Positions 1-64,000 of a DNA stretch of 64,000 nt are shown piece after piece. Positions within the stretch are counted from its first letter, which is position 1. Each line of letters begins with the position of its first letter. The position numbers and the translations under genes are program-made. Source of the DNA: Membranipora membranacea (taxonomy: Eukaryota > Bryozoa > Gymnolaemata > Cheilostomatida > Membraniporidae); NCBI GenBank assembly GCA_914767715.1, contig OU612065.1:3844001-3908000 (forward strand). The letters run 5' to 3'. Below the pieces are notes generated by a model. It was not told the DNA's origin. It saw only the letters and a list, made by a program, of their open reading frames with translations, and ran no database searches.

Positions 1-427
1 TTCTATAACTATTCGTCCCATGCAGTTGTCTGAAGCTTCAGTGTACATCATGACTTACTATTGGTTGAGCCTTTGCTGTTGATTGAAAGTTCTTTTGTGA
101 TTCAGAGACTGCCGCATTTGCTTAAAAAAAGCCAAGCACTGCATGGAATTCCATCCTACTATCCTATTTTACCTAATGTGAAGGGTCCTCCGAGTCATAG
201 TCTTTGCTCCTATTTGCATTTCGAGGCATATCAAATTATTTTAAATGTTTTTCTACAATTGCAAAAATGTTATTAGGAATCCTCCAGACCACTTTGACTG
301 ATTTAATGTTATTTTGGCTATGTGGTCAATTTAGAATACAATGCGAAGGTATCATACCCTACTTTAAAGATCGATCATAACTTTTATTATTTCATCAGTA
401 CTTATGCTTAATTGTCGGATATTTTAG
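1..427. other. Intronic sequence before the first recognisable Piezo exon
   Basis: No exon of Piezo type can be recognised here. A 71-codon open frame on the plus strand from base 61 shows no family resemblance and has no convincing splice sites. A stop codon in the Piezo frame at 409-411 and an acceptor ending at 427 indicate that the stretch is the 3' end of an intron, with the first part of the gene lying before the window. Confidence 0.5.
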
Positions 428-3400
428 TTATCCGCTCGGCAGATCCATCCATGTTCGAAGATGTAAGTGATGATGAGACAACATTGGCAGACATCTCTGA
501 ACTGCGTGATTTTGACGAGGATGAGAACCAAGACTCTGGGCGAAAAGCAAACCCGGTCAAGGTAATATGTCCTGTGTTCTTGTACATATTTTTTCATTAA
601 CTGAAGTCCTATATCGTAATGTTTGTTTTTTGATAGATGTGATCCCATTGACATTACAGGCTGAGAAATGAGATTTACCTTGAAAATTCACAGAAAAGTC
701 TTGTTGTGATGCTGTTTTTGAATGATAAAAAACAAATGAAATGGCCGCTGTCAATGCTGATCTTTATTTTCAAATAAATAAAAGAAAGCAAGTATTTTAG
801 AAAAATCATTTTATCTCAACGCTGGCACCCCAGTGGTGGAAAACCTCCTCTCCATGAGAATCAGCCCTTTGAGTTTATTTGGGGTGGACAAACCTCCCTG
901 CCTAGCAAAGTAAATTAATGTTGATAATATAAACTTATTGTGATACAAACGTGTAAAGTTATGCCGATGAAATTACATGTTTACATGAGGATATATATGC
1001 CTATTTGTATCCATACCATCACTGACTTTAGGTTTACTCCAGAACACGTAATCAATAAGTCTTCTTAATTTGTTACAGATGTTAGTGACAGCTATAGATG
1101 GTGGATTAGATGCCTCACTTACTGCTTCAGGTAGAGAGAGACAGAAGGCTGCTGCCGGTACAGGTGCTGCTGCTGGGACTGAAGGCGATCAGGGTGAGTC
1201 TCGATCAGTCTGTGATCACCTGGTCGATGATTGCTTTTCACATGTAATGTCATTTCTTGTTATTCTCCAAATATTTAGATTTATGATATTGATTGTGTAT
1301 ACAATGTGGTGAATATTTACAGGACAAGGTGTCTCGAAGCACAAACCAGCAGCAGATGAAGACAGTGCAAATACCACTGCTGATACCTTTGTTTCTGCCG
1401 AAGACGTGATACTGCAGCCTAAACCTGAGACATCACAGTCCGGCTCCACAAACCTCATATCACAAGGTAATCCACCTTTGTCTGTAACAAATGATACAAT
1501 TAGGAAGCTCCTTTAGTTGATACGTTTCATAATTTCTAAAACATACCATTGCATGCTATCTGCCAAAGGTACATCAAAATAGTGTCTTCGAAGAATAAGA
1601 GAACCCAAAGTTTTAAGGCTCTGATTGATACACATGATGATACCAGCTGTATCAATAGCTCGGGTGTAACAGCCTTATGCGTCTGTCTAACTTATGTATG
1701 TCTCAATACAGCTGGTGAGCAAGTAACCACAGGAGACAGATGGTTTAAAGCCTTCATTATTGACTGTATAAAATGGGTCATAGATAGACTGAACACAATC
1801 TCAAGAGATTACAGAACTGTGGCTATGAGACTGGACAAGGATCAAGTTAAAGAAAAAAAGAAAGAAATGGTAGGTCGTAAAGTTTTTAGACTCAATCTAT
1901 AACATAAGATACTTATCCTGGTGGTCAACAAACATGAAAGCTTTGTTCACTGTAGAATATTCCTACCGTGAGTTAACCGCGTCATTTTCCTTAAATCCAC
2001 TCTCAAACCAGAACAAATGGACAAAGGCATTTTAGCAGCAGCCACAGCCATAGATAAAGGCCAAATTTGCTCAGCCTACTATTTTACCCCCAACAACTGT
2101 CTTCTTGGCTCAGAAATGTTCTGTAGGAATATTATGAGTATTTTGTTTAAGTTATTTTGTTGTCTGAGTGGACTGTGGAGATTTGCTCCAATTATCAGGA
2201 TAGTTGAATTATCAAGACATAAACTGTCCGATTACGCTTTATTACTTCGGGACTTTTGCAGCATTGGTGTATAAAATAAATAGTGGTATTATGCTGCGTA
2301 ATAACTTCCCGCAATATTTTTCAAGGAACGGATGATGAACGCTGAGGACAGTGTAGATAACTCCAGCACCGAACAAGATGGATCGACCAATGCTTCTTTG
2401 GAGTAAGTGTGTGACTCTGAACATTACCTGCAGCATTTGTTTTTTTTTATTAACCACATCCATGAATATGAGTCACTAATCGCCATGTTATATAAAATGC
2501 AACCATTTCTTTCTCATTTCAGCCAGCAAGAGGTGGAATGGAAGGAGGCATTGGAGCAGAAATCACTCTTATACCGTTTTGGTAACGCCATATACTTGGC
2601 ACTGATAGCTCGCACTGAATTCATATGTTATTTCTTCATGTTCCTGTGCCACATAAAACACGGCAATATCCTATCCTTGCCTTTGCCCGTAGCCGCTATA
2701 CTGTGGGGTATGCTCAGCCTTCCTCGCCCTGCTAAAACGTTCTGGATAAGCGTACTAACCTATGTCATGGTGAGTAAATAGCTTGACTATCCTTGTGCTG
2801 TCATGGCTTCCGTTATAATTATCTGCGGATTTCCTTATATAAAGCATTGAAGACTGTTTTGTTGTCTGACGCCATCAAACATTTGAGAAACATATGAGAT
2901 AACAACATAGGCATATAAATAGTGGATAACACAAGTAGCACACACAGCACACTATTGGTTATCAATGACTGTAAAGTACAAATTGTCATGATTGTCCCGT
3001 TAATAACTAGCAAGATAGTCTACATTATATTGCTTCATAATACAGTTTGCTTCAATTTGTAGGGAGTGGTAGTCGTGAAGTACATATTCCGCTTTTCCTT
3101 CTTGCCTTGGAATGATCGGGCAATCACACAATGGAATGACTGGAGGTTATTGGTGGGGGTTAGGGATGATGACCCTTTTGCCTGCTCAGGTGAACCGGTT
3201 GATAAGGCTTGTGATGAGAAATCTCATCTTGATGGGGGATACTATGCTACCTATGAGCTGCTGGTTCTGCTCAGTGTATTCATTCACCGATCTGTGCTCA
3301 AGGTATAATATACGTTCATAATGGTAGACAAACGCAATAAAACGAATATGGCTATCCTATCCCTGTTATCAACTATGCTGTGAGCATACGTGGCGACAAA

Positions 3401-6400
3401 AATTTACTTCTTTCGATTGAGGCTCTGCAAGTTTTTGAATGTTGAAAGTTGGTGTCTAAGAAGCTACTGCATTACGAATATAGTTGTATTCCACAGTCAA
3501 TCGCTGTGAAATTACCGGTTTCAACATTCTCATTATGCGTTATATATGAACTTCTTTATTATTATCATAACACAATAGTAGGAATAAATGTATATTTCAC
3601 ACAGCGCTATGGATTGTGGCGTAATGAGGAAGAGCAGCAGTCAGATTTAAAGAAGTTTCACAGCAGCATTAAGGACGACAATCAGCAGGGTAATCTATCA
3701 TCTGTAAACGCTGAAGATGACCGAAGCTCACAGCTTCTAAGCAGTAACGACTCTTATCAGGATAACCCAGCAACCGACCAGGAACCTGCAGAAAACAATC
3801 AGGAGCAGGCTCCGCAGAGGTAAAACAATTGTGATACTAAATTGATTCTTGGACATGTTTGGTGTTATCACTTTGAATTATCATCCGACAGTAAGACCTG
3901 ACACTTGGAACAAAGTAATAAAGTTTTATTTTTATTAAGAATGTGTAACCTCTCGCCTCCTCAAAAAAAATTTGCACAGTCACATATTTATGTTAATGAT
4001 TACTCTCTCAACAGATGCCATTTGTTGTAGCTATTTTCAGAAAATGACAATAATGTGGAATGATGCCAAAGCAAGGTGAAGCAGCGCTTGTGTGCTAGTT
4101 TATTGCATGTTATCTTGTAGATTGTCGGTTCAGATTTATTGAGGAATAAGGATGTGATTTTAGCATTAGGTACCCACAATAAGCTGATATAAGATTTACC
4201 TGCCAGTGGAGCTTAACATGCTCCACACTAGTAATTGCTAGATCTGCTGAATTCACCCCTCACACCCAGTACGGTTCAACCTGTCTATGTAATCTCCCAA
4301 TACATTTACATATTACTGTAATATAGAGATCTGTATATTGTGTAGAATTTGTGGTTGATTGAGTTATTGTGTTTTCAGTTTCAGCGGGTATCTTTGGTTT
4401 CCTGTGATAGCTCGATGGTACGATGATCTGAAGTCTGGAAAACAGTTCATCAAAGGAGATTACTATGCATCTATGGTGCTCTGTGACTTTGTCAACTTCC
4501 TCATATCGGTATGGGTAGACTCTTGGATCAGACTTTTTTATCTACTACTATCTACTACTACTTATCAAGTTTTGAACTGTTTTTTCACTTGTCATGTTGA
4601 ACATAAATAGTTATATCCACGTTAGCTTTGTTGAACAATGCTCTTGATGTCAGTAATATCTGTCACTTTCAATGATAACCTTGTCTCACCTAGTTTAGTC
4701 AAACTATTTCCATAGATCAATTACAAGCGACAAATATTAATTTGCTGTTGTAGGTGTTTTCATTTAGCTCATTCGGACCACCACAGAATGGGACTGTACA
4801 GGATTACATACAGGAGAATAGGGTACCTGTACCCTTCCTTGTACTTCTCCTTGTTCAATTCATTTTCATCGTTGTTGATAGAGCACTCTACCTGAAAAAA
4901 TCTGTGATAGGAAAACTCATTTTTCATGTAAGTAAACCGGTATCAAAAGTGTGTTTTTTCTTTTCACTGGCTTGTAATTTTAATAAATTTTGTGTGACTC
5001 CCTCCTACTAATGGGCCAGCCTTATGGAGGGAATTCTGCTGTGGCCACAGTCCTGCATACTTCAATGTCATGTACTCTGGACAAGCACGCTGGCTATTTC
5101 ATAGCTTGAACATCTCAGAGGCGAACTCACATATGCTACTTGCATTCATTCAGATCCATACCTATATAATCATTAATGACGTTTTGATGACAGATTATTC
5201 TGGTGATTGTGGTGCATGTGTGGATTTTCTGCATTCTACCGTACCTCACTAGCCAGCCGTTCAATCAGAACACAGCAGCTCAACTCTGGTACTTCATCAA
5301 ATGTGTCTACTTTGGTCTCTCAGCCTGGCAAATAAAATCTGGTTACTCTCTTGGTGTACTTGGTAAGACAGGATTTAGGTTATATCTCTTTACTTGTACC
5401 ATGTCTGTCCATATAGATATACAGTACAGCAGCCACATACGCTTTTATAGCCTTAATAGAGATTTAACATTTATATTTGTTTATACATGTATAGTATTAG
5501 TATTGATATTCATTATATTTCATTTCTCTATCAAAACATGGTTCGATAACACCGAAACGTCGTGCTTGTATAGTACTCAACATAAATATTGCCATTGTCC
5601 ACAAATCTCAGCAAACCAACTAGGAAACCTGATCTAGAAAACCTTAGCCAGAAAACCTGAGCTAGAAAAGAAAACTGAGACCTAGAAAGTCTAGCTTAGC
5701 CCATTATGTCTTGATTTGTCATTGCACACACTCATCCATGTGCAGTAACTGCAGCATACTGAGAAAAAAATACCATAATTGACTTTGGCGGGATAACACA
5801 AGTTCTAAAACCAGCGTATACCTGTGAATTTAGACAAGGTGATTGATTCCATCAACTGCTCTTATGCTGATTAATATTTCTTTCAGGAAACTTCTTGACC
5901 ACAAAATATGATTACTTGAACTTAGTGCTGTTCAAGGCGTTCATGATCTGCCCATTTCTCCTTGAGCTGAGGTGCGTTATGGACTGGATGTGGACTGATA
6001 CTTCCTTTAGTATCGGCAGCTGGTTCACTATGGAGGACATATTCTCTAAGTTGTTCACTCTCAAATGTTTCAGACGAGCGGAAAAGGTATGATTGTATGT
6101 AAAAAGTGTCTAAAATGTCAGGGGATGCACTACCTAGTGTGAAAGTGTAAAATCCGTAAAACCATGAATCATAAAGACCGCAAAGGTATAGAACTCTATA
6201 TGTCTGACTATAAACTCTGTATACAAGATCCACTCACAGTGTTGTTGTTTGGTGGAGCTTTGCACAACCCTAAGTATCGATTTTTTTTGGGTTTTTTTCA
6301 TGTTCAAATTTCTCAAGGCCATCCATGTTACATTTTATTTGTGTTGATTGATTTCATAAATAAACTAAATGTGATGATTATTTTTACTATTAAATAATGA

Positions 6401-7830
6401 AAATTCCGGGGCTGTCATTTGTCATTTGTATACATTATTATGACGATTTTAAACTTGATACTGTATGGTTTTTACCTATCCTTAGGAATATCCCACACCT
6501 AGAGCACGCAATAGAAGAGCACTAGTTAAGTATGGACTTGGAGGATTCATTCTGGTGGCACTCCTCTTCATTATCTGGTTTCCGCTGGTTATTTTCTCAT
6601 TTGCTAACACGGTAAGTAGTTCGTCAACCTTTATTCTCTGAGAACTACACGACTTCACATTGGCAAAACCAATCAATGAATATGAGTATAAACCATTATG
6701 TCAAAGAAAACAGTATAGCAGGAAAATGGCTTTTTACACAGTTGAGGATTTATCAGAATAATCATAAGTAAGAAATGTATGATATTAGTAGACTTCCGGT
6801 TGTAAAGTTGAAAGATTTTATGTTTCGTCATAAAGATTTCATAACAACTGACAATGATAATACCAACTATAAATGGCGTAGCTATATTCACAGGCGAATA
6901 TAAAGCCATACAACATAATCTATCATCAAAGCTGAACAAAAAAAAACAGCAAACATTAAAACATGTATAAAAACAATTTCATGAGATTCACCAATTTATT
7001 TTTGTTCCAATTTCAGGCAATTGCATCATCATTACTGGCTTTCTTACTTGATAGTTGTTTAAACTAAAACTAAACTAAAATTGATGACGTCACATGAATA
7101 AAGCCATTGATCAAGGAATAAAACTTTTTTTCTTTCTTATAATGTAACATATTATAAGGGGAAAAATATGGGGCGCTTCACGCATTTGTAACCGAAAGTG
7201 ATGATCAACGCCACTGTATATGTTGTTTGGCAGACAGGGTACTTGCCATAGTATTAGATGTTGTTAATCTGGTGCAGAATTGACGAACAAATGAACACCA
7301 TCACCAGGACATCGTTAGAATTTCAACAATGTACGACATCGGTTAGTGTAAGGGAGGTGGGGGGGAATTTGAGCAGACTTTTTTCTTTCAATACTGGCAT
7401 GCTGGTAGGATATCAGATTGAAGGAAAGAAGAACCGATGTGAATAACATAAAAGCCTATCATTGGCTGTGAACTGTAGTTCTAAGTTTTCCTTACCAATA
7501 AGTTTTCCTTAGCTGGTTGAGGGAGGGCAACTTCTTATTCAGTTGACCTTGATTATCTGTCATGTCTTGGGACTGATTGCCAAGACAAGGAGAGGGCAGA
7601 AAAAAATCTTTTTTGTACCAAAAACTTTATTTTTCTACATAAGACCATTAAATGTGCTGTTACTACATGCTGCCTGCTGCCACTAGTTATCATTATATTA
7701 TCAAAATATCATTTCAATATTTCTGATGAACACGTATGTATGAATACTATGTCTAAGTTTGAGGAAAATCTGCCTGGTAGTTCTTGACTTTTAGCAGTCC
7801 GATGATGGCTTAAAAAAGTGTTGCAGGAGA

Positions 7831-7883
<53 letters not shown>

Positions 7884-10800
7884 GGCGTACCAGAAGGCGT
7901 ACAATTCAGTACCGCACAAATGGCAAATGTGAACATCAAGAGGGGGATCTTCCAAGGTGACTCATTATCGCCGCTGCTTTTCATCGTGGGCCTCATACCT
8001 CTGAGTGTGATACTACGAGAAGCGAAGCAAGGGTATACACTTTCCAGACCTCAGTCAGGTAAAATAAACCACTTGCTCTACATGGATGACCTAAAACTAT
8101 ACGGCAAAAACAAAAAAGAACTGGAGTCATTGGTACAAACAGTCAGAATTTTCACCCAGGATATAAGGATGAAGTTCGGAATACAGAAGTGTGCTACAGT
8201 AGTGATGAAGAGAGGGGAACGTGAACAGGATGAGGGGATATTGTTACCTGATGGAGAGCTGATGAAAGACTTAGGAGAACAGGACTACAAGTACTTGGGG
8301 GTGCTGGAAGCTGACGACATAAAAATGAAAGAGATGAAGGAGAAAGTAAGAAAAGAGTATTACAGAAGATTAAGACTACTATTGGAATCAAAGCTTAATG
8401 GAGGAAATGTCATCAAAGCAGTAAACACATGGGCGGTTGCTGTACTCAGATACTCTGGAGGAATACTTGACTGGACAAAGTAGGAGCTTGAGGTTATGGA
8501 CAGAAAAACCAGAAAACTGATGACTATAAACAGAGCGCTACACCCGAGGGCTAATGTGGCAAGAGATGAAGGAGGAAGAGGATTGAGAGCAGTGGAAGAA
8601 ACTATCAGGACAGAGGAACACGGACTATCAGATTACGTAAAACATGAAGACAAAGGACTCAACAGATACCTCAAGAGTTTTGAGAAGAAAGAAACCAAAC
8701 GAGAGTATAAAGACCCCAAGATGGAGGAGAAACAACAGGAATGGAAGAACAAAGCATTACATGGACAGTACACCAAGATAGCAGATCGAACAGACACCAA
8801 GAAAACGTACAAGTGGATAAAGAATGGCTACATGAAGAAAGAAACAGAAGGACTACTCATGGCTGCACAGGATCAAGCTTTACCAGCACGATGGAAGAAA
8901 GTACGTAATTATAGAGAAACGAGGAGGTCCAGCACTGTGTAGAATGTGTAATGAACGAGAAGAGACTGTGTTTCATATACTCAGTGAGTGTTCAAAAATA
9001 GCACAGACAGAGTATAAGAAACGCCATGACAAGGTGGCACAACTGATTCATTGGAATTTGTGCAAGAGATATCAACTAGAACACAGGAGAAACTGGTACG
9101 AACATCAGGCAGAGAGTGTGACAGAAAATGAGAAAGCAAAGATCATGTGGGACTTTACAATTCAAACAGACCACATCATACAAGCCCGCAGGCCAGACAT
9201 CGTTGTGCAAGACAAAGAAATCAACCACACTTGGATCATTGATATAGCCGTCCCAGGAGATGCAAGAGTCACAGAAAAGGAGAGGGAGAAGGTAAAAAAA
9301 TATCAGGATCTGGCGAGAGAAATAAGAAAAATATGGAACACATCAGTGACAGTTATACCAATCATTGTAGGAGCACTAGGAGCTGTGGCTAACCTACATG
9401 AACAAATGGATATGCTGGAGATAGAGAAGAAGGAAGTAGACAGAGTGCAGTTCTCTGCTCTACTAGGATCGGCAAGAATACTGAGAAAGGTGTTGGATAT
9501 CCGAGGTTAGGGGTCCTAACCCGATACCAACATATCACCGGCTGAAGAGCTGAGGAAATCAACAGGGAATAATAATCATAATAATAATAACAATAATAAT
9601 AAACTCAACAAAAACAAAAGACATACAACTATGTTGTATGACTAATAAGGTCAAACAGAGTTAATTACATAAGAGAATTACTCTCGATACACAAGGGTTC
9701 TGATACTTTGAAATAACAGAGTTCTTGATAATACTGGATAGCGAGTTTCAAATGACCTCTTAGTACTGAAGGCATGATTCATTTTGAATAATTATCAGAT
9801 GTCAAATTTTTTTATTCTGCTAGCTGTTTTATTTTCTTTTTTAGATCTACTTGCCGAACCCTTCGATACAGAGTGAGGTGGTTGTGTCTATAGGCGGTTA
9901 TCAGGATATATTAACTGTAAAGTCACAGGAAAGTGATATTATAAATGTCACTGATCATCAGCTTGAGAAGTTCAAGAGCTCATATAGTAGAAGTCCGGTA
10001 AGATCGTCTAATATGAGTATAGCCTCATGCTTCATTTTTCATTTTTTATGATGCTGAAACAAACTCTATACTCAATAAGTTGAAATCAGCCAAAATGGAT
10101 GGTTAGTTTTAAAATTGAAACTAGCACTTGTCAGAATTCTTGTAGTTATGCTAAAAAAACAACTTGCATATAATCCATATCTTTATAACTTATATGGCTG
10201 TTGTGTGTAAAATTGAGCCCATTTATTTTTTCGATAAAGTTCTATTTATTATCAAGTTCCATGATCCCGCCTTGTATCAGATATTTACTGATGACTAGAA
10301 TCATTGTTGTAGGGTGCCACTGGATTTTTGGATATATATGAGGCGAGGGATATCCGTGTTATTAGTTTAAATGGTGGATCAACTGCTATCTGGGGGATTA
10401 CAGAGCCGAGTAAGCGGCGACTGTTAGACGGTCTCTGTAATGGGACAGAAGAGCTTCCTATAAACGTCAGACTCTCGTTTACCAGGTATGTGATCAGCCT
10501 AAATAATCAAACAGTGTCCAATATTTGAGTACTGTTTTATGTATCGCCGCATGGTGCTGGTAGCTATTCAGCTGTGACGGGTTTGACTCGTAATTACAAG
10601 ATCCGTCATTACTGCATTTTGCCGTGCTGCTCAAGATGCATTATAAGACCAGAGAGGTGAATCCATAGAGTTATTATAAAACATATATATTAACTCTATG
10701 GGTGAATCAATCTAGATACATCAACTCTCATTTGTTATACACCAGGCTCATTTTTCTTATTGAATGTTTTTTTCATCATATTTCAGGCGTTCTAAGAAAG

Positions 10801-12852
10801 GTTTGACAGCCGGCACCATATCTACAGAATATTCATATAATTTGAAGAAGAACAGCACTGCAAGCAAAGCTGCATGCAATCAGATAAATGGCATTCCTGG
10901 TGCTCCACCTGTGTAAGTGAGATTGGAAGGAAGGGAAGGGGCGCAGGAGTGACAACTAAACTTATGATGCTTAATCTCAAAAGTGTTATCATTATGTTTA
11001 TCTGAAGAAAAGCCAAAATATTGTACCACGTCTATCGTTAACTAGAGTCAACTATTCAGCTAAGTACACCCCTGGTACGCTCCTGGTACGCTCCTTGACC
11101 ACCCATACCCATATCCACACATTCATTTCTTTTGTGAAAAGCTCCGTATGTAAATCAAATACTACAATATCTAAGTATATGAATAGCTTTTATTTGGAAT
11201 ATAGTTTTTCTAGCACCTGTAGCTGCTATTTGTTGAGTGTTGATACATTCGTTACTGTTATAATGTGTGTAATTTCAGGAGTTTGTCTGGTTTCTTGCCA
11301 CGATACTTGTATTTACCTGCCACTGGTCAACCCTCGGCAGTTTCTTCGCTACATTGTTTTCCTGAACCAGATGGGTGTTCATCCAGTCGACTTTCTGTGG
11401 GTATGTATATTCAATCATCGCTAATGATATTTATACCATACACCACTCTCGCAGGCCTCAAAAAGTATACCCAAGTCAGTTTACTGTCTATGGCGTAAAA
11501 GCCAACATTAAAATAGAAATAGATATTTCCATAATATATACCCGAATCATTACGGTGGAACATATTGACTCAATTTAATCATCTTAAGAAGAAGAGTTAT
11601 ATAACTAAACTGATAACTAATAAATACATTCTTGCGCGATACATTTAACCTATGCTGACAGTGTTTGTTCATGATATCATTATTTAGGAGTTATCCCATA
11701 TCAGGGAATCAACATGACGACGAGTAAGTCAGGTGGGGACAACAGCTACTGGTCGATTAAGGAGACGAGTAACTATTCTCAAGCATTCATTCCTGAGTTT
11801 GAGAAAAAAGAAGTTTCTAATCCCACTCTCTTCTTTGTTACATTTAACCAAAGAGTGGCTCCTGAGTCTGTCTCGCTCATAACTGGACCAGGGTATGTAT
11901 TTACAACATGCTGACGATGGTTCAAATATCACATGCATCGGAGCCGTACATTGCCATGTATCAATTACAAGTCACACCAATAATATACCAAGGTTCTCCT
12001 TTTTACCATTACAACAAATTATTTACGAATCCAATTTATCAAACACCATCATTAGATCATCAGTGACTATCCTGATAATTTGAGCCTGAGTATGACCATA
12101 TATTACGAGTTACTGTGATTATGATTATGATATTCTTCTCTAGAACTAATGATGACATTATTTGTCATTATAGACACTGTTAGAAGTTTGTGGCTGTATT
12201 GTCCTCTCATGGACAAAATGTGTCATCCTCATGTATTACTGTTCAATTATCTAGAATTCCAACTACGTCTTATTGCTTGACTGGTAAATCACTCATTTTT
12301 CAGCATCATAGGGCTGTATATCGGTATGGTGTTCGTCATTGGGCAATTTGTCCGCTCCTTAACTAGCGGTGGATCACAAACTATCATGTTTGATGAATTG
12401 CCAAATGTAGACCGACTCATGAAATTATGTAAAGACCTCTACTTTGTGCGTGAAAATGGTGAACTGGCCCTCGAAGAAGAAATGTTTGCCAAGCTTATAT
12501 ATCTATACAGGTTTGTATTGTAGTCATATTGTTGTGTTTATCAGTCACATTCTCCAATCACTACATTGCATTGCTCCCTGATTATAACTATAGCATAATA
12601 TTGTTTAAATGCTGATCTTTAGAGTTATGTTCTCTCAACTGATTGCCATTGTGGCTGTACTAGTATCCCTATCGAGGTTAACATAACATCCCATCATTCA
12701 TGAAATAGTATATCACTTATATGCTGATGCTGAACTTAGCAGTGCAAACTCGACTGATTAACATGAAAAGGCCAGTTGTCAATATCACATCTATTTATTT
12801 ATTCAGATCCCCAGAAATGCTCATAAAATGGACTAAACGAAAAGTCTCATGA
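428..12852 (+). CDS. PIEZO: Piezo-type mechanosensitive channel, C-terminal part (5' partial)
   Basis: Twenty exons: 428-561, 1079-1193, 1323-1466, 1712-1869, 2326-2402, 2523-2769, 3063-3302, 3605-3819, 4379-4508, 4754-4927, 5194-5362, 5887-6086, 6486-6611, 9845-9997, 10313-10485, 10787-10912, 11279-11400, 11688-11892, 12304-12510, 12807-12852. All phases join, giving about 1,052 residues with the N-terminal half missing upstream. The order matches the Piezo C-terminus: acidic cytoplasmic linker, helix bundle with LSLPRPAKTFW, VKYIFRFSFLPWN, then the anchor and outer pore helix (KYDYLNLVLFKAF, LRCVMDWMWTD, KYGLGGFILVALLFIIWFPL). Next come the extracellular cap (9845-11892), the inner helix (GLYIGMVFVIGQFVR) and a terminal SPEMLIKWTKRK. 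Family knowledge: a trimeric cation channel opened by membrane tension in the plasma membrane. The reading frame is clean; the 3.2 kb intron after 6611 carries a retrotransposon. The first exon boundary is the least certain. Confidence 0.93.
7829..7883. repeat. (AAT)n microsatellite at the 5' edge of the retrotransposon
   Basis: About 18 perfect trinucleotide units. It directly abuts the truncated retrotransposon, which also ends in AAT-type repeats, so it is probably the insertion target or was produced with the insertion. Confidence 0.9.
7884..9603 (+). mobile_element. Degenerate non-LTR retrotransposon with RLE-type endonuclease, in a Piezo intron
   Basis: A 5'-truncated element lying in the same orientation as Piezo. 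It opens inside the reverse transcriptase with a KAYNSVPHKW-type motif (7894 on), then changes frame after what looks like an internal deletion. It resumes as NVNIKRGIFQGDSLSPLLF and HLLYMDDLKLY, the latter carrying the catalytic aspartates. An in-frame TAG at 8481-8483 and a frameshift near 8900-8940 break the protein. The last segment (to 9510) has a CxxC...HxxxxC finger and a PDIVV...IDIAVPGD stretch, the layout of a restriction-enzyme-like endonuclease downstream of the RT, as in the R2/R4/Dong group. The 3' end passes into AAT/AAC repeats (about 9568-9603). It is not functional. Confidence 0.85.
7894..9510 (+). pseudogene. Reverse transcriptase / restriction-like endonuclease ORF remnant
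   Basis: The three readable pieces are 7894-7919 (frame 1), 7920-8942 (frame 3, interrupted by TAG at 8481) and about 8929-9510 (frame 1). Together they resemble the C-terminal two thirds of a single-ORF RLE-type retrotransposon polyprotein: RT palm and thumb, basic linker, CCHC-like finger, endonuclease. The interruptions show that no product is made. The piece before the YMDD box is about 35 residues shorter than I would expect for this family, inferred from known spacing. Confidence 0.8.
10651..10708. repeat. Short inverted repeat with CCATAGAGTTA arms
   Basis: Arms reading about ATCCATAGAGTTA and its complement flank an AT-rich centre within a Piezo intron. The ends resemble those of the CCATAGACTTAAT elements near 37.2, 46.15 and 58.5 kb. 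Confidence 0.5.
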
Positions 12853-13796
12853 TCGCTACCACTATCAGGTAAAGAGCTGATTTGATGTAAGACGTTAATG
12901 AGACTGAATGGAGCCATTCTGTTGCTCAAATACATTTTATTATAATCTTTGTGATGATATCCTCTTACCTGTTGATAGACCAAATCTCTGGGGTACTTGT
13001 ACAGGAGATCATATTATTTTGCTTTTTCATATATGTATTGTGTTTGAAATTCACATTTGCATTGGGTAAGTGTTTATCGAGATGTTTATAATACCATTAT
13101 CTGGTACATCAAATGAAGATTTCATTGAAAAAAAACATCTAGTCAAGATATTTATAGGAGGGTCACGTCACTTTTCTTTTAAAATAAGATTTTATGCAAT
13201 GCTTTTTAAATACCTTATTTTCTTCTTTGTACTGCGCTGTTTCTAGTCCTTTAATACCGCCATATTTACTGATTTACCAAAATTGATACTATTGATTTAG
13301 ATTTATTACTACATCTGGTTTTTGAGCATTTTGGATTATTTATGTGATATACTAATGATTATATCAAAAATACATTGTATATAAATGTAATAAAAAAATC
13401 AGGCTCACATATGTTCATACTCCTGTTTGATGTGACTCAGTTAAAATTGTGTAACGTACTACTGTTTAGACTGACTGTAAGGCTTGACTTGACTAGTCAT
13501 GTATTATCATCCTATGATATGAGGCCCTGAGGCACATTGTCGGTATGATTGATTGGTTCTTATAATCAAGCACTGTTATTTATTTCAATCATACTTTAAT
13601 AAGCCTGGTTGTCATGGTAACTTGTCATGGTAGATGGTTTGGTGGCATGTGGTGCTCTCATACCAACTTGACCCACTCAACATATTGACAAACATGAAGC
13701 AGGTTTTTAGAGATGGTGGCAGTGAGCCATAATTGTTTTCCTTGTTTTGGAACTTTTACCACATAGAGGATATCTCATAAGAGAGCCGAACTTAAG
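12853..13796. other. Intergenic region between Piezo and plexin
   Basis: This 944-base gap holds the Piezo 3' UTR and the plexin upstream region. A polyadenylation signal AATAAA lies at 13389-13394. No further gene is visible. The plexin ATG at 13797 is preceded by roughly 50 bases of likely 5' UTR; no convincing TATA box was seen. Confidence 0.6.
13389..13394 (+). terminator. Candidate Piezo poly(A) signal
   Basis: AATAAA about 540 bases after the Piezo stop codon, on the coding strand and before the plexin start. Confidence 0.4.
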
Positions 13797-16700
13797 ATGG
13801 CTGTAGGGTCACTCCTAGCTCTACTGATATCATATAGCATTACGAGTCTTGTGAAAGCCGACGTCGAGATCTTCGCTAAGTGGACCGTAAACGATCATTT
13901 CTACAATGTACAAAGCTTCTACAATCAAGGAGACTACTATATCCTCTATGAAAACGAACCCGATACAGATAACAATATGTTTACGTTGGGATTTTACTCC
14001 CTAAATGGAACCAATGCTACCTTGAATAATATGACCATACCACGCTACAAAAGAGAAATAAAAACAAGCCTACGATTTAGTGTGGACTATGATTCTACTC
14101 CGAATATCAAAGCTACCATAATGGTATGCTCCTCTGCAGACTGTGATGTTTTTGGGGTCGCCCAAGAAGCTTCAGGAGGTGCTTATAGTGCTGTCCCTAT
14201 AAATACCCAATCTAGCTGGTGTACCTCTGGGATACTATCCACAGACTCCCTACTGGCTTTCAATGGCACAGATACGAGTCTTACATCGATCGTCATTCAG
14301 CGGGGCAGTAACATGATGGGATTCACATGTGCTAACAGAGTTGGATATAAACTTGTCTGCTCAAGCTCAACCGGAACTCTCACAGATATACGCACAGTTG
14401 AGACACGTGTCACCCAGAAAGATGTCTGGATTTTCTCTATACAGGCTAATACCGAATCAACAGCACTGTGCACACATAAAGTGACACACGCCCAAACCTC
14501 CACTACCCAAACGTTCAATGCAGAGCATGTTCTTGATCTGAGAGTATCCACCTCCAGTTTGGCTGTTACCGCTGCCGGGGATGATTTCCTAGCCTATGTC
14601 AGCACCTCTATTGGAGTTGTGAGCAAGGTTAGTGTGGTAATATAGTAAGCTGAGAAATTCATCAGGAAACTGTTTGATTATTCCAGTCTAGCATGTTTGG
14701 ATATGGGATCTGATTTGTTATAAACATCTTTTCCAGGTTTTTAGTACACAATTCATACCGTAAATGATTATTCAAGTTTTGTGATGGCTGATTGTAGATA
14801 TATGTGAGTGAGGATGGGGTATGGGATATATCAACTTATAGTGTCACTCCACCTATGGATGGAACCCTCTTCCCTGTCATGACACTTGAAAATGACAAAC
14901 TTCTGCTTCATTCAAAAACTCAGGTAGGTTCAATGAAGGCTTTCATAAATCCTTGCTCGATTCCAGAGAGTAGTAACAGAGTGAAATGATGTTGTTGATT
15001 GACACTAGTCAATACTGGAGCTACCTCTTCTTACCGAGTGGTTTAACTAACAGCTGCTATGTTGTAGATGGTTATTCTCGATGTCCAGGAGGCCTGTACG
15101 GATCACAAAGATTTCTGTAGCTGTCTAGCTCCAAAAGATCCAAGATGTGGATGGTGTCTTAATTATAACGCGTAAGATTTTATTGAACTGAATAGCCATA
15201 TCAAACTGGATGCATCTCCCTTTCACCAGATAGGCCTACAAAGTGGACTGGAAACAGATCATCAGAGGAAGAACTTTCATTTTTTGAGCCTGGAGGGTCT
15301 GCCCTCCCCAACTCGTTGATAGATGTTGATAGATTGATAGCTCAATAATTATAAACTCACTGGCCTAGTTAAGGCTCATTTGTAATAAATCACTAAATGG
15401 CTTATTTGGAAACCTAGATACACGGAAAACTTAAGATAGCAATTTAGACCTCCTTTGAATCTACTCCAAAAATAGCCTGTCTTGACAAGTTTTTTCAGTG
15501 GGTGGGTTCCCGCAACAAAACTTGTCAAGACAGGCCAATCCAAATATTGCTTTCATTTTTGTTGAATTGCTTGATTGCTCTAAACAATAATTACTAATTC
15601 CTTATTTCAGCTGTACTAGCAATGATGCATGTGATTCAGACTCAATCCCGCTTTGGTTCAAAGCCGACCCAAGATCAGAAACTGACTGCTTGAACAATAC
15701 AGTGTCTCCTAAAACTGTGTCCAGAGCTAATCCTGAACTGGTAAGTTCGAAGTATTCGGTATACTTCATCATTTAGTTTTGCATTAAAATGGCCATCTGA
15801 TCGACGTAAGTTATGTGTTGGGTTATATGAGGGAAAATGATTAGACCACCCAAAATAACTCAGCAGTGTGTTACCAAGGAGTAACATTGACTTCACAAAT
15901 TTAATCTCGGTGATGTGTGGCTTTGAAAAAGTAACAAAATGTTTTCATTGTTTATCATCATCATCCTTGTATGAATAGTAACCCTATTACATGGTAATTA
16001 TAAATAACCAGTTTGTTTGTGGCTTCATCATTTATTCTAACATTTTTCTTTTATTGTGAAATCATGATTCATCTTGAAATTATTTCTGTCACGGATGTGA
16101 ACATTGTACTCACAATAAATATCCTGTACTTTCTGGATTACAGTTTGACATACAATTCCACGATACTTCAGACTCTGAACTTTTCTCTGGTAGTGCTAGA
16201 CGATACAAGTGTCTGTACAGCAATATATCGTCATCTTCAACTGTGCTATCTGTAACCCCTCAGGCTATACGATGTCAGCCACCTAACATCACACAAGTCA
16301 ACCAAGCATACCCTGCAGGTTCGAACAACTGCCATATTGATAATAACGCATATGTATCTGAGAACTTGAGATTATGGTGATGTATCTTGCAATGCAATGT
16401 GATCATAGTCAGGTGTTGTATAACATCCACCATCAATACACTTTTTACCATGTCATAATTTGAATACTTGGTATTGTAATTTGGTTTGCTGAGAATGCAG
16501 GGGATAAAACTGAGAGCGTCAATTTCATTGCAAGCGCCAGGTTCCCATGTTCTGTACACATTGTTTTTTTTTAGTATGTCGAAGCACAACAATTGACACC
16601 ATTGGCATTCTATGCCCTTCCCTTTGTGGAATTTAGCTCTTTCTAGACTGTAATTTATACGTTGCTGAAATACCATCAGCCTCTGACAAGTGTTGGCAGT

Positions 16701-19700
16701 CAGATAGTCAGAGTTTTGAAGCCAGTGATTAATCATCTGCGTTTCACTTGATTTATGACATAAAATTGCAGATTATTCTATGATGGTTTGTGTGTTGATT
16801 ATTCTATCATGGTGTGTGTTGCAACCACCACCACCTTCTCTGTTGATAAACAATTTGCAGTAGTGTCAGTTCCTTTCCTTTTTGCTGTGGCTCTTAGCAT
16901 TTTAATAATTCTTTGAAAAATCACATCAAACCACAATCCAGGGACTGTATTCTTAAGGTGAATCATTGAGCTCTCACAATGTTGAAATCGTCTCTTCAAC
17001 AGTATATGGAGAGTACTTGCACTCAGCGAAAATAATCTAGGTCTATAATTTAGTTTATACAAGAGAGTGAATATAACTGATAGAAATTACCAAATTGATG
17101 TGATGGTGATAAGGCCGTCGGCTCCTGGTCATCCTATAAGATGTCTGGCTTTGCTTTCTGACGCCTGCGGGCCTTATTCTTTGATAGCCATGTTATAGGA
17201 TAACATGATATGATAGCCAACCGAAGGCCTAACAGGTCACCTGTTAATACAATATCTCGATGTTTCCTTTGTAGGGGAATCGATTGATATACCTCTGTTT
17301 GTGTGGAATACTAATAAATTAGAAATAATACCGATGCTAGCAACGTACAAGATGGTAATATGCTCTGACATTGATAAGTAAGTAAAAGGCTCTGACCATG
17401 CGTTTATGTGGTGAAAGTGTTGATGTCAGTCAAATAGATGCTCATGTAACTAAATTTTAATTAAAATGCTCAAATTTTGATCGGAGTTGGACTGGCCTGG
17501 ACTGGATAGGAAGTTTACGGGAGGAATCTACTCAAATTTCTTAATAGCGGCTCAGTTGTGACGGCCAAAGGGAGGTTAATCAATGAAATAAAGTATATTG
17601 GGCTGATAGTGGAAACCTAGTGATTGACTATAAATGTTCTGAGAACTTGGTCGTTCTGATATAGGTCGCTGTTATTTTCATTTTCCTATAATAAATAGGG
17701 TAGCTATAACAATGTTGAGCCACTATATTTGGATAAAATATTAGATAAGGCCTGAACACTAACCAGTACCCTGATACTGGCTGATTTGACAAAATATTGG
17801 TTCTAAATCAACCATCAGAGCCAACTCAGAGCCAACATCCAGTCTGGTGCACTCAGATAAGTAAATGGTGACAGAGATGCTCATCATTTCAATGTAATTG
17901 GAATGTCCTGAATTGGAGTTAAAGATAAGGTTGAAATGATTAATATGGTCATTTAGCTACCACTATAGTTTAGTTGAGCCCATAAACGGAGAACCGTAAC
18001 ATCTAGGGACTGGTTGGTGATTTCTGGGGACCAAATTATGTGGCTAGTCAGTTACTATTTACGGTACATTTAGATGTAGATATAAACTATTTACATGGGT
18101 GATTGCAGTTACACTGGAGATTACCTGAAGATGCATTTTGTCATCCATGAACGATAATCCAACTGTAAAAATCTTGTGTAATACATGCTTATTGGCTGCA
18201 TAATCCCATATTTTGAGGGCTATAAGCGTTCCAAAAGTTGTAATGAACTTTATTAGGATGATGACTATCAGCAGCGTTTGACACCTTGGTATTCTGTTGG
18301 TATTCTGTTGACACCTTGGTATTCTGTTGCGCAATCAGATGTCATGAAGTAACTCTGATTCCCCTTTGAGCATTATTCAATTCGCCCTATGGTATTGTTT
18401 TTATGTTAATGAAGCTCACAAGCATAATTGCTTCAAAAAAGTAGATTTCATTAGCAGTTTTCCATTATTTAGGTTCAAAGCGAATAATTGTTTGTCACTT
18501 TGTTGTGTCAGATCAAAATGGCCTGGGAAAAGGAACCCAAATTATTGTATCATGAAGTGTGGATACGATATGTTCTAGGATTTACCCTTCGCTTTTATAC
18601 ATTACCTGTAGTATGTTATTAACATAGTATGTATTGTATTGATTCAGTTGTGGAGAGTGCACTAACTCGCACAGTAGCTGCAGTTGGTGTATCAACGATC
18701 ATAAGTGTGCCACTGTTCAGAGTGTGGATAGTCAGTGTCCCAACTCCCTCGAGACCAACCACCAGGTGAGGCTTCCATAGTCAATCAGTAGTATGACACC
18801 ACCATCCCTACATCATGTTAGTAGTTAGCTACTATTGGAGAATAACATTAGGTGGGGACAAAAGCTAGGTAGCGCAAGTTAGAATATAGGGATAGACTCA
18901 AATATTCCCAATACCGATTTGAGATATGGTCGAATAACTGGATTGCCAGGTACAGTGTTATGTATGTATGTTGTGTAGATCTCAGTATTATGAAATGGTG
19001 TCATAGCACAATACAAGTGAACGAGCTAGTATGAATTTTCCAGGGTGTTGGGATGCTTCCAACCGTGAAGAGCCTGATAGAGGTTTTACCAAACCAATCA
19101 TAATAATATAGGCCAAACTCCTAAAATAACCACAACTAAGACGGTGACATAGCGTTGCTGGGTGTATTCGCATAAAAAGGAAACAGGGACGAGGGCTTAT
19201 AACAAACCATGTGATGTTTCCCTAATAGTTAATTCCAGTTCTACACAAATCTTTGGGATGAATACCAGATACCGAATCTTAACTGCCCACATTAATAATT
19301 GGAGCATCGGATATGGGACTGTCTGCCCCTGGAGAGGGGCTAAGTGAGTTTCTGGCAGCCAGAAGGTTTAAGAATGTAATAAACCACGATTGTTGAGAGT
19401 AAAGACTGATTAATGAAATAATAATATAAGGCTGAAGATAAAGTAATCAGACTATATTTGTCTGAAGTTTGAGGTGGAAGGTAAATGTGAGGAGTCATAC
19501 TCCTAACTAAGTCTGACGATCTGACGGGTATGTGTGATTATCTTTTTACTATAAAAATACCTAGGCTATATATACAGACTTATTTATGTAGATTTCACTT
19601 AGGAAGATTCAGTTATGATCAGTGGATGTTACATGTACATATGATCAAGGAGTAACAGGTCTGCCTCTCTATTACTGGAAAAAAACTGATAATTATAATA

Positions 19701-22700
19701 ATACAGGACATTGCTTATACAACTTCCTATGGACAGGAATAGATATAACGATGAAAAGATTGGCTGAAGCAATACAACGAATATTTGCAGTTTTTCAGGG
19801 TTTTCAAATACAAACTCTTGAGATAGCTTTCTCATGTCCAACTAGCCTCTCTTTCCCTTTAAATACAGTCCTAATAATGCAGGCTATCCATCAACTGCAG
19901 CTTTGTTCTTGCTTTATTCTCAATTCCCGAAAAGCGTTCCCGATATGTGGTTATTGTGATTGAGATAGTGACAGTGAAAGACACAGCTGTTCACAGCAGA
20001 TTTCAAGCAATGATTTTAACCCCTTCTTCTATACTTTTTAACCATCCTAGAATATTTTGAACCTACGCAATAAATTGTCACTATTATCACATGTATGACA
20101 GAAACTTCAGGCCTCATCACAGTGGACTGTTCCAAAATTAACACCTCCAACTTCGGCTTTGTTGAAAACTCAAGTTTGCCTGACCAAAGCTTATTACTTA
20201 AACACATATTCTTAAGCTCTGTCTCTTTTGAAAAGATTCATGGCCTATCTATGGGGTCCCCCGCATGGACAATACACACAGCATTTTTTGTGTGTTTTGT
20301 CTATGGGGATCAGTTGGGCCCATTGGACATGTCTTGGCTGGAAAATCTCATCGATGAGCCATTGTGGACAACAGAAACTATATAGATAAATTGACCCAAC
20401 CTACCACCTCTACATATTGAACGTGACATTTACCAAATTCCTGACAGGATTGATATTAATGTAATCAACATTTTTCAGCTCCATCACATATTTTTACAGG
20501 CTCAGTTTGGTTCAGGACAGTCGTGCCCATCTGTCACAACATCTGAAGTTAAGGTGCCAGTGGATACAGATTACAAGTTAGAGCTACCTGTAACTAACTT
20601 CCCGACAACAGCTGTAAGTATTCATGCTATTATAATAGAGAGGCTTTTATCACCTATAATCTGTTAGATGTAACAATCCCTCAGATTCCCTTTGTCTCCT
20701 CACATCATATTATTACTTGACTTGCCACAGGGTATACTCCATGTTTGATGTATTGACTGTATGTATATACACTCTGTATTGGTAGTGACCAGCAACCATA
20801 CTGAGAGGGGATCATGTTTCATCTTCACATGTCGTATAATCACCCTCATAAAACATAAACCTGACCTCATTATGAGAAGGATTGAGCTATTCTAATTTCC
20901 CTTCCATGCGTAATCTATGCCTGTCAAGGACCTAAGCTACCAATTAGGCCAACCGTTTCCACTTTTCAAGAATTAGACATAATTTTATGTGAAATTATCG
21001 TATAGACTTCTCTATAACGCAAAATAAACCACCATGAATTTGATGATTCAAAGGTTCAACAAGCCAATAATTTATTGCAATAACTTTAAAAGAAGAAAAG
21101 ATTAGAAGCAATTATTTGGTCCATATTTAGAGTTGGAATCTGTCAAATATACATGTATATAATAGATTGTATACATATAAATGTTATTCGAATTACAGAG
21201 TTTATCTTATACATGTGAGGTGAATGATGGAAAGACCACTGTCGAGTTAACAGCTACTAAGTCAGGGGATAAAGTGATCTGTGGAGACCACCAGGTAGGG
21301 AATGATCATACTGAGTTATGGAATATCACTAACTAAATAGTGTTTAACTCACTTTTCAGTTGCCACCTACTTTCTCTTTGGCTCTCATTGTATATATTTA
21401 TGGTACATATTTCCACAACATAATAGCTATTCTATCAATATGTATTCCACTAGAATAGCAATGCTTGATTTATATAGTATCGGATGCGGATTATAACTCT
21501 TATTTTCCAGTTCTTCTCTGCTAATCATCTCTGATTTCTATGATCTCATTGCACTTCCTGACATACCAACCCTAAATTATCATACCCCAAATTATCTCAG
21601 CTTACGTAGAAACTGAGAAGACCCATCTAAACCAAACCATCCTGTCAATTACCAAGGAGAAGGCATTGGCTGTGCCAGGCTGGGGCCAGATGAGGTTATA
21701 AGCACTTGAATCTGCCCATGAGCATGACATATACCTACATAAACAATGTCAATGTCTGCGTTCTCACCATAGTCTGTACAGGCTGACAGATTATAATAAC
21801 AGATTACCCAGTAAACTTCAGCACTGTTATGATATCCTGCCTCCATGATATCATTATTTAAAATATTGCATCAATACTTTGTTTAATTCTTAGCATTTTT
21901 CTGTAAGAACCACTAGAAAAACAGGAAACACAATTTTATGAAATCACTGTATCAATGTACCAATCTTGTTTACAGTTTGGTGCTAGCACGAATTCTGAGA
22001 CTTTCTTACTGGATGAATTCAATGTGACAGTGAAAGCTGGAGATTGGACATTTGGCTCCATAAGCGGTAGGTTTACATATCTTACTATATCAAACCCTAA
22101 TAATAGTGATAGTAATCATGACATTTTTCAGTACAGCATCATGAAGCATGTCGGTGTCTACCCTACCAGACCATATTACTAGGGCTGTAGGGGTATGCTT
22201 AGGATCTTATATGCCACTGTTTGACGTGTGTAATACCACTGATAAATGTAATAGCACGCCCTGTAGTTCTTTAGACACGATGCATGAAAGATTTGAGAAT
22301 AATCACCAAATACTCACCTGAAATCAAGATATGAACTGCTAAAATAATTACTGTGCCCTGAGGTCATGTAACAAGTATGAATCATGTCCCGATTATAACT
22401 AACCTGGCCTGGTCTGCTGTAGTCAAATTATTACTGCAAGGCAACAGGCTTCAACTGTGGTATGAGTATAAAAAGAAAAGTTTGAGTAAAATTCTAAAAC
22501 ACACTAGCTAAGTCGTTTTTATTTTGTGAGAGCGTTGTTAATTGATTTGTGTTAAAGCTGATTGATGAAAGTGAAAAAAATGTTCTTTTCTGCCCGTAAA
22601 TGTTCAAAGGAACATCAGAACATAATCTTATTCGAATTATGACGATGGTATTGGTTTTTGTGAAAACCTACAACTCTATAACTTCTTGTTACCTCAGCCA

Positions 22701-25700
22701 TATTGCTCTCCAGTCGATAATAGGTACACATGTCAAGTTTATATGCTGCGTGTTCTTTTTTAGGTGAAGTGTATGACTGTTCCTTTAAGTCTGCGTGCAC
22801 ACAGTGTGTGTTAGTCGATCAAAGTGGACTTACCGACTGTGTGTGGTGCCCAAGCTCTGGATGCGTTTTCAATAGCTGTGCAAGTGGAGATAATCCTATC
22901 AGTAGCGTCCCAAACTGCCCAACACTGGTCATTCACGAAAACAAGGTACCATCCTTACTCTCAGATTTTTTGGTTGATCCATTTCTTTATATTCACCATG
23001 TTTCCATGTGAGTTTCGGGGTCAGCCTAGATCGAGCTGAGCTGTCACCTCTTGGCTCAATCTCGAAATATGCAGCCATTCCCATGATAGAGCTGGGAAAA
23101 AAAATATCAAACAAATCTGCCTCCCGCGTCAGAGTCTTTGACGCTAACCGCTCGGCCACGCCAGCTCGCCGTAGTGCGAGGTGTTAAGTGCGAGCTAAAC
23201 CCTTGAGCTCAGCTCGAGCTCGGAGGCAGTTCCATAGCTCGAAGCTAAGGCTAATTAGCCTCAGTTCGAACTCAAAACTAACATGGAAATGCAGTGATTG
23301 AAAAATGAAAATCTCTTTGTGACAGTTACTTACTAGACAAGCTTGTCTCCAGAGTCACTTTTGTGGTGTACTTAAAAGGCCCTTAATTCATCAGTGTTCA
23401 CTGTGGAATGTCCTTTTCAAACAGAAACAAAATTATGCTGATATATTTGCTTGCTTTTGTTGATAACAATGGAAGACAAAAATTAATTTATTAATCACCA
23501 CAAGCCTCAGGGAAAGGCGCCTAGACATCGATGTGATTTCTTCACACCGTTTTGATAAACTTTTTTGTGTTCCTCAAAGTACCCCATATTCCCAATAACA
23601 GATTAAGCCACGGAACATCCCGATCGAGGGGCAGTTAGTGTTGGACATTCCTGGAGTTGGCTTGAATGAGCGAGGAGCATATGAAACAGCTGAGATCCTG
23701 GTAGGAAATGAGAACTGTACCAACATAACAGCCTCACAAGGAGACTCCAGTGACGATATGTAAGTTAAAATTCTCTACCGTGATTTACTCTCAGTCATAG
23801 GTGTTTTGTCTGTTTTTTTGTGTGCTGGTGACCGGTGAATAAGATGTAACAAATTAAAAAACTGTGACAATAAAATTGCCAATATGTGTCAATTATAGGT
23901 TCATTTCTTGGTCTGGTTTTAATCCCTTACTCTGACTCTGACTCTGACTCTGACTCTGACTCTGACTCTGACTCTGACTCTGACTCTGACTCTGACTCTG
24001 ACTCTGACTCTGACTCTGACTCTGACTCTGACTCTGACTCTGACTCTGACTCTGACTCTGACAGGAACATACGAGCTACTTCCAGCAGAAAGAAATTTAC
24101 CTTTTTTTTCATCAATCTGAAGAGAAAGTAATCTTAATTAAATTCCAAAAATATGACAAGATGTCAAAAGTATCTAATAGCATCTAATAGTATTTAATAT
24201 CTAATGGCATCTAATGACTGCTTAAGATTGTGGAAGTAAAACCAATTTTCCATTCGATCACGATAATTTTGTCGTTGACACATGAAGATCCCCTGATATC
24301 TGTATTCTTGCTACTCTCTACTCTCTAATTTGAGCCCGCCTGACATGTTGACTGTCTGTGATTGTTGATAAACAGTGAGCCCAGCTAGTTTATGCTTGTC
24401 TCACTGACGTGTATTTTTAGTATGATGTGATATGAAAACTCTTCTGAATTTACCCAATATCTGCAGAATTTTCATTCAGGAGGCAGACTACAGCAAAAAC
24501 TTAAATTATTCAAATTGTGTTATACATGAGTTCTACTGTCTGATTTTAGACTCCACTGCATCTTGCCATCAAAATCACAGTCAGGCAGTGTCACATTGAA
24601 GGTAACTGTGAATGGCATCTCCTGGGAGAACAGCGCAGGAAGTGACTTGCGTTACTACAATCCCTCTTTTAGCGGGATCACTGTTCAGGGCGCCTCTAAT
24701 GTAAGATACGGACCAGTAGCTGGTGGGACCGACCTTCAGGTATGTGTTATGGTCATCATTCTTTCACTTTCTTGCTTGGTGGCATTAGAACCGGTATCAT
24801 CCGCTATCATGAAATACTAGCAAACATCATTTTTTAATCAACACACTGGAAATAGCTCCTGTGGTTTCCTGTAACCTTACATATCCCAGAGCTTTTTAAT
24901 TAACCGTTTCATTCTTATCCTTACAGACTCTGTTGTTGGCTTATTCCTCTTTAGATAATTACGACCATATTGATATTTATCTTATGGCTGGTTCACATTG
25001 TCCCAGATGACATTGGGATGCCATCCCAAATGCTTATCCCAGATGGTCCCAGTCTTATGTTCACATTATAAAATTCATCCCAGACTAGCAGTTAGGTTTT
25101 TGTCTGGGATAGTGCTGGGATGATGTTCACATTGTCTGGGATTGTCCCAGATCGACCCAGATGATCCCAGATCATCCAAATGTCTGGTTCACATAGCACC
25201 CAGATGCAGAATGAGTCTGGGTTCGTCTGGGATAGCATCGGGAAAGTTTGACGCTTACAAACTTTCCAGATACTACCCCAGACGGACCCAGACTGTCTGG
25301 GATTGTGTCATTTTCATGTTCACATTGACTGGGATGGCTATCTGGGATGGTCGTCTGGGACAATGTGCACCAGCCATTAGTCACTATTTAGGCAAAAGCA
25401 ATTTAAAGGTTTCATAATTTAAAGTTTCTGTATGTCAATAATAGATGTTAAAATGATTCAATATCAACAATCATAACATACCCTTCCACAGATATCAGGC
25501 GACGATCTGGAGTACCTAGAATCCGAGACGGAATGGCGAATTGATTTTGTTAGCTTGAGAAATAAAAGAGCTTCCGATACTGCAGAAGTAGTTCACCAGC
25601 TCTCCTCATGTAGTTTGTAAGTTAACCTGACACTAGGTACCCATGTTATGTAATATCCACATCCATAGCATACCCTCCCAGTTAATTACAGCTTCTAGAT

Positions 25701-28700
25701 CATGTCTCCAGAACAGACCAGAAGTATATCTCGTTTTTTGATAATATACAGCCGAAGGAATTTATTGAGTTGACTGATGACTGATCAGCCTTTTTTATGA
25801 ATTTTTTGTTATTGACTTGATCCCATGATTGCCAGTCATTATTGATATGCTTTCATGGATTATCATGTAACTAACCTTGCAGGACCAGTGTCTATCATCA
25901 CCATTATTGTTATTATTATGTATAACTACATTTTGGATCATTTAAGGGGCTTCCGTGATCCACCACTAGGGGCAAATTATGTTGTTGCTTTTACAGTGTT
26001 CGAGGAGGTGGAATCAAATGTGAAACTCCTACTGTTCAGTCCGAAGAAGAATATAGCATAAGACTGACTTTTACTGACAAAGATTATGTGAGGGAGATGA
26101 CTAGCCCTACATTCAAGTATAAGCCGAATAGTGTGGTTGATAGACTGACACCTGATAATGTTGTAGCATGGTAAGTTACTGATCGCTGTAACCCTGAAAG
26201 CATGTTGAAGCCCCTGTCATTTTGTTACAAGCATGTTGCAATAACCACATCACTTTAAAAGGATTCAGGTACAGGGAGGGTGATGTTATTCTAAGCTGGC
26301 TAGACATGTATATTGCTATTTGTCAGACAATGATTCTGAGAACAGTCGTGTCAGTGTCATCGGGATAGCTCTTCATAAATAATCCATTCCAGGTTAAATC
26401 CAAATATGTAGAAACAAATGAAATAGCAGTTATTGAAAAACTATCCATGTCATATACTAAAATAACCAAACCAGTCATATTTGTGATGTGTTGTGAATCA
26501 TTGATCGCTTTGTTAAGCAACGATTCTACTTTGCGAAATCTTATTGCAATCTTTTCTACAGGGGAGGAAGGAATTTCACCGTATACGGTTCAAATTTTGA
26601 TTCAGTCTATGCACCTTCTGTACGCTTCACTGGGCTTGCTGACTCTTCGTATGGTGTTAAGCGCTGTCGCAGTTTGAAGCCGTCATCGATGGTGTGTGAT
26701 TACCCTGAGTTTTCTCTGTCTGAATCTGGCACTCCGGCTGTTTATGACGTCATACTCTTATTTGATGGAGTACCAATAAGCCAGAACACACTGGATGTAA
26801 ATGTGCTGCCTAATCCTTATTTCCAGAACTTCTCCAATGTAACCAAGGCTAGGGACAGCCAGCTCATTATCGATGTAAGCATTGAACTTCTTCATTTGGG
26901 GTCAATGATATTTTTTAGCCATAATGGTTCAAAGCTGTGTAGTGTAGTGCTGCTGTCTAGCCAATAAGGCAAAACTACAAAAAAATTCCCTGGCACTGTA
27001 CCAGTAGACCTGTAAAATTTCAAATCAATGTATGATAGTGGTAACATGGGAGCTACTGATATGGGCGTGATATCAAGTTAATGTGAATTTGGCAGCTGTA
27101 GCCACATTTCAAAGTCATTATAATGTCCTATACATTTTTCCCAAATTTTTTTGGTTAAACTGTATCGGCCCCAGTGAGATTTTATGTCTTATAAAGAAAG
27201 TTCAATGCATGAAGCTAGGAGATGTTTATCACAAGCAGAACGCAAAAAGTCAGTTTCAACATATGTGGTCTTGAATAAGTGATAAAGAGGCTAGTCTATG
27301 ATCGCTGTTAAACCTTTTTTTGTTCCCTCTTAGGCTGAGCACATAGAAAAGCTGGGCAAGGATGACATAGAGGTGAAAGTTGGAGGTAAAATTTGTGAGA
27401 TAACAAAAATTGAGGCAGCTACTGTAATCTGTAATCCTCCAGAACTGACTCCGAAAGAGCAATCCAAGAGCACAGTGGTCACAGTGAGTCAAAACATTCC
27501 TTCACTCGTTTATTCTGGAAATGATATAATTATGGGAATTACTTAGTCACTCACTCAGTCATTCAAATCTTCCAAGTTTATTAGAGTTTCGAGAAAGTTT
27601 CAAGTTATCTGTGTTATCCGAGCAATGACTAGTTGCCACAGTGATGCCTGTGCTATGTGGGCATTCTGTAAAATGCCTTGGCATCTTATTTCAAATATAA
27701 TAAATATAAACTGTTGCATTGTGTCTTTACTGGATGGTTATTAACTGACTTTTTTTGCAATATATAGGTGGAGATTTATGGGCGGCAGCGTTTTATTCTG
27801 GGTAAACTGGATTATAGTGTAGCTGGCTCGAAGCCTCTATCACCTGAGGTTATCGGTGGGATAGCAGCTAGTGGAGCGGTGTTAGTCATTATTGCTATTG
27901 TCATAGTTTTACTGGTTGTAAGGAGGTCCAGGTATCACAAACAACAATACAGATCTATGGTAAAGCATGTACACCAGCTGGAGAGTAACTCCCGGGCTGA
28001 AATCAAAGCCGGTAAGTATCAGCCCTGACTGGGGTGTGTCCATATGGGGGTTAAGCTTCTACTTCCCACTTCTTTGATCTATATGATAGTTCCCCTCTTA
28101 TGTACTCTCACTTTACCACAAAATTTTATTTATCTGCTTTTCTCAATTTCTAATCAGTGATTTTTCATCGGTGTTCTTATAAGTCGTTATAAGTCATTCT
28201 AGGAGATTAATTAGCGTAATAACTGAATATTTATCTTCTCCTTGTCTTAGCTTTCGCCGAACTTCAGACGGACATGTCAGATCTGATCACTGAGATAAAC
28301 ACTACAGGAATACCTTACTGGGATTACAAAAACTTCACATTCAAAATACTTTTCCCTGGGGAGACAGATCATCCGACCCTACATAAATTGATGGTAGTGA
28401 GTTTTATTGATTACGCCGCCATGTGGCTGTTTTCTACTTGATCCAGTTTTATTCTGCAATTTTGTGCTCATAATTTATCGTACGACCTCTACTTACCACG
28501 ATAAAAAGCCTTACATAGAGATCCATATACATTCAGAATGTACAATTCTTACCTGAAGTGTCCAACCAACCTTAGTTACTGATAAACTCTCATCAGAGGA
28601 TACACCTCAATGTTAACGTGACAATATACCCTATATGACACTTTTGTGACACAAAGGCTGTCTCTTTTTCTTACAGGCAAAAAAGAAGACTTATGTCGTG

Positions 28701-31700
28701 AGGGGTCTGGATATGTTTGAACATTTGCTGAGTGATAAACATTTTTTGGTAAATTTTGTTCACACGTTGGAGAGTCAACCGGACTTTGCGATGAGGGATA
28801 GAGTGAATTTGGCAGCTCTGCTAATGCTGACATTTCAGCATAAGATGGGCTACATCACTGAGTAAGCACAACTAAGTATTAGGATGTACTGTCACTTCTG
28901 TCATGACAGCGCTGAGCAATTCACTGACACTGGAATTGATGATGCAGATTAGGAATTATGATACATTATTTTGGTCACAAATTGTCTAGATATTTATTTA
29001 CCAATCAATTTCAGTACTTAACGGTGCAATGTAGATAGATGGATGTAAAACACTCACCTGGTTATAATCTGAATGTATGCAAACATTGTACTATACTGTG
29101 AAATGACGTTGTATACTGCGTATTGCTTTTAAAAAAATAAGCAAGTGCGTAATAAAATTCTGCTTTTTTATAGGATTATCAAAGAGCTCTTAGAATCCCT
29201 CATAAAAACCACAATGGAAAAGAAACACCCAAAGCTACTTCTCCGACGCTCTGAGAGTGTGGTGGAGAAAATGCTAACACATTGGCTCTCTCTATCCCTA
29301 TATAAATATCTACAGGTATGACGAGCACTGGGTATAGTATACTTATACATGATATACTAATATCAGTTGCGATGGTGCCGCCTTAAAGTGAAATCCTTTT
29401 CGCATTGATGACCCATGATACATTGATATCCTGGTTCATATGAGTTTTTATTACTATGGAAAAAAAAGTGGTTTCTTGTAACTAGTGTCATTAGGTGCAT
29501 CGGTCTGAACGAGTGCAAGATGGCGCACTGCTTTCATCAGTATCATCAGTGATTGATTGACAGTAAGTGAAAATGCCGGCCCTATCATTTGTTATGAAAA
29601 GTTAACATCAATAGATGGTCTCATCTCATAATTATTGGATGGGTGTGGCGGAGTTTAATAAACTTCAGAAGAGTGGTAGTGGTATGCTGAATTTCATAAA
29701 ATGTTTTTAGAAGGTTGCAGTGTCTGACAATCTATTTAAGCAGCTTCTGAAGTTTTTTGCCTGGAAATATTTCAGGATCATGCTGGGAAGCCGCTGTTTA
29801 TGTTGTATCAGGCAATCAAGCATCAAATAGAGAAAGGTCCAGTAGATGCTTTATCTGGTGAGGCACGTTACTCACTCTCCCAGGAACGCCTTCTAAGGCT
29901 CACTGTTGACGCCAAACCTGTGGTAAGTTAAGCTACAGTCTGCCATACAAACACAGAATTCCTTTCATTTCAGGTGTTGAGCAGATTCATGGCATGCTTA
30001 TGGGTACTTCTTTATTGATCCTATCCTTCAGGGAGTTTTTAATACCATTAAAGTATCATATTTCCCCAAACGCACAGCAAACAGCTTTGATGATCCCTCT
30101 TTGCGGTCAATTCTGTGCTCGATACTAGTGAAGTGAAGTATTGACAGGAATGCTATCATCATCATATATAGTTTCCAGTATCTAAAAATGTCTCGTCTCA
30201 TCGCAGTGTCCCATAACATCTTATTTATGAGAAATCTTATCTTTGTTTCACAGAACCTGGATGTGACAACCGACAGTGGAGAGAAGATTCAGTGTCGAGT
30301 GTTGGATTGTGACACTCCTACACAAGTGAAAGAAAAAATATTGGATATGATATATAAGAATCAGGCTTATTCTATCCGGCCACTTGCCTCTGACTTTCAT
30401 CTGGGTACGAAGTGTGATCTCTTGCATATCGATAGACAGGAATTGTGATTATGTTAATTGGTATTCAGATCATAAAATAATTGCATAAGTGCATTTTTTA
30501 ATTTAAATTCTAGTGTCCACCCCTAGCTTACTGGTTCCAGGGTATATGTGGGTTGGTTTGCTTTTTATAGACAAATTGTACACATGTTTAATAGATTTGA
30601 TTTGTTATTATAGAATGGTGTCCTGACAATAATGTTATACATGGGGTGCCTCTATGTGACGAAGATATAACGTCTAAAACAGAGAATGGATGGAAGCGAT
30701 TGAACACGTTGAGTCATTACCTCATAAGGGACAACACCAGGATGAGGCTTATATCCCGTTATCACACGCAATCGTTACATTCCAACAGTAAGTTAACACA
30801 TTCCACTATGTACAAAAATTACCTATCATTGTTTTTGTATATTTCCAACAACGATTTTATCTGTGGACCAAGGAGTTCGAAGTAAAACCTTGTGTGGACT
30901 GTGTTATTTGACCTTTCTGGTCAATATTATAATTACATGAGGCTTTTAATCTCCCATTATATTTTGTATGTTTTTCCCTAGAAATCTATGATATACTGTT
31001 ATTTTGTTTCAGGAAGTAGAGACACTGATAAGTTGTGTGATACATTATCTACGAGTAATAGGGGCACTCCTCGCGGCACCCCGAGAGGTACCCTGACCAA
31101 GAATGGAGCATTATCTATGGGTAATCTTCAGGATCATTACACTCCCAGCCATATATCATTGTGGCATCTTGTAAGTTTTTTCTGCTCACTTGCAAATAAG
31201 GGTAACTGCATATGTATTTGGCTTATAGGCTGCTCAAAACGTGTACATATTTCCTACTGGTTCTCTATATTGTTTGCCGGTGATGTTTACGATGGTTATT
31301 ACAGAGTGCAGCGCCATTGCTTCATAGTTTGATTAATACGTTTTTATATTGTCTTTTAGTCAAAGAGTGCTGCCTCACAGACACTGCCAAGAGACCGTCA
31401 GCAGACTATGATGTCTGAGATCTTCCTGACTCGGTTACTGAAGACCAAAGGAACCCTTCAAGAGTTCATAGATATCCTCTTTACAACAATTTTCTCAGCT
31501 CAAAACCTTCCCCCTACAATCAAGATCTTATTTGATTTCCTGGATGAGCAGGCAAATCGACACAACGTTAGTGACCCTGAGGTGGTGCATGTCTGGAAAA
31601 ACAACAGGTATGTCAATGCTAGCAGTACTATGATTACAGAGTGTGTGTGGGTTATAACTGAGTTTATTGGCCTTTGCCATCCGCAAAGCCAAAACATTGG

Positions 31701-33541
31701 TATGTTTCCAATAGAGGGTTATGTCAGGGATTACCATCAGTATAAACAATCCTTGAAGGGAGAAAAGGTTCGATCAGGAGGACACCTGGTATAACATTTT
31801 TGCAGCAAATATTTATATTTTGTAGCTTGAATTTGAGGTTCTGGGTGAATATCATCAAGAACCCAGAGTTTGTATTCGACATCAACAAGTCTGAGATAGT
31901 AGATGCTAGCTTATCTACTATAGCACAGACCTTCATAGACAGCTGTGCCATGACTGAATCGGATTTCGGACAAGTGAGTATCATGTACCAGTCAGTGCTT
32001 TCATTAACTGCTAGTACTTAATATGATAAGTAAACCGTGTCTTCTTTTCGTTTGAAAAGTATTTTTTTCATACCTCAATGCAATAGTTAGCAAACACACT
32101 GGGGGTGCCCCTTTAGATGGGGGCGACTATTAAGCCGTTTCCTGATTAACCCCTAATAAGTTGCAAATAAGATGTTTGAACTATATAAAGTAAGTTGCTG
32201 GAGAACAGCATAGGCATGGCAAGAATATTTATATATATGAAAATTAGGCCTTGTTACCTTGAAAGGCGAAAAAATTAGCATTACAACACACATCACATCC
32301 ACCCAAATATTTTCCTTGTCTCAACCAAACTTTTTACTCACAATACAAAACCTCAGTACCACTTTAGGTAGGGATGGTGTGAATTGTAAAAATGACGTCT
32401 ACAGTCTTTCAGATATCATAAGAAAAGGAGCGAGATATATCATACTAAGCACGTGGTATTCGATAATGCATGAACATCGATAAGATAACTACAAAATATG
32501 AGTGGCTGAACCTTGTCGGACGGGCTCTTTAAAAATGGACTCTAGGTGTAAAAAACTCTGTATTTCTCTAAGTTTGTCTATAGAAGACTTGACTGATCAT
32601 GCAGAAGAATGAGGTCTGTAGCTGATCTAATTTCTGGTTCTTTCGACTTCAGCTTTTGTATGGAATCACTCTTGATATATTTGTAGGATGCTCCAATTAA
32701 CAAATTGCTGTTCGCCAAAGATAGACCGAGATACAGGAAACTTTTACAGGACATGTATACAGAGATCAGATGTACTCCCCAACATTCTCAGAAACAGATT
32801 GAGGCTTATCACAGGGAATTATCTGAGGTCAGTACGATATGCATTAAATCACCACCCCTGGATGGTTACGGAGCTAATCAAGATGAACTTCCTGTATAAG
32901 CCTTCTACTGCTCCTCAGAGTACACCTGTATACAGCCCTGAGGCTGCTCTCTCGATATGACAGGCCATTATCTCAGATGCTCATACTACTACCTTATATA
33001 TTCAACAGTGATCAGTTACACATCCTACTACATATAAACTACTATTACTGGTAATGTCAAATAACTGACTCGGAGTCCATATGATACAGCAGCTTTGGTT
33101 TACAAGTTTTCACTTTGTCAGAGTGGTTTGAATTACCCTTGTCTTTTTTTCAGGCCTATCCACGCGATTTCTACAGGAATTCTGCACTGAAAGATATCTA
33201 CCTGTTTGCTCAAAAATATCAAACTCAGGTCAGTCAATGTTTGTTATTTATAAAAGTTTACATAACTGAAGTTGGCATCTGAGGCTGATCATCTTGTGCA
33301 CTATTCTCGGTCATGGATTTATACTAAGCGAGTTCACATTGCATCATGAATTGCGAAACTATCTTATTATCATGTGCATGTTCATAATTTGAAAATTTCC
33401 ACTTTCCAGCTCATTGATACTTTGGAAAGAAACGCACTGACAGCACACAATACTACTCTCTTCAGAGATATCATCAACATGCTGCAAAACGTGGATTTAC
33501 GTACATATGAGAGATACGAGTCAAATGGCGTCACCGTATAA
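13797..33541 (+). CDS. Plexin (semaphorin-receptor family) with a short sema-like region
   Basis: Thirty exons, starting 13797-14627, 14798-14923, 15068-15171, 15611-15740, 16144-16318, 17275-17377, 18648-18765, 20500-20613, 21199-21294, 21976-22066, 22764-22945, 23602-23759, 24550-24739, 25492-25616, 25997-26170, 26562-26874, 27334-27483, 27768-28011, 28251-28393, 28677-28861, 29174-29315, 29776-29922, 30254-30404, 30614-30787, 31013-31170, 31360-31607, 31826-31973, 32687-32827, 33154-33228, 33410-33541. The sum is 5,268 nt, or 1,755 aa, with every phase consistent. A signal peptide (about 1-21) is followed by a divergent region to about 320, PSI modules near 325-365, 490-529 and 630-690, and IPT repeats to about 1060. 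One membrane helix spans about 1088-1111. The cytoplasmic GAP has arginine motifs [18 protein letters not shown] (R1275/R1276) and LRFWVNII (R1595), around a RBD (about 1348-1455). Known role: semaphorin-type guidance receptor with Rap-directed GAP activity. Confidence 0.93.
15475..15535. repeat. 19-bp perfect inverted repeat (hairpin)
   Basis: Arms 15475-15493 and 15517-15535 are exact reverse complements (GCCTGTCTTGACAAGTTTT) around a 23-base loop. It lies in the plexin intron before exon 4. Confidence 0.9.
17110..17229. repeat. Imperfect foldback repeat
   Basis: The two halves carry AGGCC-TCGG and ATCCTATAA-type segments in opposite orientation (CCTATAAGATG against CATGTTATAGG), so the whole 120 bases can fold back. 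It lies just before the plexin exon at 17275. It looks like an old MITE. Confidence 0.45.
18278..18330. repeat. Short tandem duplication in a plexin intron
   Basis: A unit reading TTGACACCTTGGTATTCTG occurs twice, separated by a partial copy (TTGGTATTCTG). Confidence 0.75.
18766..20499. other. Long plexin intron (1.7 kb)
   Basis: No splice-bounded exon that keeps the plexin frame was found. Open frames of 113 codons (19622-19963) and 96 codons (20095-20385) were read and not recognised. Flanking exons join in phase 0, so no exon is required here. Confidence 0.5.
23041..23180 (-). repeat. Possible tRNA-derived SINE or tRNA pseudogene
   Basis: On the minus strand, around 23163-23105, there is a segment GGCGTGGCCGAGCGGTTAGC followed by GTCAAAGACTCTGACGC, closely resembling the D-arm/A-box half of a serine or leucine tRNA. 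No clean B box (GGTTCGANTCC) follows and the anticodon half decays into AT-rich sequence. A degenerate tRNA-headed SINE is therefore more likely than a working tRNA. It lies in a plexin intron. Confidence 0.45.
23929..24062. repeat. Perfect hexanucleotide microsatellite (ACTCTG)n
   Basis: About 22 uninterrupted copies of a six-base unit in a plexin intron. It produces artefactual Asp-Ser and Ser-Glu open frames on the two strands. Confidence 0.97.
24985..25376. mobile_element. Harbinger-like MITE with TTA target duplication
   Basis: The ends are inverted copies of TGGCTGGTTCACATTGTCCC (the right end differs at one base in this stretch), flanked by TTA on both sides (24982-24984 and 25377-25379). 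The body (392 bp) is packed with degenerate CCCAGA / TCTGGG units in both orientations and GTTCACAT segments. It has no coding capacity. A TTA/TAA 3-bp duplication and GGC...GTTCACA ends fit the PIF/Harbinger group. It lies in the plexin intron between the exons at 24550 and 25492. Confidence 0.8.
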
Positions 33542-34299
33542 AACTAAGTTTCGTTGTTTTCCTTCCTTCGTCACGATGTCAATTACCTGCAATGAATTTA
33601 TTTTCATTTCCGCCTGTCATAAGCTCATGCTTTCTGAAGCACCAAATATTACACTTATTCTGCTCATGGTTGACTATGCATCTTAAGCATCCGTTCAATA
33701 TCTGTGTTCTTCTTGTGACCAGACTATCTTTTCGGATGATTCTGTTTACCATCAATTTTTTCACATGTTTCTGATTTTGTTACATGAAGGCTAAACGTAA
33801 AGTGATATTTCCATGGTATCACATAGTAAAGTGTCATTCAGTATAAGGTTTGCATATTACTCCAGCTTTATTTTTCTATTATGTTAGTTTATCACACTGC
33901 AGCATTTACACAATTACATGTATATACATAAATAAACTAATCATCATTTTACTAGTTAGTGATTTATAGCCACTTTAGATCATCATGGCAAAGATATTCT
34001 GATTAACTACAATAAAATTAACATAGTACACATAAGATACCTTCACATTCCAATTAACAGAAATGGAAGGATATAAAATATGTAAGTGATTGTCAAGGAG
34101 GAGAGGCGAATCTATTTACAAGTTCATGATAAAATAGTGGAAGTGCCTACTATGCAATCAACTTTGTATGGGAATAGCACACATGGGATAACAGGACTGT
34201 CAGTAGAACGGCAGTAGTCATATAAGTAACATGCATGGATACATTCATTACGAGGTAAAGGATGAAAAAATAATGTCATTTACATTTAAAATTTTTTAT
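33542..34299. other. Convergent intergenic region, plexin and nuclear receptor 3' ends
   Basis: The 758 bases hold the 3' UTRs of two genes pointing toward each other. A plus-strand AATAAA lies at 33931-33936, 390 bases after the plexin stop. Short open frames on both strands (33579-33774) show no family signature. Confidence 0.6.
33931..33936 (+). terminator. Candidate plexin poly(A) signal
   Basis: AATAAA on the plexin strand within the 3' intergenic region. Confidence 0.4.
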
Positions 34300-34301
34300 T
34301 T
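34296..34301 (-). terminator. AATAAA overlapping the nuclear receptor stop codon
   Basis: On the minus strand the coding sequence ends GCA GAA TAA ATA AAA, so AATAAA hexamers begin within the last codon and just after the stop. If used, the 3' UTR would be extremely short. It may instead be chance in AT-rich sequence. Confidence 0.3.
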
Positions 34302-37300
34302 ATTCTGCCAAATCAAATATTTCAGCCAGCAACCCTTCAGCAAACTCGATTTGGCCTTTGAGACTAGTGAGCACACGCCTTTGTTCACCATTAAGCTCCC
34401 TCAGATTTGATACCATCATTAGTACTTTAGGAAACAGTCCAGCTTCAGAGCGATGATTCAGATCTATCTGAGTCTGTAAAGCTTGAATCAGAATCTCCTG
34501 TAGCTTGTTGACCTTCTCTCTGTTTGTCAGACCCCCTCGATCTACAGCAGATTTATGACAAATTGAAAATCAGGGAGGGCTTCAGTACACTAAAAGTAAC
34601 GCTCAGGTCACTTGCCTGAGGGAATCTGTACGAGAGAGTACTTTAGCTGAAGGATGACTTTATCTGGCAGAAAACTGAATATTTTCTTCTTGGTTAATAT
34701 ATATGGACATTCATACCCTGTCCAAAACTTCCTCAGCAAGAATGTTTGTCATTTACCATTAGGTACAAGAAGATCAACAAAGGAGTTGGTTAACCCCTAT
34801 TCTTTTCATACGAATATTAGAATACTAAATCAACTGGGTGAGGAGAATAAATAATTGAATTTGGCTACTAATTCCATCAGCGTTTCCCTTTCCCCTTATT
34901 GATGAGTAAAATCGGGTAAAGGAGTTGATTGAACAGATGACCAATAAATTTCTAGTACTAAAGCCCTCATGGCAAAAATGTGTCACTCTGATATGAGTGC
35001 TATTCAATGCCCTCATCTGTCCAGGGCAAGAGACAGATTTGAACATTAGCTCAAATGATAATAAAGCATAATGTGGCATTAAAAGGTTATGACCAATAAA
35101 CAATATGCTTAATATGGAGAGATGTAAGTAATATTCCAGTCAAGCATCAGCTATATCCACTGTTGCTATACCCTCAATGTCTTTTCCTATTTGTTGTTCA
35201 CCTACACCACACAATCCTCTCCAGTAGGGTTTGACATTGCCATTACAGTTTTATGTTTATACTGCATTACATATATACTTCCAGTGGACACTTCACAATG
35301 AGGCAAACATAGTTACTCTATCTTGCAAGTGACCCTGCGATAGCATCTACAATTAACTTGCTTGTTGGCAGCTGCATAATAACATCCAACAGTCCTGGAG
35401 GTCACTTACCAGGCCTAATAAGCATGAGTGCACAGAACAACGCTGTCTCTACATCCGTTAGGCGAAAGCTGCTGAACCTAGAAGCGAAATTAAACAGCAG
35501 ATCGACGAATGAGCTGCCCATAAGGAAGCTGTTTCTCAGCTGTAGTTTGGTGTAGGCGGAGTCAATACCACTCAGCAACATGATCTCTCTGTCAGGATCG
35601 ATAAACGAAGCCTGCATCACACACGCTACCTATAACATAATCATAATGTAATGTAATTTAGACCAGAGTAGAAGATTATTATTGTAAGTTACACATTGAA
35701 GCAGTTGCTACACAGATATGCTGAACGACCTTGATGTTGATGGTGCCACAATAACGGATAATAAGACTTAAGAAAAAACCATGTCACTTCAAGCAAAAAT
35801 CTTTTCTCTGTTGACAGAAGGTAGCTCCTATCAGATACACGTCAGACACGTACAGCCAACACTTTACCTCAAAAGATCCCCCTTTTATAAGAATGATTTG
35901 ATCATCTGTTTCCAGTGCAGCAAAGCCTGGTATTCGCTTAGCAAAGTTCACAACATCTGTAATGGCTTCATTGAACCTGGCCTCATAAGCTTTCCAGCAG
36001 GCCGTAGCCAGGTGGTCGGGTAGATTGACGACATCAGCTCGACATGCCAGCTTCTCTGTCATGCTCTGTCTCATGCTCATAGTATTGTTAAAAGTGAATT
36101 GAACGGTCTCAATGTAGGCATCATACACGGTAGATGCAACATCTGCCATGTTCACCGCCGATAGTTCATTAGCTGGTTGATTCGGAGTAGTGACCAACAT
36201 GACTTGCTGTTGGTGGTCTATGATTACATTTCCACTCTCGTCTAATCTGCTAGTTTTAGCACCTTGATCTGCAGGTAATAGTTCTGGTTCTCTGTAAGGT
36301 CTCTTCTTCAGAGGACTTTTATACATAGACTGGTCTACAGTAGTTAGGTGACTGGTACCAGCTTTAGCAGGTGAGGCAGCACTCTGTATGATGATTGGTG
36401 TGTCAGCACCAGTACTAGGTATTAAAAGTTTATTTGCAGGAGAGTTGGCTATCTTTATTGGTGTCGCAGCATTGATGATCTGGACATTTGACATATCTAT
36501 AACCTCTCCAGTTGGTGTGGTGATGAAGGTCTAAGGAAATAAATTTGAATGAATTTATCAACCATAAGAGATTTGAGTGTGTTGTGGGAAGCAATAAACT
36601 ATTGCTTAGAACGAAGAAAAATACCCATAGTATGTGATTTGTTGGTAACTCAAGTCCCGCTGATTATTTGTCGTATTGAGTATTTAAAGCTGACCTGTTG
36701 GTTGAGTGGCAGTTTGTTGGTATTCACTATCAATAGCTTTGTACCTGGCCCACCAGCCCCACTTAAACCAGCTAGTTGAGAGATTTTCAGAAGACTGATA
36801 GCTTCATTCTTATTGTGCTCCGCCTTCATTTTCTTTTGTTCTGAATTCTTGAGCCTGTTACGATTCCTCTATAAAATTCACAAGAAAATGATATGGACCA
36901 CATGCTGGTTAGTAAAACAATATTGCACAACTCAGTTGGGGCGAGATGTTGGGAGACACTCCCTGTTTCCGGAAGCTGTGCACCTTAAAACTGTTATTAT
37001 GTGGGAGTTATCTTTTCATTTAATGATTTGCTTTAAAGGAGACAACTCTCTATCCAATAAGATTCTAGCTCCTAGGACCAGGGAGGGTGGGATACCGCCC
37101 ACCCTCTCTGCTAGGACACAACACTTAAGGTTGAGCAGCAGCCACAGACTTAACAATAAACCTAGACAGGACACTATATGGAGGCATTGAGGCATTTAAT
37201 TGTGGGCAACTTTTCGAATTCAATATCCGATCAAAATTGATCTAGTTATGAACAAAAAGCCTGGATTATGAACAGTGAATCAATGATAGCATCATTGCAA

Positions 37301-40300
37301 CTACAACTTCCAATGACGTTACGTCGCTCCACAATTAAGTCTATGGGAGCAGTTTATATAATTCATCGCCTTTTTGTTGTTCTGACTTAGAGTTAAAGAA
37401 ATTTCACTCATTTATTCTACTAAGTTGAATCGTACAAGATATCGAAACCATCAAGCAGTACAGTTTACATTGCAGAGTCTCTTAAAAATAACTTGATTCC
37501 AGTTTTTCAGCATTTCAAAGCATATGCTACTCACATTGAGAACCTCACTGTTACAGATCCTGGCATTCTCCAGGCTCATCATCATCTGGCTGTCTGTATC
37601 CAGACTGTTCCCTCTCTGCCGACCACCTGTCGGTGCATTCACTGTTACCACAGCGCTGGCCGACGTAACAGGTGTAACATCTATCACCTGTTGGGCCGCC
37701 TCAGCCAAAGTCGCGCTAGCGGACTGCATTGTGGGAGTGGTTGGGGTAGTGGGCGTCAGTACCACAGGATCAGTATGGGTTAATGTCTGAGTGTTAAGTG
37801 GTAATTCTCCTGTTGTGATAGTGATGACACCATCCTGGTTCTCAGCCTTCAGACTGAGCAGACCGTGTAGAGCTTGAGCTGTCTGGTTATCCTCTATAGT
37901 CTTACAAGCCTCGGCTATTGTCTCACGCATCTTACGAGATCGTCGCCCAAGTTTGGCAGCTAAAGCAAATAAAAAGCTGTAACATAAAAAGTATGTGCCG
38001 TGCCGCACCAACAAATTAGGTGAAATTTCGTGCCTTCGAATTGATATAAAATTTCAAAACATACAATTAAGGTAATGTCAAAGACCGATCCGAATATCAT
38101 CATATCATATACTGTTGGAAAGCTGCCGAGCTACTGAAAATGAATACCTGAACAAAAACTTGATTCGATGAAATTGTGTCATTTTAGGGAGGAAATTAGG
38201 CAGAATACGCTGTTTTTGTCCATGCAGATGGAGGAATCAAATTAATTGCAAGAAATTTCAAAACAGGTGGAATGTATACTTAGAGATTGGGTTCATCGTA
38301 AAATTTGATTTTCTTTGATATATTGACATTGACATTGACATTTTACGTCACGTCATACAATGCTTTTTTTGTGAAGCCGTGAAAAGATGTGTGAAATTTC
38401 AATCATTTATTCAGAACAGATCATAGGCTCGAAACAAAATTCATTATGATTTTTTTTCAGAGTACTCTTCAAATGTCAAACACATTGATTTTCAACAAAT
38501 TAGCTTGCATATTGCAATGACAGTAGACTCTCGAATACAGCTAATATTTTTGCCACCTTTGCATAACGTCAAACATGCTGTCCAAGTGACCATTGTTGTG
38601 GCCAAACGAAGTTTTTTTGAAAGTTCTCACATACGAAGCCGCTTTCATTAACCATGGTGCACACAGGATATGTTAACAGAATTTTTCATTGCATCTTCAT
38701 TTTTCACGAATTTAACGCAAAAAAAATGCCCAAAAACACCTCAAAAGTCCCAAAAAAACAGCTGTATTTTGGCATTCTTAATCAGTAAGTATCCTCTCTT
38801 AAGGTCTGTTGAACCAACAAACGTCGCAATCTAGCATTCCACTAACGTCGCAATCCCAAAAATGTCGCAACGAAGGGTTTTTATGACGTCGCAAACCCAC
38901 AAACGTCGCAACTCTACAGAAATACTGAGTTGTCTTCTCATTTGATGCATATTTGTGATTATAATTTGCTGCGAGTAGTAGATAGGAGCATAAAACTTCA
39001 AAACACTGTGTGTAGTTGAATATCAGTGTTATTTATTGTGCTATGGATAATTGTTGAGTATTTTTCATGTCATTTGAAACATTATTTTTCACTTCTTAGG
39101 GTTGTTTATTGTTACCTCTGAATTCATTACTGCTGTCATAAAAGGGATGTTTATCTACATCTAGGCACAGATATTGAAAACCCAGTTGGTAATGTTTTGA
39201 TTTGGCCAATGATTGAAGTCGTCATGAGGTATTGACACAGCTTTGGCGTGAATGGTTCTTTATTTGCAAAGGGTGTATGCAATAGGGTCTTGATCGAAAT
39301 GCTCCGCAGATTTTTTTGGATTTTACTTTCAGATCTTCCGGCAAATCTGCTTTTTTCGTTAGCCTCTCCTGATTGTTTTTGGTAAGAACTCTTCGACCTT
39401 ACGTAAGCAAACCCAAATTGTTGGTCGATGAGCAAGTTAACGAAGACCTGCTAACCTTTATAAAATCCTCTTTAAGAATGCTTAACAAGTAACCTAATTC
39501 ACTGAGACCATAGAAGAATACACAATAACACCCTGATAAATCCACTTGTATTGATTTGTCACATGTACCATAACAACTAGAGCTAGAGCTGTTACATCGT
39601 GACAATTGATGATGCTCGGATAAGGTCTTAGGAGTTGTCCCCTCACAAAATAAAATGGGACAACTCATAACTATAATTTTTACTTTTCACTTGTGATATA
39701 AAATGTTTTGTATTAAGTTAAACCAGGGAGGGTGGGAGGTATATCCCACCCTCCCTGGTTAAACCAGTCTCTCTAGTTAAACATAAATGAAATAATAACA
39801 AACAGATGCACAAGAACTACCATCTGAGAGCTCTGGTGGTGTCTATTGTGAAATATGATCAATGGAAACAACAACCAGTGTTCCTTGGAAATATCATGTG
39901 CTATAAGAATATTATTGCGTCTTAACTGGCCTATGAACAATACAGGGGGCCCAATTCACTAAGTATCTGGGTCTGTTGCGACAAAACCTCCATTGAACCG
40001 CCAACTGCTCTCTAGTCCTTTTGATGACAGGAACGTTTGATCTCTCTGTGATCATTGCTATCAACACAAAATATCATATTCTTCCTCGCTAAGTGTTCTG
40101 ATGTTTCTTAGACCACGCACAAATGCTTTGTGAAGTTCTGTTAGAACCTGTCAATTATGTCACTGAGTCATCATGCACACATTTATGTCTTCACAAATCC
40201 CTTATATTAGTCATTCAAACCAAGTCTCCAACTCCTTGATCAAACGTTCCAGGCTACTTTAAATCACATGGTGTATTTAAGATTTGTTTCGGTAAAATTT

Positions 40301-43300
40301 AATGCATAACCATATTGCCCTCACAGGCACTAATGTCGCATATTCGACCCACTTGGGGCCAAATACCAAACAAAGCAGAACAGACGCCTTTCATTTACTC
40401 ATTATTGCTCTTGTTCATTTTGTATGGAGTTAACTCCTTTCTGTTGAGGAAGGGGGCAACTCCATACAAAAATTATTTCGTTTATGAACTCAAATATATC
40501 CAGAATATTTGCTTTCGAATCTTGTGACAAAAAAGTGTTAACTCAATTTATTAATACACATAGTTGAGATGCGTTTTTGACATTGAAATCAATTTTTTTT
40601 CTTGAAAAATAAACTAAGTTAGATACCAAAAAATCAATCTATACCATACGAGAAAAACGCGCTCCAAGGGCTCTCCAACAAGAACTGACCAGATTTGATG
40701 TTCCCCCAGTCTTATATGCACCGAAGTTCATCACAGTGGATAGGCATGGCCAAAAAACGGAGATTACATTTGCCCGTCGATCACTTTTAATTTGAAAATA
40801 AAATGCAAATAAACTGGATTCCTTTTGAAAAAACGGAGACTTTGTCTGATAAAAAATGATTCAAATTATACATGAATTATATGGCAGCGATTGAACCTTC
40901 CAAAAAGGCGGAGATGGGATTGCTGACAGATGACAGTAATTTAATCACGCCTAGTATGACAACACACAACACATTTCGTCAAAAAATAAATCGGAGATTG
41001 GTCTCTGATTTATTTGGTTATAATAATAATTAATTTATACAATAATGCCTGCGCAACACAGACACCAATCTCCGTTTTATTTTTTGACAAAATGTGTTGT
41101 GTGTTGTCATTACTAGGCGTAAATAAATTATTACGATGTAACAGCTCTAGCTTTTATGGTACATGTGACAAATCAATACAAGTGGATTTATCAGGGTGTT
41201 ATGGTCTCAGTGAATTTGGTTACTTGTTAAGCATTCTTAAAGAGGATTTTATAAAGGTTAGCAGGTCTAGCTTCGTTAACTTGCTCATCGACCAACAATT
41301 TGGGTTTGCTCACATAAGGTCGAAGAGTTCTTACCAAAAAAAATTAGGAGAGGCTAACTAAAAAATCAGATTTGCCGGAAGATCTGAAAGTAACATCCAA
41401 AAAAATCTGCGGAGCATTTCGACCAAGACCCTATTGCATACACCCTTTACAAATAAAGAACCATTCACGCCAAAGCTGTGTCAATACCTCATGACGACTT
41501 CAATCATTGGCCAAATCAAAACATTACAAACTGGGTTTTTAATATCTGTGTCAAGATGTTGATAAACATCCCTTTTATGACAGCAGTAATGAATTCAGAG
41601 GTAACAATAAACAACCCTAAGAAGTGAAAAAAAATGATTCAAATGACATGAAAAATACTCAACAATTATCCAATGCACAATATATAACATTGATATTCAA
41701 CTACCCACAGTGTTTTGACGTTTGTATGCTCCATCTACTACTCGCAGCAAGTTATAATCACAAATATGCATCAAGTGAGAAGACAACTCAGTATTTCTGT
41801 TGAGTTGCGACATTTGCGACGTTAGTGGGTTCGAGCTATTGCGACGTTTAAAAAGTTGCGACGTTTGTGACATTATAAAAACCCTTCGTTGCGACGTTTT
41901 CGGGATTGCGACGTTAGTGGAACGCTAGATTGCGACGTTTTGACGTTTGCGGGTTCAACAAGGTCATCATTATTGACTTCATAAGGACAACAGCAAGCAA
42001 ATTATACCATATATGTTATAGTAAATCCGACCATGACAGACTTAGCGAACACCAACCTCCACGTGACATGCCTAGAGACAAACATTTCTGCAGGCGGCAG
42101 TACTGACATCGATTCCGTGTTGTGATGGTTATCTCACAGTTTTTGCTGTAGTAACATCTTCTGCGCGATGGGTCGCCAATATCCTGTAGCGCCCGACGAA
42201 AGAATCCCTAGTTGATGATTAGATAAAATTCACAGGACTGTTGCAAGGTTGTCATAATAATACTGATATGATGTGCGTTGTTTGTCACAATTTCTGACAT
42301 TTGGTTACACAAGTCCAAAAACCACAAAAAATATATTCATCATTGATCAGGTATATTCGAGTAATGAGAAAATCATCATGCGGCTTACTGAGCAGCACAG
42401 CAAATTAAAATTCCTACCACTTACCTTACATCCCTCACAAGCCAATACTCCATAATGTAGTCCAGATGCCTTGTCGTTGCAGACCAAACACTTAGCATCA
42501 GCAGGAGGACTGTCTTCTACACCAAGACCTGTGCCCACCACCTGTATCGCACTATTCAGCGCATCAACTGGTTGTATGAGGGGAGATTGAATGGCTTCAC
42601 TCACTGGTGTTATTATTTCCTGAACACTTACAGAGTCTGTGACATCTGCATTAGCATCCGTTATAGTGGCACTTGTTACCTGTATGTAATTTGATGAAGG
42701 ATAACTGGCAAGAAACTGCACTCCATCAGTTCCATCACCAGTCCCGAGCTCATCTACAAACCGAATGTTGTCTTAATCTTAATTATGTAACATACTAGAA
42801 AAAATAATGGCGCTAGTCATCGTCACGGTGAGAAAATAGATTATATCCCCCTCACAAGGTTGACATGACCCTGTGAACTAACCAATGAGTTGTGTTCTAT
42901 GATCAACCTGCACCATATACCCTTCTCTGCTAGGCACTGGTTAAGATTGATGACTCCACTTTCCCAATTCAGTTAAATGACATCTGTGACGCACAGGTCT
43001 TCTCCAAAACCTGGGACTTTAGCAATGTTTGACTGCCCCCTTGAGTCAAGGGAGGCAGTCAAACATTGCCAAAGTCATCATCATCATCATCATAATTATG
43101 ACATTTATAATAAACTTTATTTTAAATGTCATAATTATTATTAATCATAGGACAAGTATGGCAGTAACAAATGATGATGATGGCAAGGAGGACATACTAC
43201 TGCACACTCAGTCACACCATAAAAATGCATCCAGCTGGTACTAGCTATCAATGGGCAAGATCAAAAAGTGTGAAGAATTGGGTGGATTTTAGTTGACATG

Positions 43301-43550
43301 CATGTGTTGTAGTTTATCTGCTTTATTATTATGATTTGACATATAAATTTTTTGTTTTTGTTTTTATCAGGTCGAGCCTGACCTAATTTGGAAATGGATT
43401 TGTGTGTGAAAACTGCAAGTTCTCCCATGGCTAGGCTACTTTTGAATGTATAATGCTGAACCTTTTCACAGTTACTTTCAAACAGTAGATGCTTAGCTTA
43501 CCATTTTGCTGGTGTACAGGCTTTTGAATGAGGTCTACTTCATCACTCAT
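34300..43550 (-). CDS. Nuclear receptor with intact DNA- and ligand-binding domains
   Basis: Eight exons in coding order: 43550-43502, 42753-42425, 42207-42057, 37959-37535, 36868-36695, 36530-35868, 35629-35410, 34541-34300. The sum is 2,253 nt, or 750 aa, with all phases consistent. Finger 1 is C105-x2-C-x13-C-x2-C125 ending ACEGCK. Finger 2 is C144-x5-C-x9-C-x2-C163 ([10 protein letters not shown]), split by an intron exactly before GFFRRAL. The P-box is [23 protein letters not shown] follows as the C-terminal extension. A very long hinge (about 177-496) has a basic [10 protein letters not shown] patch. The LBD (about 497-750) shows [31 protein letters not shown] and an AF-2 helix LLAEIFDL at the end. 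It is NR1-like in feel (REV-ERB/ROR/PPAR signatures) but I cannot assign a subfamily. Role: nuclear, DNA-bound transcription factor. Confidence 0.92.
37078..37113. repeat. Short palindrome of the CCAGGGAGGGTGGGA type
   Basis: CCAGGGAGGGTGGG and a complementary CCCACCCTCTCTG flank a few bases. A near-perfect relative lies at 39721-39760 and related ones occur near 44118-44151 and 59073-59101. Confidence 0.6.
37142..37346. mobile_element. MITE-like element with CCATAGACTTAAT ends
   Basis: It begins CCACAGACTTAACAAT and ends in the inverse ATTAAGTCTATGG. Bases 37143-37204 reappear inverted at 58440-58514 with high identity over about 60 bases (GGACACTATATGGAGGC core). It lies in a nuclear receptor intron. 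It is non-coding and its class cannot be assigned. Confidence 0.5.
39721..39760. repeat. Perfect 40-base hairpin
   Basis: 17-base arms (AACCAGGGAGGGTGGGA and its exact complement) around GGTATA. It lies inside the large inverted-repeat element. Confidence 0.95.
40418..40471. repeat. Inverted repeat with TTTTGTATGGAGTT arms
   Basis: Arms 40418-40431 and 40458-40471 are exact complements, 26 bases apart, within the centre of the large element. Confidence 0.85.
40948..41119. mobile_element. Nested palindromic element inside the large inverted-repeat element
   Basis: About 55-base arms (starting CGCCTAGTATGACAACACAC on the left, ending GTGTTGTCATTACTAGGCG on the right) flank a 60-base AT-rich centre. 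It has no coding capacity and looks like a small MITE inserted in, or forming the axis of, the larger element. Confidence 0.75.
43013..43078. repeat. Near-perfect 66-base palindrome
   Basis: GACTTTAGCAATGTTTGACTGCC on the left is mirrored by GGCAGTCAAACATTGCCAAAGTC on the right with a single mismatch. The centre CCCTTGAGTCAAGGG is itself palindromic. It lies in the first intron of the nuclear receptor. Confidence 0.9.
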
Positions 43551-43946
43551 ATTGACCCAGTTAGCAAGACCAAATGAATATCCCAGAAGCCTCAGCGGAA
43601 AAGGGGTCTTTTATTTTGGAGTACAGATTAACTTCAGACATAATAGGACTGCTAGAATTTTCTAATAATAATAATATAATAATAATGATCAAAATAGCAC
43701 AGTGATTTTAAACTTTGGCATTGATGGCAGGTACCATTGGCACATTTAAACATTGACCACAGACTACTGCTGAAGAAGTGAATCCAACAACAATCATCTT
43801 TGAAGCTGAACCTGGCCTTTGAGTTAAGGATCACTCTCAGGTAATTATCAATCAATCATCATCATAAATAATGATAATCATCATCATACCACCATAGATA
43901 GTTAATCACCCCTTCATCTCCCTGAGATAATGTCAATGGTAATCAT

Positions 43947-46900
43947 ATGCCTTCTGAAGTTATTGCAAGTCCAGGAGTCGTGAGTCCAAGTGGTGTGAGG
44001 CCTCGACCACTGGAGTTACATGAACAACAGAAGGCATGTGATGCAAGTAAGGTTCTTGAATATTGTTTTATGATGGTTGGTTAGTCAAGGATTGTGTCAT
44101 CTGATTATTATTATTATGCATGAGGGAGGGGTATAATATACCTCCTGGATCTGTATTAAGCTTATTAGACATAGGGTCCTAGAGTAACTATACATACACA
44201 GTCACAGTGAACAGGTTCTAGTGAGAGTGGTGTCGATAGTCTAATAATCAGTATATATGTTTTTTTCTCATTAATTAATTTAAAATAGGCCTATATAATA
44301 TATATCAATATGCCCTTATCGTATTCATAGCCAACCCAATTTCATAGTGGGCTGTGTGAATAGTTTTAATGAATAGCCAAGAGCTCTTTATATGAAACTT
44401 GTTGCCGTTGATTTCTGACTTTAATTGACTTGACCAAGTCAATTATTAGAGTCAATAATCACTGGCACAGGTAATTCTGGGCAGTACCACCCATCCCTCA
44501 GTACTTGAGGCATATGTCATACAGCCTTGAATTTTCCTGTAAATTCACAGCTGGTAACAAATCGTTGGCTTGATATATGGCAGTAGTATGTGTCAGTCAC
44601 AAGTCAAATCGCAAATTTAACTGGGTTTCAATTTGAACTTTAAAATCACCACAGGCATTCCTGTTGTCCTCACCCCAGTTTTGTTTCTATTAACACATGC
44701 AGCAAAGAATCATTAAAATAGCTGTAGCTTGGACAAATGTAAGTGGGATAAGGGTGTGTGTAAAGCTTCCTTCAATTTCTCCCTGGTCTCAGTACCTTGT
44801 GTTTTGGGTATGATCTGCACTATTGAATACTCTGAGTGAATATGATCGAAAGTATTAGGGTTCCAAACGCCAATTACCAGAAGAGTTGTTGGAAAAAAGT
44901 GATAAGTCTACCATACCCCCCCCCCCCCCAATCTTTTCAAAATCGTAGGCCTTCGCTACAAGTTCTCAAGAGAGGAAAACTCTTTAGCAACTCAAAGTTG
45001 TGAAATTATTCAAATGAAAAACCTTCAGCAGTATGTTCAATGACCTCTCTCTCGAATTGCCACCGGGACTGATCCTTAGCCGACCTATCTTAGAATTACA
45101 CAGATGTATGCTGCATGTTACCTTGCTGGGTTGGACAGTCTGTAAAATTTCAGTGGTTGCTAAAATCCTGGCTGCAATAAGTAACATATCAGTGCCTCTT
45201 TTGATAGTAAATATTTATGATTAACATTGAGGCTCCATATTATAATTATTAAATTATTTATTTATTTATACACTACCTCACTTTTTCAATCTCTTCAATA
45301 TTTGCAATAACCCACTTAGTGAAGTTTTGTCACTGCTATGAACTGCTGTGTTGACCCTGTACAAAACATGATCATTGGCTTGGGAACCATAATTCAGCCC
45401 AAAATGTGTGTAGATGGAACCGTGATGAAATTCTCTAAACATTTAGATTGAGATGAAAAGTAGTAATATATTGGTTTTGGCAAACGTGCCAAGACCAAAC
45501 CTGTGAAAACAATAAAGGATATTTCTCATATTTGGCATGTAATGGGATGGCAACTCATAAAGTTTCCGGATGATTTCCACAGATTCTGTGTCATCACATC
45601 GGCCTGTTTTGTCATTCGCCTGACATAATCTTTCAAAGATGTTTTGCACTATCAGGACATTTGATTGGATTTTTATCACAAGGATATGGTTTTGCTCACA
45701 TATGACAGTTTCATGAAAAATTAAATGGAACAATTTACAATATGTTTGAAGTATTTAATATTTGATATCGCAAATTTGCAATGCCAAACCATTAGTAGAT
45801 TACAGTGTGGCTACTCTGCATGTAGGTTCCGAAGCCATGTCTCTCATACTTTGGCATTGCCTTTCAGGCAATATCAAAACATATAGGAAGGCCCTGCTGC
45901 TCTATTCATTTTTTCTTGTACTGTCATAGCTGCCGATACAAAAAGACAAATCTCACAAAGGTTATGGAATTGAACATGGCATTTGATGGGCCTGACAATA
46001 TCTAGCCTAGTAGAGCTAAAGCATAGCCACACTTTTGAGTGATCATTGTCACCAGGAGAATGTGTCACACAGTATGTTTTTGAAAGTATTGCTAAAAGTT
46101 GCTAATGAGGAAATGTTTGTCATAGATAAGTACATAACATAGACTCAATAATAAATAATAATATTATTAAGTCTATGGTGCGTAAGCAAAGTTATATGGG
46201 TATGGGGTCTCCATGAAAAACATTGGATTGGATGTCGTGAGTGCCAAGGGCCACTTGGGTCATGCAACCTCGCATTATTTGATGGTCCTTTTCCATGGAT
46301 TAGATGATGAGTGAACAGACCTGTGGTTGACACTGAATTTGAATCAGGAAAAAACAGCAAAACAAATTTTAGATCACAGAGAAGAGCGACTGCTCAGGAT
46401 AAGGTGGTTTCTGATTATGTATGTCAGAATTTTTAAATCATCACCGCAGAAAACATTTTAAAATTAACAGTTCTGTCTCCTTTCCTCACAAGATGGCATA
46501 AATATTTTGAATTGCTGTGATGTGACCCGATGCCCTATAAATTAAAAAATGGCCCATATAATAATATAATACAGTGCGCTCGTTTTCAGACTTCAATTCG
46601 CCAGGTTAATCGTATTGGTTCAACAGCCAAACCTGAATGCTTTTCCGTGTTCCCTTGAGGTTTGAATCCACTATTCCCTTGAGGTTTGAATCCAGCGGAG
46701 TGCTCTGAATGAAAACGTAACAATTTGCCCAGGTTACAAAGCTGGGTTACTCTATTATAGTATAGATTGTCAGATCCTTGGTCAGATCAAAGTTGAAACT
46801 ATCAGTTATATAATAAAGTAAATATAATTTCTCTATGACATGATACCATCTTTCTATGTAGAAATCATATAATTATAGCAATTAACTCATCGATTATAGT

Positions 46901-47165
46901 ATTGTATTCGTACTGGTGAATATATTATATTGCTTAGCTGTGTATTATTGCTTGGATGTTGTGACAGAATTTTCTGGTGCCCGATCAGCCATTTCCTGAA
47001 ATGATTCACATTGTACAATAGCTCCTGTAAAGCTGTTGTGGTGAATAGGCAATCTATGCATCGTAGACGTTACTATGTTTTTGCGTGTTGTTTGCACCCT
47101 TAACCTGTTACATCTTGCAGATAACATGTCTGTGAGAAAAAGTGAACAGATCATGTTGTCATCAG
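43947..47165 (+). CDS. Candidate small gene, two exons, unrecognised
   Basis: Exon 43947-44046 starts at an ATG and reads MPSEVIASPGVVSPSG then VRPRPLELHEQQKACDA, ending at a good donor (A|GTAAGG). Exon 47121-47165 has a good acceptor (CTTGCAG) and donor (CAG|GTAAGA) and continues in phase (NMSVRKSEQIMLSS). The third exon is unclear. An acceptor at 47711 gives four more codons and a stop. An acceptor ending at 48345 gives about 28 more codons, overlapping the IPPK start in another frame. I do not recognise the protein. It starts about 400 bases from the divergently transcribed nuclear receptor. The segments could also be 5' UTR exons. Confidence 0.3.
44920..44932. repeat. Poly(C) tract
   Basis: An uninterrupted run of roughly 13 cytosines, unusual in this AT-rich window; its exact length may be a sequencing uncertainty. 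Confidence 0.85.
46136..46178. repeat. AT-rich palindrome with CATAGACT ends
   Basis: CATAGACTCAATAATA is mirrored by TATTATTAAGTCTATG with one extra base. The ends match those of the elements at 37142-37346 and 58440-58514. Confidence 0.6.
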
Positions 47166-48048
47166 GTAAGATGCTTCATACATGTTCAGTTGTACAAATT
47201 ATGGGAATTATCTTTTCTATGATCCCAAACTTGCAACTCATAGCGAGCAGATAGATTATATACATCATGTTATTTTGTGACGCATGTTGCGAGTTGCATA
47301 ATGCCTGTAGAACCAACTGAACCTCTATTGTAGGACTTTACTAACACTAAGTTTACTTACTGGTGGCGGGTACTGCAATAATATTTTAATACTTCTTAAT
47401 TTGGTCATTTTAAAAAGTAATGCAAATTTCTTCCTCATTTGCACCCTGTTTGCACTCCACTCCATAGTTTTGTCTATCCTTCCAATACTTGATTTGACAT
47501 AATTTATCAAGACCATCGGGCATTTTTTACTCCCATCCCACTCCGGTGCCGGTATGTAGCTGATGTAATGTTGCAAGAGCCTGATGTGTGTCATTGGCAG
47601 AGGAAAAAAACAAATCACAGAAATAGAATGATAATTTTGAGCAGCACCTCAAAATTCAGCAAACCTGTGTACATGCTTTGATGTAAATAAGAACTGCTGA
47701 ATCTGTTTCAGTGGCTCTTATTTAGCTTTGTTGTGATATATACAATACTCACTCGTCTATCAGTGTGAAAATTTTTTGTAACATTTATTTGGTATTACGG
47801 CGTATATTTTGTGTTGGATGTAGCCGCGTTAAGGCATTTCATGGAAATTACTTCAAAAATCTTTATTTTCCCAAGCTAAATTTCATCAGCCTTTTTTGTG
47901 CGGAAATTGCATGGTGGGAGTGATAGTTGATAACAAAGCTCTGAAGCTATGTATGGGCGGGACAAGCTTCAAAACAAAGATCAGCCAATCAGATGGTATA
48001 AGCTTGTGTGTGTATTTCATCATGCTCCAGCTGTGATAGTAGTGATAG

Positions 48049-48056
48049 TATAAATA
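48049..48056 (+). promoter_or_regulatory. Candidate TATA box for IPPK
   Basis: TATAAATA lies 338 bases before the IPPK ATG. A strong donor (TCG|GTGAGT) after 48153 and an acceptor just before the ATG (TTAG ending at 48393) allow a short non-coding first exon of about 70 bases starting near 48080. Confidence 0.4.
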
Positions 48057-48393
48057 CCCAGTCTCTCCCAGGCTCCCCATCAATATTTGGTGTTTAGTCC
48101 TCAATTTTCTATCATTCCATTGAATAGCTTGAGAGAACTTGATTTTGGTATCGGTGAGTTTTAATTTTTTTTCCTGAATATTATGTTGTATGCTAACACT
48201 TCCATTTGTCTTCGATAATATGCTTGAGCCATATGTTGTGTATATTCCGCAATTTCTATAGCTATCACTAAACCTCATATTAGATATTTAAGATGACATG
48301 GTGCTTTCTTTACACCATAATTATAACTTTAATATATAATTGTAGGCCAATCTGTGAAGGTGACATCAGACTTCATATTCATAGTAACATTAG

Positions 48394-51300
48394 ATGGAAG
48401 GCTACGCACACTTACAATGGCTCTATCGATCTGAGGGAAACTGTAACATAGTGCTTTATAACAAAAAGGTAAACATTAGTGCTGATCTGTGATGACACAG
48501 CAAAACATTACCATGACGATATGATGACATTTACCCTGCTTCAAGTTTGTCATCAAAATCTTTCAGGTTGTTACAAAACTGTTTGTCAAATTTAGCTTTG
48601 TTTTCACTCACTACTATGTGGAAATCATGAAAATGTACAAATAATAATTTTTTATTGCACAGCTTGGTAGAGTTTACCGAGTGTTGAAAGTGACTCAGCA
48701 TATGGGACAAGGACAGAATGCAGACAAGTATATACATAGTCATTACACCAAACTCATTCAATACAGTGCATGTGTGATGGACAGGCTACTCCTCGACTTC
48801 ATATCTGTGCCTGTGAGTGGATTGTAATGAAATTTCCTATTATATTACACGTTTAAACATATGCTACATGTTCAGAGGTCAGAGAATATGTAAAAAATAT
48901 AGGTTGAATCAGTAAAATTGTTATACCATTTTTGGCAGCCTCTGATCATGTTGGCTGCAGTCCATTGTACTAGCAGTGGTCATCTGATGGTCATCTCGGT
49001 CAGCAGCTGGCAGCACTCCAGTTTTTGAGCCCATTAACATTGTGACTCCTGTTGCTCTTATTTTCTTTTGGTCAGGATATAAATTTTATGTTCTTGTCAT
49101 CCTGCTCTAAAATGCTTTGTCTTGTGGTTCATGATGGAATTTTCTACAAATGAGCTGTTTTGTAAAGAACAATTTAAAACAGATAACACAAGAAAGAATA
49201 TACATCACGTTTTGTGTAGGTTTTTACCCCAGTTGATTTGCTGTAATATTGTGTTTGATATCCTACGGTGACTTTGAAGGCAAGATGTTCATAGAATCAT
49301 AGACTTCCTTATTATTACTACCACTGGGGCGATGATGAATGAATGAATGAATGAAGTTGTATTGATACAAACTAGATTCCATGGTTAACCAATATAAAAA
49401 CAATTCTAAACCAGCAGCAATAATTAACAAATTAAATTCCGTTTGAACGGAATTTTTCCAGATTAATGACATATTTCAGATAGATGACAACGTTCTGTCG
49501 AATTTCTGATAGACATTACGTGGTTCGGAAACAAAATAATTATATCCTGTTGTCTGATTCATTGTTAGGGATGCCTAGATTTTTTTGTCTGACGGTTTTT
49601 TGTACATCTTGTTTGTATTTTTAGCTAATGAGATCTGTGAATGTAGACTTCCTGAAGGCACTGGCGGCCAATATCAAGCACAAAAGACCTGGTGGGTGAC
49701 TAATGACATGTATTCTTATAGTCATATTATAATTATATTGACTGCGTAGTGTAGTGTTAAACGTTAATCTCTCATTTTCTCAGACAACGACTCCAAAATA
49801 TGTTTGAAAATTGTTCTGCTGGTACAATTCCGTCATTGCGTCATTATTTTAAACATATTATGACGCCCCTCCCCGCAGTACCAGGTGTCTACAAGGAGTG
49901 CTGAACCTCGCATTGCATCATGTTTTCCGTTCCTTTTTTTACTTTTGTACTGGATCTATTGTTAGAGCTGGCTATACATTGGACTCCTCATGTATGGTCC
50001 TTGGAACATTGCATCAGCATTTAGGTTTTTTAATTACATTCTCATTTTCAATGAACTCAATGCCCTTTAATAGCAGATAATCCTAGTTATGAGTAGGCTG
50101 GGACCCTCTAAATCTATACTACAACGTCTGTTAGAGATTAGAGGAAAATGAGAAAAAAAGTCATGTTATGATTTTTTGTAGGCAAAAGGATGAGTAAATC
50201 TCTGTCTTTATGTCCGATGGTATTAGACATCCCAGACTACGCCTTTCTGCCATCACCATACAGGATTCAAAGCCAACCGTCCTTCATGTTTGAACTCAAG
50301 GTGTGGCATAGTTTAGTTTTTTACGGATTTTCTTTCTAGGGCACTATACATAAATTATTCTAAATCTGATGCGTAATTTTTTTTGTCTGTAAATACTTTA
50401 ATTGCGTGCATATTCAGAATTGGATGAATTTCACTGAATTTCTATTTTCAAATGTAGGTTGACAGTTCTTGGTAATGAACTCCATGACAACATACAAAAT
50501 TTTGTGGGGCCAGTTACCACATCAATGCATGCTCAAAAATGTGCTTTCAAAACCCATTAGGTTTAGAATTGTTGGTCAATTTTTCAACAATGCAACTATA
50601 GTCGAGGCCAAGAAAGACTTAACCTTTTTTTGAAACATTTTCTCAACATTCAACCATCTGTGATGTTTGATATTTAATTTTCCAGCCAGGATCAGTAGCC
50701 CGTACTTACAGCCATTTACTGGGGGTTGATGATCTTGATATGGATCTGAAGTGCACCTGGCAACGGCCTTACTGCTACTACTGCCTCAACAAACTGGAAG
50801 AGTTGAAATCATCGGTGAGATTCCTACTGGCATTTTCAGATGCAATTATCTACAAAAGCCCAGATTGTCCTGTTTTGTGTTGTGTTGACATTCTGGTTGT
50901 TCCTCATAAATGAGTGATTTTTGGCTGAGATGTTAAAGAGCCAAGGTCAGCCAAATGTAACTCTTGGTTTCTTGAAGTAAAAAAAAGTTTCTTATATCAT
51001 ACGATCTGAGCTAATCATCTTTTCATCAAAGCTGTTGTGTGATGATTTTTCGGATTAGTTAGAAAGCTCTGGTTGCCAAATCAAACTCTATGTCCTGCCA
51101 GAACACTTAAATGACGTGGACCAAGATTTAATGTGTTTGTTGATTTGTTGGCCATGGATTATGTAACTTTGGTCTGTCAACACCCTGCCAAAGAACGTAA
51201 TTGTTCGTGAACTGTACCACCAACCCATGTATTTAGACAAATATCTCAGCATATTGGAATGGGGCCAGGTTTTCTTCCATTCAGCAATTTGGAAATTTTC

Positions 51301-54300
51301 CACAGTTTATGCCAAAATTACAGTAAACTATTTGACACACATATGATTGTAATAATGTTTTTTATGTCAAATAGGAATGATTTTAGTCTGCATTTAGGCC
51401 GGAGCCAAAATAAACCTGCCATATTCACCGGTCATGTTGAGTGTACACCGTTAGGTAATCCGGGTATTCTGGTAGAGCTTAGACAACATTCATCCACCTT
51501 TCTTAGTTTTCCTTAATGTGATGAATTCTTAGAACTATTTTTTATGACACATGACTTTTTCGATTTAGGAATCAAAAGGAATGCTGAAAAGAATTAGCCG
51601 CTACTGTCCCAGAGAGTTATTTTCAGGGTATGTATTTGTATACAGGCTGTAGGATCATTGCCACAGACACTACGGAATTTAAAGTGGTAATTTTGATAAC
51701 ACAAATTTTTGTTGTGAAAAGGCAAAGTTACATATACGCCACTGAAGCAGGTGGCTGATAGTACTCTTGGCTATTTTTGACACGATATACGCCACCTGCT
51801 ACAAAATTATGGCATTTATTAAAAGAAATTTAGTTATAAACCTTGGTTTGACGATTATAATTTTAGTGGTGTTATGGAATTTATGTAAATCCTCATGAAT
51901 GTGTAAGTTTTCACTTGAGATTTTTTCTGTTCTAGTAATGGTAAAAGAATGAAAAGAACAGTTCACAACATCCTCGAGGATATCAACTGCTCCAGAAATA
52001 AACTCAGAGTTTTCAAAGTGAGTGCCAATCTTTATTTTCGGAGAAATACCAACTAGGTAAACAAGCTATGTACTGAGTGAGAAAAATTATTTTTTGATTC
52101 ATTTGTGTTGAATAACAATATGTGTCGTATTCATGTTGGATCCATGCCAACAAACATCTCATAATTTGATATAGATAAAATGAGGTCCTGATGCTGACTT
52201 ATGTATTTTAAGATCAGTGGATGATCTTTGTGAACTTGATGTACAAGTACAGCTTAGTTGGCTTGCTGCCAATTATTAATGGACCGGTACTTGTTGGAGG
52301 GTCAAACATTCACATCATTACCTTTAAATTGGTTTTATTGTCAGTAAAGAATTATAATGACGTGTGTAAGAAACCACAAATTCTTTGTATGGCAATTAAA
52401 CAAACTTGCATGAGGTTTTATGGCACTTTGTCAGCTGTCACCATCACAAGTTGAGCTCGAGAAGGACCCGCTGCTGCCACTGCTGACTCATAGGGCCCAA
52501 AGTTTACTATGATAGCATTCTTGGATGTTTCAAGAGTCCAAATAGATAATGGAAATGTTGTATCATAATGTTTTAGACTCTCTTTCCTCATATTACTACG
52601 TTGACAATGCATTGTTATCTCTCTATTCAGAACTAGAAATGTGTCAAATAATTTGTTTGTGTTTTTTTTTATAGGATGGAATAGATATGACACCTTCACT
52701 CATTTCATCAGATGATCTTGTTCGCTTCTTCTCAAAACACCTCAGGTGCAAACAATCAAATATGTAAGTAGAAAAAGAAGAGAGTATACATGATACATAC
52801 CACGTTTACCTGTAAATTAACATAACAGCAGTAAGCAATGAAGCAAATCCCCCCATTTGTTCACTTGGTTGGCTAGAGGTGCTAGCTCATCTCCTTGGAA
52901 ATTATTTTGCCATCTGTCACAGTTGAAGTTTGTCACATTTCAAAGAGGGAGTTGCTCTCTATATCAGTAAAGCACCAAAATTCAAACAACAAGAATTTGA
53001 TAGTCTCAATACCCATTCCATTTCCATCTAATATGCCGGAATGTACCTATGCACACTATGCAAGTGTCATGCAAATATTTTGCAACAAGAACTGGCAGAG
53101 AGATTATATAAATTTTAAATTTATTATGTACTTGGAATGTCTCGGAGTCTCTAAGCTAGCTACATTCACCCGAATGTCCTTCTGTCATAAAGCAATCAGT
53201 ACATTTCCATAGTATATCATCCTGAAATCTTGATATCTTTTTATGATAACCATTTGTGTAACAGAAAACAATATGTGTTTTAGGCTAGGTGAGCTTAGCG
53301 ATGTACTGCTGGCCTGTCTGACTCGGGCTAAGCCAATAATGGCACGCCGAGGATCCGTGCCTCTACAGCTGCCTGTATTTGGATCAGAACTCAGTGACTC
53401 GATGTTATTACCCAGTGGATGTGTGCTGTCAGCTTTTGCCAGTGCTCAGTATTATGGTGCAGGAGAATTAGAGGATGTTCAACGGTGAGTTGTTGACCAA
53501 GAAAAATAATAATGCTCGTGGATTTTAACATCTACCATATCCATAAATGCTTACATCATTTCCATTATTAGAGTTATGGTCCTGTTTTCATGGGATAGAT
53601 AACTCTATCGGCCCACTTACATCAGCTCTTTACTTGTGTTCTACAATTTTATCATGTTCTTCTATACTTCTATACTTCTATACTGCACCCGGCACACAAA
53701 ATGTTTGTCATATGATGATATTATAAATGCTGAATTGGCTAGGCTCCAATTTCACGGTGAATCAACCTTTGTCTGTGAGGCAGGGCAATGTGCTGTTGAC
53801 CATGATACCAAGGACGTTAAATTGCTGAACCTTTGAACAACTGTTCAAACTGATGTTTCCATGTATGAAGAATAAATTGTTTATCGGGGTTTGAATAACT
53901 TAGGAGATATATCTAACCCAATTGTTTGCGTCATCACCAGGGTATGTCTTAAAACAACAATCACAATGACTGTAGAAAAACTATCAGGTTTTTGGGAGTA
54001 ACGATTCTTGAGGAATTTCACTCATTTGATGTATCAATTGCTAATATTTTCGCAGGTGCTATGATAAGTTAGTCGAACATATAGCTGAGTATCCTGAGAT
54101 AGAAGACAGACTATGTATAAACGGGCCATATGATACAGGAATGTGGAGAATGAGCGCTCGACCCGAGAACCCACAGGCTGTATCTGATGAGATGATGTCA
54201 GCTTTTTTGAGAGTAAGTTGCTTTTCAACACCTATTCCAACTCCTATTTCCCTATTACCCATATAAGGTTGTTTAGCTTTTTCGGTTATGTTATGCAGCC

Positions 54301-54882
54301 TTATCAGATATAAGATAATAAGGATGCCTATTTCACTCATATTAAGAAGCAATTCAGCAGAACAAAATCTGGTAACAGTATGAATTGAAGCTAATGAATC
54401 CATTGCCAACATCCTTCCCCAGATGAAAGAGATTAGAGCATTATCAATATGTCGCAGGCTTTCTGTGTGTTTTGTTCATCCCACTTACCAAACCAAATCA
54501 ACATTCAAGATCCTGAAATGTTCTGCTTGCATTTTTGTCTTCCAGTCTTTCAGCTTCCAGAAACCTCGCAAATAGTTGATAATTCATGCCTTTTACCTTA
54601 CAGGTGAGGGACTACTTGATATATCGCACAGCTAAGGATTGTTCGATATTAGTGACAATGCAGCCCCAACAATCATTGAATGACGAATGTTTCAACGATG
54701 ACAATGTTTTCACGATACGCGTTCCCAGTACGGATAATATGTATCGCTGCAATGTCAGCATTGTCGACTTGGACCCTAAACCATTTTCGAGAATGTCAGA
54801 GTACTTAGGAAAAGAGTGGGCTCTACAACAGGCATTCATAGACAGTCACAGTATACCGGTGCAAGACATTAATGAAGATTAA
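48394..54882 (+). CDS. IPPK: Inositol-pentakisphosphate 2-kinase
   Basis: Eleven exons: 48394-48468, 48663-48812, 49625-49691, 50182-50300, 50686-50814, 51569-51627, 51936-52017, 52675-52763, 53284-53484, 54056-54212, 54604-54882. The sum is 1,407 nt, or 468 aa, close to the usual animal length of about 490, with all phases consistent. Family motifs in order: WLYRSEGNCNIVLY (glycine-rich nucleotide loop), MFELKPG (133-139, the EIKPK-type box), a Cys-rich RPYCYYCLNKLEEL, YCPRELFSGNGKRM (192-204) and NKLRVFKDG. Known reaction: ATP-dependent phosphorylation of Ins(1,3,4,5,6)P5 at the 2-position to give InsP6, mainly nuclear and cytosolic. An in-frame TAG sits directly before the ATG, so the start is either there or spliced from a non-coding exon. 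Confidence 0.92.
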
Positions 54883-56259
54883 TCTCCTCGTAGCAACATG
54901 ATAGTTTTTCATTACCAGAGTTGTCCCCACTTGTATTCAGAACAGGTAACTCCAAATAATAGGAGTATATGTGACAAGATATTTATTTTCTCTAATATGT
55001 TCTATTACTCCTTTATTTATGTTGTTAAGTTATTGCCCGCAATAGGTTCTCCCTTTTCCTAGCTTATATAATCCTTAGTCGCACCCCAAGTCAATTTGTA
55101 CAAATCATTGGTGCGTTGATCATTACAACAACTTCCAGAAAGCATATTAAAATTTGTTGAGTTATCATGACCATACCAGCAGCTACATCTCATCAGGGAG
55201 ATCTCATATAAGTGAAATGTGCTGTCATTTCCTACCTGTTTCCTATGGATCTGTGTTATCGCTGCCCAGACACATGAATTGGTTTCGGCCAGTATTGCAT
55301 GCAAGCCAGTCACTGCTCCCTGACTATACTCTTTCGTTTTACAATTAATATTTCTGGTTATAATGTACTCATTTAAGAATAATATAAGTGTAATAATGAA
55401 AAAATGCTTAATCTGTAGAATGATCCTTCCTTTTGCTGTTAACACAACACAAAAGCACCATTAATTTAGTGGAAATATACAAAGTGATAAAGAATAAAAA
55501 AATCTTGATTATACAATATATGACACAAGAAACGGAGAGAAATAGCTCCAGATATCGGGAAACCTAGTCTGGTTAATAGCTCGCATTCTAAAGGAGTTGA
55601 GGGCTCATTACTGTGGGGTTATCAAAATAACCAAACGCAACTCTATTACAAAATTTACAAAACATGCTACATCATTTTTTTTAGTCAGAGTAATTTATTG
55701 TATACAATACACAGACACTTCAATGAACGTTATAGTACCTACTATTTGGGGGGAAATTATGCAGAGCTGCATGCCAAAAATTATATATCTCTTTTGATAC
55801 AATGGCAATTTTCATACAGATGCACCTACCTATGCTAGGTCACCATTTTTGTATCACTTAGCATTATTTGACATGAGTCCAAATTTTCTTGTCGGTCGAT
55901 TCTTTGGTTGCATATGTAATTAGGCGTGGGTAATAAAACATCCTGGACTTGTTAGTTGTCCTGGTATTTCTGGATGCTTTTCCATAATTTTTTCAACATG
56001 ATAAAAGGGGATAATGACAACTATACAGTGTATATAGCTAGGAGAAAGTTAAATATCAGTCTTTGGGTAAATACAGTAAGAACTTTTGCCCATCATAAGT
56101 AGGTATATCAGCATGACAATTTCCCATTGTAATTTACAATTTTGTGAAATTTGCAGGTAGCCAGATTGACAATTTCCCCTATTTAATCATAATTCCCCGC
56201 AGGCACTATAACGATCATTAAAATATCCCACAGCATATCCTTACTCTTTGATATTAAGC
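54883..56259. other. Convergent intergenic region, IPPK and receptor 3' ends
   Basis: It holds the 3' UTRs of two converging genes. A plus-strand AATAAA lies at about 55488-55493. A 128-codon minus-strand open frame (55059-55445) has no recognisable domain or splice partners. Otherwise the sequence is featureless and AT-rich. Confidence 0.55.
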
Positions 56260-58619
56260 CTAGTCCCTTTTCACACCTTTTGAGGCAAACACATTACTGT
56301 AAACAAACGGATGAAGAATCCCAAGTGTCTTTGTCCAAACCTGGGGGAATGCTATCTCATAGAGAGACAGGCTTCTTCCGAAGCATACTACTGCATAACC
56401 AACAGCATAGGCACTGAACTGCAATCCCATTGTCAGAAATAAACCGCAAACAGCCTAAAAATGGAGAATATTAGGTTTGGTTATTATATGGTCACAGAGT
56501 AAGGTTATCCTTCTCTTACTCTTACTCAGTGATAAGATACATTAAAGGGGTAAATTCATCTCCCAAATTCAGTTACCAAATATAGATCCAGCTGTCAAAT
56601 TTACATAATCACATGAAAGTGTTACAGACAAGGATATAGCCTTATTTCTGAAATGCATACAATAATAAATTAACTGATCCTTCATCCTATTGATTATGTA
56701 AGAAAAAAGGGTGTATAACCTGATAACTATCATAATTTGTGGTTACATTGTCCGGTCAATTACCTATAGAAGTTATTCTCTTTTCTACTTACCTTTGCCA
56801 AGGGGTTGTCATGTAGGGCACCACTGGACCACAGCCGGAATGCATAGAACGCTGCTAACATCATGGGTAAACCGAATCCTAACAAACTCATATATGTCAC
56901 ATATGGATGAACTTGATACCATTTAACAGTACAGGTGAAGCCAGCAGGCTCCTGACCATGTCTACAATAATACAAATCTTTTGTATCAGACTCGGCAGAG
57001 CACCTAACATGTATACCAATGGTAAATATTACTGTATTACTGTGATAACTGACATAAGAATCTTGAACACATACTTAGCCAACATTAAAGCTGCGCCTCC
57101 CCAGAGAAGTCCATAGCACCAGGCCAATAACGCGTGTATACCGTAGGAGGCATCTTTTCTCTCTATAAAAACGGAATTAAGGTTGATGTCAGGTTTGCAT
57201 CTTCAGATACACAAATCATATTTATATGCAGCTATCGCTCTACGAATGTGCTCTTTTTGATTATAATATCACAGAGAAAGGATATATATCCTCACTATGT
57301 GATCACAGAGTAAGGACCTATGTCCTTACTCATCGATGTGATATCGCGAAGCAATAAAAGTAATGAATAACAGATGTCGCAACTGCTTCTACATAATAAC
57401 ACGTAGTTGAGATTTCAGAATATGTGTCAATATCATATTTCGTCAAAACAAAGGCCAGCTATCAATAACACTGAAGTTCCCGCTACAGCAATTCAGCTAA
57501 CTTTCAAAATCCAGCTCTGGTCGTTCGCAACTAACTCTATGCCACAAGTTGGGAGTTTGTGTCTTCAACATCCTGTTGGAGAACTAAAGTTGATTTTACC
57601 TGGGCTTGATGCGCGTTGAAATTCAGCATATAGAGTAACAGCAAGCATACTAGCTGCAGCAATTGGTGTGAATTTACACCAAAACACATAAAACCGGCAC
57701 ATCAATGGTCCAAATATCCATCTGAAACATTTATGAGAAATTATAGAATAACAGTTGATATACAGTGGCTAATAGATGAATGGTTTTAAGGCATATCATA
57801 CAATAGTCAAGCAAATAAGCAACCCGAGGTTTCATGAATTTCCCTTTCATACCCAAGGGCAGAAGATGGGTGAGCTGACGAAAGAAAACAATTCCCTGTA
57901 GACACGATGTATTTATATTTGAAATGAATAGTGTACATCAGATTGAATACTGAGGAAATTATATATTTGTGAATACTTCGTATCTCTGTATGACTTTGAC
58001 TTTGAAAACCAACCTCTGTTCGAAGTGGGACACAGCTCCAACAAAAAATAACAAAACAACCAGCAGATTGAGAATAGAGAGATGATAGTGGAGAGTTCGT
58101 ACAGCCTTGGGTATTTTAATTGCAGGTAAGAAGTCAAACAACATCCACAAATGTGTCACAACACTCAGTATCCCTACCAAATGGAAAAATAAGCATTGTC
58201 ATGAGCCTTCCAATGTTTAAAGAAAAGTCACTTCATTTATTTAGATCAAGGAATCAGGTCAATAACGGATGTGCTTCAAAAACAATTATAAGACTCCAAA
58301 TGCTCACTAACCTAACAAATCTTAGTAAATGTCTGTTTTGGTCCTCCAGAACAACATAAAGATCATTCTGGGATGACTCCGTTAGTAAAAAAAAACAGAA
58401 CAATTCAGAACATCCGATTGATCTCAGTCAACCCGCTTCACAATTAAATGCCTCAGTGCCTCAATGCTAATGCTCCATATAGTGTCCTGTCTAGGTTTAT
58501 TATTAAGTCTATGGGTCCATCTTACTATACGTCCGACACATTACTCAAAGGTGAGTGTACTCACCTCCAACAAAACAAGCAGCAGCTGCTGCATATTGTT
58601 CATTGACAGTTAAAGGCAT
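56260..58619 (-). CDS. Opsin-like seven-transmembrane receptor with TM7 lysine
   Basis: Six exons in coding order: 58619-58565, 58173-58014, 57721-57600, 57162-57075, 56961-56793, 56454-56260. The sum is 789 nt, or 262 aa, with all phases consistent and seven hydrophobic helices. Residues by opsin position: WIFGPLMC before TM3 (C80 = C110), Y83 = 113, WCYGLLW in TM4, E146 = E181, C152 = C187 in FTCTVKWY, F-S-A-Y-A at the TM6 WLPYA site, P235 = P291, K240 = K296, and HPFVY (P303/Y306) in TM7. The DRY triad reads A-E-F, the NPxxY asparagine is histidine, and W265 is lost. Loops and termini are very short. Family knowledge: K296 carries retinal as a Schiff base, with E181 as the ancestral counterion. 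It is certainly a GPCR-type protein; the opsin assignment is inference from these residues. The start could extend upstream through an acceptor near 58655. Confidence 0.68.
58440..58514. repeat. Dispersed repeat copy in the first intron of the opsin-like gene
   Basis: Inverted relative of 37143-37204, sharing CACAATTAAATGCCTCA, CCATATAGTGTCCTGTCTAG and TTTATTATTAAGTCTATGG. It contains a small extra insertion compared with the other copy. Confidence 0.8.
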
Positions 58620-59072
58620 GATCACTAAATCAGTCCAACAGCTACTCTTTCGCCTGCAAATTAGAAATAGTCACTTTAGCGATTGCGATTTTGCGCCGAT
58701 GACAAGAAAACAAACCTCCGTGTGCTGGGTGTTTCCAAGTGTAAGAGAGAGTGATTAAGCTGCCATCGTTGCAGTGCAAAATGAAGACTTGGCAGCCTCT
58801 CCCTGTGTATGCAACAAAGGAAACACACTGGTTACATGGCACAATACCCAAAATAACAAATGCACTGAAGTTATCTTTGAGCTTTGGGTCAGGAAATGCA
58901 TCTGTCCTTAGATATAGATACATTTTTTTGTAAAAAAATATCATACATTATATCAATGAAGAGGGAGTTCATTGATTATATAACCATCTAGATTTACAAG
59001 CATGTATACAACTTTTTGCCAAATCCAACCAATGATCAACTCACTCTTGGTTGATGAATGAATGATGGCAAT

Positions 59073-59135
59073 AGCAGGGAGGGTAGGATATCCCTCCCTG
59101 GCAACAGGAAGAATGGAATTCCATTCTCCCTGATG
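59073..59135. repeat. Two adjacent short palindromes
   Basis: CAGGGAGGGTAGGATATCCCTCCCTG and, directly after it, a second hairpin centred on GAATGGAATTCCATTC. The first is related to the hairpins at 37078 and 39721. Confidence 0.8.
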
Positions 59136-59953
59136 ATGGCAAGGAAGTAGTGAAACTTGATAATGGACATTGGCAAAGAATACTTGCTTATCACTCCAGA
59201 TGTCTATGTGTGAGCAAGGACTCCTTGGACTTGATGTAATATGCACTATTTTGCTCTAGCTCTCTGCGTGTGTGAGCAGCCTTTGCCAGCTTTAGTTAGA
59301 TAAGGTTGGCAAATGATGTCAGCACTTTTTTAAATTGTAGAGATCATCTAATTTGTCTTAAGATTTAGCTTTCATGATTGGTCAAATGGATGAAAATATT
59401 TTGTTTGATTGGTCCATTTGTCTCTAGTCATGAAGAACTTGACTATCTTAGAATTAGTTGCTTCATCCACTTTTTCATTTTATAATTGCAGACACAACAA
59501 AAATAGCCACATATTGTTGCCTGGAAGGTTTACTACACAATCCTAATACAAAACCTTGTTCCATTTCATTAATTTAGAGGATACCTTGGGAGCCTTGGCT
59601 CTTCCATAAAATTTATGTAGACGCCAGCATTTTGCTTCACATAAGTCTTCTACCAATGTGTAGCGGTTGCTTAAGAAATATCCTGCCTCTAAAAAATGAA
59701 CTAATAAACCTCCAAGTTTAGTTTATTGCTCTAAACGACACTCTGCAGCTGCATTATAAACCGGTCAGGCAGGGGCTACTTGGGTCTCTGGCATTAGTGA
59801 CCTGTGGCTTTATCTGAAAGTGAAGAGAAGAAACCATAGCAAATTCTCCTAGCAGATATTAATGGCATATCACCTATATGTTAATTATTTTGAGAGAAGT
59901 GATCGAAAGCGATACATGATGTATGTTAATATATGATGGCGGTATTATATTAC

Positions 59954-59960
59954 TATAAAA
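59954..59960 (+). promoter_or_regulatory. Candidate TATA box for PACSIN
   Basis: TATAAAA lies 138 bases before the PACSIN ATG on the same strand, with no other gene start in between. Confidence 0.4.
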
Positions 59961-60091
59961 GAGTGTTGATTTGGGAAGGGGAGTGTAGTTTCCTAGTTTA
60001 ATATCAATGACTGGAAGAATTATTGTGTCACATGCTACATTTGCAAAACAAGTGTCTATTCGAAAACAAAACTCTGATTTTCTTTAGATAG

Positions 60092-63000
60092 ATGGCTACC
60101 GCTGCTTCAGACATCTCTGAATCATTGAATAAGTTTCTGCCTCTGCCAGATGGAAAAACATTTTGGGATGATGGTAACTTTGATGTTATTGTTAAGAGGA
60201 TTGAACAAGGCAAAAAGTAAGCATGATTTTCCACTAGGAAACCATTGACACCTAGTAATGGTATAAAGGTATCAAGGATATCTGTAGTGTGTCTTTTGTG
60301 ACTAGCTAGTAGGTATTTCTTAGCTCAAGTGCAATCCGCTTCTCCCTTTTACTGGTATGCCTACCCGATGGTCAAGTAGTTCGCTCACAACTTAAGTTAA
60401 ATAATGGATAATATTTTCATACTTTGACAGATCATTGAATGATTTCATGTTCATGGTTGAAGAACGTGCTGCCATTGAGCGTAGATACGCTGATAAACTA
60501 CAAACATGGTACACTAAGTGGGTTACATCTGTTAAACAAGGTATATACTATTTCCTTTACCTACAACCCAAGTGCTACAACTCATCCAATACCAAACTAA
60601 AAAAAAACAAACAAGAACACAAAACTAACATACATGCCCAAAGAAATTGTTTGTGATATAATTGGGTTAGATTATACTGTTTCCCCTTGGGTCGATTAAC
60701 TTGTAAACATCTTATATAGGCTGCCTTTGACCATCATTATGCCAGGATAACTTTTGGTGTAAGTATAGCATCCCGAAATAATATTCAAAGAGTTTTTGGG
60801 CGCCCATACACACTACCTTCAAGCAGCAGCTGTTTATTTGGCGGCATAGGGAGTTGTCGTCTTTTGGTAGTTCAGTGCTGCTAGAAAGTTAGGTGTCAAA
60901 TCATGAATTCTGTCATGTCATGACTCTTTTCGGTTCATTTGTGTCAAGTCGCGTCAAGTCTGAAATTTCATAAACTCAAGTCTGGTATACATACACTGAA
61001 TCACTTGCAATACTTCAGTCCTTTTGCATTACTCATCGGCTTGCCCTTTTGATTAAAATGGTGATCATGTCAATAAATTATTAGTTTTTAACACTGGAGT
61101 CCATCAAAGTATGCTTGTAGTCTTTTACACTGTTTAGGTATGCAGATAATTTAGTTTCCTCATAATATATTCAATGCTTTTGGCTTTAGAAGAAAATCTC
61201 AGTGATTGAAAGGTGAATTTACATGATTGTTCCAAAGGTTTTTTGTTTTAAATGGTCAGTTTTATGGAAGTCACACTTGTAGATTACTGCTGCTGCATGT
61301 TTTATAGGTCCAGAAAGTGGAGACATAGAACATGTGTGGCTCAGTGCTCTGAGGGAAGGTAGGAGGATAGCAGATATACACTTCAATATGAGCTCAAAGC
61401 TTGGCCTTGCCCGCACTGATGGTATTATGAGGAATATGTACAGGTATGACCTGATGGTTGTTAGATCAAGTATTGTCCATGTTGGCTCACCAATAGCATT
61501 GGAACAATCGGAATTTGGGCAAATTTGATCAAACTAAGCATCTCTTTTGTAATAGTGACAGCTGACTTCAAGTGGCCTATTGACTGCCAGAATATAATGT
61601 ATATATATATATGCATATCAATGATTGAATGCAGCAATACAGATTTTATGAGTTTGTATCATTCTTTTCCAGCTTCAAAAATGAACACTATCACAAACAA
61701 CCACTTTTGAAAGAATTAAAAGAAACTAAGGACTGCAAAGATGCTTTCAAAAACATACAAATACCTTACAAGAAGGCCATAGATAACTTGAACAAAGTTA
61801 AAAAGGTGAGATTGGACTGGCTATTTGGCTCCCAATTACTGCAACGGATGAATAACAATAAACATTGGGAGCAATTTCTTATCTGAGAATAGAACACTTT
61901 TTTAGTCATGTTTACAAAGCCAACAAATGGGTTCAGATAAAAAGTATATTATCTAATATTTGGTCTTCCAGAAATATATGGATGCTAGTAAGCAGGTTTT
62001 GCACCATACCAACAAACTGAAGGACAAAGACTCATCTTCGGAGAAAGCAAAGTTTGATACGCTGAACGAAAACAAGGAGAAAACAAAATTCAAATACCTT
62101 GAGGCAATCAATCACTTTAACGATAACATCAAGGATACCTATGTCAGAGTAAGAAAGTTTGCTGTTTTACTCGAGATACTTTTTAAATTAGATTATCCTT
62201 CCGACCGAATTACCAATAACAGATACCAATCTTAAATGTTTATATTCAGCATTTGGATGTCAAATTTGCCTACCCTTACACCCTTACATGTTTGATTGCT
62301 CTAGGACATGAAGACTGAGTTTCAGAAGGCTCAGGAGCTTGAGAAGAGTAGGCTGACAGTGCTTCTCAACAGTCTGCATGAGTTTGTTAGCAACATCAAT
62401 CTGCAGACACACTCCGGAGAGCCGTGAGTAGTGAAACCTTCTAATGCGCAGCTGTTGCTTATAGCAATTAGGCACAAATGGTTGGCATGAATTTTTTTAT
62501 CTTTTTGCCCCATCAGACTAACCTTATCTCTGTGGCCCCACTTTTGTTTTGCTAAATAAGAGTGGGGCCATTGGTACCTGTACCTGTACTGTCACCTAAT
62601 GCCATTGAGGTGTTTTGATACAAATTACTATGGGTATCTACACCAAATATCAAAACCCCAGGTTAACTAAGTAAGTAAATAGGTATTGAAATTATACAGC
62701 AGGACAGATTCAGGATTCAACCTAAGTCGTGAGGAGTCATGTGTCTGCCGTATGTTAAATTGTCACTGCACCAACTGCCGTTGCAAAAAATTGCGAACAC
62801 TACTTTTTGCGAAAGGAAACTCAGATCTCAGATGTTCTATGGTGGTACAAGTTGGTAATACATAGCATAGCCTACAGATAAAAATCTTTTTGGAAGATTT
62901 GGTGACCATTGGTGCTCTGCCATAAGAAGAGAATGTACATCCACAACATAAGGATATCATTTCACAATCCAACTGCATGAATACTCCCCTCAAACATCAA

Positions 63001-63266
63001 CTAGCCATTTTATGATGTTCAAAAATGTGTGTTTGTGTGTGGAGACAGTTCAAAATAAAAGTTTTAAGCAGTGTCAGCACGACAATTATGTAGCAGAGGC
63101 TTTATATGTCATGCAGTTGGTTTTTCCATTTTTATGATTTAATAGGCTGGCTAGTATTTACAATGATGCACTCAGTCCTTTGGGTACTGTGAAGCCTGAT
63201 CGTAACCTGGCATGTTTCTCCAAAAGGTTTGGCACAGGTATGGCACAGAATTTCCCAAAATTTGAG
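60092..63266 (+). CDS. PACSIN: PACSIN/syndapin F-BAR protein (3' partial)
   Basis: Seven exons in the window: 60092-60216, 60431-60540, 61308-61443, 61673-61805, 61972-62148, 62305-62423, 63146-63266. They join in phase and give the first 307 residues. The sequence follows the PACSIN F-BAR layout: FWDDGNFDVIVKRIEQGKK, ERAAIERRYADKLQTW, GPESGDIEHVW, HYHKQPLLKELKETKDCKDA, a lysine-rich coiled coil, and GMAQNFPKFE at the end of the domain. The SH3 domain expected at the C-terminus lies beyond the window. Family role: membrane-curving adaptor that links endocytosis and caveolae to actin through dynamin and N-WASP, at the inner face of the plasma membrane. The ATG at 60092 is supported by its distance to the F-BAR start and an upstream TATA-like box. 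Confidence 0.9.
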
Positions 63267-64000
63267 GTATGTAGTGGCATTCAATATTACCAGGAACATA
63301 ACAGAAACTATTTTGCCAGGCAATAATGTGGAAATTGCAAAATTTAAATTACATCATTCGTGTAAACTGAGAGAACATAGAGAATACTTTGTACATGAAA
63401 CTGAATCTATTATGGGGAGCCTGTTAATCAAAGAGTGAGCTATTCATGAAGATCATAGACAAAACATAAACATAAAAGTGCTCACTTTTAAATTGACATA
63501 CCATGTCCAAACAATGTAATACTGATTACTCTAGATCAAGCTTAAAGGGCAACCAAGGTTCAATTTGGGTACCTACTAGTTGAGGGGAGCTTCTACAATT
63601 TTTAGGTATTTTTTGTGGATCAAACTTGATTTAGATAAAAGTGGAATGTTATAAGTCATAATACTACATGGCCTATTTGTCAGATTTTCCTTTCATGGTG
63701 CAGGAGGCATTGCAGGTATTAGCATTGTCTTCATACTAAATAGGAATATAACATGGTGAGAATTGTACCGTCCAGTAAATACGAATGATATGAATAACAG
63801 GATTTTTTGGTCCCATGTGTACTGAATTCAAATGAGTGTTGCAGAAAACTGCTTGGCTTATGGCAAATTATTTGACGTCTTAAATATGACCAACTTTATG
63901 TCTTGACTTGACTGGTCTTGACTGATGCCATCACTATAGATAGATAGCGACAAATTTTATTTGACCAAGAGAATAATGGGACTTTGGTATCGTTTGTTAT
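63267..64000. other. PACSIN intron running off the window
   Basis: After the donor at 63267 (GAG|GTATGT) no further exon in the PACSIN frame was seen before the window ends. The remaining exons, including the SH3 domain, should lie downstream. Confidence 0.5.

Follow-up and report, generated by a model that had tools for sequence, protein, structure and literature searches.

Opsins with an altered NPxxY motif and opsins lacking the retinal lysine are already known (accessible text of PMC9368030). In the available part of PMC8628405, the pairs D83/N302, R135/Y223, K231/E247, and Y306/F313, together with NPxxY, are treated as marks of G-protein activation, and chordate RGR and retinochrome are the most altered in those marks; the status of both as photoisomerases in vivo is disputed (PMC9368030, same text). 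Gluopsins and nemopsins, compared here by description, are likewise altered chromopsins whose function is unclear, and in them E or R takes the place of K296 (excerpt of PMC9368030), whereas the protein described below keeps this lysine. Within bryozoans, the xenopsin of Tricellaria and Bugula, also compared by description, has been reported as the phototaxis pigment of larval eyes (excerpts of PMC7529461 and PMC6805122), unlike the role proposed here for the present protein, of which this opsin of the same phylum is a possible photoisomerase partner. In the available portions of the bryozoan-opsin literature, xenopsin is the only bryozoan opsin put in a named class. Further opsin sequences in the Tricellaria assembly are mentioned in the accessible part of PMC7529461 and not followed there, and the authors may already have come across a counterpart of the present gene and passed over it. 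No report of this gene was found in the accessible portions of the open-access literature on bryozoan and Watersipora opsins and on retinochrome, and the excerpt of PMC12584886 gives no new opsin family in the Tara data. Against this background of related altered opsins, what is new in the gene described here, located in a window of 64 kb (the whole stretch of DNA that was analyzed), is an unusually stripped opsin that keeps its retinal-site residues.

Gene structure and conserved residues

The gene occupies positions 58619-56260 of the minus strand, where six exons join in one frame into 262 codons and a stop, all five junctions having a GT donor and an AG acceptor (Table 1), precisely as had been proposed in a preliminary description of the window. 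This splice model is supported by a sequence from public assemblies, P0001, since it is an uninterrupted protein of 262 amino acids whose sole difference from the window protein is K155I; the uninterrupted frame and a longest contig of 3,575 bases suggest that P0001 is the product of spliced RNA. The second relative, P0002 of Watersipora subatra, is full-length, 56% identical over the whole query, and has the start and the key kept and replaced residues in common with the window protein.

Table 1. Features of the opsin gene and of the remaining window, in window positions
Feature	Position	Strand	Content	Evidence
Open frame 5′ of the ATG	58620-58655		Frame open behind a possible AG acceptor; additional 5′ coding exon possible	
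Exon 1	58565..58619	−	Start codon; MPLTVNE..., also the start of both P0001 and Watersipora P0002; start of TM1	GT donor; shared start
Exon 2	58014..58173	−	Remaining TM1, TM2; H26 for N1.50, N54 for D2.50	GT-AG; alignment
Exon 3	57600..57721	−	TM3; C80	GT-AG; alignment
Y83 codon (exon 3)	57688-57690	−		Alignment
K88 codon (exon 3)	57673-57675	−	Second lysine, at the bovine T118 pocket position	Alignment
E105 codon (exon 3)	57622-57624	−	Replaces R3.50	Alignment
Exon 4	57075..57162	−	TM4; W127	GT-AG
Exon 5	56793..56961	−	ECL2 and TM5; C152, P174; A182 replaces Y5.58	GT-AG; alignment
E146 codon (exon 5)	56949-56951	−	E181 position	Alignment
Exon 6	56260..56454	−	TM6, TM7, stop; F211 for W6.48, A213 for P6.50, H246 for N7.49	AG acceptor; alignment
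K240 codon (exon 6)	56329-56331	−	K296 position	Alignment
Short shared repeat	58457-58514 (opsin intron 1) and 37142-37194	Opposite strands	21 kb apart	88%
Inverted repeat	38819-39610 and 41123-41940		About 1.5 kb apart	87.5% identity over 840 columns
LINE-like element	7884-9507		RVT_1 fragment, then weak zf-RVT match	RVT_1 2.8e-11; zf-RVT under cut-off
Ser-Asp run	23874-24128		Long run within an open frame, probably a microsatellite	
Plexin, nuclear receptor, and F-BAR gene pieces	31360-31791, 35787-36530, 42350-42772, 60405-60653			

The lysine K240 is situated six residues ahead of HPFVY and falls in the retinal-lysine column of the alignment, E146 is situated six residues ahead of C152 and aligns on bovine E181, and Y83 is found three residues past C80, in the column of bovine E113 (the Y113 equivalent). 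These three placements had been anticipated from the sequence, as had the motif FGPxxC, which is indeed present in the window protein but whose proline is not conserved, the Watersipora protein having FGDFIC. Among 27 columns in which a single residue is shared by 90% or more of the 23 reference opsins, 12 are kept by both bryozoan proteins, four by one, and 11 by neither. In bovine numbers, those kept in both are M1 (which is trivial), L79, C110, F115, W161, W167, E181, C187, P215, Y268, K296, and P303, and those lost in both are N55 (replaced by H), P71, D83 (N), R135 (E), P171, G174, Y223 (A), W265 (F), P267 (A or G), A295 (T), and N302 (H).

The replacements in the activation network are directly visible in the alignment. 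N1.50, D2.50, R3.50, Y5.58, W6.48, P6.50, and N7.49, each found in at least 30 of the 32 reference rows, all give way to other residues in the two species, and R3.50, which is R in every one of the 32 rows, is E in both. In class A receptors, N1.50, D2.50, and N7.49 form the sodium-site network, R3.50 and Y5.58 the G-protein lock, and W6.48 and P6.50 the TM6 switch and hinge. Both species retain P7.50 and Y7.53 within an NPxxY motif altered to HPFVY, as the motif is also altered in RGR/retinochrome, and D/ERY is replaced by AEF or AEY. In both species the R135/Y223 pair corresponds to E105/A182 and the D83/N302 pair to N54/H246; of the eight paired residues in the accessible part of PMC8628405, Y306 alone is kept in both bryozoan proteins. 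This pattern of lost activation residues, present in both species, was absent from the preliminary description, and it argues against an ordinary signaling photoreceptor because seven residues of the network are replaced in both.

The comparison with the nearest described opsins points in part to the same changes. Squid retinochrome keeps K296 and E181 and has N7.49, Y5.58, and P6.50 replaced, as the window protein does, but unlike it retains R3.50 and W6.48; the retinochrome sequence used here has FPLLI where the available text of PMC9368030 gives YPxxY for molluscs, a difference that is either squid-specific or due to an error in the sequence used. Human RGR and peropsin keep D2.50, R3.50, W6.48, and N7.49, which the window protein does not, and the ECL2 motif EPxGxxCT is common to RGR and the window protein.

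Of the 31 aligned positions that we take to form the retinal pocket, 23 have the same residue in the two species, compared with 149 of 260 for the proteins as a whole. The pocket replacements are F211 for W265, K88 for T118, P91 for G121, and Q236 for A292, and K88 is found in the window protein, in Watersipora, and in the partial relative P0003. Both the TM5-TM6 connection and the C-terminal tail are very short, and the predicted structure has no helix beyond residue 255; the confidence of this model depends on the presence of opsins in its input alignment (pLDDT 91.6 with opsins vs 48.4 with the two bryozoan sequences).

Possible functions of the protein

The reading we favor, with confidence that is about evenly balanced, is that of a bryozoan Group 4 chromopsin that would carry retinal through a Schiff base with K240, would have lost G-protein coupling, and would most likely act as a photoisomerase of the retinochrome/RGR type. 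Retinal binding, photoisomerase activity, and the absence of signaling are what we infer from the sequence. In such a protein K240 would hold the retinal, with E146 as the likely counterion, light would isomerize the bound retinal, probably from all-trans to 11-cis, and the isomerized retinal would be handed on to one of the animal's signaling opsins, for instance xenopsin. Since the activation network is missing, the protein would most likely serve such an opsin as a photoisomerase or as a retinal store. More tentatively, the two proteins may represent a bryozoan-specific opsin class without the activation network, R3.50 and W6.48 included, in which the lysine, the counterion position, and the disulfide would have been kept by selection; this would be a retinal-binding photochemical protein that has kept the GPCR scaffold but ceased to act as a receptor, and in its rebuilt pocket the conserved K88 may give rise to unusual chromophore chemistry.

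Several findings on the pocket can also be accommodated by an opsin by descent whose light function has been lost and which now works as a retinoid carrier, a chemoreceptor, or a structural membrane protein, K240 being a relic or repurposed. The replacement of W265 and other pocket positions and the second lysine at T118 are compatible with this view, the altered pocket may not hold retinal, and lysine-less opsins exist (accessible portion of PMC9368030). Such a loss nevertheless appears unlikely, given that both species retain the lysine, the E181 position, and the disulfide cysteines though 11 of the 27 conserved columns are lost in both. More doubtful still is a photoreceptor that signals through a G protein, or some other partner, by an unconventional route: opsin kinship, the residues at the K296, E181, and Y113 positions, and the retention of P7.50 and Y7.53 would suit it, and a non-standard NPxxY does not keep some receptors from signaling (PMC9368030, available text), but the residue at R3.50, arginine in all the references, is glutamate in both bryozoans, W6.48, P6.50, Y5.58, D2.50, and N7.49 are replaced as well, and the short TM5-TM6 segment and C-terminus also weigh against it.

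Kinship with opsins and position among them

Kinship with opsins is shown by profile comparison. A profile of 19 opsins scores the window and Watersipora proteins at 54.4 and 72.0 bits and a profile of 30 non-opsins at 15.4 and 11.1 bits, and the values without TM7 are 55.7 and 77.4 vs 16.0 and 11.5 bits, respectively. In the leave-one-out control the opsin profile scores higher for all 19 opsins and for none of the 30 non-opsins. The evidence here is the difference between the two profiles and not the absolute score, as the lowest control opsin, retinochrome, reaches 145.1 bits and the non-opsins 94.9 to 163.6 bits with the opsin profile; the two bryozoan proteins score below all of these controls and so exceed every one of them in divergence. 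In the 34-row alignment the K240 column is K in 23 of 23 reference opsins and in none of nine non-opsins, and in the larger alignment in 19 of 19 opsins and none of 30 non-opsins, one of the latter being gapped. When searched against PDB, the profile of P0001 and P0002 finds squid rhodopsin first (E 3e-7) and then melatonin receptors (2e-3), with K240 aligned on the squid retinal lysine; P0002 alone also has squid rhodopsin on top (E 1e-5), and the window protein alone matches CX3CR1 first, weakly (E 0.0086).

The reference panel came from a single search with a Go-opsin (the best 120 of 121 matches), with classes assigned by source name or, for unnamed members, by list position, and its 29 non-opsins are mostly dopamine-type or trace-amine receptors. 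Against 127 references, the profile of the bryozoan pair scores eight Go-opsin-like rows at up to 49.3 bits, human peropsin among the top matches at 47.1, 77 melanopsin-classed rows at up to 43.4, squid rhodopsin at 34.3, and seven c-opsins at up to 28.2 bits, the melatonin receptor at 17.7 and 29 other non-opsins at up to 21.3 (median 5.3); OPN5 (18.3) and bovine rhodopsin (13.6) fall under the best non-opsin. In hhalign comparisons with the pair, Group 4, here a set of RGR, RRH, OPN5, and retinochrome sequences, scores 99.0, Go-opsins 91.7, the melanopsin type 79.6, c-opsins 64.7, and non-opsins 51.5.

A maximum-likelihood tree of 34 rows (25 of the 120 panel proteins, seven further sequences, P0002, and the window protein) separates 25 opsin rows, the bryozoans included, from nine non-opsins with support of 100/99, and without TM7 the bryozoans still group with the opsins (94/95). 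Within opsins they fall with RGR, RRH, and retinochrome (94/86; 93/91 without TM7) and next to retinochrome (96/62), a pairing that may be a long-branch effect; the bryozoan stem carries 3.27 changes per column and meets other long branches, as the tree program warned. Without RGR alone the bryozoans fall in a set of four rows (98/95), and without RGR and retinochrome opsin membership remains at 100/99 with no resolved place within opsins. An L-INS-i alignment was identical to the first and is thus no independent check. By AU tests, whose p values refer to nine groupings on a single tree and are uncorrected, the melatonin receptor as sister (p 0.0008), OPN5 (0.015) or c-opsins (0.028) as sole partner, and a Go-opsin sister (0.037), which the automatic name of P0002 implies, are rejected at 0.05, the last though Go-opsins head the profile list, whereas rejection failed for all non-opsins (0.062), melanopsins with squid rhodopsin (0.072), RGR (0.128), and RRH (0.237).

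The preliminary view of an opsin-family protein with K296, E181, and Y113 equivalents is thus one on which profile, tree, and alignment agree: by sequence the window protein is an opsin, and retinal binding is plausible. As to the phylogenetic check that had been proposed, the pair groups with opsins and a melatonin-receptor sister is rejected, but placement among all non-opsins narrowly escapes rejection. That last value, together with the weak CX3CR1 match of the window protein, is what speaks for convergent acquisition of the lysine by a class A receptor from outside the opsins; this non-opsin reading is weakened by the profile searches, the two-profile controls, and the tree, and it is very improbable, as none of the 30 non-opsins scores like the bryozoan pair, also without TM7, squid rhodopsin comes first for the two-sequence profile and for Watersipora alone, and the melatonin-receptor placement is rejected. 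The best fit places the bryozoan pair inside Group 4, nearest RGR, peropsin, and retinochrome; chromopsin is to be read as the best fit among the groups compared, because xenopsins, cnidopsins, ctenopsins, placopsins, and pseudopsins lie outside the panel.

Host, remaining window, and significance

Three relatives (P0001, P0002, and P0003) were matched among about 5.8 billion proteins. P0003 matches in exon 3 only, with unrelated flanks, and was excluded from trees and profiles, and P0002, named 'rhodopsin, G0-coupled-like', is located on a 79-Mb contig of Watersipora, a cheilostome bryozoan. The two-sequence profile, with E up to 10 and the best 7,998 candidates considered, found no protein beyond the same three, pattern searches of prokaryotic contigs (112 matches) and viral contigs (26 matches) gave no confirmed relative, and no NCBIfam family was matched by P0001 or P0002. 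The host of the window gene is probably a bryozoan. The remaining genes look animal-like, with matches to Plexin_cytopl (E 1e-29) and the nuclear receptor zinc finger zf-C4 (6e-9). The G+C content of the window is 37.7% and that of the Bugula neritina draft 35.26% (excerpt of PMC7576161), a comparison that carries no weight for the host. A sponge or placozoan host with an early-animal opsin, suggested solely by the preliminary description, is hardly credible, the only organism-named relative being a bryozoan with 56% identity over the full length, and the consequences drawn for sponges and placozoans fall away for this reason.

Elsewhere in the window, the nuclear receptor pieces have a ligand-binding match under the cut-off and a zinc finger over it, and the FCH match of the F-BAR gene is just under its threshold (27.0 bits vs a cut-off of 27.8). 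The inverted repeat, which lies next to the nuclear receptor gene or inside it, resembles a foldback mobile element, and the short repeat shared with the first opsin intron is probably a small mobile element. Scanning the 64-kb window for Rfam families and tRNAs gave no matches.

Genes of this kind can, as the present case suggests, be missed by surveys that demand NPxxY or a good 7tm_1 score, because the Pfam scores are 31.3 bits for the window protein and 29.1 for that of Watersipora against a cut-off of 30.5. The gene offers a way to test if pigment formation survives the loss of R3.50 and W6.48 in an opsin. Should the protein bind retinal, bryozoans would have in it a candidate retinal photoisomerase, and opsin photochemistry would here have parted naturally from GPCR signaling, further than in squid retinochrome and human RGR, since both of these, in the sequences compared, keep R3.50 and W6.48.
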